NCBI GenBank assembly: GCA_008638205.1
Contig: VTPO01000008.1
Coordinates: forward strand, 1-61,546
Origin: Pelagibacteraceae bacterium
GTDB taxonomy: Bacteria > Pseudomonadota > Alphaproteobacteria > Pelagibacterales > Pelagibacteraceae
Length of the DNA: 61,546 nt
Direction: 5' to 3'
Shown here: in pieces, positions 1-61,546 of the stretch
How positions within the stretch are numbered: position 1 is the first letter of the stretch
How the letters are laid out: every line of letters starts with the position of its first letter
The notes under the pieces: model-generated
Databases searched by the model: none
Told to the model about the DNA's origin: nothing
Seen by the model: only the letters and a program-made list of their open reading frames with translations
Program-made: the position numbers and the translations under genes

Positions 1-36
1 AAAATCAATCAATATTCAATGGAAGGAATACAGTGA
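1..36 (+). CDS. possible 3' end of an upstream gene (partial), perhaps the proV ATPase
   Basis: Frame 1 is open from the window edge to a TGA at 34-36, which overlaps the GTG start of the next gene by four bases (GTGA). That overlap is the usual junction in a tightly packed operon. The ABC system that follows has a binding protein and a permease but no ATPase here, so a ProV-type ATPase ending at this point is the natural guess. Only eleven codons are visible, so identity cannot be shown; this is inference from context. Confidence 0.3.
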   Translation, partial: KINQYSMEGIQ

Positions 37-983
37 AAACACTAAAATCAATAATTTATCTGTCTTTGTTTGTTTTGGCATCGACGATGTCCCAAGCCAA
101 GGAGGTTAAAATGGCTAAAGCTAACTGGGATACAGGATATTTCCAGGCTGAAGTTTACAAAATGGCCTTAGAAGAGCTAGGTTATAAAGTTAAAAAGCCA
201 AAGGCTATTAAGCCCTCTATCTTTTATGTGGCAGCTGCCCAAGGGGATTTAGACTTGTGGGTCAATGGATGGTTTGGAACCCACGATACGTATCTAGCCG
301 AAACTAAAGGAAAAGTTAAAAAAGTTGGCTATGTTATGAAAAAGGGTGGTCTACAAGGATACTTGGTAGATAAAAAAACGGCTGACCGTCTTAACATTAA
401 GAGCGTTCTAGATATTAAGAAACATGCAAAACAATTTGATGCCAATAATGATGGCAAAGCAGATATGGTTGCTTGTCCTCCAGGATGGGGATGTGAAAAG
501 CAAATTACCAAGCATTTTGCAGAACTTAAATTAGGAGAATTCATCAATCCTATTCAAGCAGAATACTCTGCTTCTATGGCTGATGCTTTAGCAAGATATA
601 AAAATGGAAAATCAGTTCTTTTTTATACCTGGACTCCAAACTGGACAGTAGGTGCATTTAAACTTGGCAAGGATGTAGTTTGGATTGAAGTTCCTTACTC
701 AAAAACAAAAGTTACAGAAGTGGCTAATGCAACAAAACCTTCTATTAATTTAGGTTTTGGAGCGGATGATATTCGTCCAGCTGCAAATGTGGAATTTTTG
801 AAAAAAAATCCAAAAGTGGAAAAGCTACTGGAAGTAGCATCTATTCCTTTAGCCGATATCGCAGCACAAAATATGCAGATGAATAAAGGTGAAAAAAGTG
901 AGAGACAAGTAAAAGATCATGCTAAAGCATGGATTAAAATAAATCAAAAAACATTTGATAGCTGGATTGCAGCTGCAAAATAG
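33..983 (+). CDS. proX: glycine betaine/proline-type ABC transporter substrate-binding protein (OpuAC/ProX family)
   Basis: Periplasmic binding protein for a quaternary amine or related compatible solute, delivering it to the permease encoded next. Residues 1-22 form a signal peptide (basic start, hydrophobic core, ending near SQAKE). The mature part has the OpuAC-domain look: an early KANWDTGYFQAEVYK segment, the LDLWVNGW motif around residue 75-82 and aromatic residues (YTWTPNW) that in this family build the cation-binding cage. Start is GTG at 33, preceded by a GGAAGGA ribosome site at 21-27. The permease begins four bases after the stop. The exact ligand (glycine betaine, proline betaine, choline or other) cannot be read from sequence. 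Confidence 0.88.
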   Translation: MKTLKSIIYLSLFVLASTMSQAKEVKMAKANWDTGYFQAEVYKMALEELGYKVKKPKAIKPSIFYVAAAQGDLDLWVNGWFGTHDTYLAETKGKVKKVGYVMKKGGLQGYLVDKKTADRLNIKSVLDIKKHAKQFDANNDGKADMVACPPGWGCEKQITKHFAELKLGEFINPIQAEYSASMADALARYKNGKSVLFYTWTPNWTVGAFKLGKDVVWIEVPYSKTKVTEVANATKPSINLGFGADDIRPAANVEFLKKNPKVEKLLEVASIPLADIAAQNMQMNKGEKSERQVKDHAKAWIKINQKTFDSWIAAAK

Positions 984-987
984 TTAA

Positions 988-1824
988 TTGAACATTTTTA
1001 ATCCATCGACGTACGCTTACATTCCATTATCGGAATGGGTAGAAAAATACTTCAAAGAGTGGTTGTTTGATCAACGACCACTCTTTAAGAAGTTATCTGT
1101 TCCCATTGATAGTGTTTTAAATAGCTTGGATTATTTTTTTAATTTAGTTCCTTTGCCCATCGTTATTTTATTCTTTGCTTATTTTGCCTTTAAAACTAAT
1201 GGAATTAAATTTGCCATTTTTACTTTTTGTAGTTTAATTTTTATTGATTTAGTAGATGTCTGGGAAGAGACCATGACTACGATGGCCATGATTATTACGG
1301 CCGTTTTATTTTGTTCTGTGATTGGAATTCCTATTGGCATTGCCGCATCTAGAAGTAATTTATTTGAAAAAATATTAAGGCCAATCTTAGATGTAATGCA
1401 AACCATACCTAGTTTTGTTTATTTAATTCCTGTGGTGATGTTATTTGGAATTGGAATTACTCCAGGAGTGATTGCGATTATTATTTTCTCAATTGCACCC
1501 GTGATTCGTCTAACTAATTTAGGATTAAGACAGGTAGAAAAAAGATTTAAAGATGCAGCCAGAGCCTTAGGCTGTAATAAGTGGCTAGTGCTTTATAAAA
1601 TTGAACTACCGTTAGCGTTAAAAACTATTATGGCAGGAGTGAATCAAACCCTCATGTTATCCTTATCCATGGCAGTGATTGCAGCTTTGATTGGAGCGGG
1701 TGGTTTAGGACTTACGGTTTATGTAGGGTTAGGAAGATTAGATATTGGTCAGGCTCTCGTTGGTGGAATAGGAATTGTTTTGATTGCTATTATCTTTGAC
1801 CGAATTTCTCAAAAATTTATTTAG
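988..1824 (+). CDS. proW: glycine betaine/proline-type ABC transporter permease (ProW family)
   Basis: Inner-membrane permease partner of the preceding binding protein. The 278-residue protein has several hydrophobic segments and the binding-protein-dependent transport signature region (GCNKWLVLYKIELPLALKTI), with the EAA-type loop DAARALGC that contacts the ATPase. Translation appears to start at TTG 988, four bases after the proX stop, giving a plausible N-terminus (MNIFNPSTYAYIPLSEWVE) typical of ProW. The gene ends by overlapping the convergent nuclease gene by eight bases. No cognate ATPase gene lies downstream. Confidence 0.87.
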   Translation: MNIFNPSTYAYIPLSEWVEKYFKEWLFDQRPLFKKLSVPIDSVLNSLDYFFNLVPLPIVILFFAYFAFKTNGIKFAIFTFCSLIFIDLVDVWEETMTTMAMIITAVLFCSVIGIPIGIAASRSNLFEKILRPILDVMQTIPSFVYLIPVVMLFGIGITPGVIAIIIFSIAPVIRLTNLGLRQVEKRFKDAARALGCNKWLVLYKIELPLALKTIMAGVNQTLMLSLSMAVIAALIGAGGLGLTVYVGLGRLDIGQALVGGIGIVLIAIIFDRISQKFI

Positions 1825-2284
1825 ATCTTAATTTTCTTCGGTATTCCCAAGGATATTCAAAAGTCATAGACCATAAGCCTAGTTTATTTTCTCTTGCATA
1901 CTGTTCGTCTTCTATAAATTTTTTAGAATATTTACGGTAGGCAAATGCATATCCATTTCGAACCAAATATTTAGATAAGCTTTCCTTATTTACAAAACAT
2001 TCAGCAACAATTCTTTTATAACGATCAATGGTTTCTTCTTTACAAAGAACTGGGCGGTTATTAATTTTTTGGATCAAAGCATCTTTAGCTAACACACCAC
2101 ACATGATAATTTTATTATCTTTACTGCAGGTTTGTTTCATTTCGGGCGTATCTATTCCTGAAAAACGATATTTATTAGAGCCTATATGAATGGTATCTCC
2201 GTCAACTACATAAGCTTTTTCTTGAGAAAAAGCGTTACTAGTGAATAGCAAGATACTTAAAAAAAGAAATTTACAAAAAGTCAT
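1817..2284 (-). CDS. secreted thermonuclease-like (SNase-fold) nuclease
   Basis: Small nuclease of the staphylococcal nuclease family, probably exported. Residues 1-20 are a signal peptide. The SNase core follows: VDGDTI near residue 28, the RFSGIDTPE motif (family Arg and Glu catalytic positions) around 39-47, and DRYKR around 87, where the second catalytic Arg of the family lies. The C-terminal half ends in a GLWSMTFEYPWEYRR segment common in bacterial Nuc proteins. Cysteines are unusually frequent and may form disulfides in the periplasm. Likely roles are DNA scavenging or turnover; the physiological substrate is not evident. Confidence 0.82.
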   Translation of the reverse strand: MTFCKFLFLSILLFTSNAFSQEKAYVVDGDTIHIGSNKYRFSGIDTPEMKQTCSKDNKIIMCGVLAKDALIQKINNRPVLCKEETIDRYKRIVAECFVNKESLSKYLVRNGYAFAYRKYSKKFIEDEQYARENKLGLWSMTFEYPWEYRRKLRSK

Positions 2285-2336
2285 AATTAGTCAAAACAAT
2301 TTAATTAAAAGTAAAGTTCGACACTAAAATAGCAAG

Positions 2337-2780
2337 TTAGTGACAAGCTTGATTAAATTTTTTTAGTCTCCAATAATTATAAGGCCAAGGAGTTACAAAT
2401 CCAACCAATAACATGATCGGCACAACCCACCAAACGAGCATTGCACCTCCGGTTAAAGCGTAGTCAGTCATATTCATGGTAATCTCCATGCTAACCATGG
2501 AAATAAAACTCATGCCACAAGCAGTCTTTAAAGCTTTGGAGAAAGAAAATTGTTGTCTTATTAAAATGTAAGTTTCTAACATAATGCTAGTTAGTAAACC
2601 GTTTATAATAGCCAAAATCATAATACCTAAAATGGGAAAAGGAATTTGGCTTAACTGAAAAAATAAAATAGTTCCAAAATCTCCAATCGAACAACCAATC
2701 ACGCACCACATAGTATTATAAGCGCTTCTTTTCCAAGTATGTTTGCAGCCCCAATGAAAGGAAGTGTTTGTGGTATCCAT
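2337..2780 (-). CDS. DUF4396 membrane protein
   Basis: Polytopic membrane protein of 147 residues with about four hydrophobic segments that I recognise as a DUF4396 family member. The N-terminal cytosolic stretch is rich in potential metal ligands (FHWGCKH, then MWCVIGC). The C-terminus carries TPWPYNYWRLKKF. It lies five bases downstream of a c-type cytochrome on the same strand, so the two are probably cotranscribed. From memory DUF4396 genes are often found near copper oxidase or copper export genes, so a metal-linked role is a reasonable guess, but the function is unknown. Confidence 0.7.
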   Translation of the reverse strand: MDTTNTSFHWGCKHTWKRSAYNTMWCVIGCSIGDFGTILFFQLSQIPFPILGIMILAIINGLLTSIMLETYILIRQQFSFSKALKTACGMSFISMVSMEITMNMTDYALTGGAMLVWWVVPIMLLVGFVTPWPYNYWRLKKFNQACH

Positions 2781-2785
2781 ATTTA

Positions 2786-3223
2786 TTAGTTTGGAGAGCT
2801 TATTTGCATTTGACGCTTATATATTTCATCATTCCAAGTGGATTTTATATAAGCAAGAATATGATCAATATTTTGATCTGTTAGCTTATCTCCAAAGCCA
2901 AGCATCTTACCTTTGTAGTCTTTAATTAATTTAGCATAACCGTATTTAATTACATTGTGCAACATTGAATCTGGGTGATGCCAAGTGTGGGCAGTTCCAT
3001 TTAATGGAGGAGCAAGTCTTTGGCCATCCTCATCTAATTTCATATTCCAGTCTTTGGCACCTGACAAATTTGCTTGATGGCAAGAAGCGCAATTCTGATT
3101 ATATAAAAGTTTTCCTTGTTCCACTGCTGCTTTAGAATCTCTAGAAATAGGAAAGTGATGATTAGCTGGAGAGCTATTCTGGAAAAGCATTACAATTAAT
3201 AGAGTGAGCAGAACTTTCTTCAT
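2786..3223 (-). CDS. small c-type cytochrome, exported
   Basis: Single-heme cytochrome c of 145 residues. A signal peptide covers residues 1-20. The heme attachment motif CASCH has Cys45, Cys48 and His49, preceded by the usual GKLLYNQNC. The likely sixth ligand is Met107 within GKMLGFGDKL, followed by the class I C-terminal helix (DQNIDHILAYIKSTW). It should be a periplasmic or membrane-near electron carrier. The gene is followed at once by the DUF4396 membrane protein on the same strand, suggesting a two-protein unit. The upstream 88 bases separate it from a divergent transporter. Confidence 0.85.
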   Translation of the reverse strand: MKKVLLTLLIVMLFQNSSPANHHFPISRDSKAAVEQGKLLYNQNCASCHQANLSGAKDWNMKLDEDGQRLAPPLNGTAHTWHHPDSMLHNVIKYGYAKLIKDYKGKMLGFGDKLTDQNIDHILAYIKSTWNDEIYKRQMQISSPN

Positions 3224-3311
3224 AGAAAGATTGATTGTACTCCTTTTAAGAGGAAACGGAACATGAAATATGAATATGGCTTTTATTTAATTTGAGCATA
3301 TAAGCAGAAAT

Positions 3312-4211
3312 ATGTTGGAACAATTCAAAAGACAATCTTTAGAAACGCAAGGGATTATATTTATGATCTTGTCCCAATTTTTTTTTGCTGCCAACGATGG
3401 TTTTGTAAAATACATACTGTTAATTCATGATAATGATATTTCTTTTTTGGGTCAGATCGTTTTTATTCGTGGAATATTTGCAACGATCTTTATTGGCTTG
3501 ATCTTGTTTGCAAAAAAACAATTAGAATTAAAAAGAATGCTTACATCGAAGCATCTTCTTACGAGGGGATTGATAGAAGCTGTTTGTGGAATATTTTTTT
3601 TTCTTGGTCTAGCATCCCTACCTTTTGCAGATTTATATGTTTTGTTGAACTTAGCGCCAATTTTAATCACTGCATCAGGTGCTATTTTATTAAAAGAAGT
3701 AGTGGGCTGGAGAAGATGGAGTGCGGTCATTTTAGGGTTTGTGGGAGTGTTGGTTGTAGTGAATCCGGGAGAATTAGAGTTTGGTTATGCCTTTGCTTTT
3801 CCACTCATAGCAGCGATTTTGATTACTTATAGAGATACGTATACCAGATCCTTTCAAGATAAATTTGATAGTATTCAAATTGCTTTTGTCACTTGTTTTG
3901 TGGTGTGTGTTTGCTACGGCATTTACATGCTATTTTATTTGAAGCCTATTCTTTTAAATGAGTTAATTTTGATTTTAATTTCAGCTATTCTACTTTCTTG
4001 TGCTTATATTTTTTCTGTTGCTACGGTAAAAATTGCATCGATCTCTTCTACCTCCACTTTTAGATATACAGTGATTATTTGGGGCTTGTTATTTGGATAT
4101 TTATTTTTTCAAGAAGTTCCCTCGTACCATATGATAGCAGGAGCCTCTATTGTGGTAGCAAGTGGCTTGTTTATTATTTACCGACAAAAACAAATTGGAA
4201 TTATTAATTAG
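3312..4211 (+). CDS. DMT-superfamily transporter (EamA domains)
   Basis: Inner-membrane protein of 299 residues with about ten hydrophobic segments arranged as two EamA repeats. The first starts at residue 13 (GIIFMILSQFFFAANDG) and the second around residue 155. The segment PFADLYVLLNLAPILITASGAILLKE is characteristic of RhaT/EamA permeases. Such proteins export or import metabolites; the substrate cannot be predicted. The stop codon shares the tetranucleotide TTAG with the stop of the convergent apt gene. Confidence 0.85.
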   Translation: MLEQFKRQSLETQGIIFMILSQFFFAANDGFVKYILLIHDNDISFLGQIVFIRGIFATIFIGLILFAKKQLELKRMLTSKHLLTRGLIEAVCGIFFFLGLASLPFADLYVLLNLAPILITASGAILLKEVVGWRRWSAVILGFVGVLVVVNPGELEFGYAFAFPLIAAILITYRDTYTRSFQDKFDSIQIAFVTCFVVCVCYGIYMLFYLKPILLNELILILISAILLSCAYIFSVATVKIASISSTSTFRYTVIIWGLLFGYLFFQEVPSYHMIAGASIVVASGLFIIYRQKQIGIIN

Positions 4212-4735
4212 TGACCTGGAAAATCAATTAATTTAAAGGTTTTGTAACCTTTAGAAAGTAATTTGTTATTTCCTGGCAAATCAAACAAGTCAATTAAAAA
4301 TAAAAAAGCAGACACTTTAGCTTTGCATTTTTCTACTATTTTTGCGGAAGCAAGAGCGGTACCCCCAGTTGCAATTAAATCATCTACAATAATCACTTTA
4401 TCATTTTGGTTGAGGGAATTTTTGTGAACTTCAACAATAGCTGTTCCATACTCAAGTTTGAATTTTTGTGAGATTGTAGTTCCTGGTAATTTATTTTTTT
4501 TTCTTAACAAAACTAAAGGTTTTTTATTTAAATAAGCAAGAGCTGAGGCAAACACAAACCCTCTTGCTTCAATAGCGGCAATTTTAGTATGAGGTATTTT
4601 TTTTGAAATGGCGTGCATTTTTTTAATAACGTAGCTAAATGCCTTTGGGTCTTCGAGTAAGGTAGTTATGTCTCTAAATAAAATTCCTTTTTTAGGATAG
4701 TTAGGAATAGATCTGATATATTTTTTTAAATTCAT
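4208..4735 (-). CDS. apt: adenine phosphoribosyltransferase
   Basis: Cytosolic purine-salvage enzyme converting adenine and PRPP to AMP and pyrophosphate. At 175 residues it has normal length. Visible landmarks are the RSIPNYPKKGILFRDITTLL N-terminus, the adenine-site segment EARGFVFASALAY, and the PRPP-binding loop VIIVDDLIATGGTA. It is divergent from, and only 32 bases away from, a nucleosidase gene whose product would release adenine, and the next gene makes methylthioadenosine. The three together form a plausible polyamine-linked adenine salvage module. Confidence 0.93.
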   Translation of the reverse strand: MNLKKYIRSIPNYPKKGILFRDITTLLEDPKAFSYVIKKMHAISKKIPHTKIAAIEARGFVFASALAYLNKKPLVLLRKKNKLPGTTISQKFKLEYGTAIVEVHKNSLNQNDKVIIVDDLIATGGTALASAKIVEKCKAKVSAFLFLIDLFDLPGNNKLLSKGYKTFKLIDFPGH

Positions 4736-4767
4736 ATTTTAAATTATTACTATATTATTCAAGTATT

Positions 4768-5304
4768 ATGAAAAAGTTATTTGTAGCAGCACTAAAAGAA
4801 GAGGTTCCCAATTTAAATTTTTTTCATTTTACCGGAGTAGGGAAAATTAATGCAACCCATGCCATTACACAGCTAATTTTAAAACATCAGCCTGAAGAAA
4901 TTGTTAATTTTGGCAGCGTCGGCTCTCTCAATAAGGAACTAAAAGGCTTGATTGAGGTTACTAAATTTTATCAAAGAGATATGGATGTGAGAGGGTTAAT
5001 GAATTTAAAGTTAGGAGAAACTCCTTTTGACTCCATTCAGGAGATCATCACCAATGATGCTGGATATTCATGTGGAACAGGAGATAGCTTTGTCCAAAGC
5101 AAAATTGAAATGAATGTAGATGTAGTAGACATGGAAGCGTATGCTCTAGCTAAAATTTGCAAGCTTCACAATGTTGATTTTAAATGTTTTAAATTTATAT
5201 CAGACAATGCAGATGAAAATGCCAGCAGTGATTGGTTAGAAAATTGCAAAAAAGGTTCTCAACTTTTTCTAGAAATGGCTAAAAATTTTTCTTGGGTTAA
5301 GTAG
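4768..5304 (+). CDS. short 5'-methylthioadenosine/S-adenosylhomocysteine nucleosidase-like protein
   Basis: Nucleosidase of the phosphorylase-superfamily (MTAN type), expected to cleave methylthioadenosine and/or adenosylhomocysteine to adenine and a ribose product. It has only 178 residues against about 230 in E. coli MTAN, but the key positions are retained: Glu12 in LKEEV, GVGKINA, the CGTGDSFV segment, Glu123 in VDMEAYA and the acid Asp146 in ISDNAD. The shortening is in the early beta-sheet region. It is followed 54 bases later by the triamine synthase fusion, which produces MTA, and preceded by divergent apt, which uses adenine. Substrate preference is inferred from this context. Confidence 0.78.
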   Translation: MKKLFVAALKEEVPNLNFFHFTGVGKINATHAITQLILKHQPEEIVNFGSVGSLNKELKGLIEVTKFYQRDMDVRGLMNLKLGETPFDSIQEIITNDAGYSCGTGDSFVQSKIEMNVDVVDMEAYALAKICKLHNVDFKCFKFISDNADENASSDWLENCKKGSQLFLEMAKNFSWVK

Positions 5305-5358
5305 TTGATTTTTTTTCTCACTTCTATATAAAAAATTTTCAATTAAAAGGGGCAAGAT

Positions 5359-6399
5359 ATGGTTAAAGTAGGAGATCACGTTACTCTAGATTTTCTAGGA
5401 GTTAAGAAGGAGTATAGCCCTGAGTTTTACGAGAATGTTATCAATAAAATTGCCAAAGCTGCGAAAGTTGGCATTGTAAACATTTCTAAATACGAATTTA
5501 GTCCCCAAGGTTTAACTATGATTGCTCTATTAAAAGAGAGTCATATGAGCTTTCATACCTTTCCTGAAAATGGGATTATTAGCTTTGATTTTTTTACCTG
5601 CGGTAAAGTTAGTCCTATGGTTGCTCACGATATTCTAAAACAAGAAATTGAGCACACAAGTGTGGTTAAAAAAGAATTTCCGCGAGACACTATTCATCCT
5701 TATCATGATATTTATAGTTCAGATGGTCATCAAAAAAGTTACATGGTGGAAGAGTTTATTAAAAGCTTCAAATCAGAACAGGGTCAATTTATTGAAATTT
5801 TAAAGCTAAAAGAATTTGGAAACGCACTGTTTATCGACAATGAAATCCAAGTCGCTGAAAGTGATGAAATTTTATATTCTTCTACTTTTGTGAACTCTTC
5901 ACTAGCCTTATCTGCAAACAATGGTTCTGCAGCTATTATAGGTGGTGGCGATGGGGGAGTGGCGAGAGAGTGTATAAAAAATGGTTTTAACTTTGTTGAT
6001 TGGTTTGAGTTAGACCGAGAAGTGGTAGAGGCTTGCCAAAAGTATCTTCCAGAAGTCTTTAAAAATATAAACAAAAGTAACAACGTTAATTGCATATGGG
6101 GAGATGCTTTTAAAAACATTATTAATTGTGAAGATCAAAAATATGACCATTTGTTCATAGATCTAAATGATGATCCTTACTGCATTAACCTAGCGGAAAA
6201 AAACATAGATAATGTAAAAAGAATTGTTAAAAAAAATGGTGTAATTACAGTGCAAGTAGGTTCTAAAAATAAAAAACCAAAACAAGTAGATGATTGGATT
6301 AGCACTTTAGAAAAAAACTTTGGAAACTCAAAAATTTCAGAAGTGTACATTCCAAGTTTTGATTGTAATTGGAATTTTGTAAGTTCTATTAATAGATAA
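5359..6399 (+). CDS. fused S-adenosylmethionine decarboxylase / spermidine-spermine synthase
   Basis: Two-domain polyamine enzyme. Residues 1-110 are a bacterial-type AdoMet decarboxylase: the pro-enzyme self-cleavage site Glu60-Ser61 (pyruvoyl precursor) lies in KESHMSFHTFPE, with His66 and Cys81, exactly the +5 and +20 spacing of Ser63/His68/Cys83 in the Thermotoga enzyme. Residues 125-346 are an aminopropyltransferase: AESDEILY near 166-173, the nucleotide loop GGGDGG at 195-200, acidic ELDRE at 217-221, and FIDLNDDP at 266-273. Several segments (FIDNEIQVAESD, the IPSF end) resemble human spermine synthase more than canonical SpeE. The protein would make decarboxylated AdoMet and transfer its aminopropyl group, releasing MTA. 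RBS is AAAAGGGGCAAG before ATG 5359. Product, spermidine or another polyamine, is not certain. Confidence 0.87.
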   Translation: MVKVGDHVTLDFLGVKKEYSPEFYENVINKIAKAAKVGIVNISKYEFSPQGLTMIALLKESHMSFHTFPENGIISFDFFTCGKVSPMVAHDILKQEIEHTSVVKKEFPRDTIHPYHDIYSSDGHQKSYMVEEFIKSFKSEQGQFIEILKLKEFGNALFIDNEIQVAESDEILYSSTFVNSSLALSANNGSAAIIGGGDGGVARECIKNGFNFVDWFELDREVVEACQKYLPEVFKNINKSNNVNCIWGDAFKNIINCEDQKYDHLFIDLNDDPYCINLAEKNIDNVKRIVKKNGVITVQVGSKNKKPKQVDDWISTLEKNFGNSKISEVYIPSFDCNWNFVSSINR

Positions 6400-6405
6400 T
6401 CTTAT

Positions 6406-7206
6406 ATGAAATTTAATGTTGCTTGCTTGCAGTTAACCTGTGGAAGTAATGTTGATCAAAATACTCAAAGTATCTTAAATTTTTCCAATCAAGCAATTCA
6501 AGCCAAAGCAGACTTTATTATCACTCCTGAAAATTCATCTATTTTTTCCTCTGATTCAAAAGAACTTTTATCCAAGTCAGAAGGATATGAAAATAATTCT
6601 TTCATAAAAACCATCCAAGCTTTTTCTAAAGAAAAGAAAAAGTGGTTCTTGATTGGAGGAATGCCTATTAAAATTTCTTCAACTAAGCTAGCTAATCGAT
6701 CGTTACTCATTAATCCAAAAGGAGAAATCGTTACGTTTTATGATAAAATACATATGTTTGATGTGATCTTGTCTAAAACTGAAAAATATGAAGAGTCTAA
6801 AAAGTTTTTGGCAGGAAAAGATTTAGTCCATGCAGAACTTCCTTGGGGCAAGTTAGGTTTAAGTATTTGTTATGATGTTCGCTTTCCAAAAATGTATAGA
6901 AAGCTGGCCAAACTTGGTTGTGATTATTTAAGCATTCCAGCAGCCTTTACCAAAACGACAGGAGAGAAACATTGGCATAGTTTGTTAAAAGCAAGGGCTA
7001 TTGAAAACTTTTCTTATGTATTTGCTCCAGCACAAGTGGGAACCCATCCAAACCAAAGACAAACGTATGGACATTCTCTTATCATTTCTCCAGATGGAGC
7101 TATTTTAGCAGAAAAAAAATTAGGGACTGGTTTTATCATAGCTGAAATTGATAGTGAGCTTCCTACACAACTAAGAGCACGCATCCCAAGTTTAAATTTA
7201 GATTAA
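6406..7206 (+). CDS. carbon-nitrogen hydrolase (nitrilase superfamily, Nit2/YafV-like)
   Basis: Cytosolic amidase of the nitrilase superfamily, 266 residues. The Glu-Lys-Cys triad is clear: Glu42 in ITPENS, Lys114 in FYDKIHMFDV, and Cys155 in GLSICYDVRFP. The KIHMFDV and WHSLLKARAIEN segments are characteristic of the Nit1/Nit2 branch, which includes omega-amidase and deaminated-glutathione amidase. It starts six bases after the polyamine fusion gene, so probably shares its transcript. A link to polyamine breakdown is possible, but metabolite repair is equally likely. Its stop shares TTAA with the convergent DUF6165 gene. Confidence 0.86.
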   Translation: MKFNVACLQLTCGSNVDQNTQSILNFSNQAIQAKADFIITPENSSIFSSDSKELLSKSEGYENNSFIKTIQAFSKEKKKWFLIGGMPIKISSTKLANRSLLINPKGEIVTFYDKIHMFDVILSKTEKYEESKKFLAGKDLVHAELPWGKLGLSICYDVRFPKMYRKLAKLGCDYLSIPAAFTKTTGEKHWHSLLKARAIENFSYVFAPAQVGTHPNQRQTYGHSLIISPDGAILAEKKLGTGFIIAEIDSELPTQLRARIPSLNLD

Positions 7207-7601
7207 TAAGCTTTATAGCTTTTAACTTCTGAAATAGTAGAGTTGGTAAGACGGTTAATTTCTGCTTTGATTTTAGCTCGATTGTCATTTTCAATATAGA
7301 CGCTTCTAGCCAATTGAATAAATTTATCACCGAAATCTTTTTGTCGCTCGCATTCTCTTTTTCCTTCTTCAATATCCCACAATGTAAGATTAATGTTTTT
7401 AAGCTTAGTGATTTGTTCTTGCAATTCTGGACTGTGCGTTAGGGAGGCTTGATAGGTGCTATGCAAACTATTTAATTCTTTATTAATAATAACCTGCTTT
7501 TCAGGGTCGGTAATCTTAACTTTTTTAATTTCTAAAATAGTTATTTTGTCCATTAATTCGCCTGCAGAAATTTCCGAAAGTATTTTATTTGTGGTATTCA
7601 T
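7203..7601 (-). CDS. DUF6165 family protein
   Basis: Soluble, charged, mostly helical protein of 132 residues that I recognise as DUF6165 (start KILSEISAGELMDKITILEIK, later LWDIEEGKRECERQKDFG). It has no signal peptide or membrane segment. It is divergent from a heptosyltransferase-like gene with only 29 bases between. From memory this family is often found close to lipopolysaccharide glycosyltransferases. Its molecular function is unknown. Confidence 0.75.
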   Translation of the reverse strand: MNTTNKILSEISAGELMDKITILEIKKVKITDPEKQVIINKELNSLHSTYQASLTHSPELQEQITKLKNINLTLWDIEEGKRECERQKDFGDKFIQLARSVYIENDNRAKIKAEINRLTNSTISEVKSYKAY

Positions 7602-7630
7602 AAGTTTATTAGTTATTTTATTACTAGTTT

Positions 7631-8554
7631 ATGTCAAATATTTTAATCATTAAACATGGGTCTCTTGGAGATATAGTTCAAATTTCAGGTATTCTAAAAG
7701 ATATTAGAAATCATTTTTCTGACAGCTCCATTTCTATCCTTACCTCTAAACCATATCAATCTTTGTTTGAGCAATGTCCTTATGTAGATCGTGTCTTGCT
7801 AGATGAGAGAAAAGCTAGATGGAATTTTTTTTATTTGTATGGTCTGGTGTCTAAAATTGTTAAACAACAATTTTCTCAAGTGATTGATTTACAAAATTCT
7901 TCACGTACAGAATTTTACCGAAAGTATTTGTTTAATGTTAAACAATGGTCTTCCTCGTATACTATTTTACAACCAGGAGAGACTAAAGAAGCATTTGATC
8001 AAGATGGAGTATTGGAACGGTTTCAAGTTCAGTTGCAGCGTAGTTCGATTTCCACAGAACATACTCTAACACCAGATTTTTCATGGGCAGTAGATAAAAG
8101 TTTTTCTAACTTACCTTCTAAACCGTATATATTTTTATCTCCTTTTTCTTCTTCTAAATTACCTCATAAAAGATGGCCACATTACCAAGAGCTTATTCAG
8201 ATTATAAAAAATAAAAGACCAGATATAAATATAGTAGTAGCACCTGGTCCTGGAGAAATAGAATCGTGTAAAGAGTTTAGTGCAACTGTATTGCTAGATG
8301 GAGACCGTCCTACTAACTTTTCTCAACTAGCTAGTATTATTCAGCATGCGGACGTTGTTATTGCTAATGACACAGGACCTGCTCATATGGCTGCTCACCT
8401 AGGATGTAAAGGGGTGGTTTTATTTGGAGCCCACACGTCTCCACAAAAAGTAAGTATTGAAACGAAAAATTTTAAAGCAATTACGTCAGAGAATTTAGAA
8501 GACCTCACTGCCTCATCCGTATGGAACAGTGTGCAGCCTTTATTAAAAAGCTAA
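7631..8554 (+). CDS. glycosyltransferase family 9 (heptosyltransferase-like)
   Basis: GT-B fold transferase of 307 residues resembling ADP-heptose:LPS heptosyltransferases (WaaC/WaaF). The N-terminus NILIIKHGSLGDIVQISG carries the family GSLGD motif; the C-terminal domain has VIANDTGPAHMAAHLGC, the GT9 donor-site signature, and a PFSSSKLPHKRWP acceptor-side segment. It probably adds a sugar to the lipopolysaccharide core or another surface glycan at the inner membrane. The sugar donor cannot be deduced. Its 3' end overlaps the convergent small membrane-protein gene by twelve bases. Confidence 0.87.
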   Translation: MSNILIIKHGSLGDIVQISGILKDIRNHFSDSSISILTSKPYQSLFEQCPYVDRVLLDERKARWNFFYLYGLVSKIVKQQFSQVIDLQNSSRTEFYRKYLFNVKQWSSSYTILQPGETKEAFDQDGVLERFQVQLQRSSISTEHTLTPDFSWAVDKSFSNLPSKPYIFLSPFSSSKLPHKRWPHYQELIQIIKNKRPDINIVVAPGPGEIESCKEFSATVLLDGDRPTNFSQLASIIQHADVVIANDTGPAHMAAHLGCKGVVLFGAHTSPQKVSIETKNFKAITSENLEDLTASSVWNSVQPLLKS

Positions 8555-8767
8555 CTTGTAAAAGCCCAATAAAAAAAGAGGTATTTGTAAACCGAAGTTG
8601 GTTATGATCGCTTTGTCTTTATTTAAGATTCCAGAAACAGTCCAGCCTACGACCCCCAACCCATGAAAAAAAATATTAAGAGGATAGATGTTAAGATTAG
8701 TAAGTAAAATTCCTGCTAATACCAATGCGGTACTAACCCATTTTAAATACTGTTTTAAAAATGTCAT
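8543..8767 (-). CDS. small membrane protein, possibly DUF6552
   Basis: Protein of 74 residues with two or three hydrophobic segments (VSTALVLAGILLTNLNIYPL, then a second helix and a C-terminal FGLQIPLFLLGFYKL). It resembles short conserved marine alphaproteobacterial membrane proteins annotated as DUF6552, though I am not certain of the family. It starts 16 bases downstream of the GT4 gene on the same strand and has a GGAGACCC-type ribosome site ahead of ATG. Function unknown. Confidence 0.55.
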   Translation of the reverse strand: MTFLKQYLKWVSTALVLAGILLTNLNIYPLNIFFHGLGVVGWTVSGILNKDKAIITNFGLQIPLFLLGFYKLAF

Positions 8768-8783
8768 AGGGTCTCCTTTAGGT

Positions 8784-9878
8784 TTAGATTAATTGTAAAT
8801 ATTTTTGAATTTGATTGTCCCAGTAGAATTGCTTGGAATATTCTTTTGCAGCCTGTCCCATTTCTAGATGCTTATCGTTTTTAAGCATTTGCTGTAAGCA
8901 ATTGTAAATAGCATCATGATCTGTCCCGTCGCAAAGTAAGCCTGTTTGATTGTTTTTAATAATATCAGCAGCCCCACCAACTAACCCACCTATGCTGGGA
9001 GTTTTAAAGCAAGAAGCTTCTAAAAAAGAAATACCAAATCCTTCTACAGAAGCTTTATCTTCAATAGAGGGCATTAAAAATATATCCGCAGCTTCCAATA
9101 AGGCATTCTTTAATTCTTCTCTTACATCTCCTAAAAAAATTACATTAGTCTCTAAGTCCATATGACTAGTGATGGAACGTAGATCTTCTTCCTGTTCACC
9201 TTCTCCTACAATTAAGTATAAAAAATTAGGATGGATCGCTTGTAAATTTTTTAAAGATAAAATAACTGAATGAAGTCCTTTTCTTCGTTCCAGTCTAGTC
9301 ACGCTAATCAACTTAGGACTCGTGTTGCCAAACAATTCTAAGGCCTGAGCTTTTGCATCTGAATCTGTTTTTAGAGGAGCGGTAATTCCAGGATTAATTA
9401 CTTTAATTTTATTAGAAGGAATTCCTTTTTCTATAGCAAGTTTTTTGGTGAATTGAGAATTGGCAATAATGTATTTTGTTTTTTTTAAACTATTAAGCAT
9501 TCTCGTATGACGTAAGCTTCTTAGCGGTTGGTTAATATCTTTTCCATGAATTAAACATAGGGTGGGTATTTTTTTACATAGATTTTCAGATACTTTTTCA
9601 ATGCTTTTCCAATGATCTGCAATTAATGCTCGTGTATCTTTTTGTTCACCGCAGAATATTTCTACTTGATTTTTTTTTCTATATTTTTGAAGGAATTTAA
9701 AACCTTTAATGCGCTCTATTCTATAGAATTGCTGATTGTCAAAATCAGAATCTCCATCAGCAGAGTCAGCAAATACCTGAACCTTTCCATGCTTAGCAAG
9801 ATTGTGAGCTAGATCACCTAGTAACGTCTGCATTCCACCAACTTCTGGAGGAAAACTTCTAGTGGTTATGACAAACAT
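8784..9878 (-). CDS. glycosyltransferase family 4
   Basis: Retaining GT-B glycosyltransferase, 364 residues. The N-terminal domain opens with TTRSFPPEVGGMQTLLGDL, typical of GT4 enzymes acting on lipid-linked or surface glycans. The C-terminal donor domain has SVTRLERRKG, a YLIVGEGEQEEDL strand, and the EX7E-type region around DIFLMPSIED..SVEGFGISFLEA. It begins one base after the stop of the thioredoxin-family gene, so the two are cotranscribed. Sugar and acceptor are unknown; the nearby GT9 gene suggests cell-envelope glycans. Confidence 0.88.
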   Translation of the reverse strand: MFVITTRSFPPEVGGMQTLLGDLAHNLAKHGKVQVFADSADGDSDFDNQQFYRIERIKGFKFLQKYRKKNQVEIFCGEQKDTRALIADHWKSIEKVSENLCKKIPTLCLIHGKDINQPLRSLRHTRMLNSLKKTKYIIANSQFTKKLAIEKGIPSNKIKVINPGITAPLKTDSDAKAQALELFGNTSPKLISVTRLERRKGLHSVILSLKNLQAIHPNFLYLIVGEGEQEEDLRSITSHMDLETNVIFLGDVREELKNALLEAADIFLMPSIEDKASVEGFGISFLEASCFKTPSIGGLVGGAADIIKNNQTGLLCDGTDHDAIYNCLQQMLKNDKHLEMGQAAKEYSKQFYWDNQIQKYLQLI

Positions 9879-9879
9879 A

Positions 9880-10431
9880 TTATTTCCATTTTATACTACA
9901 GCCCATACTAGCAAACTGTTTTTTAGGCCCCAGTCCATTGCTAGCAATTAATTTCATTGCTGATAATAATTCACTTTCACCTTCCATAACAGGAGTTAAA
10001 TGATTGAGTTTTCTTATTCTACCTCGATACTGAAGTTGTCCTTTGTTATTATAGCCAAAAAAATCAGGGGTACAGACTGCACCAAATTTTTTTGCTACTT
10101 CTTGACTTTCATCTAGCAGGTAAGGAAAAGGAAAATGATTTTGTTTTGAAAATAATTTCATATTATCAAAGCTATCCTCAGATTCGTACTCAGTATCATT
10201 TGGCATGATGGCAACGGTATGAATACCAAGACCCTTGATTATGCTGCTAATGGTTACAGCTTCTTTCATGATTGCTTTGACATAAGGACAGTGATTGCAA
10301 ATAAACATAATCAATGTTCCTTCCGGACCTTGAATGTCTTTTAAGCTTACTGTCATTTCTTCTGTAGATAACAAGGAAAAATCTTTGATAGGCTCGTTAA
10401 AATTACAAATAGGAGTTTCGATTAAGGACAT
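9880..10431 (-). CDS. thioredoxin-family redox protein (AhpC/TSA-like)
   Basis: Cytosolic thioredoxin-fold protein, 183 residues, without a signal peptide. The active site is in FICNHCPYVKA, a CNHCP version of CxxC at the start of helix 1, followed by a cis-proline region CTPDFFGY. A C-terminal MGCSIKWK tail is typical of this peroxiredoxin-like subfamily. Possible roles are thiol peroxidase or disulfide reductase. It is the first gene of a minus-strand set with GT4 and the small membrane protein, and is divergent from the gamma carbonic anhydrase gene. Confidence 0.82.
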   Translation of the reverse strand: MSLIETPICNFNEPIKDFSLLSTEEMTVSLKDIQGPEGTLIMFICNHCPYVKAIMKEAVTISSIIKGLGIHTVAIMPNDTEYESEDSFDNMKLFSKQNHFPFPYLLDESQEVAKKFGAVCTPDFFGYNNKGQLQYRGRIRKLNHLTPVMEGESELLSAMKLIASNGLGPKKQFASMGCSIKWK

Positions 10432-10485
10432 AATACTAAGAACATTTTATTTACTTAATACTACAAACTTTGCTATGAATGAACC

Positions 10486-11010
10486 ATGATTTATTCCTTA
10501 GGAAGCGCAAAGGTTAAAAGAGAGGGTAGGGTTTGGATTGCCCCCACAGCAATTGTAACTGGAGATGTTGTTTTAAAAAATGATGTTAATATTTGGTACG
10601 GAGCAGTATTGCGAGGAGATATTGAAACAATTTCTATTGATGAAGGAACTAACATTCAAGACAATAGTGTTTTACATACAGATAATAATTGTAAATTAAC
10701 GATTGGTAAAAGAATTACCGTAGGCCACTCTGTCATTTTGCATGGATGTAGTATTGAAGATGATTCTTTAATTGGAATGGGTGCCACTATTTTAAATGGA
10801 GCTCATATTGGTAAAAATTCTATCATTGGTGCGAACTCTTTAATTACTGAAGGAAAAAAAATACCCGAACGATCTTTAGTTATGGGTTCTCCTGGAAAAG
10901 TAATTCGTGAAGTAACAGATGAAGAGATCAAAGCTATTCATGAGAATGCACAAAGGTATATTCAGAATTCCAAAAGATACGAATCGGAAGCGACTGAACA
11001 AAAAGATTAA
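10486..11010 (+). CDS. gamma-carbonic anhydrase family protein (left-handed beta-helix)
   Basis: Hexapeptide-repeat protein, 174 residues, of the YrdA/PaaY/Cam family. Repeats with I/V-x-x-x-x run from about residue 18 to 130. The three zinc-ligand histidines are present: His64 (SVLHTD), His81 (VGHSV) and His86 (ILHGC). The C-terminal helix has EEIKAIHENAQRYI. Members are bicarbonate-CO2 enzymes or related acyl/thioester-binding proteins; activity cannot be stated from the motif alone. The convergent tcuA-like gene ends 25 bases after it. Confidence 0.87.
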   Translation: MIYSLGSAKVKREGRVWIAPTAIVTGDVVLKNDVNIWYGAVLRGDIETISIDEGTNIQDNSVLHTDNNCKLTIGKRITVGHSVILHGCSIEDDSLIGMGATILNGAHIGKNSIIGANSLITEGKKIPERSLVMGSPGKVIREVTDEEIKAIHENAQRYIQNSKRYESEATEQKD

Positions 11011-11035
11011 TTAAAAAATTTTCTTATAAATTTTA

Positions 11036-12517
11036 TTATATTTCATTTGCAGCGCTTTTTCCTGCAATTCTTCCAAAAACTTGTCCAGAAACTAAACCAG
11101 CTCCTCCTGGATAGTTGTAATGAAATAGCCCACCCACCATTTCACCGCATGTAAACAATCCTGGAATAGGTCTCCAATCCGTCCCAATTACTTGAGCATC
11201 AGAATTTATTTTTAAACCTCCAAAAGTAAAAGTAATACCGCCAGTTGTAGGGTAGGCTTCATAAGGAGGCTCATCAATTTTTGTTGCCCAGTTACTTTTT
11301 GGTAGGCTTAAATCAACAGTCGACAAGCCGTCTTTGCATGTAGGATCAAAATTATTTGCAGATTGTGCGCACAAGTTATATTCTTTGATAGTTTTTAGAG
11401 CTTGAGCCTTATCATCAATATCCATTCCTTCAACAAGCTCATCAATAGTGTCAGCAACAATAGGCTCTCCAGTTTTATATCTTGGTTCTAGATGTTGAAC
11501 AGTTTTTTGATCAAAAATTTGATACGCTTTGCCACCTGGTTGTTTTAATATTTCAGCTCCAAACTTTGCATAGGTATAAAGTTTTGTATCTTCTCCCTCA
11601 TCAACAAATCGCAATCCTTTTCTATTGATCATAATTCCAAAGGAATAGGACAATCTATTGGACTGATCTCCTCTTTCACGATCTGCAAAGTCTGGCCAAT
11701 CAGCATCAATTGGTGTTGAATGTCTGCCAGTCCACTGACCGCAAGGCATAGCCCCTATAGATAGGGCCATTCGCAAACCATCTCCTTGATTAAATGAAGT
11801 TCCTCTAACTTTCGCTTGGTCCCAAGGCTCACCTAAGTACTGAGCTCTCATTTGTGAATTCGCTTCAAATCCACCGCATCCTAATATTACTGCCTTTGCA
11901 TATAATTTTTTTAGTCCATCTTTTTCTTTGGATAAAACTCCAATCACTTTCCCTTTATCGTTTTGTAATAATTCCAAAGCTCCTGAGCCATACCTTATTT
12001 CTATTCCAGCATTCTTAGATGCTTCAAACCACGAAGCTGATAAGCCTTTACCTTCATGTTTTGCTCGTATTACTACGCCTCCAGGAAAAGTCCATTGACC
12101 ATTAACTAACACTCCGCAAACAGAGCAGGCAGGTTCACATTCAATTTTAGCTTTTTCTACAGCCCATTTAACTGTGTCGTAAGAATTATCTATTAATATA
12201 TTTGCTAGTTCTGGATCAGACCTGCCTTGCGTTACTCTTAACAAATCCTCTTTATATCTTTTTTTGGTATAAGGTTGAATGCCGTCATAAAAATTAAGAA
12301 ATTTATTTTCCACACCAGGTAAAAATGGCTTAAGCATTCTAGAATCATCAAAAGCAATTCTTAAAATTCCACCAGACCAATGAGTGTTTCCACCCCTCAT
12401 CTCTTCGTGTGCTTTTTCTAAAATTACAACTTTATCAGCACCACTTTCTTTTGCTGATAAAGCAGCAGCTTGCGCTGCATTACCTGCTCCAACAATTATT
12501 ACATCGTATTCAGACAT
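11036..12517 (-). CDS. FAD-dependent dehydrogenase, tricarballylate dehydrogenase (TcuA)-like
   Basis: Flavoprotein of the fumarate-reductase/succinate dehydrogenase family, 493 residues. The dinucleotide fold VIIVGAGNAAQAAALSAKE is at residue 6, with GGNTHWSGGILR downstream, the TcuA-type signature. The C-terminus has FTCGEMVGGLFHYNYPGG and AGLVSGQVFGRIAGK for FAD closure. TcuA oxidises tricarballylate to cis-aconitate in Salmonella with a partner TcuB; no TcuB or transporter gene is next to this one, so the true substrate may be another polycarboxylate or a 3-ketosteroid-like compound. It is monocistronic here. I am confident of the family, not of the substrate. Confidence 0.78.
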   Translation of the reverse strand: MSEYDVIIVGAGNAAQAAALSAKESGADKVVILEKAHEEMRGGNTHWSGGILRIAFDDSRMLKPFLPGVENKFLNFYDGIQPYTKKRYKEDLLRVTQGRSDPELANILIDNSYDTVKWAVEKAKIECEPACSVCGVLVNGQWTFPGGVVIRAKHEGKGLSASWFEASKNAGIEIRYGSGALELLQNDKGKVIGVLSKEKDGLKKLYAKAVILGCGGFEANSQMRAQYLGEPWDQAKVRGTSFNQGDGLRMALSIGAMPCGQWTGRHSTPIDADWPDFADRERGDQSNRLSYSFGIMINRKGLRFVDEGEDTKLYTYAKFGAEILKQPGGKAYQIFDQKTVQHLEPRYKTGEPIVADTIDELVEGMDIDDKAQALKTIKEYNLCAQSANNFDPTCKDGLSTVDLSLPKSNWATKIDEPPYEAYPTTGGITFTFGGLKINSDAQVIGTDWRPIPGLFTCGEMVGGLFHYNYPGGAGLVSGQVFGRIAGKSAANEI

Positions 12518-12548
12518 ATTAATTAATTTATATCTAAATTTTTCTTAA

Positions 12549-12573
12549 AGTTTCAACAACTTTTGGTTGAACT
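12549..12573 (-). terminator. weak stem-loop at the end of the ABC permease gene
   Basis: An inverted repeat (AGTT-t-CAAC, loop of about eight bases, GTTGAACT) covers the stop codon region of the permease gene and the start of the 54-base gap before the tcuA-like gene. One base is bulged and no clear U-run follows on the minus strand, so it is only a candidate for a weak terminator or a 3' end stabiliser. Confidence 0.28.
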
Positions 12574-15109
12574 ATTGATTTCTAATTAAAGGATAGACTT
12601 TAGGGTTTAAATATTTCAAGTTAGTTAACATTATAAGAACCAAGGTAACCAATCCAATAGAACCACCAAGATAAAACAGCACTTTCAAATCAAACAACCA
12701 AACTAAATTAAAAATAGTTTGAATGACAAACTTAGATCCAACCGTTGCGAAGAATACAGCAATTAATATCACTGATGAAAAGATAATTACAAACTCAATA
12801 ATAGAAGACATCACGACCTCTCTTTTAGAAAAACCTAAAATTTTAAAGACTAAATTTTGGAACTCTTTCACTTTCCCTTGAACCATAATGGCGCTAGAGA
12901 TTACGATAAGACCAATAATAATAGTAATGGCTGAAATAAGAATAACAGCAATAAATATTTTATTTAATATATCGGTGACTTTGGTTAAGTAGTCAGCAAT
13001 TTTAATCATAGAAAGACTAGGCAGTACTTCTAGCATCTTTGCCTCATTAAATTGTTTAGGGTCTTTAAATTTTGCAGTTGCCAGGTATTCATGGGGTATG
13101 TTTTTTGCAAATTGAGGGTTAAATAACATAGCAAAATTAATACTGAGGTCTCGATATTCTACATCTCTAAAGTTAACTATAGTGCCTTCGATTTCTCTTC
13201 CATAAATATTAAGAGTGAAGATATCGCCTAGCTTTATTCCAAAATCTTTCCCAACTTTTGCGTCTAAAGAGATTTGTAATTGATCCGGCTTATTAAGGTC
13301 CCACCAGTTTCCTTCCAAAATGGGATTGTCTATAGGAGGTTCATCAACCCAAGAGGAACGGCGTTCTCTACCAATCACCCAAGAACTATCGTTATCAGCG
13401 GTGATATAAGAGGCAGGATCTACTCCGTTAATTTTAGAAATTCCAGAAGAAATAATAGGAACTACTTCCAAACGAACATTGGGGTCCATGGCAACAATAG
13501 CTTTTGTAAATTTATTTTCTTCACCATTTTGAATTCCTAGGAAAAAATAATCAGGTGCAATATCAGGAATGGATTTTCCAATTTCTCTTTTAAAATTAGT
13601 ACCCACCAAAGCTAAGGTTAAAAGCAAAGTTACCCCTAAGCCTAAAGACATAATAGTAATAGGCGTTATACTTTTGGTTTGGGTAATATTCTTAATGGAT
13701 ACCTTTAAAGAGATATTAGAAGTATTTTTTAATGTTTTTAATAAATAAACAATAAGTTTTGATAATAAGAAAAAAACTATTAAACAAACAAAGAAAGCTG
13801 CAAAGTAACCCAAACTATAAATAGGTCTTGCCGAACCTAGGGTGAATAAAAGAATGAGCAGTCCCAATAAACACAAACTAACCGCAATAGATGTTTTGGT
13901 ATAAAAAAACTGCAAATTTTGAAATACGTTTCTAAACAAGTTGGAAGCTTTAACTTGGTCGATAGCATTAATAGTAGGGATTGAAAAAATAACTAACACC
14001 AACAGACCCACTAAAAATATTTTAAAAAAATTAATAAAGGAAAAAATAGGTTTAATGTTAAGTCCTAGATTGGAAGATAAATAACCATCTGCAAGAGGAA
14101 CCAGCAAGAAGCTTAATCCATAAGCAAAAATACTAATGACACTTAATAAAATAAATAATTGTAAATAATAAATTGCCTTGATGCTGAATGAATTGAAGCC
14201 AAGGGCTTTTCTTACAGCAATGGACATATTGTTTTGATTAATAAAAGAGAGCAGGGTATTAGCAATTCCAATTCCAGCAATTAGCATCGCACTAATAGAA
14301 ACTAAAGACAGGAACTGAGAAAAATTGTTAATCACTCTTTTTAATCCGCTCGCTGAATTTTCTGGATAGCGTAAACTTACTTTTTTGTCCTCTTCAAATA
14401 GTTTTTGAATTCTAGCTCTTAATGCTTGGGTGTTTGCGCCTTCTGGAAACCGCACTTTATATTCATGATTTAAAAAGCTTCCTAAATTATTTAATTGTAG
14501 GAGTTCTAGAGTTTGCTTGCCTGCTAAAGCAAAATCACCAAAGGTAACAAATCCACTAACATCAGGAACTGATTTAATCACACCTACTACGCTAAAAAGT
14601 TGATCTTGAACTTTAATCTTGTCATTCACTTTTAGTTGTAACGTTTTGTAAATATTTTCATTTACTAAAATAGTATTCTGTTCTTGGTGAATTCTTTGCA
14701 AAGCTCCTCGAGGCTCATACATAACCTCTCCATATAAAGGATAAAGCTCATCTACAGTTTTAATTATAGTAAATAGAGATTGATTATTTTCTTTATTGTT
14801 AGTTGAAAGCATTGTGGTGAATTCGACCATCTGCGAGATGGTGGCAAATTCCTTTACTTTGTTTACTAAAGTGAGATTGCCTGGAATTCTATTATAATCA
14901 ATTTCAAGATCCCCTCCGAGCAAAGCTCTAGAATTATCATTCAGTTCTTTTTTTAAACTCTGTTCAATAGTCAAGATAGAGCTCAAGACGAATAAGCTAA
15001 TAAAAAGGGTAATAACAATACTAGAAATTTTTTTATAATTTCTGCCCAAATCTCTTAGAGCGTATGTAACAATTAAGCCTAGCTGGGTCGATTTAAGCAA
15101 TGTTCCCAT
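12572..15109 (-). CDS. ybbP: ABC transporter permease with two FtsX domains (YbbP-like)
   Basis: Large inner-membrane protein of 845 residues. A first transmembrane segment at about 30-50 precedes a periplasmic MacB-core-like domain. Two FtsX-type membrane domains follow, one around 260-400 (GIGIANTLLSFINQNNMSIA) and one at the C-terminus (IIIGLIVISSAIMVQGKV), with central helices between. The length and topology fit YbbP, a MacB/LolC-class mechanotransmission permease with unknown cargo, probably in envelope lipid or lipoprotein handling. It overlaps the ATPase gene by 17 bases. The tesA-ybbA-ybbP divergent arrangement is the same as in Escherichia coli. Confidence 0.88.
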   Translation of the reverse strand: MGTLLKSTQLGLIVTYALRDLGRNYKKISSIVITLFISLFVLSSILTIEQSLKKELNDNSRALLGGDLEIDYNRIPGNLTLVNKVKEFATISQMVEFTTMLSTNNKENNQSLFTIIKTVDELYPLYGEVMYEPRGALQRIHQEQNTILVNENIYKTLQLKVNDKIKVQDQLFSVVGVIKSVPDVSGFVTFGDFALAGKQTLELLQLNNLGSFLNHEYKVRFPEGANTQALRARIQKLFEEDKKVSLRYPENSASGLKRVINNFSQFLSLVSISAMLIAGIGIANTLLSFINQNNMSIAVRKALGFNSFSIKAIYYLQLFILLSVISIFAYGLSFLLVPLADGYLSSNLGLNIKPIFSFINFFKIFLVGLLVLVIFSIPTINAIDQVKASNLFRNVFQNLQFFYTKTSIAVSLCLLGLLILLFTLGSARPIYSLGYFAAFFVCLIVFFLLSKLIVYLLKTLKNTSNISLKVSIKNITQTKSITPITIMSLGLGVTLLLTLALVGTNFKREIGKSIPDIAPDYFFLGIQNGEENKFTKAIVAMDPNVRLEVVPIISSGISKINGVDPASYITADNDSSWVIGRERRSSWVDEPPIDNPILEGNWWDLNKPDQLQISLDAKVGKDFGIKLGDIFTLNIYGREIEGTIVNFRDVEYRDLSINFAMLFNPQFAKNIPHEYLATAKFKDPKQFNEAKMLEVLPSLSMIKIADYLTKVTDILNKIFIAVILISAITIIIGLIVISSAIMVQGKVKEFQNLVFKILGFSKREVVMSSIIEFVIIFSSVILIAVFFATVGSKFVIQTIFNLVWLFDLKVLFYLGGSIGLVTLVLIMLTNLKYLNPKVYPLIRNQ

Positions 15110-15758
15110 CTTTAATTTTAATTTTTCTTTTTGCTCGGTTAGCCAGTTTAGGATCGTGGGTCACCATGATTAAGGAAGAGCCTTCTTCTTTGACATATCT
15201 AAATAAAATATCTGCAATCATCGCTGAGTTGTCACTATCTAAGTTTCCGGTAGGCTCATCTGCTAAAATCAATTCTGGTTTCATGGCAATGGCACGTGCA
15301 ATGGCAACTCGTTGTTGTTCTCCTCCTGATAATTGACTGGGAAGATTGTTTAAACGATGCTTTAGACCAAAACGATCTAACAATTCTTTCGCTCGTTCAT
15401 TAGGGTTGGTGAATTTATTTAACTCTAAAGTGAGAGCAACATTTTCTACAGCAGTATAATTTGGAATTAAATAAAAAGACTGAAAAATGATTCCTATGTG
15501 TTTTCGTCTAATCTCTGAGACCTCATCTTCATTTAATTTCGTAATTTCCTGATCTTGAAAAAAGATCTTACCTGAGGTGACTTTCTCCAATCCCGCAATC
15601 AACATGATGAGACTAGTTTTTCCAGAACCGCTTTCCCCTACAATAGAGATGGTTTCTTTGGTTTTAGTTTCAAAGTTAATGTTTTGTAAAACTTTTATGA
15701 CTTCTTTACCTGTTTGGTATTTAAGATTGATCTTTTTTAATTTAAGAAGAGTAGGCAT
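15093..15758 (-). CDS. ybbA: ABC transporter ATP-binding protein (YbbA/LolD-like)
   Basis: ATPase partner of the FtsX-domain permease, 221 residues from ATG 15758. Walker A is GESGSGKTS, signature LSGGEQQRVAIARA, Walker B LILADEPTGNLD, with a VTHDP switch, all typical of the LolD/MacB/YbbA class. A longer reading from ATG 15806 is possible and has a GAGGCGG ribosome-like site, but would add a hydrophobic N-terminus (STIILIIKLLF) unlike the family, so I prefer 15758. In that case its start codon overlaps the tesA start codon on the other strand. Confidence 0.9.
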   Translation of the reverse strand: MPTLLKLKKINLKYQTGKEVIKVLQNINFETKTKETISIVGESGSGKTSLIMLIAGLEKVTSGKIFFQDQEITKLNEDEVSEIRRKHIGIIFQSFYLIPNYTAVENVALTLELNKFTNPNERAKELLDRFGLKHRLNNLPSQLSGGEQQRVAIARAIAMKPELILADEPTGNLDSDNSAMIADILFRYVKEEGSSLIMVTHDPKLANRAKRKIKIKDGNIA

Positions 15759-16377
15759 GAATAAAAGTTTAATTATTAAAATTATCGTACTGTGTCTAGT
15801 GAGCATAACCGCCTCAGCCCAAGATAAAGTAGTGTTAGTAGGAGATAGTTTGATGGCGGGATACGGCTTGCCGAAAGAACAGCAATTATCGACGGTCCTT
15901 GAAAAAAATCTTCAAAAAAAAGGTTATAATATCAAAATTATTAATGGCAGTGTTTCTGGAAGCACCTCTTCGGGTGGATTGAATAGAGTTAAATGGACTT
16001 TAGAAGAACCTAATATTAATTTATTGATTTTGGGATTAGGTGCCAATGATATGTTACGAGGTATTGACCCCAAAGAGACAAAAAATAATTTAGATAATAT
16101 TATTCAAATTGCGCAAGCCAAAAACATTAAAATAATCTTGGCCGGAATGCTAGCTCCTACCACCCATGGAATAGATTATAAAAAAAACTTTGATCGAATT
16201 TACCCTTCTTTAGCCACTCAATATAAATTACCTCTTATTCCTTTCTTATTAGAAGGAGTTGCAATGAAACCTGAGCTTAATCAAAGCGATGGTATTCATC
16301 CAAATGAGCAAGGTACCATCATTATGAGTGCTACGTTGGAAAAAGGCATTGTAAAATTTGTTAAAAAAACAAAGTAA
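15757..16377 (+). CDS. tesA: periplasmic GDSL lysophospholipase/acyl-CoA thioesterase I
   Basis: SGNH hydrolase of 206 residues. Start ATG 15757 gives a good signal peptide (MNKSLIIKIIVLCLVSITASAQ); the open frame extends further upstream but there it is only antisense to ybbA. Block I is VLVGDSLMAGYG (nucleophile Ser in GDSL), block III GLGANDMLRG (Asn), and block V SDGIHPNEQG (Asp and His). In Escherichia coli the enzyme hydrolyses acyl thioesters, lysophospholipids and esters in the periplasm. It is divergent from ybbA-ybbP with overlapping start codons. Confidence 0.9.
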   Translation: MNKSLIIKIIVLCLVSITASAQDKVVLVGDSLMAGYGLPKEQQLSTVLEKNLQKKGYNIKIINGSVSGSTSSGGLNRVKWTLEEPNINLLILGLGANDMLRGIDPKETKNNLDNIIQIAQAKNIKIILAGMLAPTTHGIDYKKNFDRIYPSLATQYKLPLIPFLLEGVAMKPELNQSDGIHPNEQGTIIMSATLEKGIVKFVKKTK

Positions 16378-16388
16378 TATTTATTTAA

Positions 16389-17318
16389 TTAATTTAAAAT
16401 AAAGAACAGGTAAGCAAAGTAGCTAGATAGCATTAGTGTTCCCATGACACGACCAATAGGAACGCGAAAGAATACTAATCCAGCAAACAGTATAGATGCA
16501 ACTGTCATTTCAATAATTCCTTTATTCGCCATAGCTTCTGTGATGGGAATAGGTTGAACTAAAATAGTAATTCCCAAAATTCCCAAAATATTAAAAATAT
16601 TACTTCCTAAGATATTTCCAATAATGATGTCGTTTTGTTTTTTAATAGAAGCTAGTATAGCAGTAGTTAATTCTGGAAGAGAAGTTCCAATTGCCACCAC
16701 TGTTAAACCAATGACTGCCTCTGAAATATTAAAAGATCTGGCTATCGTCACTGCAGAGTTAATTAATAAATGCCCGCCCGCAATTAACAAAGCTATTCCC
16801 ACTAAGCAGTAACACGCAATCTTAATCCCAGACTTTTCTTTCTTTGCTTGATCATGTTGTTGATTTTTATCAGCCACATCTGATCGGTAAGAAAAAAAAA
16901 TATACAAAGACAAGGCAATCAAAAAGGCAATACCGACCATGCCATTTAATACATCTAAAGTTTTAACTACAATGAGAGCTAAGGTGCACAGCAACATTAC
17001 CACCACATCTTTAGCGGCACTTTTTTCATTGGTAAAAATAGGACTTACGATAGCAGCAATCGCTATAACTAATAAAATATTGGCAGTGTTACTTCCTATG
17101 ATATTTCCCAATGCAATATCAGGGTATCCAGTTAGAACCGCCTCTAAAGATACAGTTAATTCTGGTAAGCTAGTTCCAAAGCCAATCACTAAAGCACTGA
17201 CTAATAGTTTGGATAATTTTAATTTATGAGCTAAAGCCAGGGTCCCTCGTAAGGTACTTTCTCCCCCTACATATAAAAGACCAAACCCAAGTAAAAAAAA
17301 TATAACTGCATTTATCAT
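16389..17318 (-). CDS. calcium/sodium antiporter (CaCA family, YrbG-like)
   Basis: Inner-membrane cation exchanger of 309 residues with two homologous halves of about five helices. The alpha repeats are clear: GFGTSLPELTVSLEAVLTG with GNIIGSNTANILLV in the first half, and AIGTSLPELTTAILAS with GNILGSNIFNILG in the second. These hold the acidic ion-binding residues of Na+/Ca2+ exchangers. The central loop is short and polar (SDVADKNQQHDQAKKEK). Ion specificity (Ca2+ or other) is by family. The tesA gene ends 11 bases away on the other strand. Confidence 0.92.
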   Translation of the reverse strand: MINAVIFFLLGFGLLYVGGESTLRGTLALAHKLKLSKLLVSALVIGFGTSLPELTVSLEAVLTGYPDIALGNIIGSNTANILLVIAIAAIVSPIFTNEKSAAKDVVVMLLCTLALIVVKTLDVLNGMVGIAFLIALSLYIFFSYRSDVADKNQQHDQAKKEKSGIKIACYCLVGIALLIAGGHLLINSAVTIARSFNISEAVIGLTVVAIGTSLPELTTAILASIKKQNDIIIGNILGSNIFNILGILGITILVQPIPITEAMANKGIIEMTVASILFAGLVFFRVPIGRVMGTLMLSSYFAYLFFILN

Positions 17319-17324
17319 AGTGTT

Positions 17325-17372
17325 AAAAAAAAGCTTTAAAGCAAAAATAGCTTATAAGCATCTATTTTTTTT
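17325..17372 (-). terminator. stem-loop with T-runs on both sides (probable bidirectional terminator)
   Basis: Two 10-base palindromes, GCTTTAAAGC at 17333-17342 and GCTTATAAGC at 17350-17359, are separated by seven bases and can also pair with each other. Read on the minus strand the structure is followed by eight T residues (complement of 17325-17332), fitting a rho-independent terminator for the hypothetical gene at 17461-17829. An A/T run (17365-17372) also follows on the plus strand. It sits just upstream of the antiporter start, so it would separate the two minus-strand genes. Confidence 0.55.
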
Positions 17373-17460
17373 ATATCTTTGCTGGCCTAATAACTTCAAT
17401 GATTTTATGCGCAAATAATAATGCGAACGTATATTTGTGAAAAAATTAATTTTTTAATAC

Positions 17461-17829
17461 TTATTCGTGCTCACCGCCGGGATCGCCTTTGGGTAGTTCT
17501 ACTTTTTTACCTGCAATCCATAAGTTTTGCCTAGATCTAGTCGGAGTATGATATTGCGAATGCATTCTAAATTCCTTCGCATTGTGAAACTGTTTAAAGG
17601 TATAGTAAGCAGCAAAAATAACCAGTAAATGCGATATAAGAGTAATCACCCAGCCTGTTACAAAAAATACATTAGTAAAAATCCACAAACTAAAGGCTGT
17701 AGACCACACACCACTCAACACAATTAATAGCTGCAGTCGTACTGTTTTGGGAAGAGCTCTCAAATCATTTTGAGTATCATCAAACAAAATGTTTGCCGCA
17801 TCTGTTAGCATTTGAGTTAATTTATTCAT
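17461..17829 (-). CDS. hypothetical membrane protein
   Basis: Protein of 122 residues that I do not recognise. Residues 1-30 are polar, two hydrophobic segments follow (LQLLIVLSGVWSTAFSLWIF and FFVTGWVITLISHLLVIFAA), and the C-terminal 45 residues are polar and His-rich (FHNAKEFRMHSQYHTPTRSR, ending GGEHE). It looks like an inner-membrane hairpin with a cytosolic tail. It lies between a YeiH-type transporter and a cation antiporter on the same strand but is flanked by gaps of 67 and 142 bases, the latter with a terminator-like structure. No function can be proposed. Confidence 0.6.
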   Translation of the reverse strand: MNKLTQMLTDAANILFDDTQNDLRALPKTVRLQLLIVLSGVWSTAFSLWIFTNVFFVTGWVITLISHLLVIFAAYYTFKQFHNAKEFRMHSQYHTPTRSRQNLWIAGKKVELPKGDPGGEHE

Positions 17830-17896
17830 TATAATTTATCTTTATATAGTACTTGTTTTGAATTTTCATCTTTTTTTATAAAAAAACTTTTGGCTA

Positions 17897-18916
17897 TTAA
17901 TTTAAATAAATAAGACTAGATAGGCCAACAGAGATTGCTGCGACAAAACCAACTAATAATGGTTTAAGCCCTATTTTTTTAAATGAACTTATTTTTATTT
18001 GCAGTCCTAAAGCAACCATAGAAATTAAAATCATATATTTAGAAGCAATTTTGATCATCATTATCAAATTCTCCCAATAGAGGTGGTAGTTAGTATTTAT
18101 GATAAATATATCTCCCGTAGTTCTAGCTAATGAGAGTGAAATAAAACCTAAAACAAAAAATGGAAAAAATTTTACAATTGAGCTTTTGTTTTTTGTTTTT
18201 TTACGATCGTAGAAATAAGTAAGCAAGGGGATTAAAATTATTAAAAAAGAGTTTCTTAGTAATTTAGTAGTCATGGAAGCCTCCAGGGCAACAGGACTAG
18301 AAAATGTTTCTTGATAAATAAGCCCCGCAGCGCTTACTTGCGCTGTGTCATGAATAGCTGCTCCTAAAAAAATTCCTGCATTTATATCGTTTCCATTAAA
18401 CATGTAATGAGCCATATAAGGATATGCTACCACTGCAATCAAACCAAAGACCGTAACGACACCAACGGCATAGCCAGTATCATGTTGATTGGATTTGATA
18501 ATAGTAGAAGTTGCAGCAATAGCTGTTACTCCGCAAATACTGGTTCCCATAAATATTAAAATGATTAAATTTTTAGATATTTTAAAACATTTTCCGAGCA
18601 ATATAAGAATAGCAAAAACTAAAAGAATATTTATAATAATTAGCAATACAGAGCTTAATCCATACTTAAAGAGCTCGTGAATACTCAATCCAATTCCTAG
18701 CAGAGCAATTCCAACCTTTAATACATTGGTTAAAATAAAACTTATTAATTGATTGGTATGTTTGGAAAAAGTAACAAGATTACCAACTAACAGACCAACC
18801 ATTATGCAGAAAAATGCCGGGGAGATTATATAATTATTTAATAAGAAAAAATTACTTAGAACAATTGATATTAACAAAGTAATTATAAATAAAGATATGC
18901 CTTTAGCGTATTTCAT
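17897..18916 (-). CDS. YeiH family (UPF0324) putative sulfate/anion exporter
   Basis: Polytopic membrane protein, 339 residues from ATG 18916, with about ten hydrophobic helices. Segments such as GTSICGVTAIAATSTIIKS and GIFLGAAIHDTAQVSAAGL are the conserved core of the YeiH/UPF0324 family. Its members are annotated as putative sulfate exporters, and some are linked to sulfonate breakdown. A longer reading frame to 18964 exists but would overlap the upstream gene, so the shorter start, five bases after that gene, is preferred. Confidence 0.85.
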   Translation of the reverse strand: MKYAKGISLFIITLLISIVLSNFFLLNNYIISPAFFCIMVGLLVGNLVTFSKHTNQLISFILTNVLKVGIALLGIGLSIHELFKYGLSSVLLIIINILLVFAILILLGKCFKISKNLIILIFMGTSICGVTAIAATSTIIKSNQHDTGYAVGVVTVFGLIAVVAYPYMAHYMFNGNDINAGIFLGAAIHDTAQVSAAGLIYQETFSSPVALEASMTTKLLRNSFLIILIPLLTYFYDRKKTKNKSSIVKFFPFFVLGFISLSLARTTGDIFIINTNYHLYWENLIMMIKIASKYMILISMVALGLQIKISSFKKIGLKPLLVGFVAAISVGLSSLIYLN

Positions 18917-18921
18917 AATTG

Positions 18922-19866
18922 TTAAAGCAAAAAAGATTTGTAAGCTTCTGTCTTTTGGATCCATTCTTTGGGAATGGATTTTATTCCTTTAAAAGCAGCA
19001 AAGTAGGCGCCCACAAAATTAGCTCTAGAACAATTACATCCACCCGCTTTAATTGTCTTTAACACTGCGCTTTTGTAATTTTTTGAAGTAATGATAGCAT
19101 GAAGTGCACCACAGAAAGTTCCTGGGTAGCTGCAGGCCATTCCCATTTTTTTGACCACCATATTGTGTGGTTTTTTTTTAAGAGCTTTTACTTCTTTAAT
19201 TTTGATAATTACTCCCTTGAAATAAGATTTGTTTTTATTTTGCTTAAGAAAAGCATCTACCGGATTTTTTAAGCCTTTATCTGCCAAATTAATGATCATC
19301 AGTTTAGCCAAAGCATACTCCATACTAAGTTTAGTATTTGCCACTGCACTCACTACGCGTTTTATATTTTTAAATGATTGATAATATAAGAAATAGGGAA
19401 GTGCTGCACAGTAACCATCGGACTCATTTACTTTAATTCCACCTGTAATTTTTTTCTTCCTTTTAATATTTTGAATAGTTTCCATAATATTTTGATGAAT
19501 CCATGGGCCTTTAATCTTACTTCTCCATTTAATTTTTTTATATTTTTTTCGTAAAGTTAGGTTCTTCCAATACAAAGAACTTGGACCAAAGTTTTTTACT
19601 ATATTTTTTTTAAAAACAGACAGTATGCCTTTTTCATTTTGATCTTCTTTCAAAGAGCGGAACATTACTTGTCCTACATCATTATATCCTGACACTTTGC
19701 CTGTTTTGATAGAATAAAATGGGCTTTTATTCTCCTTAAAAAAAGCAAAGTCTTTTTTCCCTTTAATATGTTTTTGTAGGGTTTTTTGGTCATAGATCCA
19801 ATGCAAAGGCCTAGCGGCAGCATCTGCAACAGTTGCTCCTAAAAAAATATGAAATTTATCGAACAT
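18922..19866 (-). CDS. ADP-ribosylglycohydrolase-family protein with degenerate metal site
   Basis: Protein of 314 residues with the overall layout of the ARH/crystallin-J1 family: N-terminal FLGATVADAAARPLHWIYD (10-26), central helices, a GMACSYPGTFCGALHAI segment (242-258) and a C-terminal GGCNCSR...GAYFAAFKG..SIPKEW block (275-302). The aspartates that bind magnesium in true ADP-ribosylhydrolases are not where expected: the TDDT-type site reads GYNDVGQVMF (60-69), and the DNDT-type site reads GGCNCSR. It may therefore not hydrolyse ADP-ribose in the usual way. The K-rich composition fits the AT-rich genome. It probably shares a transcript with the YeiH-like gene. Confidence 0.75.
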   Translation of the reverse strand: MFDKFHIFLGATVADAAARPLHWIYDQKTLQKHIKGKKDFAFFKENKSPFYSIKTGKVSGYNDVGQVMFRSLKEDQNEKGILSVFKKNIVKNFGPSSLYWKNLTLRKKYKKIKWRSKIKGPWIHQNIMETIQNIKRKKKITGGIKVNESDGYCAALPYFLYYQSFKNIKRVVSAVANTKLSMEYALAKLMIINLADKGLKNPVDAFLKQNKNKSYFKGVIIKIKEVKALKKKPHNMVVKKMGMACSYPGTFCGALHAIITSKNYKSAVLKTIKAGGCNCSRANFVGAYFAAFKGIKSIPKEWIQKTEAYKSFLL

Positions 19867-19946
19867 GAATCAACCTTACATGGTTTGTTTCTGTTTTTGA
19901 ATAGAAGTATTCGAAATGTTATTCTATTCATGATTAAAGTATTATT

Positions 19947-20660
19947 ATGAAACTATTAAAACATTGGGACGACAATAATTGGCTGTCTTCTAAAAAATAT
20001 ATAGATGCTTTTTGTGTCTTTGTGTCGAAACAAGTTCGATTCCGTAAAGATACAAGAATTTTAGATATTGGTTGTGGCCGCGGTAAAATTGCAGGAGCCT
20101 TTAAGAGAAAGTTTAAACTACTCAATAAGCCAATAGGAATTGATATTATTCATCACCAAGACAAGGATAAAGATATCGAATTTAAAAAAACAGATATTTT
20201 TAGTTACTTGGAAAAAAACAAAAATTCTTTTGATCTTATTCTTATCAAGCAAACTATTCATTTTTTTAACCCCACCCAAATTAAAAAATTATTAAGACTT
20301 TGTAAAAACAACCTGTCTTCTAATGGGGTAATGCTTATCTTCAGTTTAGAAACTCATCGCAATCAAATACCCTGTTTTTCATTAATGAAATCAAGATTAC
20401 AACAAGGGTTAAAAAGAGATGTTAAGATTCAAAAAATAATAACAAAGTCTTTATCAGGATTGGCCAAAAATAAATTTCACTTTTCTGTTAAAATTAGAAA
20501 AGGCAAATATATCGAAATGATTAAGAAGCGATATATCTCCTGTCTTTTAGATCTTAGCCAAGACGAAATTGATCAAGGGATACAAGAATTTAAGCATCAG
20601 CACAAAGCTACGATAGCATTTAAAGACACCTTAACTTGCATGAAGTATATTTGGGCATGA
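19947..20660 (+). CDS. class I SAM-dependent methyltransferase
   Basis: Cytosolic methyltransferase of 237 residues. Motif I is ILDIGCGRGKIAGAF at about residue 38, followed by a GIDII strand II, an FKKTDIF acidic loop and FDLILIKQTIHFF motif IV, all normal for the Rossmann methyltransferase fold. The acceptor is not evident; the C-terminal 100 residues are lineage-specific and very basic. Its stop codon overlaps the start codon of the next gene in ATGA, indicating translational coupling with the flavoprotein. Confidence 0.82.
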   Translation: MKLLKHWDDNNWLSSKKYIDAFCVFVSKQVRFRKDTRILDIGCGRGKIAGAFKRKFKLLNKPIGIDIIHHQDKDKDIEFKKTDIFSYLEKNKNSFDLILIKQTIHFFNPTQIKKLLRLCKNNLSSNGVMLIFSLETHRNQIPCFSLMKSRLQQGLKRDVKIQKIITKSLSGLAKNKFHFSVKIRKGKYIEMIKKRYISCLLDLSQDEIDQGIQEFKHQHKATIAFKDTLTCMKYIWA

Positions 20661-21835
20661 CTCAATATGATGTAATTATCCTTGGCGCAGGCGCCGCAGG
20701 TTTAATGAGTGCGATCGAAGCTGGCAAAAGAGGAAGAAGTGTTTTGGTCATAGATCATGCCAAAAAAATTGGAGAAAAAATTCGTATCTCTGGTGGCGGA
20801 CGATGTAATTTTACTAATATTCACACCCACGCTAATAAATTTATTTCAAAGAATCCTAATTTTGTAAAATCGGCTTTAAGCCAATACACAGCAGATGATT
20901 TTGTTGATCTGGTTAAGAAGCATAAGATTGCTTTTCATGAAAAAAAATTAGGACAATTATTTTGTGATGATAGCGCCCAACAAATCATCGATATGCTATT
21001 GCTAGAATGTGAAAAAGCCAAGGTTACTATACTAAAAGACACTAAGATTACAAACGTGGGCATGCAAGAGAAACAATATTTTGTGGAATACAATCTGAAG
21101 AAATATTTTTGCCATTCTCTAATAGTTGCAACAGGAGGCTTATCTATTCCTAAAATCGGCGCTAGTAAATTTGGTTACGATCTAGCAGAGCAGTTTGGTA
21201 TGAATATCATCGAACCCTTACCAGCGCTGGTTCCTTTAACGTTCACAGAAAAATTATTAAATATGTGTAAAGAATTAAGTGGTCTATCCGTAGAGGCAGC
21301 AGTTTCTTTTAAAAAAACATTGTTTGAAGAGGGAATGTTATTTACCCACCGAGGACTAAGTGGACCTTCGATTTTACAAATTTCTTCATATTGGATATTG
21401 GGAGAAAAGATAAAGATCAATCTTGCTCCGAAAGCCAATATATTTTCTTTATTACAAAATGCTAAAGCAAATTATCCCACTCAGGACATTCAAAGCAGCG
21501 TATCAGAGATACTTCCTAAACGATTAGCCCAGATGATTTGTAAAGAGCAGGGTGTGAGCGGACATATATGTGAATTATCCAACAAGGTGTTACAACAGTT
21601 AAGCGATTCCATTAACGCTTGGACAGTGAACCCCACAGGTTCAGAAGGTTACCGAACAGCCGAAGTTACCTTGGGAGGAGTAGATACGAATGAAATCTCT
21701 TCTAAGACCATGATGTCGTTGAAGTACCCTGGGTTATTTTTTATAGGCGAGGTTATGGATGTAACTGGCCACTTAGGCGGATACAATTTTCAGTGGGCCT
21801 GGTCTTCAGGCTATGTAGCAGGACAGTACGCTTAA
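20657..21835 (+). CDS. HI0933/BaiN-like NAD(P)/FAD-dependent oxidoreductase
   Basis: Flavoprotein of 392 residues. The FAD fold begins at once: YDVIILGAGAAGLMSAIEA, then KIGEKIRISGGGRCNFTN, the signature of the HI0933/YhiN/BaiN family. Later HRGLSGPSILQIS and the C-terminal GGVDTNEISSKTM...GLFFIGEVMDVTGHLGGYN confirm it. The cellular role of the family is poorly defined; BaiN was proposed to act in bile acid reduction in Clostridium, which is not relevant here. Start ATG 20657 overlaps the methyltransferase stop by four bases and is preferred over an upstream start. Confidence 0.9.
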   Translation: MTQYDVIILGAGAAGLMSAIEAGKRGRSVLVIDHAKKIGEKIRISGGGRCNFTNIHTHANKFISKNPNFVKSALSQYTADDFVDLVKKHKIAFHEKKLGQLFCDDSAQQIIDMLLLECEKAKVTILKDTKITNVGMQEKQYFVEYNLKKYFCHSLIVATGGLSIPKIGASKFGYDLAEQFGMNIIEPLPALVPLTFTEKLLNMCKELSGLSVEAAVSFKKTLFEEGMLFTHRGLSGPSILQISSYWILGEKIKINLAPKANIFSLLQNAKANYPTQDIQSSVSEILPKRLAQMICKEQGVSGHICELSNKVLQQLSDSINAWTVNPTGSEGYRTAEVTLGGVDTNEISSKTMMSLKYPGLFFIGEVMDVTGHLGGYNFQWAWSSGYVAGQYA

Positions 21836-21839
21836 TTGA

Positions 21840-23765
21840 TTAATCTGAATCTTTTTTAACCACCACTTTTTCTTTTGTTTCGGTCGAACGACTTCCTGTT
21901 CTCTTTTTAAAAAACTTCTTTTTACGAAACTTTTTTTTATGAAAAGTTTTTTTACCAGGCTTGTCATCAGAATCAGAAGTATCTTTATGGAAGGTCTTTT
22001 CTTTATTAAATGGCTCCTCAATAGCTACTTCCTCTTCATTCTTTAACTCTTCTAGTTCTTTTTTCTTACTGTCTTTAAAGGATATTCTAAAATCATCTGA
22101 TAAAAAATCAGGGTTGGCATTAAATTTTATTTTAAATTTAAATTTTTTCTCAAAAAAGTCTATTTCATCCTTCATATTGGCTTGAATAAAATCAATAATT
22201 TTCTTAGGAAGATCCACATCTACTGTTTTTACTTTTGGGATAGAAAATATTTTTTCTTCTATAAGTTTTAGTATCTTTTGAGAAAAGGATTCAACACTTA
22301 GTATTGTTTTCCATTGAATAGAGCTTTCCCGTAATCTTTGCCTCGTCATCTCAAGAAGGCCAAAATTACTTATTTTTCCCACCTGAACTCTAGCTTTATC
22401 GTTTCGTAATGCTTCTTTTAATTTTTTTTCAACTAACCTTCGGTTAGAATAGTTTTCCATATCAATAAAATCGATTACAATTAAACCAGCCAAGTCTCTA
22501 AGTTTTGCCTGTCTTGCAATTTCAACAGCAGCTTCGATGTTGGTATTCAAGGCTGTTTTTTCAATATTTCGTTCCTTGGTAGATCTTCCGGAGTTAATAT
22601 CAATCGCAACCAAAGCTTCGGTAGGATTGATGATTAAATAACCGCCTGATTTTAAATTAATTCTTGGTTCAAAAATTTGATTAAGATATTTTTCTATTTC
22701 CTTGGAGTGGAATAAGGGAATTTTACCTTTGTATTTTTTTATTTTTTTTACCTGATCTTTGGCAATAATCTCAGCATATTTTTTTGCTTTATCAAAACCT
22801 TTTTCTCCATCAACGGTCACTTCCTTTATGTCATTGCTAAAAAAATCTCTGATTGTTCTGTAAATGACATCTCCTTCTTCATGAATGAGAGTTGGAGCAT
22901 TAGATGTTAGAGTTTTTTCTTTTATCTCCTCCCATATTTGAACCAGCACATCTAAATCGTTTTTAATTTCATTTTGAGTTTTTTTGGCACCAGCAGTTCG
23001 CACAATCAAACCCATTGTTTCCGGTATGGTTAATTCTTTAATAATGCCTCTGATATTTTTTCTATCTTGAGAATTGAAAATTTTTCTAGAAATACCACCG
23101 CCTTTGGCAGTGTTTGGCATAAGTACTATATATTTTCCAGCTAGAGATAAGAAAGTAGTAAGAGCAGCTCCTTTTTTTCCACGCTCTTCTTTTACAATTT
23201 GAAGAAGTATTATTTGTCCAGGCTTGATTACTTCTTGAATTCTATATCTTTTGAATTTTTTCTTAGCTCTTATATCGCTGATTTTTTTTTCGTAAGAATT
23301 CTTTTCTAACTCAGGAATCTCTGTTTCAGAGCTATCTTCTCCGTCTTCAGAATTTTTTAAATCCTCATCTGATGCATCTTCAGTAGATTCGTCTTCAGAA
23401 TCATCACTTTCAGATTCGTTTGAGGAATTAGAATCTTCGGGACTTAGCTCATTAGTCTCTTCTTCTAATTCTTTTCTTAATTCTTCTTCTTCTTTAAGAA
23501 TTAGCTCTTTGTCAGCTAGGGGTATTTGATAATACTGAGTTTGAATGTCATTAAATGCTAAAAAGCCATGACGCTCATTTCCAAAATCAACAAAAGCTGC
23601 CTGTAAAGAAGGCTCTATTCTACTTATTCGGCCTAGGAATATATTTCCCTTAAGCTGTTTCTTTTGCTCATTTTCATACTCATACTCTTCAACTCCGTTA
23701 TCAGATTTGATAGCAACTCTCGTTTGTTTCTCTTGAGAAGCATCAATAAGAATCTCTTTTTCCAT
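21840..23765 (-). CDS. rne: ribonuclease E/G family endoribonuclease
   Basis: Central mRNA-decay and rRNA-processing endonuclease, 641 residues. The S1 domain (about 38-205) is interrupted by a 70-residue Asp/Glu/Ser-rich insert (90-160), as in other alphaproteobacterial RNase E proteins. The catalytic DNase-I-like domain has VAIDINSGR with Asp389 and LIVIDFIDM with Asp432, the two magnesium-binding positions. After EMTRQRLRE (472-480) the expected zinc-link (CPxCxGxG) is absent: the segment reads SSIQWKTILSVESF. The C-terminal scaffold is short, about 60 residues of acidic then Lys-rich low-complexity sequence, so a canonical large degradosome platform is missing. It is divergent from the PBP1A gene. 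Confidence 0.93.
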   Translation of the reverse strand: MEKEILIDASQEKQTRVAIKSDNGVEEYEYENEQKKQLKGNIFLGRISRIEPSLQAAFVDFGNERHGFLAFNDIQTQYYQIPLADKELILKEEEELRKELEEETNELSPEDSNSSNESESDDSEDESTEDASDEDLKNSEDGEDSSETEIPELEKNSYEKKISDIRAKKKFKRYRIQEVIKPGQIILLQIVKEERGKKGAALTTFLSLAGKYIVLMPNTAKGGGISRKIFNSQDRKNIRGIIKELTIPETMGLIVRTAGAKKTQNEIKNDLDVLVQIWEEIKEKTLTSNAPTLIHEEGDVIYRTIRDFFSNDIKEVTVDGEKGFDKAKKYAEIIAKDQVKKIKKYKGKIPLFHSKEIEKYLNQIFEPRINLKSGGYLIINPTEALVAIDINSGRSTKERNIEKTALNTNIEAAVEIARQAKLRDLAGLIVIDFIDMENYSNRRLVEKKLKEALRNDKARVQVGKISNFGLLEMTRQRLRESSIQWKTILSVESFSQKILKLIEEKIFSIPKVKTVDVDLPKKIIDFIQANMKDEIDFFEKKFKFKIKFNANPDFLSDDFRISFKDSKKKELEELKNEEEVAIEEPFNKEKTFHKDTSDSDDKPGKKTFHKKKFRKKKFFKKRTGSRSTETKEKVVVKKDSD

Positions 23766-23927
23766 GTTGTTAATTTCCAGTTTGTGTTGTTTAAGATAAT
23801 TTTCATAAAAAACTTTTTAATATTCAATTGTTAGATAATATTGTATTTGCTCACTTTTGAAAGAAATAATAGTTAAAAAATACAAATAAATCAAAAAAAG
23901 GACAATTTCTACTGATTTAAGAAAGCC

Positions 23928-26285
23928 ATGAGTCAAATGATTAGAACTTTAATATTAGGCATTTTATCAATTACTTTTTTAGGTTTTTTAACAGCCTTTT
24001 TGATCTTGTGGTATTTTTCCAACGATTTACCTAATTATCGTTTTTTAGAAACTTACAAACCTGCAGTATCTAGTAAAATTTATAATAATAATGGCGACAT
24101 AGCTGCTGACTTTGCAGTTCAAAAAAGAACTTTTGTTAGCATTGATGAAATTCCAGATTTTGTAATCAATGCTTTTTTATCCGCAGAAGATAAAAACTTT
24201 TTCAATCATCCTGGGATCGATGCAAAAGGAATAACTAGAGCTGTCTTTAACAATCTTCAAAATATTGTAAGTGGAAAAAGATTGGAGGGTGCTTCTACCA
24301 TTACCCAACAAGTAGCAAAAAATTTTTTACTAACTTCAGATGTCTCGCTCTCACGAAAAGTAAAAGAAGCAATTTTAGCATTTAGAATTGAAAAATATTT
24401 AAGTAAAAAAAGAATTTTAGAGCTCTATCTTAATGAAATTTATCTTGGCGAAAGAGCTTATGGAATAGCTTCTGCAAGTATGGTTTATTTTGACAAGTCA
24501 TTAAAAGAACTGAGTATTTCTGAGGCAGCATTATTAGCCACTCTTCCAAAAGCTCCCAGTACCTACAATCCTTATCGAAATTTAAATACTACTTTAAAAA
24601 GAAAAGACTGGGTATTAGCAAGAATGCTAGAAAATAATTTTTTAAGCAAGAATGGTTATGAAAAAGAAATTAAAAAGACAATTGTTTTAAAAAAAAGAAA
24701 GTTGAATTTTTACAATGAGTCCCTTTTTTTTACAGAAGAAGTCAGGCGTTTCTTGTTTGAAAAATATGGTGAAGATGTTCTTTATAAACAAGGTCTATAC
24801 GTTAAAACCTCATTGAATAATAACCTTCAATCAATAGCAACTGCAGCATTGAGAAAGCATGTCGAGCTTTATGATAGAAGACATGGTTGGAGAGGACCTA
24901 TAAAAAATGTAAAGACAGCCGACAACTGGAAGAAAAGTATTAATTTAAAAAAATATGATAAATTAAGTGATTGGAAGGTAGCTATAGTTACCAATGTCCA
25001 AGAATCTTTTGCCGAAATAGAAACTTCAGACAATACCTTAGCAAAAATTAATCTAGAAAATCTCAAATGGGCACGACAACATGTTAATACTACAGATCTT
25101 GGACCAGCAATTGTAAATGTAAATCAAGTTTTGAAAATTAATGATCTGATATGGGTGGAGAAAAATAAGAAAAATAACAGTTGGTACTTGAGACAAATTC
25201 CAGAAGTAAATGGATCGGTAATTATTTTAAATCCTTGGAATGGACGAATTTATGCAATGGTTGGAGGTTATAGTTTTGATTTAAGTCAATTTAACAGAGC
25301 AACACAGGCAAAAAGACAGCCTGGATCAGCTCTTAAACCTTTTGTTTATGCTGCAGCTCTTGAAAATGGATACCAACCCAACAGTTTTCTTTTAGATGCT
25401 CCTTACATTTCGCAGCAAACCAAAAGCCAAGCAAAATGGAAACCATCCAACTATGGAAACAAATTTTATGGGATGGGCACTCTTAGATCTGGAGTAGAAA
25501 AGTCACGAAATCTTATGACTATTCGTTTAGCGCAATCGGTAGGAAATAAAAAAATTTTGGACCTAACTAAAAAATTAAAAATTTATGAAAATCCAGATAA
25601 TTTACTTTCTTTTTCATTGGGAGCTGGTGAAACTACTTTGTTAAATCTTACTAATGCCTACGGAGCATTTGTCAATGGCGGAACCATGCCACGCCCATCT
25701 TTAGTTGATTTAATACAAGATCAAAATGGAAAAACGATCTATAAAAAAGAAAGTTATCAATGCAATGGATGTGATCAGATTTCTATTAACAAGGAAGAAT
25801 ATCCAAGAGTAGAAAATACAGAAAGTAGAATTTTAAGCGAAGCATCTTCCTATCAGTCAGTTTCAATCCTAGAAGGAGTTGTGGACAGAGGCACCGGAAA
25901 AAGAATGAGGCCTTTGCAAATTCCACTTGCCGGGAAGACAGGTACAACTAATGATAATATGGATGCCTGGTTTATTGGGTTTACACCAGATTTGGTGATT
26001 GGTACGTACGTTGGTTTCGATAATCCTAAAACATTAGGAAAGTTTGAAACAGGCGCTAAGGCTGCCTTGCCTATATTTCAAGATATTGTGCAAAATTTAC
26101 CCAAAAAAAACATCTCCTCTTTTTTTAAAATTCCACCATCTGTGAATTTAGCTCCTATTAATATAATATCTGGATTGAGCGATAAGAAACAAAAAAACAA
26201 TACTTTTTTAGAGGCATTTAAATTAAATGAATTTCCTAAAGACAAACATATAGATTTAAATAAAAAACTAAGTACAGTTTATTAA
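23928..26285 (+). CDS. mrcA: bifunctional penicillin-binding protein 1A
   Basis: Class A PBP of 785 residues making peptidoglycan strands and cross-links in the periplasm. A signal-anchor helix occupies residues 6-30. The GT51 glycosyltransferase domain has catalytic Glu87 in AEDKNFFNHPG and the GASTITQQVAKN motif at 121-132. An OB-like insert lies around 350-425. The transpeptidase domain has SALK (Ser467, Lys470), SRN (526-528) and KTGT (670-673). The order rne (divergent)-PBP1A-prfB is conserved in alphaproteobacteria, usually with an amidase gene that is missing here. Confidence 0.95.
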   Translation: MSQMIRTLILGILSITFLGFLTAFLILWYFSNDLPNYRFLETYKPAVSSKIYNNNGDIAADFAVQKRTFVSIDEIPDFVINAFLSAEDKNFFNHPGIDAKGITRAVFNNLQNIVSGKRLEGASTITQQVAKNFLLTSDVSLSRKVKEAILAFRIEKYLSKKRILELYLNEIYLGERAYGIASASMVYFDKSLKELSISEAALLATLPKAPSTYNPYRNLNTTLKRKDWVLARMLENNFLSKNGYEKEIKKTIVLKKRKLNFYNESLFFTEEVRRFLFEKYGEDVLYKQGLYVKTSLNNNLQSIATAALRKHVELYDRRHGWRGPIKNVKTADNWKKSINLKKYDKLSDWKVAIVTNVQESFAEIETSDNTLAKINLENLKWARQHVNTTDLGPAIVNVNQVLKINDLIWVEKNKKNNSWYLRQIPEVNGSVIILNPWNGRIYAMVGGYSFDLSQFNRATQAKRQPGSALKPFVYAAALENGYQPNSFLLDAPYISQQTKSQAKWKPSNYGNKFYGMGTLRSGVEKSRNLMTIRLAQSVGNKKILDLTKKLKIYENPDNLLSFSLGAGETTLLNLTNAYGAFVNGGTMPRPSLVDLIQDQNGKTIYKKESYQCNGCDQISINKEEYPRVENTESRILSEASSYQSVSILEGVVDRGTGKRMRPLQIPLAGKTGTTNDNMDAWFIGFTPDLVIGTYVGFDNPKTLGKFETGAKAALPIFQDIVQNLPKKNISSFFKIPPSVNLAPINIISGLSDKKQKNNTFLEAFKLNEFPKDKHIDLNKKLSTVY

Positions 26286-26287
26286 TT

Positions 26288-27380
26288 ATGTTCGAGCAAA
26301 AAAAAATTATTTTAAGTTTAGAAGATTCTTTATCTAAGATATGGAGTTATCTTTGACAAAATTCACTGTATTAAAAAAATAGAAGAAATTGAAATTGAAA
26401 TAAGTAAGCCTGATTTTTGGAATGATAATCAGAACGCTCAATTGGTTATTAAAGAGAAAAACCACCTTGAAAAAATTTTAAATGATTACAAGTCTTACAA
26501 AGAAGAGCTCACGAATATTAAGGAGTTGGTAGAATTAAATACAAAAGACAATGATGAAAATCTAACTAAAGAGCTAGAGACGAGTTTAAAAAAACTTGAA
26601 TTAAAAATAAGAGAGATAGAACTCTTTTGCTTTCTATCTAAAAAAAATGATGAGCTAGATGTGTATGTGGAAATTCACGCAGGAGCTGGAGGTACAGAGA
26701 GTCAAGATTGGGCTGAAATGCTGAGGACCATGTATATAAAATGGGCTGAAAAAAAATCTTTTTCTTTTAGTTTAATCAGTGAAACAAAGGGTGAGGAAGT
26801 AGGATTTAAATCTTCTACCATTAAAATCGAAGGAAAATATGCCTATGGATTTCTTAGACATGAATCGGGAGTTCACCGGTTAGTTAGAATTTCTCCTTTC
26901 GATTCTGATAAAAGACGTCACACTAGCTTTGCAAGTGTCTGGGTATATCCTGTTGTTAATGAAAGTGTAGTGGTGGATATAAATGAGAAAGATTTGAGAA
27001 TAGATACCTACAGGTCTAGTGGTGCGGGAGGTCAGCACGTCAATACGACTGATAGTGCTGTGAGAATAACTCATCAACCAACTAATATTGTTGTGCAATG
27101 TCAAAACGAAAGATCGCAACACAAAAATAAAGACACTGCTATGAATATGTTAAAAGCCAGATTGTATGAGCTAGAACTTCAAAAGAAAAAAGAAGAAAGT
27201 AAATCTGTAGAATCAAGCAAAACTGATATTGGATGGGGCCACCAAATAAGATCTTATGTACTGCAACCTTATCAAATGGTAAAAGATAGCCGCACAGGAT
27301 TGGAAAGAACCGACCCCGATAAAGTTTTAGATGGACATTTAAACCCTTTTTTAGAAGAGTCTTTGTATAAATTAAACTAA
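26288..27380 (+). CDS. prfB: peptide chain release factor 2 (programmed +1 frameshift)
   Basis: RF2 recognises UGA and UAA stops. The gene is read as two joined parts: ATG 26288 to CTT 26351-26353 (22 codons), then a +1 shift past the T of an in-frame TGA (26354-26356) and onward from 26355, giving 363 residues, close to the 365 of E. coli RF2. The peptide around the shift reads IWSYLDKIHCIKK. The RF2 anticodon tripeptide SPF is at about 202-204 and GGQ at about 247-249. It starts two bases after the PBP1A stop. The shift provides autoregulation: low RF2 favours frameshifting at UGA. Confidence 0.96.
26343..26357 (+). promoter_or_regulatory. prfB programmed frameshift site
   Basis: The sequence GGAGTTATCTTTGAC has a GGAG Shine-Dalgarno-like element at 26343-26346, four bases, the slippery CTT codon, then TGA and C. 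The last ten bases match the E. coli prfB site exactly (TATCTTTGAC); E. coli has AGGGGG three bases before CTT, so the internal ribosome-binding element is weaker here. Confidence 0.92.
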
Positions 27381-27383
27381 ATT

Positions 27384-29657
27384 ATGAAATTAATAAAATT
27401 TTTATCTTTTTTACTAGTCTTTATTTTTATTTTATTTTTAATTTCGATTAATGGATTTAGCACATCATCATTCAACACAACTGTTAAAGAAAAAATAGAA
27501 AAGAGACTTGCTGGTAGTGTCATAAACTTTTCTAATATAAAAATTTCTTTAGACCCTAGTACTTTTGCAATTAATGCAAAACTGAATGACCCAGAGTTTT
27601 CTTTTAAAAACAAAAAAATTGAAGTAAAAAATTTAAGTACTCAATTAAACTTGGTATCTATTTTTCAAGATGAAAAGAGATTTAAATCTTCTTTTTTAGA
27701 AATAGGAAAAACAGATATTTTAACTTTACTTCCTTTGCTAAGAGACTTTAACCTCAATGCTTATCAAACACTTTCAGAAAGAATTCTTTCTGGTGCCTTA
27801 GAGGGAAGCGCAAGTATAGATTTTGAAACAAAATCTAACAATCTGTTTCAGGGAACTATCACCGATCTTACAGTTCAGATCTATGAAAACGTACCTTATG
27901 CAACCAATATAAATGCTGAGTTTGAATATAGTAATTCAGATTTGAATATTAAGGTCGAAAAGGGAAAATTATCTGATTTGAATATTGCAAAATCAAACAT
28001 TTCTTTAAATCACAAAGATTTAAATAATATTTTAATTAATACGAATATTTCGATCACAGGAAATGTTGATTATTTAGCTAATCTGAAAGAGTTCAAAAAA
28101 ATTAGCAGTGAAGTGTTTCCAGCAGGTATAGAAAAGCTAAAAGGAGATCTCGACATATCTTTGTCGATAGATCTAAAGACCGATAGTAGTTTTGTCATTC
28201 GTGATATTAAAAGCCAAAGCACCATTAAGGTAAGTGAAGCTGGTTTTGATTTTTATGTAAAAAAAAAGAACGATGCTAATAGAATAAGTGTTTCGCAAAT
28301 TAATTTTATCACTGAATTAAAAAATAAAAATCTCAATACAAAAGGAAAATTTTTAGCAAACAACAAACCTATCGCTTTTTCTTTAGCCAACCAGTTAAAT
28401 TCAAAAGATTTTAAAGCTAGTTTTTCAGGTGCGATTGATACTAACGATTTCAACAATTATATACAAATCAAAGCCATACAAGGGGTGGTAGGATTTAAAA
28501 TAGACGTAAGCCAAGCTTTAAATAAAAAAAATACTGATATTGCATTGGATTTGGAAAAATCATTGGTTCAATTGGATATAATTAATTATACAAAAAAACC
28601 AGATATTAAAGCCAATCTCAATTTTCAAATAGTTCACAAATCAAAAAATAATATTAGCATTCCTAATTTGACATACTCGAGCAAAGATACGGATGTGAAA
28701 ATTCTTAACTTGATCCTCGATAAGGATTATAAAATTTATAATTTTAAATCAATGAAGGTGAGTACTGAAAATAACTCATTTACCGCAACTAAGAATAAAA
28801 AAAACATTACTACTCAAGGAAGTTCTTTAGATCTCAGACAGTTTGTAAAATCTCTTGTCAAAACAAAAAAGAAAAGAAAAGCTTTATCTCCTAAATTTAA
28901 TGCAAGTGTTAATGCTAAAATTAAAAATATATTGGTAGGAGATGACAAATTAAATAACGCAGTTTTTTCTGGTGTTATTAAAAATGGCTCTTATCAATCC
29001 TTAAATGCATTTGGTTCATTTTCCAATACAGAAACAGCATCGATTCAAATCTCTAAAAATAAGAGCAATAATTTAGAAACTGTATTAATTTCAGATCGCT
29101 CTAGACCTTTTTTATCAGGATTAAGTTTTGCCAATAGTTTTTCTAACGGTGCACTTAATTTCTCTTCAGAACGACTGAGCCAAGATCATTCCACTTCTAA
29201 AGTAATTTTAAATAAATTTTATGTAAAAAAAATGCCTGTTCTTGCAAATCTTTTGTCCTTAACTTCCTTCACTGGTTTGGTGGATACCTTACAAGGAAAG
29301 GGTGTTTTTTTTGACAAGTCTTACTTGGAGTTTGAAAAGAAAAATGGAATTTTGACAATTGTAGATGCTTATGGAACCGGAGATTCTTTAGGATATATTT
29401 TAGAAGGTAAAATTAATGCCGATGGTTATGTAAGTTTTGCAGGAAGTTTGGCTCCAGCTTACGTACTGAATAGACTAGTAAGAGGCATTCCTATTATTGG
29501 AAAAATAATCACAGGTAAGCAAGGGGACGGTGTGTTTGGTGCTAGTTTTAAAATTAAAGGTCAGCCGGGATCTTTGAAAACAACGGTTAATCCTATTAAA
29601 ACATTAACACCTAGGTTTATTCAAAGATTTATCGGTCTTTTTAAAAATAAAAATTAA
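27384..29657 (+). CDS. AsmA-like envelope protein (YhdP/AsmA superfamily)
   Basis: Protein of 757 residues with an N-terminal signal anchor (FLSFLLVFIFILFLISING) followed by a long beta-rich region. The C-terminal block (about 600-740) has the AsmA-like pattern: LTSFTGLVDTLQGKGVFF, then GTGDSLGYILEGKINADGYV and RGIPIIGKIITGKQGDGVFGASFKIKG. AsmA-superfamily proteins are inner-membrane-anchored bridges thought to move phospholipids to the outer membrane. It follows prfB by three bases. Its stop shares TTAA with the stop of convergent tyrS. Confidence 0.8.
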   Translation: MKLIKFLSFLLVFIFILFLISINGFSTSSFNTTVKEKIEKRLAGSVINFSNIKISLDPSTFAINAKLNDPEFSFKNKKIEVKNLSTQLNLVSIFQDEKRFKSSFLEIGKTDILTLLPLLRDFNLNAYQTLSERILSGALEGSASIDFETKSNNLFQGTITDLTVQIYENVPYATNINAEFEYSNSDLNIKVEKGKLSDLNIAKSNISLNHKDLNNILINTNISITGNVDYLANLKEFKKISSEVFPAGIEKLKGDLDISLSIDLKTDSSFVIRDIKSQSTIKVSEAGFDFYVKKKNDANRISVSQINFITELKNKNLNTKGKFLANNKPIAFSLANQLNSKDFKASFSGAIDTNDFNNYIQIKAIQGVVGFKIDVSQALNKKNTDIALDLEKSLVQLDIINYTKKPDIKANLNFQIVHKSKNNISIPNLTYSSKDTDVKILNLILDKDYKIYNFKSMKVSTENNSFTATKNKKNITTQGSSLDLRQFVKSLVKTKKKRKALSPKFNASVNAKIKNILVGDDKLNNAVFSGVIKNGSYQSLNAFGSFSNTETASIQISKNKSNNLETVLISDRSRPFLSGLSFANSFSNGALNFSSERLSQDHSTSKVILNKFYVKKMPVLANLLSLTSFTGLVDTLQGKGVFFDKSYLEFEKKNGILTIVDAYGTGDSLGYILEGKINADGYVSFAGSLAPAYVLNRLVRGIPIIGKIITGKQGDGVFGASFKIKGQPGSLKTTVNPIKTLTPRFIQRFIGLFKNKN

Positions 29658-30892
29658 ATAACATTTATTACGAAATGTTTTTTTTTGCCAAAAGATATCT
29701 TAATCTGTTTATTAACCACGTCTGTTAAGGTTATTTTTTTCTCTTCATTCGTTTCAATAATATTGTTAATTCTATAGGCACCGTTCACCATATTTCTTTT
29801 GAAGTCTCCCCCGGAGCTAGAAAATTGAATTTCTAACAACATATCCTTTAAAGCAATACCTTTTTCAATTTCACTTTTTTTCATTTTTTTACTAGGAAGA
29901 TCTTTTCCAGTAGAGCGTTCCTCAAAGGTAGAGCGTGATGTTTCTTCAGCTTCTTGAGCAGCTTTTTTTCCATGAAGTAAAGTTGTGGCTTCATTTGCCA
30001 ACAATATTTTTAGTTCATTTAATTGGTTGCCAGTGTATTGTTCGTAGGATTTGATGACCTCTACCTCTAGTTCTGTAAAAAGATATAAATATCTAATAAC
30101 ATCCCTGTCATCAGTATTTCTCCAGAACTGCCAATAATTATAAGTGCTGACCAAATCTTCGTTAAGCCAAACAGCACCATCTTCTGTCTTGCCCATTTTT
30201 TTACCTTGAGCTGTTGTAATCAATGGAGTGGTTAAGCCCATCGCCTCACCTTGAATCTCTTTTCTTATAAGATCTACACCATTTACAATGTTACCCCACT
30301 GGTCTGAACCACCAATTTGTAAGAGGCAGTCATTATTTTTAAATAATTCTAGATAGTCATAAGCCTGCAAAATCATGTAATTAAATTCTAAAAAACTTAA
30401 AGATTGTTCACGTTCCAGTCTGGTTTTAACACTATCAAAAGTTAACATTCTATTCAGTGTAAAATGTTTTCCATACGTTCTTAAAAAATCAATATAGTTA
30501 AGCTTAGTGAGCCATTTTTTATTATTTACATAAACAACTTTTTCCATATTTTCTCGATCAAGAAATTTGGAAAAAATTCCTTTGATTTGTTGAATGTTTT
30601 TTTCTATTTGCTCTTCTGTTAAAATCTTTCTGCTTTCTTCTTTTCCAGAGGGATCACCCACCATAGTAGTTCCACCACCCAATAAAACGATGGGTTTATG
30701 CCCAAATTTTTGAAAGAGGCGAAGGCACATGATTTGTATCAAGCTACCAACATGAAGACTTGATGCGGTACAGTCGAAGCCTATGTAGAAAGAGATTTTT
30801 TTACCCTCAAGTAGTTTTTCCAAATAGTTTTCATTGGTACATTGAAAAAAATACCCACGATTTTTAAATTCTGTTAAAAGTTTTTTATTCAT
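29654..30892 (-). CDS. tyrS: tyrosyl-tRNA synthetase
   Basis: Class Ic aminoacyl-tRNA synthetase of 412 residues charging tRNA-Tyr. The HIGH motif is HVGS at 47-50 in FDCTASSLHVGS; the KMSKS-type loop reads KMGKT at 232-236; SDQWGN is the tyrosine-binding region around 196-201. The C-terminal S4-like domain (about 340-412) includes VNGAYRINN and ends GKKKHFVINV. It is divergent from anmK, a pairing common in alphaproteobacteria. Confidence 0.97.
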   Translation of the reverse strand: MNKKLLTEFKNRGYFFQCTNENYLEKLLEGKKISFYIGFDCTASSLHVGSLIQIMCLRLFQKFGHKPIVLLGGGTTMVGDPSGKEESRKILTEEQIEKNIQQIKGIFSKFLDRENMEKVVYVNNKKWLTKLNYIDFLRTYGKHFTLNRMLTFDSVKTRLEREQSLSFLEFNYMILQAYDYLELFKNNDCLLQIGGSDQWGNIVNGVDLIRKEIQGEAMGLTTPLITTAQGKKMGKTEDGAVWLNEDLVSTYNYWQFWRNTDDRDVIRYLYLFTELEVEVIKSYEQYTGNQLNELKILLANEATTLLHGKKAAQEAEETSRSTFEERSTGKDLPSKKMKKSEIEKGIALKDMLLEIQFSSSGGDFKRNMVNGAYRINNIIETNEEKKITLTDVVNKQIKISFGKKKHFVINVI

Positions 30893-30953
30893 TTAATATG
30901 ATGACCTCTAATAAGTTTATTATACAATATTCTACTAATTTGAAATATTTATT

Positions 30954-32045
30954 ATGAATACAATTTATACCGCATTAGGCATGATGAGCGGTACTTCTTT
31001 TGATGGTATTGATCTTTCTATTATTGAAACTGACGGTAAAGATTATTTAAGATTTAAGAAAAATTTTTATTATCCTTATGACCCTAAGATAAAAAAGCTT
31101 TTACACAATTGTAAAAAAAAACTTAGCAACAAAGATTCTAAGGCTATATTGAAATCAAGCTTATTTAAAGAAAGTTCTCGAGTGATAACTATGCTGCACG
31201 CCAAAGCTGCACATAGCATTTTACGAACATATAAAAAAAAAGTTCATTTAGTGGGATTCCATGGAGTTACCATTGATCACAATCCTAGTAAAAAAAAAAC
31301 AATTCAGCTTGGTGATCCTCTTTTATTAAAACAAATGATCAATTTACCCATTGTTTTTAACTTTAGACTGAATGACCTTAAAAATGGAGGTCAAGGTGCT
31401 CCTTTGATACCAGTATATCACCGAGCTCTAGCAAAAAAAATCAAAGAAAAAAAACCAACTCTATTTATAAACATAGGAGGCATTTCTAATTTTACCTACA
31501 TTAATAAAAATAAAATGTTTGCCAGTGATATAGGCCCAGGAAATTGCCTTTTGGATGAATGGATAAATTCTAATACTAGTATGCCATATGATAAAAATGG
31601 AAAAATGTCTTCCAAAGGAATTGTAGATTTTAATTTTATAAATAATTTTATAGATAGACTGGAGCACTTTGAAAAAAAGAACGTCTCCTACGATACTTCT
31701 GATTTTAGTATTTCAGAATTGCGTGGGTTAAGTGTGGAGGATGGCGCTGCAACTTTATCTTATTTAACCGCCCAGTTAATTGCAGATTTAATTAATAGCT
31801 ACCCAAAAGTTAACAATGTTTATTTTGGAGGAGGGGGTAGAAAAAATTCATTTTTCATGAAAGTAATTAAAAAGCTTACCAAAACAAATATTGTGAACTT
31901 AGATAAAATAGACATAAGTGGAGATTTTGTTGAATCACAAGCCTTTGCCTATCTTGCAGTTAGATCTCTTTTAAAACTTCCAATTACCTTTAAAGATACT
32001 ACAGGATCTAAGAAGCCAGTGTCGGGTGGAGTTATTTATCGTTAA
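30954..32045 (+). CDS. anmK: anhydro-N-acetylmuramic acid kinase
   Basis: Cell-wall recycling enzyme, 363 residues, phosphorylating and hydrating 1,6-anhydro-MurNAc to MurNAc-6-phosphate. The ATP site GMMSGTSFDGIDLS begins at residue 9; GFHGVTIDHNP, NIGGISNFTYI and DIGPGNCLLDEWI are all family landmarks, and the ending FGGGGRKN and SGDFVESQAFAYLA are intact. It is divergent from tyrS by 61 bases, and its stop abuts the convergent hydrolase gene with no gap. Confidence 0.96.
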   Translation: MNTIYTALGMMSGTSFDGIDLSIIETDGKDYLRFKKNFYYPYDPKIKKLLHNCKKKLSNKDSKAILKSSLFKESSRVITMLHAKAAHSILRTYKKKVHLVGFHGVTIDHNPSKKKTIQLGDPLLLKQMINLPIVFNFRLNDLKNGGQGAPLIPVYHRALAKKIKEKKPTLFINIGGISNFTYINKNKMFASDIGPGNCLLDEWINSNTSMPYDKNGKMSSKGIVDFNFINNFIDRLEHFEKKNVSYDTSDFSISELRGLSVEDGAATLSYLTAQLIADLINSYPKVNNVYFGGGGRKNSFFMKVIKKLTKTNIVNLDKIDISGDFVESQAFAYLAVRSLLKLPITFKDTTGSKKPVSGGVIYR

Positions 32046-32702
32046 TTAAAAAAATCTTGATTCTTTTTTAATGTAAGTGTCGAGAATTTTAATAAATTCT
32101 TTATCTTTATTTAAGAAAAAATGATCTGCATTTTTAATTTCAGCAAAATCTACAGCAATTTTTTTTTGACTTGTTAGTTTTTCTTTCAAGCCTTTCATTG
32201 ATTCATCAGTAACTAGTTGATCTTGATCTCCGTGAATAACTAAACCAGAAGTTGGGCAGGGAGCTAAGAAATTAAAATCAAATATATTTGGTTGAGGAGA
32301 AATGGATACAAATCTAAAAATTTCAGGTCTTCTCATTAATAGTTGCATACAAATCAAAGCACCAAAAGAAAAACCTACCACCCAACTTTCATTAGAACTT
32401 TGATTGTTTCTTTGTAAAAAATCTAAAGCTGCAGCTGCATCTGACAACTCTCCCAGACCATTATCAAATTTTCCTTCGCTTTTTCCAACTCCTCTAGAGT
32501 TAAATCGACACACTGAAAAATTATTTTGTAAAAAGGTATGATAAGCGTTGTACGTTACTCTATTGTTCATTGTACCTCCATACTCAGGGTGTGGGTGCAA
32601 AATTAAAGCAATGGGAGCGCTATCTTTTTTACTTTGAATATATTTTGCCTCTAATTTGCCATCAGGGCCGTTTATAAATATCTCTGCGTTATTATATTTC
32701 AT
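32046..32702 (-). CDS. alpha/beta hydrolase (COG2945-type)
   Basis: Cytosolic serine hydrolase of 218 residues. The oxyanion/entry region is LILHPHPEYGGTMNNRV, the nucleophile elbow is GFSFGA (Ser in GxSxG), the acid is in VIHGDQDQLV and the catalytic His in NADHFFL. These are the marks of a small family of dienelactone-hydrolase-like proteins with unknown substrates. The 118 bases upstream hold the promoter region of the divergent suf operon. Confidence 0.85.
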   Translation of the reverse strand: MKYNNAEIFINGPDGKLEAKYIQSKKDSAPIALILHPHPEYGGTMNNRVTYNAYHTFLQNNFSVCRFNSRGVGKSEGKFDNGLGELSDAAAALDFLQRNNQSSNESWVVGFSFGALICMQLLMRRPEIFRFVSISPQPNIFDFNFLAPCPTSGLVIHGDQDQLVTDESMKGLKEKLTSQKKIAVDFAEIKNADHFFLNKDKEFIKILDTYIKKESRFF

Positions 32703-32772
32703 TAGATGTAATTGAATAAATTTGAAAAATGCTTATATCATAACTTTAGTATTAATAAGGTAAAAAATATCT

Positions 32773-32778
32773 TATAAT
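32773..32778 (+). promoter_or_regulatory. candidate -10 element of the suf operon
   Basis: A perfect TATAAT lies 48 bases before the sufB start. The region upstream has only a poor -35 match, and an imperfect palindrome (TAAGGTA, five A, TATCTTA; 32756-32774) sits between the two positions where a repressor or activator could act. No IscR, RirA or Irr consensus is obvious. This is a suggestion from sequence pattern alone. Confidence 0.4.
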
Positions 32779-32820
32779 TCAGCGGCAATTAAGCCTCAGC
32801 TAACAGAAAATGTTGTATTA

Positions 32821-34272
32821 ATGAGTAACGGTCAAGAGTTTATAAATAATTACAATCAGGGTACTGAGTATGCCCAAGGTTTTGTAACTGATGTTGAAAC
32901 GATAGATGTTCCTAAGGGACTATCTGAAGAAGTAGTTAAATTTATTTCCAAACAAAAAAAAGAACCAAAGTGGATGCTTGAATGGAGACTGAAAGCATTC
33001 GAAAGACTTCAATCCATGAAAGAGCCAGATTGGCAAAAACCAAAATACCCAAAAATTGATTATCAAGATCTTTATTATTATTCAGCCCCTAAAAGTCTGC
33101 AAGATCAACCTAAATCCTTAGATGAGATTGATCCAGAAATTAGAAAAACGTATGACAAGTTGGGAATACCTTTGTTGGAACAAAAAAGATTATCAGGCAT
33201 TGCCGTTGATGCCGTATTTGATTCAGTTTCTGTAGCAACTACTTTTAAAGAAAAGCTAGGAGAAATTGGAGTTATTTTCTGTTCCATTTCAGAAGCTACT
33301 AGGGAGCATCCAGAGCTTGTTAAAAAATATCTAGGTTCTGTTATTCCTATGTCAGATCATTTTTTTGCAACTTTAAATTCGGCTGTATTTACAGATGGAT
33401 CGTTTGTTTACATACCACCAGGAGTTCGTTGTCCCATGGAACTATCTACTTATTTTAGAATCAATGCTTCTAATACTGGACAGTTTGAAAGAACTTTAAT
33501 TATTGCTGATAAGGGTAGTTATGTAAGTTATTTAGAAGGCTGTACAGCTCCCATGAGAGATGAAAATCAACTTCATGCTGCCAACGTAGAGTTGGTTGCT
33601 TTAGACGATGCAGAAATAAAATATTCAACAGTGCAAAATTGGTATCCAGGCGACAAAGATGGAAAAGGTGGAATTTATAATTTTGTAACTAAAAGAGGTG
33701 CTTGCCGAGGAAAAAACTCTAAAATTTCTTGGACTCAAGTAGAAACTGGTTCTGCTATCACATGGAAATACCCAAGTTGTATTTTGCAAGGGGATAACTC
33801 CCAAGGAGAATTTTATTCAGTTGCTATTACTAATAATTATCAAAAAGCAGATACAGGAACCAAAATGATTCATTTAGGAAAAAATACTAGAAGTAAAATA
33901 ATTTCTAAAGGTATATCCGCAGGTCATGCTGACAATACCTACCGAGGAATGGTTAGTATCCATCCAAAGGCTACTGGTGCCAAAAACTTCACACAGTGCG
34001 ATTCATTGCTAGTAGGAAACAAATGTGGAGCCCATACTATTCCCTACATTGAAAACAAAAATGCATCTTCAGAGATTGAACATGAGGCAACTACTTCAAA
34101 GATTGGTGAAGACCAATTATTTTATTGCAGACAAAGAGGACTGAATCAAGAAGAGGCCGTAAGTTTGATTGTTAATGGTTTCTGCAAAGAAGTTTTACAA
34201 CAGCTACCAATGGAATTTGCAGTGGAAGCTCAGAAATTAGTTGGCATAAGCCTAGAGGGAAGCGTTGGTTAA
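32821..34272 (+). CDS. sufB: Fe-S cluster assembly scaffold protein SufB
   Basis: Core scaffold subunit of the SufBCD complex, 483 residues, cytosolic. Recognisable blocks are [39 protein letters not shown] and, near the C-terminus, [21 protein letters not shown]. It heads a seven-gene operon sufBCDSUTA with no iscR-type regulator gene before it. Its stop overlaps the sufC start (TAATG). Confidence 0.97.
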
Positions 34273-35009
34273 TGATTGAAATAAAAAATTTAAAAGCAAG
34301 TGTAGATGAAAAAGAGATACTTAAAGGCCTGAATCTTAGCATTGGAAAAGGTGAAGTTCATGCAATCATGGGACCCAATGGTTCTGGTAAAAGCACCTTA
34401 TCTTATGCTCTTTCTGGCAAGGAAGGCTACAATGTTTCAGGTGAAATTAAGTTTAATAAAAAGAATTTATTAGAGCTGAACACAGAAGAAAGAGCTCAAG
34501 AAGGTGTCTTTTTAGCCTTACAATATCCAACCGAAATACCAGGGGTGTTTACTAAAAATTTTTTAAGAACCTCTCTAAACTCCATTAGAAAAGCTAACGG
34601 AGAATCAGAACTGAATGCAATAGAATTTTTAAAAATTCTTAAAGAAAAATCTACAGAGCTAAAGATAGACGACGAAATGCTTGCGCGACCTTTGAATGTT
34701 GGTTTTTCTGGAGGAGAAAAGAAAAGAAATGAAATATTGCAAATGGCATTGCTAGAACCAAGTTTTATAATTATGGACGAGACAGATTCAGGGTTAGATA
34801 TTGATGCCTTAAAAGTAGTATCCAATGGAGTAAACTCATTAAGAGATCCTGATAGATCTTTTTTAATAATCACTCACTATCAAAGACTTTTAAATTATAT
34901 TAAACCTGACTTTGTTCATGTTTTATCTGATGGAAAAATAGTTAAAACTGGAGATTGGAAACTAGCATTGGATCTTGAAAAAGAGGGTTATGGACAGTTT
35001 ATCAATTAA
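34272..35009 (+). CDS. sufC: Fe-S cluster assembly ATPase SufC
   Basis: Cytosolic ABC-type ATPase of the SufBCD complex, 245 residues. Walker A is GPNGSGKST, the signature region is VGFSGGEKKRNE and Walker B FIIMDETDSGLDID, followed by the ITHYQRLL switch typical of SufC. It has no membrane partner; ATP binding drives conformational change in SufB-SufD. It is coupled to sufB by a one-base overlap and followed directly by sufD. Confidence 0.97.
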   Translation: MIEIKNLKASVDEKEILKGLNLSIGKGEVHAIMGPNGSGKSTLSYALSGKEGYNVSGEIKFNKKNLLELNTEERAQEGVFLALQYPTEIPGVFTKNFLRTSLNSIRKANGESELNAIEFLKILKEKSTELKIDDEMLARPLNVGFSGGEKKRNEILQMALLEPSFIIMDETDSGLDIDALKVVSNGVNSLRDPDRSFLIITHYQRLLNYIKPDFVHVLSDGKIVKTGDWKLALDLEKEGYGQFIN

Positions 35010-36260
35010 ATGGAAAACTACGAAAACATTAAAGTAAATTTTGATTCTTTCATCCAGTCCCTGAAAAGTAATGCAGACGATATTGAATTTAGAAAAAAAT
35101 CATTTAATCATTTTTTAACCAATGGCTTTCCAAAAGCTAAAGATGAAGAATGGAAGTACTCTCCCTTAACAAAAGATTTAAATAAATTTCTCAGTGTAGA
35201 ATTTGGCAAGTCTACAGAACAAAATTTCCCTGAAGAATTAAAAGAAAACTATGATCACTATCCTATTATTTTTATAGATGGAAATCTGCAGCTAGAAAAC
35301 GTTCAAGAAAATGGACTTAAAATCGTAAAAAACGAGAAGTTTTTAAAATCAGTAAAAAAAGAAGGTACCAATCCTGTTTTAAATTTTACCAATGCTTTCG
35401 CAGATGAGGGATACTTAATCGAAGTTGAGCCCAATACTATTATATCAAAGCCGATTGTGGTCTATAATTTTTATTCTAAGAATTTTTCCTCCAATTTTGT
35501 TAGTGCAAAAAATTTTATTCTCATTAATGAGAGTAGCGAAATTACAATCTTTGAAAAAAATATTTATAATTCTGATCAAGAATATTTGATTACATCAAAT
35601 ACAGAGGTGTTTTTAGCAAAAAACTCTAAATTAAAAAAATACAATGTTAATGAAGAAAATAAACATTCTACGATTTTTAATTTCACTAAAGCCAATCTAG
35701 ACGAAGGTTCTGAGTTGGAGCATTTCACTTTTTCTAAAAATATTAATTCATGTCGAGATGAGACTATTGTAAATTTAAATGGAAAAAACTCCTTTGCTTC
35801 TGTGAGTGGAATTCAATCATTACTTGATAACAACAACCATGAAATTAAATTAATCATTAACCACAATGAAGAATTCACAGAAAGCTCTCAATTCATAAAG
35901 TCTGCTTTGCACGATTCTTCCACAGCAGCGTTCCAAGGAAAGATATTTGTCGATTCTCAAGCTCAAAAAACAGATGGGTATCAACTATCTAGAGCTCTTT
36001 TATTGTCTGATAAGGCAAGATTTTTTTCCAAGCCAGAATTAGAAATTTATGCAGATGATGTAAAATGCTCTCATGGCTCATCTTCTGGAAGTATTGATAA
36101 TGAATCTATCTTTTATTTAAGATCAAGAGGTATTGATGAAACAGATGCAAAAGAAATGATGATTAAAGGGTTTTTGGCTGAAGTGATTGATAAGCTTAAA
36201 GACGATCGTTTTAAAAAAATCTTTTTCAGCAAATTAGGACACGATTCAGAGAATGTTTAA
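35010..36260 (+). CDS. sufD: Fe-S cluster assembly protein SufD
   Basis: SufB paralogue of 416 residues completing the SufBC2D scaffold. The N-terminal helical part (FLTNGFPKAKDEEWKYSPL) is typical, and the beta-helix core ends in the conserved ADDVKCSHGSSSGSID and FYLRSRGIDETDAKEMMIKG, including the Cys and His that with SufB form the cluster-building interface. The sufS start lies eight bases inside its 3' end. Confidence 0.95.
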   Translation: MENYENIKVNFDSFIQSLKSNADDIEFRKKSFNHFLTNGFPKAKDEEWKYSPLTKDLNKFLSVEFGKSTEQNFPEELKENYDHYPIIFIDGNLQLENVQENGLKIVKNEKFLKSVKKEGTNPVLNFTNAFADEGYLIEVEPNTIISKPIVVYNFYSKNFSSNFVSAKNFILINESSEITIFEKNIYNSDQEYLITSNTEVFLAKNSKLKKYNVNEENKHSTIFNFTKANLDEGSELEHFTFSKNINSCRDETIVNLNGKNSFASVSGIQSLLDNNNHEIKLIINHNEEFTESSQFIKSALHDSSTAAFQGKIFVDSQAQKTDGYQLSRALLLSDKARFFSKPELEIYADDVKCSHGSSSGSIDNESIFYLRSRGIDETDAKEMMIKGFLAEVIDKLKDDRFKKIFFSKLGHDSENV

Positions 36261-37470
36261 AGATATTAAAAATCAATTTCCCATTTTTAAAAACAAAACC
36301 AATGGTAAAGATCTAGTATATTTAGATAGTGCCAATTCTTCTCAAAAACCGCAATCTGTAATTGATGCAGTTAGTAATTTTTATAGCAATGAATTTGCAA
36401 ATGTCGGCAGGGGAATTTACTCGCTTGCCGTTAATGCATCTGAAAAATATGAACTAACAAGAACTAATTTAAAATCTTTTGTGGGTGCTAGTGATGACTA
36501 TGAAATAGTGTTTACCAAAAACGCCACTGAATCCTTGAATTTAGTTGCCACCTGTTTTGCAGAAAAATTTATCAAGGATGGAGATGAAATTATTTTAACG
36601 GAACTTGAGCATCATGCCAATTATGTTCCTTGGCACTTTCTTCGAAAAAGAAAAAATGTAGTCATTAAGTTTTTGCCGATTGATGAACAGGGTGATTTAA
36701 AAGTGGAAGAATTAGAGAAATTAATTACACCTAAAACAAAAATTATTAGCGTTACACACATGTCCAATGTGACTGGCTCCATTACTCCTTTGGAGGAGAT
36801 AGTAGCTATAGCCAAAAAACATAATATTCCCGTTTCCGTGGATGGAACACAAGGAGCCGCTCATTTAGATCTTGATATTAAAAAAATAGATTGTGACTTT
36901 TATAGTTTTTCAGGACACAAAATGTATGGACCTACAGGCGTTGGTTTGTTGGCGATTAAATATAAATGGCTCAATGATTTTGATCCATTTATTGGCGGCG
37001 GCGGTATGATTGATTATGTATCAAAAAAAGATATTGCTTATGCAAGAGGTGTTTGGAAAATGGAGGCAGGTACTATGCCAACTGCAGAAGTTGTTGCCTT
37101 AAATGAATCTATTAGCTTTATTAATAAACTTGAAAAGAAAAATATTATTAAGCATGAATTGGATCTAACCCAATTAGCTTTAGAAAAATTAAAAACAAAC
37201 AATTCAGTAAAAGTTTTAACCTCTCCTAAAAATCAAGGTGGAGTTTTTTCTTTTAATATAGATAAAATTCATTCTCATGACGTATCTACCATACTGGATC
37301 AGGAAGGTATTGCCGTAAGAGGAGGACATCATTGTTGCCAAATTTTACATGAGGTCCTGAATGTCAATTCTTCCGTTAGAGTTTCTTTTGGTGTGTATAA
37401 TGATGAAAATGATATTGATGCTTTGTGTGAAGGAATTAAAAAGTGTCAAAAAATTTTTGAAAAAAAATAA
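36253..37470 (+). CDS. sufS: cysteine desulfurase SufS
   Basis: PLP enzyme of 405 residues that supplies persulfide sulfur for Fe-S clusters. The fold-type I landmarks are clear: VYLDSANSSQKP at the N-terminus, TELEHHANYVPW, DGTQGAAHLDLDI, and the PLP lysine in SFSGHKMYGPTG. The catalytic Cys region is RGGHHCCQ, with an extra Cys directly after the expected one. It overlaps sufD and is followed two bases later by sufU, its likely sulfur acceptor. Confidence 0.96.
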   Translation: MFKDIKNQFPIFKNKTNGKDLVYLDSANSSQKPQSVIDAVSNFYSNEFANVGRGIYSLAVNASEKYELTRTNLKSFVGASDDYEIVFTKNATESLNLVATCFAEKFIKDGDEIILTELEHHANYVPWHFLRKRKNVVIKFLPIDEQGDLKVEELEKLITPKTKIISVTHMSNVTGSITPLEEIVAIAKKHNIPVSVDGTQGAAHLDLDIKKIDCDFYSFSGHKMYGPTGVGLLAIKYKWLNDFDPFIGGGGMIDYVSKKDIAYARGVWKMEAGTMPTAEVVALNESISFINKLEKKNIIKHELDLTQLALEKLKTNNSVKVLTSPKNQGGVFSFNIDKIHSHDVSTILDQEGIAVRGGHHCCQILHEVLNVNSSVRVSFGVYNDENDIDALCEGIKKCQKIFEKK

Positions 37471-37472
37471 TC

Positions 37473-37931
37473 ATGTCTATAAAAAAACTCTATCAAGATC
37501 TAATTCTTGATCACAGCACTAATCCTAGAAATAATAAAGAATTAGATTCTTTTAATAGAAATGCGGAAGCGTTCAATCAACTGTGTGGAGATAGAAGCCA
37601 CGTGTTTATCAAACTAAGCGACAGCACAAGCATAGAAGAGATAAGCTTTAAGGGAGAGGGGTGTGCCATATGCATTGCCTCAAGCTCAATTATGACTGAG
37701 GTTTTGAAGCAAAAATCAGAAAAAAGTGCTTTTTCAATAATTCATTCCTTTACTAAATTTATTGAAAAAGCGGATGAGACGGTCTTATCTAGCGTAATTG
37801 AATCTGACAGAACAAAGCTAAGCTCTTTTATTTCTGTAGCTAAATTCCCAATGAGAGTGAAATGTGCTACACTACCTTGGATTGCTGCAGAGTCGGCATT
37901 ACATAATAAAACTAAAAAAATTAACGCATAA
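37473..37931 (+). CDS. sufU: SufU-type sulfur transfer/scaffold protein
   Basis: IscU-fold protein of 152 residues. The three cysteines and the aspartate of SufU are present as Cys38 and Asp40 (QLCGDR), Cys64 (GEGCAI) and Cys131 (KCATLPW). In Bacillus SufU is a zinc-dependent sulfurtransferase partner of SufS. It replaces SufE, which I do not see here. N-terminal LYQDLILDHSTNPRN is typical. Confidence 0.93.
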   Translation: MSIKKLYQDLILDHSTNPRNNKELDSFNRNAEAFNQLCGDRSHVFIKLSDSTSIEEISFKGEGCAICIASSSIMTEVLKQKSEKSAFSIIHSFTKFIEKADETVLSSVIESDRTKLSSFISVAKFPMRVKCATLPWIAAESALHNKTKKINA

Positions 37932-37940
37932 AAAAATATA

Positions 37941-38252
37941 ATGGACGCAAATCATTCAGCACTCATGGACAAAATAGTTGAAAAACTTAAATCAGTTTAT
38001 GATCCAGAAATACCAGTTGATATTTATGAGCTGGGACTAATTTATGATGTCCGCATTGAAGACAAGAAAGTATCTATGGATATGACACTCACTAGCCCTC
38101 ATTGTCCAGTTGCAGAATCATTACCCATGGAAGTCAGAAGAGCAGTGGAAGATATTGCGGAAGTAGAAGAAGTGGAAGTAAAAATTGTTTGGGAGCCACC
38201 TTGGGACAAAACTAAAATGTCAGAATCAGCTAAACTGGAGTTAAATTTATAA
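37941..38252 (+). CDS. sufT: SufT family protein (DUF59/MIP18)
   Basis: Small cytosolic protein of 103 residues with the DUF59 fold: LKSVYDPEIPVDIYELGLIYD, MTLTSPHCPVAESLP with the conserved Cys, and VKIVWEPPWDKTKMSE. It acts in Fe-S cluster maturation or delivery in bacteria that use SUF. Its place between sufU and sufA supports that role. Confidence 0.93.
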   Translation: MDANHSALMDKIVEKLKSVYDPEIPVDIYELGLIYDVRIEDKKVSMDMTLTSPHCPVAESLPMEVRRAVEDIAEVEEVEVKIVWEPPWDKTKMSESAKLELNL

Positions 38253-38254
38253 GG

Positions 38255-38593
38255 ATGAGTTCACAAATTATCAGTATTACCGATGCTGCAGCAGAACGTA
38301 TAAATGAAATAATGTCTAACGCCAAAGATAATACTGTCCAAGGTGTTCGAGTAAATGTGGTTACAGGTGGTTGTGCTGGTATGTCGTATGAGATGAATTA
38401 CATAAAAGAAAAAGCACCAGGAGATGAAGTTATCGAAGACAAGGGTGTTAAGGTTTATATTGATCCTAAGGCAATCATGTATCTTTTGGGAACAGTTATG
38501 GATTATAAAAAAGATAAATTTTCATCTTCTTTTGTTTTTAACAATCCTAATGAGACAGAACGTTGCGGCTGCGGTGAGTCTTTTAAGATTTAG
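38255..38593 (+). CDS. sufA: A-type Fe-S carrier protein (SufA/ErpA)
   Basis: A-type carrier of 112 residues with the three conserved cysteines in VTGGCAGMSY and ERCGCGESF. It would accept clusters from SufBCD and pass them to target apoproteins. It is the last gene of the suf operon, starts after a two-base gap, and its 3' end overlaps convergent nadK by eleven bases. Confidence 0.93.
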   Translation: MSSQIISITDAAAERINEIMSNAKDNTVQGVRVNVVTGGCAGMSYEMNYIKEKAPGDEVIEDKGVKVYIDPKAIMYLLGTVMDYKKDKFSSSFVFNNPNETERCGCGESFKI

Positions 38594-39350
38594 ACTGCTC
38601 TACTAAATTTCTTTCTTTAAGACCAAACTTTTTATTATACAGTAATTTAAATTTAATTTTATTATTGATACTTATTTTAACTATTCTCGCATCTCTGATT
38701 TCATTATTATCTGCCACTGCACTGACGGGTCTTTTTTTGGAGTCTAAATTTTTGATTATAATTTTTGATTTGTTAGATATTGCTTTTCCTTTTAACCCCC
38801 TAGGTCTGAAAGGACTTATTGGTGTCATTGCAATTTTTTTACTGTCTAAATGGAGTATTTGTCCTCCTGCTGAAAGATTGTAAGCAGTGCTACCTGCAGG
38901 CGTAGCAATTAATAAACCATCACCAGTTAATTGTTTAATCTGTAATTTTCCATCTATGTAAACTTCCAATTTTGTTGTTTGTCTGCTTTGTCTAAATATA
39001 GAAACTTCATTAATAGCTATTATTTTTTTAATAGTTTTGGTTCGGGTAGTTACCGTCATTTGCAATGGGTTAAGAATAACTTGATTGCTTTTTTTTATAT
39101 TGGCTTTTAATTTACCTATAGAAAATGGGTTCAGTAAGAATCCATGATTTCCTTGATTCATTCCATAAAAAGGTTTTTTGAATTGATAATATTTTTTTAA
39201 GGATTGCAGCATAAAACCGTCGCCACCAACCACAATAATCGTATCGCATTTGCTAGGTGTATAATTCTTATAACTTTTAAGTATTTGTTTTTTTGCCGAA
39301 AGAGCTTTATTTGTATTGTCAGTGATTAGGCAAATTTTTAGATCATCCAT
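38583..39350 (-). CDS. nadK: NAD kinase
   Basis: Cytosolic enzyme making NADP from NAD and ATP, 255 residues. The GGDG motif is in IIVVGGDGFMLQSL, followed by FYGMNQGNHGFLLNP (the NxGxxGFL site) and the second conserved block TGDGLLIATPAGSTAYNLSAGG. It is divergent from zapE with 37 bases between. Confidence 0.94.
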   Translation of the reverse strand: MDDLKICLITDNTNKALSAKKQILKSYKNYTPSKCDTIIVVGGDGFMLQSLKKYYQFKKPFYGMNQGNHGFLLNPFSIGKLKANIKKSNQVILNPLQMTVTTRTKTIKKIIAINEVSIFRQSRQTTKLEVYIDGKLQIKQLTGDGLLIATPAGSTAYNLSAGGQILHLDSKKIAMTPISPFRPRGLKGKAISNKSKIIIKNLDSKKRPVSAVADNNEIRDARIVKISINNKIKFKLLYNKKFGLKERNLVEQSKS

Positions 39351-39387
39351 AGCTAATAAACTGATATCATAAAAATAGTTAAAAAAA

Positions 39388-40458
39388 ATGAATATTACAT
39401 CCTTAAAAGAATCGTTTTTAATACATTGCTCTGATTTAAAATTAAAAAAAAATCACGAACAGATAGAAATTATTGAACTTTTAATAAAATTTTACAAAGA
39501 CAGCGAGAAAGAAAATAATTTTTTTTCTAGACTATTCTCTCCCAGAGAAAACAAACTTGGCTTCTATTTGTACGGTGACGTGGGGGTGGGAAAGACGATG
39601 GTATTAAATTTTTTTTACGATTCCTTAACTATTCCTAAGCAGAGATTGCACTTTAATGAGTTTATGATCAATGTTCATGATTTTATTCATCAAAACAAAG
39701 AAAAATCTAAAAGTGAAAATTTATTAGAATTGTTTGTTAAAAATTTAAAAAAAAAAACTGAATTAATTTATTTTGATGAATTTCAAGTAACTAACATTGT
39801 AGATGCTATGATTTTGGGAAAACTATTTCAAACCATTTTTAACCACAACATCAAAGCTATATTTACTTCCAACATTCAAATTGACAATCTCTATCAAGAC
39901 GGACTGCAAAGAGAACAGTTCGTGCCATTTATCAAAACTATTAAAAAATTTTGCATAGAGCGAGAGCTGGTCATTAAAAGTGATTATAGAACATCTGGTT
40001 TTAAAACATTAGAACGTTTTTTTCATCCAATTGATGAAAAGACTAAATTCAATATTAATCAACTATCTAGAGAAATCACTAAAGGAAAAGCGCTAACTTC
40101 CCCAGAGATTTTGGTCAAAGGTAGATCTTTTTGTATAGAGCAATATTACGAAGGAACAGCAAAGTTTCATTTTAACGATCTATGCTCTGATAATTTGGGA
40201 GCAGAGGATTATATTGCTATTGCTGAAAAATCTAAATTTATTATCCTAGAAAACATTCCTAATTTCAATAATGATAATATGAATGAACAACAAAGATTTA
40301 TTACTTTAATAGATATTTTGTATGAAAAAAAAATACCTATTTTAGTTTCATGTGAAGTTTCTATAAATGATATGACTTCTTCTGTTAAACTAGCTGCTCC
40401 TTTCAAGAGAACAATCAGTAGATTGCATGAGCTAACTTCACCCGATTTTGCAATTTAG
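39388..40458 (+). CDS. zapE: AFG1/ZapE-family ATPase
   Basis: P-loop ATPase of 356 residues. Walker A is GDVGVGKT at 63-70 and Walker B LIYFDEFQV with Asp130 and Glu131; PFKRTISRLHELTS at the C-terminus is a family landmark. In Escherichia coli ZapE associates with the division ring; in mitochondria AFG1/LACE1 acts in protein quality control. The protein is isolated between two divergently or convergently placed genes. Confidence 0.9.
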   Translation: MNITSLKESFLIHCSDLKLKKNHEQIEIIELLIKFYKDSEKENNFFSRLFSPRENKLGFYLYGDVGVGKTMVLNFFYDSLTIPKQRLHFNEFMINVHDFIHQNKEKSKSENLLELFVKNLKKKTELIYFDEFQVTNIVDAMILGKLFQTIFNHNIKAIFTSNIQIDNLYQDGLQREQFVPFIKTIKKFCIERELVIKSDYRTSGFKTLERFFHPIDEKTKFNINQLSREITKGKALTSPEILVKGRSFCIEQYYEGTAKFHFNDLCSDNLGAEDYIAIAEKSKFIILENIPNFNNDNMNEQQRFITLIDILYEKKIPILVSCEVSINDMTSSVKLAAPFKRTISRLHELTSPDFAI

Positions 40459-40493
40459 CCTATTAAAAATAAAAAATTTTTTTGCAAAATCTT

Positions 40494-42263
40494 TTAGCTA
40501 GGTTTTTGCTTTCCCCACATCTCAAAGTATTTTCCTTTTTGTGCCAATAGACTTTCATGTGTCCCTTGCTCAACAATAGCACCTCCATCAAGAACAATTA
40601 TATTATCAGCATTTGCAGCTGTAGAAAGTCGATGTGCAATGATTAGAGTTGTCTTGTTTTTAGAGACATTTTCTAAATTTTTTTGAATTTCTTTTTCAGT
40701 ACTTGTATCTAGAGCAGAAGTAGCTTCGTCAAAAAAGAATATTTTAGGATTTTTTAAAATAGTTCTTGCAATAGCTACTCTTTGTTTTTCTCCACCAGAT
40801 AGCTTAAGACCTCTCTCACCCACAATGGTTTCATATCCATCTGGCAAGATAGATATGAAATCATGGATATCCGCATTTTTAGCAGCACTTATGACTTCTT
40901 CTTTAGTGGACCCAGCTTTTCCGTAAGCAATATTGTAATAGATTGTATCATTAAATAAGACAGTGTCTTGGGGAACCACGCCAATTATTTCTCTCAAAGA
41001 CTCTTGAGAAATTGTATTGGTATTAACATTGTTAATATAAATTCCCCCAGATTTAGGTTCATAAAATTTAAAAAGTAATCGGCTTATTGTTGATTTTCCA
41101 GCTCCTGTTGGTCCTACAATCGCAACTTTTTTCCCATTGGGAACTGTGAAAGAAATATTGTTAATAATAGTTCTTCGGACATCATAATCAAAACTAACAT
41201 TATCAAACTTAATTTCTGCAATGTTGCTTTGAGGCAATTTATTCAAAGTATTTCGAATTGCCGGAGAAATATCTAATAGGCTAAACATATTTTCCATATC
41301 AGTTAATGCTTGCCTAATTTCTCTGTACACCGAACCCAGGAAGCTTAACGGTTGGTATAATTGTAGCATATAAGCATTTATGACTACAAACCCTCCAACA
41401 TCAATGTCTCCATTTTTAATACCGTAGGCAGACATGACTAGCATAATAGTAATTCCAGTCATGATAACCAATGTTTGAGATATGTTTAGTAGTGATAAGG
41501 CATGGCGAGTTTTGTTAGCAGCTATTTCATATTCCTCTAAAGATTTATCAAGTCTTTTAAATTCAAATTGTTCATTGTTGAAATACTTAACTGTTTCAAA
41601 ATTTAACAAGCTATCAATCATTTTAGTATTCACATCGTTATCAGCTTGATTCATTTTTCTTCTAAATTCATTTCTCCATTCTGTGATCTGAAAAGTTAAG
41701 TATGAATAAATAGTAACAGTTGTAAGCGTTATGACTGCATACCATGGGCCGTACAGATAAAATAAAATTCCTGAAACTAAAAAAATTTCAAAAAAAGTAG
41801 GAACAATATTAAACAACACATATCGTAAAAGAAAATCTATTCCCTTGGTTCCTCTATCTATAAATTTTGCAAGCGCTCCTGTTTGTCTATTTAAATGAAA
41901 TTGTAATGATAAACTATGTACATGTTTAAAAATATTCAAAGAAATTTGTCTGATAGAATGTTGAGAAACTTTTGAAAATAAAGCATCCCTAATTTCAACA
42001 AATGCAAAAGTAATTATTCTTGCAATACCGTAACCGATGATTAAAGCCACAGGTACAAGCATAAATAGATTAATGCCTGAGCTTAATTCTGTAAGAGAGT
42101 TTACAGATGCTCCTAATAGTAAAGGTGTCGTAACATTAGCTATTTTTGCCAATACTAAAGCGATAACTGCAAAGCTAACTCTTGTCTTTAGGTCCCTTCT
42201 TTTTTTTGGCCACAAATAGGGAAGTAACAATTTGAAAGTCTTGATATATTTTCCTTGTTTCAT
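40494..42263 (-). CDS. ABC exporter of the Atm1/ABCB7 type (fused membrane and ATPase domains)
   Basis: Half-transporter of 589 residues, inner membrane. Six hydrophobic helices occupy about residues 25-310, with the substrate-binding segment NDVNTKMIDSLLNFETVKYFNNE that is a hallmark of Atm1-type exporters. The ATPase domain has GPTGAGKSTISRLLFKFY, LSGGEKQRVAIARTI and IFFFDEATSALD. Bacterial Atm1 homologues export glutathione conjugates or metal-glutathione species and are relevant to Fe-S and heavy-metal homeostasis, fitting the nearby suf operon. Confidence 0.9.
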   Translation of the reverse strand: MKQGKYIKTFKLLLPYLWPKKRRDLKTRVSFAVIALVLAKIANVTTPLLLGASVNSLTELSSGINLFMLVPVALIIGYGIARIITFAFVEIRDALFSKVSQHSIRQISLNIFKHVHSLSLQFHLNRQTGALAKFIDRGTKGIDFLLRYVLFNIVPTFFEIFLVSGILFYLYGPWYAVITLTTVTIYSYLTFQITEWRNEFRRKMNQADNDVNTKMIDSLLNFETVKYFNNEQFEFKRLDKSLEEYEIAANKTRHALSLLNISQTLVIMTGITIMLVMSAYGIKNGDIDVGGFVVINAYMLQLYQPLSFLGSVYREIRQALTDMENMFSLLDISPAIRNTLNKLPQSNIAEIKFDNVSFDYDVRRTIINNISFTVPNGKKVAIVGPTGAGKSTISRLLFKFYEPKSGGIYINNVNTNTISQESLREIIGVVPQDTVLFNDTIYYNIAYGKAGSTKEEVISAAKNADIHDFISILPDGYETIVGERGLKLSGGEKQRVAIARTILKNPKIFFFDEATSALDTSTEKEIQKNLENVSKNKTTLIIAHRLSTAANADNIIVLDGGAIVEQGTHESLLAQKGKYFEMWGKQKPS

Positions 42264-42331
42264 AATCTTAATATAACTTATTGCTCACTATTTGTTATGG
42301 GCAAAAAGGTAGGGGATCGTCAGTAATAATT

Positions 42332-42733
42332 TTATCTTTTGTCTTTCATGTCCGACATATGAAGCTTAAGAGCTTTTGTCGAAATTTGAACTTCTACAAT
42401 AAAAAAGACTATAGATATCAACATGGAAGTGCAGCAAGATACAAAAATAATTTTAGCAATAAATATTTTGCTCAAATAAAGGGCGAATACAGTCAGCATA
42501 TTAAAAAAAAATCCTAATGCAGCAAAGAGCATCGTGTATTTAGCGATCTTTATTCTACCCTCTAAATTTTCTAGTTGCTTATCCCAGTGCGCGGGCACGT
42601 GTTTATCAAAAACATAATCATCATGAATTTTTCTAATTAAGGCGCTCAAGGTATGAAATCTATTATTGTAGACGGTCATTAACAAAGGTATTGCTGGAAA
42701 CATCAATGCGGTAACGGTGTAATCTATGTTCAT
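42332..42733 (-). CDS. DUF2721 membrane protein
   Basis: Membrane protein of 133 residues recognised as DUF2721: N-terminal helix ALMFPAIPLLMTVYNNRFHTLSALIRKIHDDY, a charged loop, then two helices (YTMLFAALGFFFNMLTVFAL and IIFVSCCTSMLISIVFFIVE). Function unknown. It is divergent from an aldehyde dehydrogenase gene. Confidence 0.8.
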   Translation of the reverse strand: MNIDYTVTALMFPAIPLLMTVYNNRFHTLSALIRKIHDDYVFDKHVPAHWDKQLENLEGRIKIAKYTMLFAALGFFFNMLTVFALYLSKIFIAKIIFVSCCTSMLISIVFFIVEVQISTKALKLHMSDMKDKR

Positions 42734-42763
42734 ATACGAATCTTATTCTATTATGAACATAAT
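42725..42763. promoter_or_regulatory. inverted copies of TATGAACATA between divergent genes
   Basis: TATGTTCATA at 42725-42734 (which includes the start codon of the DUF2721 gene) is the inverse of TATGAACATA at 42752-42761. The second copy lies within the near-perfect palindrome ATTATGAACATAAT at 42750-42763. Such a pair could be a repressor site for one or both genes, or chance in AT-rich DNA. Confidence 0.3.
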
Positions 42764-42805
42764 TTATAGATTAGATTTTTTTTAACATTAAGTGTAAATT
42801 TATTC

Positions 42806-44248
42806 ATGGATCAAAATTTATTTAAGGTTAAAGGAACGTATGTAAACGGAACATGGTTCAATGAATCCAAGACATATGAAGTCATCAATCCATCTAATAA
42901 TTCTGTTTTAGCCAAGATACCCATTTCCTCTCCGCAAGAATTGGAGCTTGCTGTCCAGTCTGCGGCTAAAGCCCAAAAAGAATGGGCCAAAGTAAGCATT
43001 GTAAAAAGAGCAGATCTAATTTTGAAATTATGTTCCAGAATTGAAGAGAGGGTAGAAGAATTTGCCTTAATGGACACCTACAATGCAGGTAATGCTATTA
43101 CATTTGCCAGGAAAGATGTTTTGCAGGCAGTCGCTAATATGAAATACTTTGCAGGACTAGTCCGTGAAGTAAAAGGGGAGACCTTCTCCATGGAGCCAAA
43201 ACATTTAAATTTTTCAAGACAACAACCGTATGGGGTAGTTTTGAAAATCAATTCTTTTAATCGCCCTTTTAGATGGTGTGCTGAAAAATTGGCCGCTCCT
43301 ATCTTAATGGGAAATGCCGTCATCATTAAAAACTCAGAACAAGCACCTATTTCATCTTTAAAATTTTGTGAATTGTTGGATGGGTTGTTTCCAGATGGAC
43401 TTATCAATGTAGTAACCGGAGGTGCGGATGCAGGATCTTTTTTAGTTAAACATCCTTTAGTCAAACGAATAGCAGTAATTTCATCAGTTCAAACAGGAAT
43501 TGCTATAGCCAAAGATGCAGCTCCTTTGTTAAAAAATATATCACTAGAATTGGGTGGTAAAAATCCTCTTATTGTTTTTGATGATGCAGATATTAATTTT
43601 GCAGTTGATTTAACTATTAAGGGAATGCGCTTTGATACTAAGGGCGAATCTTGTAGCTCTCCTTCTAGAATTTTAGTCCATAAAAAATTACATGATAAAT
43701 ACTTAGAAACATTAATTACTGAAGTAAAAAAAATACCAGTAGGCTTGCCATGGATTGATACCAATGTGGTAGGACCGGTAGTTTCCAAGAAGCAATTTGA
43801 TAGCGTTCATCGTTTTATTCAATCAGGAATTAAAGAGGGTGCAAAATTAGAATTGGGTGGAGATTCACCAAAGTCAGAAGATTTAAAAGATGGTTTTTTC
43901 ATCAATCCCACTATTTTTTCAAAGGTCACACCCGCCATGACTATTGCCAACCAAGAAATTTTTGGTCCTGTCATTTCTGTGATGACTTGGGAAAATTATG
44001 ATGAGATGATGAGTATAGCTAATTCAACAGATTACGGATTAACAGCAGGAATTGTAACCAACTCATTAAGCAATGCGATGAAAACTGCTGAAGAAATTGA
44101 ATGTGGGTATGTATGGATTAATGCGGCAGGCAGATATGCAGGTGCTCCTTATGGAGGCTGGAAATTAAGTGGTATTGGTGTGGAGGAATGTTACGATGAA
44201 TTGAAAAGTTATAGCAGAGTAAAAAATATTAATATGAAATGGCTTTAA
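42806..44248 (+). CDS. NAD(P)-dependent aldehyde dehydrogenase
   Basis: Aldehyde dehydrogenase superfamily protein of 480 residues. Key positions are Asn152 in KINSFNRPF, Glu248 in SLELGGKNPL, and the nucleophile Cys283 in KGESCSSPSR, with EIFGPVISVMTW near the C-terminus. The usual FTGS nucleotide-binding segment reads SSVQTG, marking a divergent branch, so I do not name a substrate. It is followed 18 bases later by a carboxymuconolactone decarboxylase-like gene, presumably in the same pathway. Confidence 0.88.
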   Translation: MDQNLFKVKGTYVNGTWFNESKTYEVINPSNNSVLAKIPISSPQELELAVQSAAKAQKEWAKVSIVKRADLILKLCSRIEERVEEFALMDTYNAGNAITFARKDVLQAVANMKYFAGLVREVKGETFSMEPKHLNFSRQQPYGVVLKINSFNRPFRWCAEKLAAPILMGNAVIIKNSEQAPISSLKFCELLDGLFPDGLINVVTGGADAGSFLVKHPLVKRIAVISSVQTGIAIAKDAAPLLKNISLELGGKNPLIVFDDADINFAVDLTIKGMRFDTKGESCSSPSRILVHKKLHDKYLETLITEVKKIPVGLPWIDTNVVGPVVSKKQFDSVHRFIQSGIKEGAKLELGGDSPKSEDLKDGFFINPTIFSKVTPAMTIANQEIFGPVISVMTWENYDEMMSIANSTDYGLTAGIVTNSLSNAMKTAEEIECGYVWINAAGRYAGAPYGGWKLSGIGVEECYDELKSYSRVKNINMKWL

Positions 44249-44266
44249 CTAAACGAAAGGAACAAA

Positions 44267-44644
44267 ATGGACGAAAAGTTATTTGAAAAAGGAATGGAGA
44301 AAAGAAAAAAAGTTTTAGGAAAAGATTACACAGAAAATGTAATGGCCAATACAGACGATTTAAATGATACATTCCAAAAAGCTATGACTGAGTGGTGCTG
44401 GGGGTTTGGATGGGGTGATGAAACTATCAATATGAAGACAAGATCAATGATGAATTTAACTATGATTGCTGCTTTAGGAAAAATGCATGAATGGGAACTT
44501 CATTGTAACGGAGCTTTAAAAAATGGGGTTAGCAAAGAAGAGATTAGGTCGATATTGCATGTCATCGGTATTTATTGCGGTGTACCTCAGGCAATGGAAT
44601 GTTTTAGGGTAGCCAAAAAAGTATTTGATGAAAAAAAAGCCTAA
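44267..44644 (+). CDS. carboxymuconolactone decarboxylase (CMD) family protein
   Basis: Small helical protein of 125 residues. The core TRSMMNLTMIAALGKMHEWELH, GALKNGVSKEEIRSILHVIG and YCGVPQAMECFRVAKKVF match the gamma-carboxymuconolactone decarboxylase family (PcaC-like). Other members of the fold are AhpD-like peroxidases, but those have a CxxC, absent here. A good AAAGGAAC ribosome site precedes ATG. Linked with the upstream aldehyde dehydrogenase, it may act in breakdown of an aromatic or carboxylic compound. Confidence 0.82.
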   Translation: MDEKLFEKGMEKRKKVLGKDYTENVMANTDDLNDTFQKAMTEWCWGFGWGDETINMKTRSMMNLTMIAALGKMHEWELHCNGALKNGVSKEEIRSILHVIGIYCGVPQAMECFRVAKKVFDEKKA

Positions 44645-44649
44645 GGCTA

Positions 44650-45546
44650 TTAATTTAAATTTAACCAGTAAGGTTTGGAAATTTTAATTTTAGAATTTTT
44701 TAACTGAATAGTTTTATTTAGACTGTCTTTGTTATCTTCGATATTAATAATGGCAAAACAGCAAGGATCTAAAGAAATAATTTTTCCAATATTTTTTTCA
44801 TCTAGGGTAATAGTCTCATCAATTGTAACAGATCCTTCCATAATTTGAATTGGAAAAACTCTTTTTCTTATTTTATTTTTTAAGTTCATTCGAGCAGTAT
44901 TTTCTTGCCCAACAAAACATCCTTTTTTAAAACTAATTCCATTTAATTCTTTTAAATTTAATTCTAAAGAGAAAAAATTGGATAAAGCATCCGTGGGAAC
45001 TAAATCAGTTAATCCTGCATTATGATAAATTTTTATAAAAGTGTTTATATCTAGTAAATTTAAACTCAAGTCTTTAGCTAAGTCATTACATTTTTCTTTA
45101 GAAATAATTCCATGAATTCCAAGATCATCAAGTCTTGGATCATTGAAGAAAAAACCATAGTCATTTCTAATAGTAAATCCTTTGGTGGCATTGAATTCGT
45201 TAGAAATTATTTCATGAGCCATATTAAAGAAAAAAGATTTGTAATGCTGATCTACATTTTTAATTATGACTTGAGATCTTAATTTAAAGATATTTAATTT
45301 AGAAATAAAATCATCAACTATCGCTTGGTTGCATTGAATTAAATAATTATCTTCAGATAAGCTGACAATCATAAAGTCATACATGAATTTTCCTTGGGGA
45401 CTTAGTAGGCATGAATATAGAGAGCAGGTTTTGTTGACTAGATGAATATCATTGGAAATTATATTTTGTAGAAAATTACTAGCATCCATACCAGAAATGG
45501 AGATGATGGATTTATGCTCTAAATGGATTGCAAAATTGCTGTTCAT
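44650..45546 (-). CDS. ygfZ: YgfZ/GcvT-like folate-binding protein
   Basis: Tetrahydrofolate-dependent protein of 298 residues needed for certain Fe-S enzymes. The diagnostic KGCFVGQENTARM motif (K-G-C-x-x-G-Q-E) is present near residue 205. The N-terminus ISISGMDASNFLQNIISNDI is typical. It is divergent from pyrC with 42 bases between, an arrangement I recall from other alphaproteobacteria. Confidence 0.9.
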   Translation of the reverse strand: MNSNFAIHLEHKSIISISGMDASNFLQNIISNDIHLVNKTCSLYSCLLSPQGKFMYDFMIVSLSEDNYLIQCNQAIVDDFISKLNIFKLRSQVIIKNVDQHYKSFFFNMAHEIISNEFNATKGFTIRNDYGFFFNDPRLDDLGIHGIISKEKCNDLAKDLSLNLLDINTFIKIYHNAGLTDLVPTDALSNFFSLELNLKELNGISFKKGCFVGQENTARMNLKNKIRKRVFPIQIMEGSVTIDETITLDEKNIGKIISLDPCCFAIINIEDNKDSLNKTIQLKNSKIKISKPYWLNLN

Positions 45547-45588
45547 TTTAAGGGTTTTTGTATATTAATTTGTTATTCATTATTCATT

Positions 45589-46908
45589 ATGTCAAATAAA
45601 TACTCTCTACTTATCAAAAATGCAGAATGTTATATAGATCAGAATCTTATTCTTACTGATATAGCTATAAAGGATAACATTATTTCCAAAATCTCAGAAA
45701 ATATAGATGATTCGGCAGACCGTATTCTTGATGCAAAAGGCTTATCTATCTTTCCTGGTATTGTAGATACGCAAGTACATTTTAGGGAACCAGGCAATAC
45801 AAAAAAAGAAAATTTAGAAAGTGGTAGTAAATCTGCAGTGTTAGGAGGAGTAACTTCTGTGTTTGAAATGCCTAATACATCACCCCCGACGGATAGTCCT
45901 GAACGATTTCAGCAAAAATTAGATTTAGCAAAAGATAGAATGCACTGTAATTATGCCTTTTATTATGGAGCGACAGAGAATAACTCAGTTAATTTAGATG
46001 TAACTAAAAACCTAGAAGGATGTTGTGGAGTTAAAATGTTTGTTGGTTCTTCTACTGGAAATTTATTAGTTAAAGAAGACAAATATATTGAGCAAGTGAT
46101 TAAAAATTCTCCAAGAATTGTTTCTGTTCATTCAGAAGATGAAAACATGCTTGAGGCTAATAAAGATAAAATTATCGAAGGAGATGTTAAAACACATTAT
46201 GTTTGGAGAAATGTGGAGACCGCGATGTCTTCTACAAAAAAATTAGCTAACTATGCGAAAAACCATAACAAAAGAGTTCATATTCTTCACATATCGACTA
46301 AGGACGAAATGGAATTTTTACGAGATTATAAAGATATTGTTAGCGTTGAAGTTATTCCTAATCATTTAAGTTTATTTGCCCCAGATTGTTACGATAAAAA
46401 AGGAACTTTTGTGCAAATGAATCCTCCCGTTCGTGAAAAAGAGCATATGGACGGAATATGGAAAGGTGTTTTGGATGGAACAGTAGATGTCATTGGTTCA
46501 GATCATGCACCGCATACGATAGAAGAAAAATTGCAAACTTACCCAGCTAGCCCATCAGGAATGCCAGGTGTGCAAACTATTTTTCTTTTAATGTTAAAGC
46601 ATTTCTTCGATGGCAAAATTGAATTATCAAAAGTAATCAGCCTCCTATCTGAAAATCCTTGTAAATTATTTGGAATAGAGAAAAGAGGTTTTATCCAAGA
46701 GGGTTTTTATGCAGATCTTACTGTAGTTGATATGAATAAAGAGTTTGTAATTACTAATGATTGGATTGCAAGTAATTGTAAATGGACTCCATACGATGGT
46801 TGGAAATTACCTGCCACTCCAACAGGAACTATTGTGAATGGAAATGTTTCCGTATGGGATGGAAAGTTAGTAGAAACGAAATACGGCAAACCATTAAAGT
46901 TTAGTTAA
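45589..46908 (+). CDS. pyrC: dihydroorotase (class I, PyrC)
   Basis: Pyrimidine biosynthesis amidohydrolase, 439 residues. Metal-binding HxH is replaced by the usual VHFREPG; GVTSVFEMPNTSPPT, the ECC-type VSVHSEDE, VHILHIST and DVIGSDHAPHT complete the site. It acts in the cytosol converting carbamoyl aspartate to dihydroorotate. The frame is open upstream to 45523 but that would run into ygfZ; ATG 45589 gives the standard N-terminus SNKYSLLIKNAECYID. Confidence 0.92.
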   Translation: MSNKYSLLIKNAECYIDQNLILTDIAIKDNIISKISENIDDSADRILDAKGLSIFPGIVDTQVHFREPGNTKKENLESGSKSAVLGGVTSVFEMPNTSPPTDSPERFQQKLDLAKDRMHCNYAFYYGATENNSVNLDVTKNLEGCCGVKMFVGSSTGNLLVKEDKYIEQVIKNSPRIVSVHSEDENMLEANKDKIIEGDVKTHYVWRNVETAMSSTKKLANYAKNHNKRVHILHISTKDEMEFLRDYKDIVSVEVIPNHLSLFAPDCYDKKGTFVQMNPPVREKEHMDGIWKGVLDGTVDVIGSDHAPHTIEEKLQTYPASPSGMPGVQTIFLLMLKHFFDGKIELSKVISLLSENPCKLFGIEKRGFIQEGFYADLTVVDMNKEFVITNDWIASNCKWTPYDGWKLPATPTGTIVNGNVSVWDGKLVETKYGKPLKFS

Positions 46909-46934
46909 TATTCAGTAGAAATAACCAATGATAC

Positions 46935-46957
46935 AAGGTCAATATAAAGTTGATCTT
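46935..46957. terminator. hairpin between convergent pyrC and moeA
   Basis: AAGGTCAA and TTGATCTT form an eight-pair stem (one G-U) with a seven-base loop in the 61-base gap between the two stops. There is no strong T-run on either side, so it is a candidate terminator only. It is one of few convergent gaps in the window with room for one. Confidence 0.38.
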
Positions 46958-46969
46958 TAAATGATTTAG

Positions 46970-48223
46970 CTAAATTAAACTGTTATTGTAAGAATTTGGA
47001 AAATAACAATCAACAAGTTCTCCTTTTGAAAATTTAGATTTTCCTGATGGAAAAAGTGACCAAATATTAGAACTTACGAATGATTGTATTCTAAAAGATT
47101 CCTGTCCTTTCAAAACTTCAATTACTAGCTTGCCATCATATTTTGATTTTAATCTACATTTCGTAAAATGAGTAAAAGCATTATTTTTGGTGTAGCTATT
47201 ATTTAGAATAGCCTTAATCGGTTTTTCGATTGGAACACCTAAAATATCCATTATGTAAGGTTGGACAAAAAATCTGAAACAAGCAGCTGAAGAAATGGGA
47301 TTGCCTGGTAACCCAAAAATAGCTTTTTGCTTTCCTTTAATTTTTGCAAATAAAATTGGTTTTCCAGGTCTGATAGCTACTTTTTTAAAAAAATTAGATA
47401 ATTTAAAATCTTGAATAACACTAGGAACAAAATCAAATTTTCCTGCAGAGACAGCTCCTGAAGTAATTATTATATCAATTTTTGTATTAAACATCTTTTG
47501 GATCTGTTTTTTAAAAATTTTTTCATGATTATCTTTAAGAATTCCCCCATTTATAAAGTTAAATAAAAAATGATTACTTAATGACTTGATATAGTGACTG
47601 TTAGAATTCCTAACTTTCCAGTTCGGTATATTTTCATGATTAGAAATTTCATTACCTGTTGAAAAAAATAATATGTTTAGCTTTTTTTTAACTTTTATCT
47701 TTTTAATTCCCAAAGCTTTTAAAGCGAGGATATGATTAGGATGAATAATAGTACCTTTTTTAATGATTAAATCATTCTTCTTATAATCAGAACCTAAAAA
47801 TCTCACATGCATATTTTTTTTAATTTTTTTATTAATGACAATATATTTTGCCTCCTTTTTATTGGGATAAAAAATAATTTGTTCAATGGGTATAATTGTA
47901 TCGAAAGGCTTTGGTATCACTCCACCCGTCATGATCTCCATTGCATCGAATTTTTTAATTTTTTTTATGATTGGCTTATTTCCAGGAATAATGCTTCCCA
48001 CAATTTTAAATTTTTTTGAATTATTTTTATTTAAATCTTTAGTATCTTTAGAACAAACTGCAAAACCATCAAATGCAGTGTTATTGGCAGAAGGGTAGTT
48101 CGTAGTAGATATAATATTTGTAGATGAAACTCTATTTAAGCTATCATCACTATGAATATACTCATCTTTAATTTTAATTAATGATTTTTTTAAAATTTGT
48201 CTCGACTGCTTATAACTAATCAT
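46970..48223 (-). CDS. moeA: molybdopterin molybdenumtransferase MoeA
   Basis: Enzyme inserting molybdenum into adenylylated molybdopterin, 417 residues. Family blocks are NTAFDGFAVC, MTGGVIPKPFDTIIPIEQ, ITSGAVSAGKFDFV and FGLPGNPISSA. The usual GGVSxG motif is GAVSAG, a modest divergence, and the protein is very Lys/Ile/Asn-rich. It is divergent from moaB and part of the Moco gene group in this region. Confidence 0.92.
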   Translation of the reverse strand: MISYKQSRQILKKSLIKIKDEYIHSDDSLNRVSSTNIISTTNYPSANNTAFDGFAVCSKDTKDLNKNNSKKFKIVGSIIPGNKPIIKKIKKFDAMEIMTGGVIPKPFDTIIPIEQIIFYPNKKEAKYIVINKKIKKNMHVRFLGSDYKKNDLIIKKGTIIHPNHILALKALGIKKIKVKKKLNILFFSTGNEISNHENIPNWKVRNSNSHYIKSLSNHFLFNFINGGILKDNHEKIFKKQIQKMFNTKIDIIITSGAVSAGKFDFVPSVIQDFKLSNFFKKVAIRPGKPILFAKIKGKQKAIFGLPGNPISSAACFRFFVQPYIMDILGVPIEKPIKAILNNSYTKNNAFTHFTKCRLKSKYDGKLVIEVLKGQESFRIQSFVSSNIWSLFPSGKSKFSKGELVDCYFPNSYNNSLI

Positions 48224-48362
48224 TATTTTTAAATAGTTTTTTTATTTTTTTAATCATCTTAATTGCTAACATAATATCTAAATATAAAACCTTTGTCTCA
48301 CAAGGAAAGAAAGGAGTGATTATTGTGCTAAAGAACAACTTTTAGTATAGACTATAAGCTGA

Positions 48363-48890
48363 ATGACAATTAGTAGCCAAAAGATATTTGAAGCAATTAA
48401 CATATCTGTCTTAACCATTTCAGACACTAGAAAAGAAGCAACTGATAAATCAGGCGCGATACTTGCAAAAAAAATTAAAGAAAAAGGGCATGGCTTAACA
48501 CACAAAGAAATTGTTAAAGATGATAAGCAGGCTATTAAAAAAATTTTGCTAGATTGGTGTTCTAATCAAGAAGTAGATGTCATCATTACTACAGGTGGAA
48601 CCGGCTTAACAGGTAGGGATCTTACTCCTGAGGTACTAGATGAAATTAAAGAAAAGGATATCCCAGGGTTTGGTGAATTATTTCGATTAATTAGTTATAA
48701 AAAAATCGGCACATCCACTATTCAATCCAGAGCTATGGCAGTGCTCTGTAAAGGAACTTATATTTTTGCTTTGCCTGGATCAAGTGGGGCCGTGACAGAC
48801 GCTTGGGATGATATTTTAAAATATCAACTTGATTCAAGATTTGAACCTTGTAATTTTATTAGTCTTATTCCAAGACTCAAAGAAAAATAA
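48363..48890 (+). CDS. moaB: molybdenum cofactor biosynthesis protein MoaB (MogA-like)
   Basis: MoaB/MogA fold protein of 175 residues that adenylylates molybdopterin before metal insertion. Landmarks: VLTISDTRKEATDKSGA, VIITTGGTGLTGRDLTPE (the TTGGTG motif), and ALPGSSGAVTDAWDDILK. The start is ATG 48363; its ribosome site is poor, while a strong AAGGAG lies 47 bases upstream before a very short frame. MoaB with MoeA completes the late steps of the pathway. Confidence 0.93.
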   Translation: MTISSQKIFEAINISVLTISDTRKEATDKSGAILAKKIKEKGHGLTHKEIVKDDKQAIKKILLDWCSNQEVDVIITTGGTGLTGRDLTPEVLDEIKEKDIPGFGELFRLISYKKIGTSTIQSRAMAVLCKGTYIFALPGSSGAVTDAWDDILKYQLDSRFEPCNFISLIPRLKEK

Positions 48891-48895
48891 ATAAT

Positions 48896-49141
48896 TTATT
48901 TTTGGTATTTGTCTTTCCATTCAGTATAGGGCATTCCATATACATGCTCTCTAGCTTCAGGATCTGAAATAGTAATTCCTTTTTTGTCTGCTTCTTCTCT
49001 GTACCATTTAGAAAGACAGTTTCTGCAAAAACCTGCAAGATTCATTAAATCAAGATTCTGAACATCTTTTCTTTCCTTTAAGTGTTCCAGCAACCTTTCA
49101 AACGCAGAAGATTGAATTTCTTTTTTCATGTTATCGTTCAT
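48896..49141 (-). CDS. DUF1244 family protein
   Basis: Small soluble protein of 81 residues recognised as DUF1244: AFERLLEHLKERKDVQNLDLM, then NLAGFCRNCLSKWYREEA and YGMPYTEWKDKYQ. The FCRNC pair could bind a metal. The family is widespread in proteobacteria without an assigned role. It is 60 bases downstream of moaE on the same strand, perhaps in the same transcript. Confidence 0.88.
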   Translation of the reverse strand: MNDNMKKEIQSSAFERLLEHLKERKDVQNLDLMNLAGFCRNCLSKWYREEADKKGITISDPEAREHVYGMPYTEWKDKYQK

Positions 49142-49201
49142 ATCTAGAGATATATATTAAAGTGAACAAATTTAAAAGTTACAATCATTTAAACTAATCA
49201 C

Positions 49202-49654
49202 TTAGGAAGACGGATCAATAAGTGGAGTGCCTTTTAACCATTTAGATTGATTATCATCGTAATGTTCTTTTTTCCAAATGGGAGTTTTTTTTTTAATTTC
49301 TTCAATAATGTATCTGGATAAATCGTATGCCTGAGATCTGTGCTTGGCAGCAACAGCAATGATAATTGATAATCCTCCCAAGGGAATATAACCTTTTGCG
49401 TGTTCTATATACACAGCTGGATGTTCAATAGTTAGTTTCTTGGAGGCCTCTTCAAAAATTTCTTTAAAGCTTTTCTCTACCATTGCGTCATGTGAATCGT
49501 AAGTAATTCCAGTAACATTTTTATTATTGTTATGATTACGTACCGTTCCAATAAAAAATAACGATGCCCCGCATTTTTCCGAAGCAATAAATTGCTGAGC
49601 TTTGTCTAAAGACAAAGATCCTTTAGAAGATTCTATGACCTTACCGTAAAACAT
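49202..49654 (-). CDS. moaE: molybdopterin synthase catalytic subunit MoaE
   Basis: Large subunit of molybdopterin synthase, 150 residues. GTVRNHNNNKNVTGITYDSHDAMVEK and KHRSQAYDLSRYIIEEIKKKTPIWKKE hold the conserved His and the two active-site lysines. It pairs with MoaD, encoded immediately upstream with a one-base overlap. Confidence 0.95.
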   Translation of the reverse strand: MFYGKVIESSKGSLSLDKAQQFIASEKCGASLFFIGTVRNHNNNKNVTGITYDSHDAMVEKSFKEIFEEASKKLTIEHPAVYIEHAKGYIPLGGLSIIIAVAAKHRSQAYDLSRYIIEEIKKKTPIWKKEHYDDNQSKWLKGTPLIDPSS

Positions 49655-49923
49655 TAGCCACCTCCTACCGGTGGAATAATACTTAGCTTAGTATGAGTAG
49701 ATAAATGATAATGCTCTTGGACAATTTCATTATGCTCATTCGCAAATGCAGAGCATTTGACAATTTCTAAATAGTTTTTGTTATCAGGATATTTATTTTT
49801 AACCAAATCCATTAAATTTTCACGAACTTCTTTTATACTGCTTAGCTCTGGAAGTGTAATTTCCAAATAGTCTTGATCAGAAAAATTTCTTGCATCACCA
49901 AATAATTCTATTTTAATTTTCAT
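49654..49923 (-). CDS. moaD: molybdopterin synthase sulfur carrier subunit MoaD
   Basis: Ubiquitin-like protein of 89 residues ending in IIPPVGGG, the Gly-Gly tail that becomes thiocarboxylated. It transfers sulfur within the MoaD-MoaE complex. It starts two bases after moaC. No adenylyltransferase (moeB) gene that would activate the tail is visible in the window. Confidence 0.94.
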   Translation of the reverse strand: MKIKIELFGDARNFSDQDYLEITLPELSSIKEVRENLMDLVKNKYPDNKNYLEIVKCSAFANEHNEIVQEHYHLSTHTKLSIIPPVGGG

Positions 49924-49925
49924 GC

Positions 49926-50471
49926 CTAAAACAGTTCAGATAAAAAATCAGGTAATCCTCCAGGATTGAGCCAAAGCCCACTCTTTCCACCCTGCTTTAC
50001 TAATAATTTTATACCTTCAATCCTTAAATCTGGATTTACAATTTTGCTCAAATCATAGATTGTAATAAGAGCTGTGTTTACTCCCATAATAGCTTCCATT
50101 TCCACACCAGTTTTGGCATGTGCTGACACCACACAATAAACTTCCAATGAGAAGTCATCTTCGTTCATAATAATCTTGGTAGCTGTATGATCAATTGGGA
50201 GTGGGTGACATAGGGGAATAATATCACTCGTTTTTTTTACACCCAGAACAGCCGCTATCTCAGCTAAACTTATAGGATCGCCTTTGGGCATTTTTTTGGT
50301 TTGAATTAATTCAAAAGTTTCTTTACCGACTATAATTTTTCCTGTAGCCAATGCTTTTCTAAAAGTTGGTTGCTTGTCTGAGACATCAATCATTTTGTAA
50401 TTATGTTCCAAGAAAAATTCTTTTGCCCAACTCTTTAATTCTTTTTGATTAATGATTTTTAGACTGGTCAT
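49926..50471 (-). CDS. moaC: cyclic pyranopterin monophosphate synthase MoaC
   Basis: Second enzyme of Moco synthesis, 181 residues. Conserved: MIDVSDKQPTFRKALATG, DIIPLCHPLPIDHT, HAKTGVEMEA with the catalytic Lys, and NTALITIYDL. Start ATG 50471 has a TAGGTGG ribosome site and lies five bases after the moaA stop; a GTG at 50483 in the same frame would overlap moaA. There is an N-terminal extension of about a dozen residues compared with Escherichia coli. Confidence 0.95.
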   Translation of the reverse strand: MTSLKIINQKELKSWAKEFFLEHNYKMIDVSDKQPTFRKALATGKIIVGKETFELIQTKKMPKGDPISLAEIAAVLGVKKTSDIIPLCHPLPIDHTATKIIMNEDDFSLEVYCVVSAHAKTGVEMEAIMGVNTALITIYDLSKIVNPDLRIEGIKLLVKQGGKSGLWLNPGGLPDFLSELF

Positions 50472-50475
50472 GATA

Positions 50476-51465
50476 TTATCCACCTATTGAAGCCAAATGA
50501 GGCGTCATCCCAGTATTGCCTGTTTCTAGGTAATGAGATTCTTTTTTAAAACGAAGTTGTTTTAAAATTAATTCTATCAATTCATCTTTTTGATTTTGAT
50601 TTTGTAAGTAAGGTCTTAGATTAGTGCCGGTGTTTCCGAACAAACAAAGTCGTAATTCACCTTTTGCAGTTATTCTTAAACGATTACATGTGCTACAAAA
50701 ATCTTTAGAGTAGGGAGCTATAATTCCAAACTTTCCTTTTAATTTAGAGTGAACATAATTTATGGACGGACCCGCATCACTGATTCGAGAAATTTCTTTC
50801 CAATCTTGACTTTCAATATACTTTTTAAAAACAAAAGCTGAAGTATGATATTTTTTAAAATATTCAAGATTGTCACCAGTTTGCATTAGCTCAATATATC
50901 TAAAATCAATTTCATTATTATTTATAAAACGCTCCCAATTTTGAAATTCTTCTAAGCTGTCGTTAACATTTTTAAGCAAGACAGCATTAACTTTGATATT
51001 TTTAAAACCTTTGTTTTGCAAAATATTAATCCCTTCTAAAATTTGTGGTAAGCGATCTTGGCCAGTAATTTCTTTGAACTTATTTCTATCTAAGCTATCA
51101 ATGCTAATATTAATTCCATTAATTCTAGTTGCAATGAGCTCTTCAGCGATTTCATTAAGTTTATAACCATTAGTTGTGATTACTAGGTTACTAATTCCGT
51201 GTTCAGATTTAATATTCTTTAACACTTCAAAAAAATCTTTTCGAACGGTAGGTTCTCCGCCTGTGATTCTAATTTTTGAAACACCAAGCTCCGTAAAAGC
51301 AGCTACAAGATTAGATATTTCGTCCAGATTTAAAAATCCTGGTTTATTCTCTACTTTGAAATATCCATTAGGAAGACAGTACCCACATTTAAAATTGCAT
51401 ACGTCCGTAATGGACAGGCGAATATAAGGAAACGATCTTCCAAAACTATCGGACATTTTGCTCAT
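50476..51465 (-). CDS. moaA: GTP 3',8-cyclase MoaA
   Basis: Radical SAM enzyme of 329 residues starting Moco synthesis from GTP. The SAM cluster cysteines are Cys23, Cys27 and Cys30 in DVCNFKCGYC, and the second [4Fe-4S] site Cys257, Cys260 and Cys274 (FCSTCNRLRIT..LRLCLF). RITGGEP lies at 66-72, and the chain ends in the required Gly-Gly. Both clusters depend on the SUF system encoded earlier. Confidence 0.97.
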   Translation of the reverse strand: MSKMSDSFGRSFPYIRLSITDVCNFKCGYCLPNGYFKVENKPGFLNLDEISNLVAAFTELGVSKIRITGGEPTVRKDFFEVLKNIKSEHGISNLVITTNGYKLNEIAEELIATRINGINISIDSLDRNKFKEITGQDRLPQILEGINILQNKGFKNIKVNAVLLKNVNDSLEEFQNWERFINNNEIDFRYIELMQTGDNLEYFKKYHTSAFVFKKYIESQDWKEISRISDAGPSINYVHSKLKGKFGIIAPYSKDFCSTCNRLRITAKGELRLCLFGNTGTNLRPYLQNQNQKDELIELILKQLRFKKESHYLETGNTGMTPHLASIGG

Positions 51466-51511
51466 AATTAAAATTATAACATATTTAAATATTTTTAATA
51501 ATGCAATTTGC

Positions 51512-52255
51512 TTAAAAAATTTTATGCCCCATTCTCAGAGCGACAAACAATACTAGAATAGCTGTTAGTACCGCTAATCCTTTGGAGGGTAGAATTTTTA
51601 GATTTAAATAATTTCCAATTTGACCACCAATCACAACAGATAGAATTAAAAACCAATAATCTACAATTTCTATCCTTAAATAGTCTTTTTGTAATTGTGC
51701 AATAAGCCCTGAAACAGAGTTAATCAAAATAAAGATAGAAGCGGTAGTTGCGATATCACGAGGTTTCCCTGCCTGAAGTAAAAAAAGTATTGGGCTTAAA
51801 AAAATTCCTCCACCTATACCAACTACTCCAGATATAAACCCTAAAACAGAACCTATACTAACAGAAATATACAAAGGTATTTTTTTATAAGATTTTTTTT
51901 CAGACCCGAAAAATTTAAAATTAAACAATAGTAAAATCCCAGCGCTCAATAAAACAGCAAATAGAATAATTTCAAAAATATTTTTATCTATCACAAGTGA
52001 CCCCCCCCAATAGGCAAAAGGGATAGAGCCAATTAAATAAGGTATGAGCAAACTTTTATTAAAATGACCGTTACGTATGTAATTAAAAGAATTTCCAGAA
52101 ACCACAGCTATATTGCAGGCAAGAGCAAGAATAGGAAAAATAGTATAGGGGGTGTTCCATAACAATAACAATGCCAGATAGGTTGATCCGCCTCCAAAAC
52201 CTACACTAGAATAAAGAGTGGCAGTTAGTAAAAATAAAACAGAAAGAAAAATCAT
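51512..52255 (-). CDS. TauE/SafE family sulfite/organosulfonate permease
   Basis: Membrane protein of 247 residues with about eight helices in two halves. YSSVGFGGGSTYLALLLLW at the N-terminus and GFISGVVGIGGGIFLSPIL in the middle are the repeat motifs of TauE/SafE transporters, thought to export sulfite or C2 sulfonates. It is 46 bases ahead of moaA on the same strand, so it may lead the moa transcript. The real substrate is unknown. Confidence 0.88.
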   Translation of the reverse strand: MIFLSVLFLLTATLYSSVGFGGGSTYLALLLLWNTPYTIFPILALACNIAVVSGNSFNYIRNGHFNKSLLIPYLIGSIPFAYWGGSLVIDKNIFEIILFAVLLSAGILLLFNFKFFGSEKKSYKKIPLYISVSIGSVLGFISGVVGIGGGIFLSPILFLLQAGKPRDIATTASIFILINSVSGLIAQLQKDYLRIEIVDYWFLILSVVIGGQIGNYLNLKILPSKGLAVLTAILVLFVALRMGHKIF

Positions 52256-52340
52256 AAATAACGTAAATAGATTATTGAGAATTGTTAATAGGCCAATGAA
52301 TTAATTTATTAATAAGAAAGAGAGTTATAATCAATTAATT

Positions 52341-52380
52341 AAAACAAAGTATTAGGTATATTTCTTTGAATCTTTGTTTT
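52341..52380. promoter_or_regulatory. inverted repeat AAAACAAAG/CTTTGTTTT in the divergent region
   Basis: A perfect nine-base inverted repeat at 52341-52349 and 52372-52380 with a 22-base spacer lies in the 258-base divergent region, 86-125 bases upstream of the TauE/SafE start. It shares the ACAAA/TTTGT half-sites with the tighter palindrome next to the IclR gene, so both may bind the same regulator. The only other content I see in this gap is A/T-rich promoter-like sequence. Confidence 0.4.
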
Positions 52381-52479
52381 TAAATTTATACGGATCTTGC
52401 ATATTTTTTTTTTAATCATGTGATCATATTGAGAATAAGCTAATACACAAGTTTAGTATTAATAAACTTCAATTTATTA

Positions 52480-52507
52480 TTGACAAATATTCTTTGTCGA
52501 CTAACTT
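52480..52507 (+). promoter_or_regulatory. candidate promoter of the IclR-led operon
   Basis: A consensus -35 TTGACA at 52480-52485 is followed after 16 bases by a -10-like TAACTT at 52502-52507. Transcription from it would start close to the ATG at 52514, so the message could be leaderless; only a weak ribosome site is present. A palindrome overlaps it. Confidence 0.42.
52482..52498. promoter_or_regulatory. palindrome GACAAA-N5-TTTGTC, probable operator
   Basis: Perfect six-base arms around TATTC overlap the end of the -35 element and the spacer of the candidate promoter, and end 15 bases before the iclR start. IclR-family regulators bind short palindromes of this size and usually repress their own gene, so this is the best candidate for the autoregulatory site of the downstream operon. 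Confidence 0.5.
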
Positions 52508-52513
52508 GCGGTC

Positions 52514-53317
52514 ATGTCAGTAAAATCTATTGAAAAAACTTTATCTACTTTGGATTTTTTTATTAGCAACATGAAACCAGGTGGTTTGGCTCTTAAGGAT
52601 GTATGTGCTAGCCTTGGATTTAAAAAATCTGCAGCCCATCACATGTTAGCTACAGTCTGCCAAAAAGGTTACCTTTATCAAGATCTTAAAACTAAAAAAT
52701 ATTTAATTGGCTCTAAAATTAAAAAAATGAGCAAATTAGCAATATTAGATGACACTGGTTTTTCAGATTTTGCGTTTGACCAGATCAAAAAAGTGAATGA
52801 CGAAACAGGAGAAGCGGTTCATTTAGCAGGTTTTGAGGGTACACGACTGATTACCCTAACCATGCTAGAATCTAAGCATCCGGTTAGAGTGGATCATGGC
52901 TTTTTAAACAAAGACCACGCATTCCATGCCACAGCCTCTGGAAAGGCAATCCTTGCACATATGAATTTAGCTAATCAAGAAAAAATACTAAAAAAAAATA
53001 GAGTAAAGTTTACGGAGTTTACCATTACAGATAAAGTTACTTTGTTAAAAGAGCTGAATGCTATTAAAAAAAATGGCTATGCCATTGATGATGAGGAATT
53101 TCAAGAAGGTGTCTATTGTGTTGGTTGCCCAGTTTTTGATCAGTACCATGAACCAGTTGCCTCTGTTAGCTGCTCTTCTCCTAAATACAAAATAATTAGA
53201 GACAAAAAATATTTAGATAAAATTAAAAGTTTTACACAGCAAGCAGCTATTGAAATTAGCAAATACTACAAACCAAAAAAAACAATAAAAAAAGGAGAGA
53301 GAAAATATGCCGCCTAA
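52514..53317 (+). CDS. IclR family transcriptional regulator
   Basis: Regulator of 267 residues. Residues 5-65 are the winged helix (LDFFISNMKPGGLALKDVCASLGF, recognition helix KKSAAHHMLATVCQKGY). Residues 75-250 are the effector domain, with GEAVHLAGFEG, HAFHATASGKAIL and DDEEFQEGVYCVGCPVFD, typical of IclR. It leads an operon of dehydrogenase and transporter genes and probably senses their substrate. Its 3' end overlaps the alcohol dehydrogenase gene by eleven bases. Confidence 0.92.
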   Translation: MSVKSIEKTLSTLDFFISNMKPGGLALKDVCASLGFKKSAAHHMLATVCQKGYLYQDLKTKKYLIGSKIKKMSKLAILDDTGFSDFAFDQIKKVNDETGEAVHLAGFEGTRLITLTMLESKHPVRVDHGFLNKDHAFHATASGKAILAHMNLANQEKILKKNRVKFTEFTITDKVTLLKELNAIKKNGYAIDDEEFQEGVYCVGCPVFDQYHEPVASVSCSSPKYKIIRDKKYLDKIKSFTQQAAIEISKYYKPKKTIKKGERKYAA

Positions 53318-54443
53318 AGACAATAATACAATGATGGGACATAATCAGTTTGACATTCCAAAAGAAATGGGAGCTTGGGTTTTGAATGATCCTGATCACA
53401 TTGAAATTAAAAAGAAACCAGTTCCAGAACCAAAAGACGATGAGGTTTTGTTAAAAATTGATGCAGTTGCTATTTGCGCTACAGATTTAGAAATTATAAG
53501 TCACGGTAAACCAGCGCAAATCGAAGGCCAAGCGCCATTTAATAAAAATTACTCACCAGGGCACGAAGCTATGGGAAGAGTAGTTAAGTTAGGTGCAGCA
53601 GTTGACGATTTTAAAATTGGACAGAGAGTTGCTGTTGAGATTCATGCTGGATGTAGCAGATGTGAAATGTGCGTTAAAGGTTGGTATACTTCATGCTTAA
53701 ATTATGGGTTTGCTTCTAAGGGACACAAGGCAAACGGTTTTACAACAGACGGTGCATTTGCAGAATACATGACCAACAGAACTAGAACTTTAGTTAAAGT
53801 TCCAGATGACATGTCTGATGAAGAAGCCACTTTAGCAGTTACAGCTGGAACAAGTATGTATACCCTAGATGTTATGGGTGGCTTGTTTGCAGGACAAACT
53901 GTGGTTGTTATGGGACCTGGACCAATTGGTCTTTGTGCTGTGGGCGTAGCAAATGCTCTTGGTGCAGAAGTTATTTTAACAGGTACTAGAGATAACAGGT
54001 TAGAGATTGGAAAAAAACTTGGAGCGTCCCATGTTATCAATGTTAAAAATGATGACGCAGTTAAAGTGGTAAAAGAACTTACGGAAGGAATCGGAGCTCA
54101 CTATGTTCTTGATTGCTCAGGTGCTCCGAACGCGGTTAACGACGCTTCTTCTATGATTAGAAGAGGGGGAAAGATCGGGTTAGCAGCTTTTCCATCTAAA
54201 CCAGTAGAAGTAGATATTGCTAATTTAGTTAGAAATAACGCATATATTTACGCGACTAGAGGCGAGGGAAAATCAGCTTGTCATAGAGCTATGGGTTTAA
54301 TGGCGAAAAAACGATTTGATGCAAAATTAATTCATACTCACACGTTTGCTATGAAAGATCTGCAAACAGGTCTAAAATACACAAGAGAAAGAATTGAAGA
54401 CGCAATCAAAGTAGTTGTCAGAAATGACGATCGCTTAATTTAA
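53307..54443 (+). CDS. zinc-dependent alcohol dehydrogenase (MDR family)
   Basis: Medium-chain dehydrogenase of 378 residues. Catalytic zinc ligands are Cys57 (AICATD) and His86-Glu87 (GHEAMG); the structural zinc site is Cys116, Cys119, Cys122 and Cys130. The nucleotide fold GPGPIG is at 203-208. It would oxidise an alcohol or polyol with NAD(P). A strong AGGAG (53293-53297) precedes ATG 53307, inside the iclR end. Substrate unknown; context suggests the first oxidation of the imported compound or of an intermediate. Confidence 0.92.
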   Translation: MPPKDNNTMMGHNQFDIPKEMGAWVLNDPDHIEIKKKPVPEPKDDEVLLKIDAVAICATDLEIISHGKPAQIEGQAPFNKNYSPGHEAMGRVVKLGAAVDDFKIGQRVAVEIHAGCSRCEMCVKGWYTSCLNYGFASKGHKANGFTTDGAFAEYMTNRTRTLVKVPDDMSDEEATLAVTAGTSMYTLDVMGGLFAGQTVVVMGPGPIGLCAVGVANALGAEVILTGTRDNRLEIGKKLGASHVINVKNDDAVKVVKELTEGIGAHYVLDCSGAPNAVNDASSMIRRGGKIGLAAFPSKPVEVDIANLVRNNAYIYATRGEGKSACHRAMGLMAKKRFDAKLIHTHTFAMKDLQTGLKYTRERIEDAIKVVVRNDDRLI

Positions 54444-54454
54444 TAAATAAAATT

Positions 54455-55387
54455 ATGCTTCGATACGATAATTATTTTATCCCAAAAAGTTTAGATGAGT
54501 ATTTTAACCTACTCACGGAGGTAAAAGATTATCGTATTGTTGCAGGTTGTACCGATGTTTTACCTTGGGCTAGAGAAGGTAGAGCCGGCAATGTCTTTAT
54601 TAAAAATATTATCGATATTACCAACATTAAAGAATTAAATATTTTTGAAATCCACAAAGATAAAATAAAAATTAGTGCGACCACTACTTTTCAAAAATTA
54701 TTTATAGATCCTCAAATAAGAAAAGATATTAAAATTTTACCTCAAGTGTCTGTTTGGTTTGCGGATGACCAAATAAGGGAACAAGCTACCATTGGAGGAA
54801 ATATTGTTAATGCATCACCTGCAGGGGACGGAAGTCCTGCTTTTTTAACCTTGAATGCTCAAGCAATTATTATGGGTAGAAAGGGCAAAGATATTTACGA
54901 AAGAAAAATTAGTTTAGACAAATTTATTTTAGGAAGAAACAAAGTTGATTTGCAGGGTAATGAAATTTTAGCTGCATTAGAAATGGACAATACAAAAGGT
55001 TATGGGGCTAGTTTTGAAAAGGTTGGGCATAGAAGGTCGTTAGTTATTTCTACAGTTTGCGTAAGTTGTGTCGCAAGAACAGATAGTTCTGGAAAATTAT
55101 TCGATGATGTTCGTATTGCGGTAGCTGGGGTAAGAGAAATACCTTGTCGATTAGAAAAAACAGAAAAATTTCTACAGGGAAAAGAAATTAATGAGCAAAA
55201 TATTTTACAAGCTTCAGTCCTCGACTTAGATGTTATTAATGCAAGAAGCAGACTAGAATATAGAAAAGAAGTTTTGCAAAACTTTATTATTAGAGCAATT
55301 ATTAAATCAGTCTCAGAAAAAATTATCATAAAAGAAAATTATTTCGAAAAAACTAAAATACAAAAACTTGAGGAGGTTCATGCATAA
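54455..55387 (+). CDS. xanthine dehydrogenase family FAD-binding subunit (CoxM-like)
   Basis: FAD subunit of 310 residues. N-terminal FIPKSLDEYFNLL and RIVAGCTDVLPWAREG form the first FAD lobe; the ATIGGNIVNASPAGD motif near residue 112 is the family FAD-binding signature, followed by YGASFEKVGHRRSL and the C-terminal CO dehydrogenase flavoprotein-like domain. It passes electrons from the [2Fe-2S] clusters of the next gene product to NAD or another acceptor. It overlaps the next gene by eight bases. Confidence 0.92.
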   Translation: MLRYDNYFIPKSLDEYFNLLTEVKDYRIVAGCTDVLPWAREGRAGNVFIKNIIDITNIKELNIFEIHKDKIKISATTTFQKLFIDPQIRKDIKILPQVSVWFADDQIREQATIGGNIVNASPAGDGSPAFLTLNAQAIIMGRKGKDIYERKISLDKFILGRNKVDLQGNEILAALEMDNTKGYGASFEKVGHRRSLVISTVCVSCVARTDSSGKLFDDVRIAVAGVREIPCRLEKTEKFLQGKEINEQNILQASVLDLDVINARSRLEYRKEVLQNFIIRAIIKSVSEKIIIKENYFEKTKIQKLEEVHA

Positions 55388-57257
55388 GTTAACAATTAAT
55401 TTAGAAGTTAATGGTCGAAAAATAAATAAAGAGGTAAATTCTCACTATCGTTTATTGGATTTTCTTAGGGAAGATCTTGATTTAACTGGCTCCAAAGAAG
55501 GTTGTGGAGCGGGTGAATGTGGAACTTGTTCAGTTTTTGTAGACGGAAAGTTAGTAAAGAGTTGTTTGATGCCAGTTGCTAAAGCTTCAGGGAAAAAGAT
55601 AGAAACCGTAGAACACCAAGGTACTCCAGATAATCTATCCACTTTGCAAAAAGCATTTTTTCTAACAGGTGCCAGTCAGTGTGGCTTTTGTATTCCTGGT
55701 ATGGTTATGGCTGCCACTTCCACTTTGAGAAACAATCCAAAAGCAGACATTGAAGAAATTAAAGAAGAAATGGGTGGAAATATTTGTAGATGTACTGGAT
55801 ACCAGAAAATTTTTGATGCCGTAGAATTGGCTAGAGATGTCATTTCAGGAAAATTAGATCCCAAAGCTCTTGAGGAATATTCAAAGCCGGAAGCATCTTA
55901 TTTAGGTGCAAATGTTAAAAGAATTGATGCTCCTGGAAAAGTTACTGGAAGATTAAAATATGCTGCTGATATGAAAATGCCAAATATGCTTCATATGCAA
56001 GTTTTTAGAAGTTCTAGACCTCATGCTAAAATAAAAAAACTGGATCTTAGCAAAGCAAAAGCCGTGAGTGGAGTAGAAGCAATTGTTACTTGTGATGATG
56101 TTCCAGGAATAGATAACTTTGGAGTATTCATTGAAGATCAACCAGTACTCGCAAAAGAAAGAGTAAGGTACGTTGGTGAGGCAATTGCAGCAGTGGCAGC
56201 AGATACGTTGGAAGCTGCAAAAGAAGCGGTAAGTAAAATTGAAATTGAGTATGAAGATCTTCCAGCGCTATATGATCCTGAAGAAGCTTTAAAAGATGAA
56301 ATTTTAATTCATGAACACTATAAAACCAATTTAGTAAAACATATTCCTATTAGAAAAGGAAATGTTGAAGAGGGTTTTGCAAAAGCAGATTTAATTGTAG
56401 AAGAAAAATTTGCTACACAGCCTGTTGAGCATGCTTATTTAGAACCTATGGCTGGATTGAGTTACGTAGATTCAGACGGAACATTGGTTATTGTTTCTCC
56501 AAGTCAAAACATTACTCATCATAGACACATGATGTCAAAAATTATGGACCTTCCCATTAATAAAGTAAGATTTATTATGTCTCCAGTTGGAGGAGGCTTT
56601 GGTGGAAAAGAGGATATGATTTATCAAGGTATGTTAGCATTGTGTGCAATGAAAACTAGATTGCCAGTACGTTATGTCATGACTAGAGAAGAAGATATTA
56701 CCTCCACTGCAAAAAGACATCCAAGTAGAACCAATTACAAAATTGGAATCACAAAAGATGGAAAAATAACAGCAGTTCAAATTAAAATGCTTGCAGATGG
56801 TGGTGCTTATGGATGTTCTACAGAAGGGGTTATGAGAAAAGCTGCTATTTTAGGAGCAGGTCCCTACAAGATAGATAATTTGCAAATGGACACATTTGGA
56901 GTTTACACCAACAACACTCCCAGTGGTGCTTTTAGAAGTTTTGGTGCTCTGCAAACTGAATTTGCAACAGAATCTATTTTGGATATTTGTGCTGAAAAAT
57001 TAAACATGGATCCTTTTGAACTGAGAAGAAAAAATATGTTTGTTGCGGGTGATTTAACTCATACAAAACAAGAATTAAATTCAGCAAGTATAGGAACTGT
57101 TTTAAATGAGCTAGAAAGTTTAGCGAGTTGGGAAAAAGGAACCCCTAACTCTAGAGGAGCTAGTAGAAAAGATTTAAACGGTAAAGATAATAGAGATTCT
57201 TGTTTTTTAGGTGCTAGATTAAATGAAAAACCAGAAGCTAGCGGGGGAGTTAAATAA
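55380..57257 (+). CDS. fused [2Fe-2S] subunit and N-terminal half of Moco subunit (xanthine dehydrogenase family)
   Basis: Unusual 625-residue fusion. Residues 1-155 are a complete CoxS-type subunit: plant-type cluster Cys42, Cys47, Cys50 and Cys62, and the four-helix cluster Cys101, Cys104, Cys136 and Cys138. A linker (about 156-172) leads into the alpha/beta hammerhead domain (175-290) and the first Moco-binding domain (310-555), with GGGFGGK at 404-410 and SGAFRSFGALQ at 515-525. The FRSFG form, lacking the CoxL AYRCSFR loop, indicates a hydroxylase of the xanthine dehydrogenase branch, not CO dehydrogenase. The chain stops exactly where the second Moco domain should begin; that is the next gene. 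ATG 55380 follows AGGAGG; an upstream TTG is less likely. Confidence 0.92.
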   Translation: MHKLTINLEVNGRKINKEVNSHYRLLDFLREDLDLTGSKEGCGAGECGTCSVFVDGKLVKSCLMPVAKASGKKIETVEHQGTPDNLSTLQKAFFLTGASQCGFCIPGMVMAATSTLRNNPKADIEEIKEEMGGNICRCTGYQKIFDAVELARDVISGKLDPKALEEYSKPEASYLGANVKRIDAPGKVTGRLKYAADMKMPNMLHMQVFRSSRPHAKIKKLDLSKAKAVSGVEAIVTCDDVPGIDNFGVFIEDQPVLAKERVRYVGEAIAAVAADTLEAAKEAVSKIEIEYEDLPALYDPEEALKDEILIHEHYKTNLVKHIPIRKGNVEEGFAKADLIVEEKFATQPVEHAYLEPMAGLSYVDSDGTLVIVSPSQNITHHRHMMSKIMDLPINKVRFIMSPVGGGFGGKEDMIYQGMLALCAMKTRLPVRYVMTREEDITSTAKRHPSRTNYKIGITKDGKITAVQIKMLADGGAYGCSTEGVMRKAAILGAGPYKIDNLQMDTFGVYTNNTPSGAFRSFGALQTEFATESILDICAEKLNMDPFELRRKNMFVAGDLTHTKQELNSASIGTVLNELESLASWEKGTPNSRGASRKDLNGKDNRDSCFLGARLNEKPEASGGVK

Positions 57258-58276
57258 TGAGTCTAACTAAAAAAAGAGGAAGAGGAATGGCCGCTTCCTG
57301 GTATGGAATTTCAAGAACTGCTGCAATGGATCAGGCTGGAGCTTGGGCCGAAATAGATGATGGGGGTACAGCAAAAGTGGTTACTGGTGTTACCGAAATT
57401 GGAGAAGGAATACTAACGGTTCTAGCCCAAGTGGCTGCAGAGGAATTGGGCGTCAAACCAGAGTTGGTACACATTGGAGATAACGATACTTCTAGAAGTC
57501 CAGAAGCAGCGCATGCAGGAGCTACCAGGCAAACATATATGATTGGTAACGCTGTGGCTATGGCTTGCAGAGATTCAAAAGACAAGTTGTTTAATGAAAT
57601 TGCAAAAGAATGGAATGTAGAAAAAGAAACATTGCAAGCTCATGATGGAGAAATCTGGGCTAATGGTACTAATTATAAAATGCCAATGTCAGAAGCTATT
57701 CATATTTGTAAAAAAAAATATGGAGTTATTCCGGTTGGAAGTGGAAATTACACATCTCATAACACCCCTTTAGATCCTGTCGATGGTTCTGGAAGTCCAT
57801 GGCAAGCATATGTGTTTGGTGGGCAAGTTGCGGAAGTAGAAGTTGATACAGCTACAGGAGAAGTTCAAATATTAGGAATCTGGGCATGTCATGATGTGGG
57901 AAAAGCAATTAATCCAAAAGGTATTGAAGGTCAGATTGAAGGTGGCGTAGTTCAGGCGGTAGGCCAAGCTCTTATGGAAGACTATCAGCAAGTAGAAGGT
58001 CACACTACCACAGGAAGTTTTGCAAAATATATTTTACCGACATCATTAGATGTTCCAAAAGTTACAACCAAAATTGTTGAAGATCTAGATCCATTAAGTC
58101 CACTTGGTGCTAAAGGTATAGGAGAACCAGCGATGGTTCCTACATGCCCAGCTATTATGAATGCTATTTATGATGCTGTTGGTGTTAGGATTCAATCTTT
58201 GCCGGCTACGCCTGAAAAAATCTTGAGGGCTCTGGATGAAAAAAAACGTAAGTCAAATGGAATGGCTATTAACTAG
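57257..58276 (+). CDS. C-terminal half of the Moco subunit (xanthine dehydrogenase family)
   Basis: Second Moco-binding domain as a separate protein of 339 residues. It begins RGRGMAASWYG, the normal start of this domain, and has GVTEIGEGILTVLAQVAAEELG, GDNDTSRSPEAAHAGATRQTY and AKGIGEPAM with the catalytic Glu of the family. The gene overlaps the preceding stop by one base (TAATG) and has its own GGGGGAG ribosome site seven bases before ATG, so the division is real and not a frameshift artefact. The two proteins must assemble to build one Moco site. Confidence 0.92.
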   Translation: MSLTKKRGRGMAASWYGISRTAAMDQAGAWAEIDDGGTAKVVTGVTEIGEGILTVLAQVAAEELGVKPELVHIGDNDTSRSPEAAHAGATRQTYMIGNAVAMACRDSKDKLFNEIAKEWNVEKETLQAHDGEIWANGTNYKMPMSEAIHICKKKYGVIPVGSGNYTSHNTPLDPVDGSGSPWQAYVFGGQVAEVEVDTATGEVQILGIWACHDVGKAINPKGIEGQIEGGVVQAVGQALMEDYQQVEGHTTTGSFAKYILPTSLDVPKVTTKIVEDLDPLSPLGAKGIGEPAMVPTCPAIMNAIYDAVGVRIQSLPATPEKILRALDEKKRKSNGMAIN

Positions 58277-58312
58277 CTTTTTCAAAACTAAACTAACGAA
58301 GGGGAGAATAAA

Positions 58313-59266
58313 ATGAAAATAGTAAAAAAAATAAGCTCGATACTAGTGGCTATGTCACTATTATTGGGATCTAATTCTTTTGCTGCTGATAAGTTCCCAT
58401 CTAAATATGTCGAAATGACAGTATTATTTGGTGGAACGGCTAAAAGTGTTGGCCAATTAGTTGCTAAAGGACTTGAGAAAAATCTGGGAGCAACGGTTGT
58501 TCCAGTATCAAGACCAGGTGGTGGAGGTGCTGTAGGATACAAATATATTCAGTCTAGACCTGCATCTGGATATGATATTGTTTGGAACTCAAACTCTGTG
58601 AGTACAACTTTCCATGGTGGAAAAGTTCCTTTTAATTTCAAAACTTTTGCACCTATTGCTGCTATGAGTATTGAAGTTCCAGTTTTGGCAGTTAAAGCTG
58701 GTTCTTTTAAAGACATTAATGAGCTAGCGGCTTATGCTAAAAAAAATCCTGGCAAGCTTAAAGTTGGTATTAGTGGAAAGGGTGCTTTTACTCACTTAAC
58801 TTCTGCAATTATCTTTGATGCGTTAGGTGTCAAAGTTAATTATATTTCCTACGGAAAAGGAAAAGCTCCTACTGAATTATTAGCAGGAAGAATTGATGCT
58901 GCAGTTCAGTGGCCAGGACAATTCAGATCATTTGATAAAGCTGGTCAATTAAAAATGTTAGCCGCAACAAGTCCAAAGAGAATTGCATCTGACCCAGGGG
59001 TTCCAACAATGCAAGAGCTTGGATATAAAAAAGTTGATGTAACGATGTGGAGAGGATTAGCTGCAAAAAAAGGTACTCCAAAAGATCATATAAAAGCGAT
59101 CGAAGCTGCTGCTAAAACATATGCATCGAGTCCAGAATTTATCGCTGCTTCTAAAAAAATTGGTTTTGAAATCAATTATTTAGATTCAAAAGCATTTGGT
59201 AAAAAAATTGCTGCAGATGATAAAAAAATTGGACAACTAATGAAAAATCTTGGTTTAAAAAAGTAA
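58313..59266 (+). CDS. tctC: tripartite tricarboxylate transporter substrate-binding protein (TctC/Bug)
   Basis: Periplasmic binding protein of 317 residues. A signal peptide ends near residue 24 (SNSFAA). YVEMTVLFGGTAKSVGQLVAKGLEK, VPVSRPGGGGAVGYKYI, VNYISYGKGKAPTELLAGRIDA and MWRGLAAKKGTP are the Bug-family pattern. These proteins bind carboxylated or otherwise polar organic acids. A strong AAGGGGAG ribosome site precedes the start. Its expression with the dehydrogenase genes suggests that it brings in their substrate. Confidence 0.93.
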   Translation: MKIVKKISSILVAMSLLLGSNSFAADKFPSKYVEMTVLFGGTAKSVGQLVAKGLEKNLGATVVPVSRPGGGGAVGYKYIQSRPASGYDIVWNSNSVSTTFHGGKVPFNFKTFAPIAAMSIEVPVLAVKAGSFKDINELAAYAKKNPGKLKVGISGKGAFTHLTSAIIFDALGVKVNYISYGKGKAPTELLAGRIDAAVQWPGQFRSFDKAGQLKMLAATSPKRIASDPGVPTMQELGYKKVDVTMWRGLAAKKGTPKDHIKAIEAAAKTYASSPEFIAASKKIGFEINYLDSKAFGKKIAADDKKIGQLMKNLGLKK

Positions 59267-59287
59267 ATATTAAAACAGGATTGGTTC

Positions 59288-59767
59288 ATGATTAGAAAAA
59301 GCAAGTTTTATTTAGCTTTAGGGTTAGGTGTGCTTGCTTTTTCAATCACGTGGATTTTTTTAGTTTTTTTTCAAATTGAAGGAAATATAGGATCTCCTGG
59401 AAATACACCAAGATCCATCCCTTTTTTTCTTGGTTGCTGCATGTTTCTTCTAGGGGTTATTTTTATTTATCAATATTATTTAGGCTATCGACCAAAAAGC
59501 TCTATTGAGGGAATAAAAAAAAATGAAATTAAAAATATAGCAATTTGTATTTTCTTTTTTGTTTTATATTCATTTACTTTAGAATGGTTTGGTTTTTTAA
59601 TTTCTACACCTGTGATTATTTTTTTAATCACACGATTTTTGCTCCAAGAAAAAAGTTGGAAAATTAATATCCTTTTTCCAATTTTGATGACGGCTTCTAT
59701 TTACTTTATATTTATTACACTGCTGAACTCTGCTTTACCTAGAGGAACTATTATAGAATTGTTATGA
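59288..59767 (+). CDS. tctB: tripartite tricarboxylate transporter small membrane subunit (TctB)
   Basis: Membrane protein of 159 residues with four hydrophobic helices (around 7-28, 45-63, 84-102, 104-145), standard for TctB despite low sequence conservation. The G-N-T-P-R-S-I-P motif after helix 1 is typical of the family. It is coupled to the next gene by an ATGA overlap. Confidence 0.88.
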   Translation: MIRKSKFYLALGLGVLAFSITWIFLVFFQIEGNIGSPGNTPRSIPFFLGCCMFLLGVIFIYQYYLGYRPKSSIEGIKKNEIKNIAICIFFFVLYSFTLEWFGFLISTPVIIFLITRFLLQEKSWKINILFPILMTASIYFIFITLLNSALPRGTIIELL

Positions 59768-61293
59768 TCGAAAATTTAATTGCTGCTTTTCATATGACAG
59801 CAACATTAGAAGTATTTTTTGCTGTTTGCTTAGGTTCCTTTGCTGGTATTATTTTTGGTGCTATTCCAGGTCTAACTTATTCGATGGCTCTTGCATTAAT
59901 GTTGCCTTTTACTTTTACTATGGAGCCAGCGACCGGTATTTCCTTATTATTAGCAACCTACATCGGAGGAATGACAGGTGGATCTATTTCTGCAATTTTA
60001 ATTGGAATTCCAGGAACACCATCCGCAGCTGCTACAGTGGCTGACGGCTATGCATTGGCTAAAAAAGGTGAGGCTAGTATCGCATTAGGAGCGGCAGTAA
60101 TTGTTTCTACTATCGGCGGCCTAATTAGTCTTATTATTATGATTTTGTTAGTCGACTTTATCTCTAAATTTGCCATTAAATTTGGACCTGCCGAAATATT
60201 TATGTTGGTACTTTTTGGTTTTTCTACCATTTGTGGGTTGGCGGAGAGGTCTTTATTTCGAGGACTAGTTGCTGGTGTTTTGGGCTTAATGTTAATGACC
60301 ATTGGAATTGATGAATTGGAAGGCGTTCAGAGATTCACTTTTGGCAATGTTCAAATGCTTCAAGGGGTAAATTTACTAGTAGCTATGATTGGTCTTTTTG
60401 CAGTACCTCATATTTTAGAAGTTTTTCTTCAAAGGATAAATAAAGAAGATAAAGTTAACTTTGATGTTGGAGAGGTCAAAACTACCTTGCCAGGATTTCA
60501 ATTTATTAAAAAATATTTTAATCTTGTATTGCGTTGTACAGGATTAGGAACTTCCATTGGTGCTATACCTGGATCCGGAGGTCCAATCGCAGCATTTTTG
60601 GCATATTCTCATGCTAAAAATTCAGAAAAAGACCCTAAGGAAAAAGATACTTTTGGCAAAGGAAACATTGCAGGTGTGGTAGCTCCCGAAGCAGCAAACA
60701 ATGCTGTGACAGGTGGTGCTATGGTGCCCCTTCTATCTTTGGGTATTCCAGGAGATCCAGCTACAGCAATTATTCTTGGTGGATTACTAATTCATGGGAT
60801 TGTGCCTGGACCAATGCTATTTATTGAAAATGCACCTGCAGTTTATTCTATTTATTTTGCCATTGTTGCTGCTTACATAGTTGTATTTATTTTTCAGGTA
60901 AATTTTATCAAATACATTGTAAAAATTTTAAAAGTTCAACCTCATCATCTTGCATGTGCAATTTTAATTATGGTAGTTGTTGGTTCTTATGTTATTAGAA
61001 ATTCTTTTTTAGACATTTATATAATGATTTTAATGGGATTGTTTGGATACTTTTTAAATAGAATTAAAATTCCCATAACACCGGTGGTGTTAGGTTTAGT
61101 TTTGGGGGAAGCAATTGAATCAAATTACAGAACAGCCATGTCTTTATCTTCAGGAGAAATATCAATATTTTTTAGCTCAATTGTTTCTGTACTATTTTTT
61201 CTTCTAATTATTTTGACTATTGCTTTGCAAGTAAAAAAAAGAATTTTAGAAATTAGAAAACAAAAAAATCAATTTGATAAAGGAGCGGCATGA
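59764..61293 (+). CDS. tctA: tripartite tricarboxylate transporter large membrane subunit (TctA)
   Basis: Inner-membrane permease of 509 residues with about twelve helices. GAIPGLTYSMALALMLPFTF and the duplicated GIPGTPSAAATVADGYA and SLGIPGDPATAIILGG motifs are diagnostic of TctA. It carries the transport step driven by ion gradients. Its stop overlaps the start of the TPP-enzyme gene (ATGA). Confidence 0.95.
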   Translation: MIENLIAAFHMTATLEVFFAVCLGSFAGIIFGAIPGLTYSMALALMLPFTFTMEPATGISLLLATYIGGMTGGSISAILIGIPGTPSAAATVADGYALAKKGEASIALGAAVIVSTIGGLISLIIMILLVDFISKFAIKFGPAEIFMLVLFGFSTICGLAERSLFRGLVAGVLGLMLMTIGIDELEGVQRFTFGNVQMLQGVNLLVAMIGLFAVPHILEVFLQRINKEDKVNFDVGEVKTTLPGFQFIKKYFNLVLRCTGLGTSIGAIPGSGGPIAAFLAYSHAKNSEKDPKEKDTFGKGNIAGVVAPEAANNAVTGGAMVPLLSLGIPGDPATAIILGGLLIHGIVPGPMLFIENAPAVYSIYFAIVAAYIVVFIFQVNFIKYIVKILKVQPHHLACAILIMVVVGSYVIRNSFLDIYIMILMGLFGYFLNRIKIPITPVVLGLVLGEAIESNYRTAMSLSSGEISIFFSSIVSVLFFLLIILTIALQVKKRILEIRKQKNQFDKGAA

Positions 61294-61546
61294 ATAATAC
61301 GGAGGTGGCAAAAAGAGCAAAAATCTTATCTGAAAATAATAATAACTTAGAACAATGTTTGGCTAATAGTAAAATACCTACTAACGTAGACGTCAGTTTA
61401 TCAGAAGGTTTGATACTGGCGCTGCTAAAACAAGGCGTTAGAAAATATTTTGCTATTTTTGGACATGGTTCTACGGACTTTGCAGAGGTATTAAGAATTT
61501 ATGAAGAATATGGAGTTACTAAAACCTATAATTTTAAAAACGAAGT
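61290..61546 (+). CDS. thiamine pyrophosphate-dependent enzyme, IolD-like (partial, runs off the window)
   Basis: Only the first 85 residues are present. The segment LILALLKQGVRKYFAIFGHGSTDFAEVLRIYEEYG is the N-terminal pyrimidine-binding region of acetolactate-synthase-like TPP enzymes, closest to IolD (trihydroxycyclohexanedione hydrolase), with the usual FGHGSTD. It is coupled to tctA by an ATGA overlap, with AGGAGCGG as ribosome site. It would cleave or ligate a 2-keto or dione intermediate. The remainder lies beyond 61546, so subtype is uncertain. Confidence 0.78.
   Translation, partial: MNNTEVAKRAKILSENNNNLEQCLANSKIPTNVDVSLSEGLILALLKQGVRKYFAIFGHGSTDFAEVLRIYEEYGVTKTYNFKNE

Follow-up and report, generated by a model that had tools for sequence, protein, structure and literature searches.

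The molybdenum cofactor (Moco) protein of Eubacterium barkeri nicotinate dehydrogenase (NDH, PDB 3hrd), a selenium enzyme, is divided between two polypeptides at the border of the domains MoCoBD_1 and MoCoBD_2. The enzyme is encoded by ndhF, ndhS, ndhL and ndhM in the order F-S-L-M (PMC10331938), i.e. FAD subunit, iron-sulfur (FeS) protein, Moco1 and Moco2. Enzymes of the three-subunit xanthine dehydrogenase (XDH)/4-hydroxybenzoyl-CoA reductase type (XdhABC, PucCDE, 1rm6) have a separate FeS protein and a continuous Moco subunit. In the Desulfovibrio aldehyde oxidoreductase MOP (1sij/1dgj) and in Se-dependent XDH of the TIGR03311 type the Moco protein carries the FeS part at its N-terminus and runs through Moco1 and Moco2 without a break; MOP lacks an FAD subunit. 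As to Pelagibacteraceae, one paper (PMC12636525) lists coxSMLG and xdhAB among their Moco metabolisms, in passages that name no enzyme of the arrangement described below. In the open-licence literature a description of this architecture or of its operon was not found.

The locus studied here lies in a 61,546-nucleotide stretch of DNA from a Pelagibacteraceae bacterium (contig VTPO01000008.1), which was analysed as a whole and is called the window. On the + strand, the gene of an NdhF/XdhB-like FAD-binding subunit (54455..55387; 310 aa) overlaps by 8 bases the gene of a 625 aa fusion subunit (55380..57257, + strand; ATG at 55380, stop at 57255-57257), in which Fer2 and Fer2_2, the two [2Fe-2S] domains, are joined to the hammerhead domain and MoCoBD_1. 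A separate gene (57257..58276, + strand; 339 aa) codes for MoCoBD_2. At the junction of the two genes, gggggagttaaaTAATG, the start codon overlaps the preceding stop by one base (TAATG) and a purine-rich site is located ahead of the ATG. All Pfam matches exceeded the curated cut-offs: Fer2 (residues 9-61), Fer2_2 (76-149), Ald_Xan_dh_C (189-295) and MoCoBD_1 (310-553) in the fusion, and MoCoBD_2 (5-267) alone in the 339 aa chain. Alignment identified eight of eight cluster cysteines in the fusion (C42, C47, C50, C62, C101, C104, C136 and C138) and the catalytic Glu290 (E290) within the GIGEPA motif of the MoCoBD_2 chain; the Moco-region residues Q376, F407, R519 and F521 are kept, the Gln near the Mo being of the conserved type. 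The domain set of the xanthine oxidase family (Fer2, Fer2_2, hammerhead, MoCoBD_1 and MoCoBD_2) and its characteristic residues (eight cluster cysteines, catalytic Glu and the Gln) are thus complete. The initial annotation, which had proposed an XDH-family enzyme with this fusion, a separate Moco2 chain, all eight cysteines and a Glu in GIGEPA, agrees with the open reading frames and with the Pfam and residue assignments.

The best whole-chain matches of the fusion were MOP and TIGR03311-type proteins. With the TIGR03311 model itself the fusion scored 497 bits, far short of the cut-off of 830, in an alignment covering the N-terminal part, and the chain is not continuous. For the Moco2 chain the medium subunit of NDH (3hrd_B) was the best match in both sequence and fold, and for Moco1 3hrd was nearly, but not quite, the best. 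The NCBIfam equivalog scores stayed far below the thresholds (PucD, the best, 375.9 of 783.65; XdhA 310.7 of 780), with the qualification that these cut-offs were set for continuous chains, which puts a split chain at a disadvantage. The FAD subunit scored 168.7 bits with NF043083 (XdhB_XDHase), which is below the cut-off.

When a contig scan, whole-genome searches and a Phaeobacter piscinae plasmid were taken together, the domain order that the initial annotation had suggested searching for was found, as fusion plus split, in 21 distinct loci (identical proteins counted once). HIMB114, a SAR11 relative with a complete genome in one contig, has the same split, with 80% identity (79% and 83% for the two Moco genes) and an ATGA overlap at the junction. 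The contig scan also detected split relatives in the uncultured Pelagibacteraceae AG-894-A09, Actibacterium, a Paracoccaceae MAG, Roseovarius A-2, two Nioella, Aestuariivita, Salibaculum and Litoreibacter, and the complete plasmid of P. piscinae carries the same fusion and split. The position of the FAD gene is kept in all loci of the clade that have enough flank. The enzyme is present in 2 of the 297 sampled Pelagibacterales genomes and in 12 of 395 genomes (about one per genus) of the Rhodobacterales family to which G964 belongs; ten of these 12 are split, one is cut by a contig or locus end and one is continuous. In the cut one, L099, no Moco2 was found within the stretch examined. Class-wide sampling gave only three members (the window, HIMB114 and G593), and phylum-wide sampling only two (the window and G964). 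The split arrangement is real, rare and monophyletic, and occurs in a small group of marine relatives; the word "uncommon", used when the locus was first annotated, was appropriate.

Each of the 12 junctions that were read offers the downstream gene a start codon that overlaps the upstream stop, and most Rhodobacterales junctions have an additional alternative start 8-11 bases downstream. Pairwise dN/dS values between relatives were 0.01-0.12 in both chains, and were lower for Moco2 than for Moco1 in every pair for which both could be computed. These values point to strong purifying selection on both chains and indicate that neither is decaying. The earlier proposal that the split is functional is in line with this conservation.

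One member of the otherwise split clade is naturally continuous: L100:1441-4395 is a single 985-codon open frame containing all domains in the order FeS-Moco1-Moco2, with a short linker. Since L100 is a single protein, the two chains of the split enzymes most likely form one holoenzyme, and the existence of this sequence argues that they would act as one unit. L100 is located near the base of the clade, where the branching order is not fixed by the tree. After MoCoBD_1, the fusion subunits of the clade have a C-terminal tail (57120-57240 in the window) around the motif CxLGAR(L/I), which is common to SAR11, Rhodobacterales and L100. The fused-and-split enzymes constitute one branch in the Moco1+Moco2 tree (support 100/100), and the same clade was obtained in the FeS tree (100/99). 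Four-gene enzymes were placed elsewhere: E. barkeri NDH with the Tissierellia locus L035, and the alphaproteobacterial loci L049 and L058-L060. AU tests, which used a single-matrix model on long branches and are moderate rather than final evidence, rejected one clade of all split enzymes (p = 0.013), the pairing of the fused-and-split clade with the E. barkeri type (p = 0.019) and one clade of all FeS-Moco fused enzymes (p = 0.011). The tree and these tests suggest that splitting at the MoCoBD_1/MoCoBD_2 border probably occurred more than once, and that the split described here is probably not descended from that of E. barkeri.

The enzyme genes are part of a conserved operon on the + strand, which starts with an IclR-type regulator (52514..53317) and a Tdh/IolM-like Zn-dependent dehydrogenase (53307..54443; 85-88% in SAR11 relatives, about 64% in Rhodobacterales). 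Moco2 is followed, likewise on the + strand, by the TctC-type substrate-binding protein (58313..59266), the TctB-type small membrane subunit (59288..59767) and the TctA-type permease (59764..61293) of a tripartite tricarboxylate transporter, and by the start of a distantly IolD-like TPP-dependent enzyme (61290..61544). There the operon is broken by the contig end; it resumes on G000:C23 (L056:1-4838), where the remainder of the TPP enzyme is followed by the genes of an aldehyde dehydrogenase and of an IlvD/Edd dehydratase, both of which also come next in HIMB114 and Phaeobacter. The order IclR, Zn-dehydrogenase, FAD, FeS-Moco1, Moco2, TctC, TctB, TctA, TPP enzyme is the same in the SAR11 and Rhodobacterales loci, TctB being too diverged in a few of them for the cut-off used. 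None of the operon proteins reached a curated NCBIfam cut-off that names a substrate: the TPP enzyme gave 166 of 715 bits with IolD, the dehydrogenase 204 of 450 with IolM, and the dehydratase 676 of 882 with L-arabinonate dehydratase, exceeding the cut-off only for the generic dihydroxy-acid dehydratase subfamily model. An aldehyde dehydrogenase and an acid dehydratase next to a carboxylate importer would fit the breakdown of a sugar-acid-like compound; the substrate class itself (carboxylate or sugar-acid breakdown) is a guess that we regard as doubtful. Directly 3' of the operon, both SAR11 genomes (L056:5016-5753 and L047:15262-16011) encode a membrane protein, about 245 residues long, that is microbial-rhodopsin-like by eye, and a BLUF-domain gene is near the operon on the Phaeobacter plasmid (L046).

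Genes for cofactor synthesis are close by: moeA, moaB, moaC and moaA lie just upstream of the operon in the window, and 49202-49654 is likely moaE, with no NCBIfam match at the limit used. In the genome of the window PF02738 has a single match, and the only PF00384 match is NuoG. Neither MocA nor XdhC, a chaperone that Rhodobacter capsulatus needs to obtain active XDH (PMC2997495), was detected in this genome, although its operon and Moco synthesis genes are intact. The genome consists of 24 contigs and a gene may have been missed; the weak matches that were checked, on the G000 contigs C17, C2 and C18, turned out to be TrkA, MurU and GlmU. In HIMB114 both XdhC and MocA are present, near CO-dehydrogenase-like genes. 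For SelD, sub-threshold matches only were obtained in the window's genome and in HIMB114, and selenium dependence was rejected on this ground.

If the stop at 57255-57257 were an assembly or sequencing error in a truly continuous gene, continuous relatives should be found, as the initial annotation had pointed out. This is the case only for L100, whereas the split recurs at this position in 20 other independent loci, among them those of the complete HIMB114 genome and the complete Phaeobacter plasmid. The 339 aa chain of the window is read in a frame different from that of the fusion and has an ATG and a ribosome site to itself. Such an error was rejected, and its probability is negligible. 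Decay, in which the split would be an inactivating mutation of a degenerating operon, would suit a streamlined genome where XdhC and MocA were not detected, but it is very improbable in view of the low dN/dS of both chains and of the catalytic residues and operon kept across SAR11 and Rhodobacterales. Taking into account the shared F-S-L-M gene order, the shared split border, the similarity of both Moco chains to 3hrd and the Tyr16 that replaces bovine Phe1009 here as in NDH, the enzyme could also be an E. barkeri-type NDH with ndhS and ndhL fused into one gene. This is unlikely, because the Moco tree does not join NDH with the clade (see above for the AU tests), SelD was not found over the cut-off, and the operon neighbours appear unlike those of a nicotinate pathway. 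Moreover, the window enzyme has Glu at the position of bovine E802, where NDH has Leu, and Lys at that of bovine R880, where NDH has Arg; these differences indicate that the substrate is likely different from that of NDH.

Compatible with a working split enzyme is the reading that a fused FeS-Moco1-Moco2 protein of the MOP type was the ancestor, that only the split is derived and that L100 keeps the old state. The location of L100 near the base of the clade, its short linker and the FeS tree, which places the clade weakly beside the fused MOP-type proteins (88/69), are in favour of it. In contrast, the neighbours of the clade in the Moco1+Moco2 tree are, with weak support (90/56), enzymes whose FeS subunit is a protein of its own, a single clade of all fused enzymes was rejected, and re-fusion in L100 is equally possible; we consider a fused ancestor quite possible, though somewhat short of probable.

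The explanation that we prefer, and consider likely, is a working molybdenum hydroxylase of the xanthine oxidase family, of the type FAD / FeS-Moco1 / Moco2, whose Moco chains join the FAD subunit in a single holoenzyme and which catalyses a step in an IclR-controlled, carboxylate-importing operon. It is supported by the complete domains and active-site residues across three genes, the recurrence of the split with overlapping stop and start codons, the selection on both chains, the continuous form of L100, the separate MoCoBD_2 chain in the solved structure 3hrd, the operon order kept between SAR11 and Rhodobacterales, and the adjacent moeA, moaB, moaC and moaA genes. Against it can be held that XdhC and MocA were not found in the window's own genome, that no subunit reached a curated family cut-off, and that AlphaFold models of single chains, of moderate quality (mean pLDDT 61.5 and 66.8), added little beyond fold assignment. 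By homology with 3hrd, 1sij and bovine XDH, the two Moco chains would be made side by side from the overlapping genes and then assemble with the FAD subunit, so as to hold the cofactor between MoCoBD_1 and MoCoBD_2. Glu290 would activate the Mo-bound, water-derived group, and electrons would pass from Mo through the two [2Fe-2S] clusters to FAD. Under IclR control, a carboxylate would be imported via TctCBA, and the enzyme would probably oxidise an aldehyde or another intermediate of a sugar-acid-like substrate. It is conceivable, if rather improbable, that the enzyme represents a molybdenum hydroxylase subfamily of its own, with a role in a so far undescribed pathway of carboxylate catabolism (TctCBA, TPP enzyme, IlvD/Edd dehydratase) common to SAR11 and Rhodobacterales, and that in the window's genome it is the sole enzyme of its family and matures without XdhC and MocA. 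The conserved operon points to a carboxylate-degradation route in abundant marine bacteria, and L100, as a continuous natural relative, allows a direct test of what the split does.

Compared with the described systems, the locus shares with E. barkeri NDH, which had been named correctly as a precedent with a separate FeS subunit, the site of the split, but not the four-subunit composition, as S and L are fused here. With MOP and the TIGR03311 type it shares the FeS fusion, a feature common without the split in the sampled genomes, and with the three-subunit type all domains and the FAD subunit. The alphaproteobacterial loci L049 and L058-L060, a second group with four genes (FAD, FeS, Moco1, Moco2) and not closely related to E. 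barkeri NDH, also divide the Moco protein at this border; their FeS protein is separate, and they belong to a distant clade (about 37-39% identity). These comparisons suggest that the division of the Moco protein between MoCoBD_1 and MoCoBD_2 has more than one origin, and was combined once with an FeS fusion. The architectural oddity alone changes little in the understanding of the enzyme class, and is probably an alternative packaging of the same kind of enzyme: fusion and split are each known separately, and the arrangement recombines these known moves.
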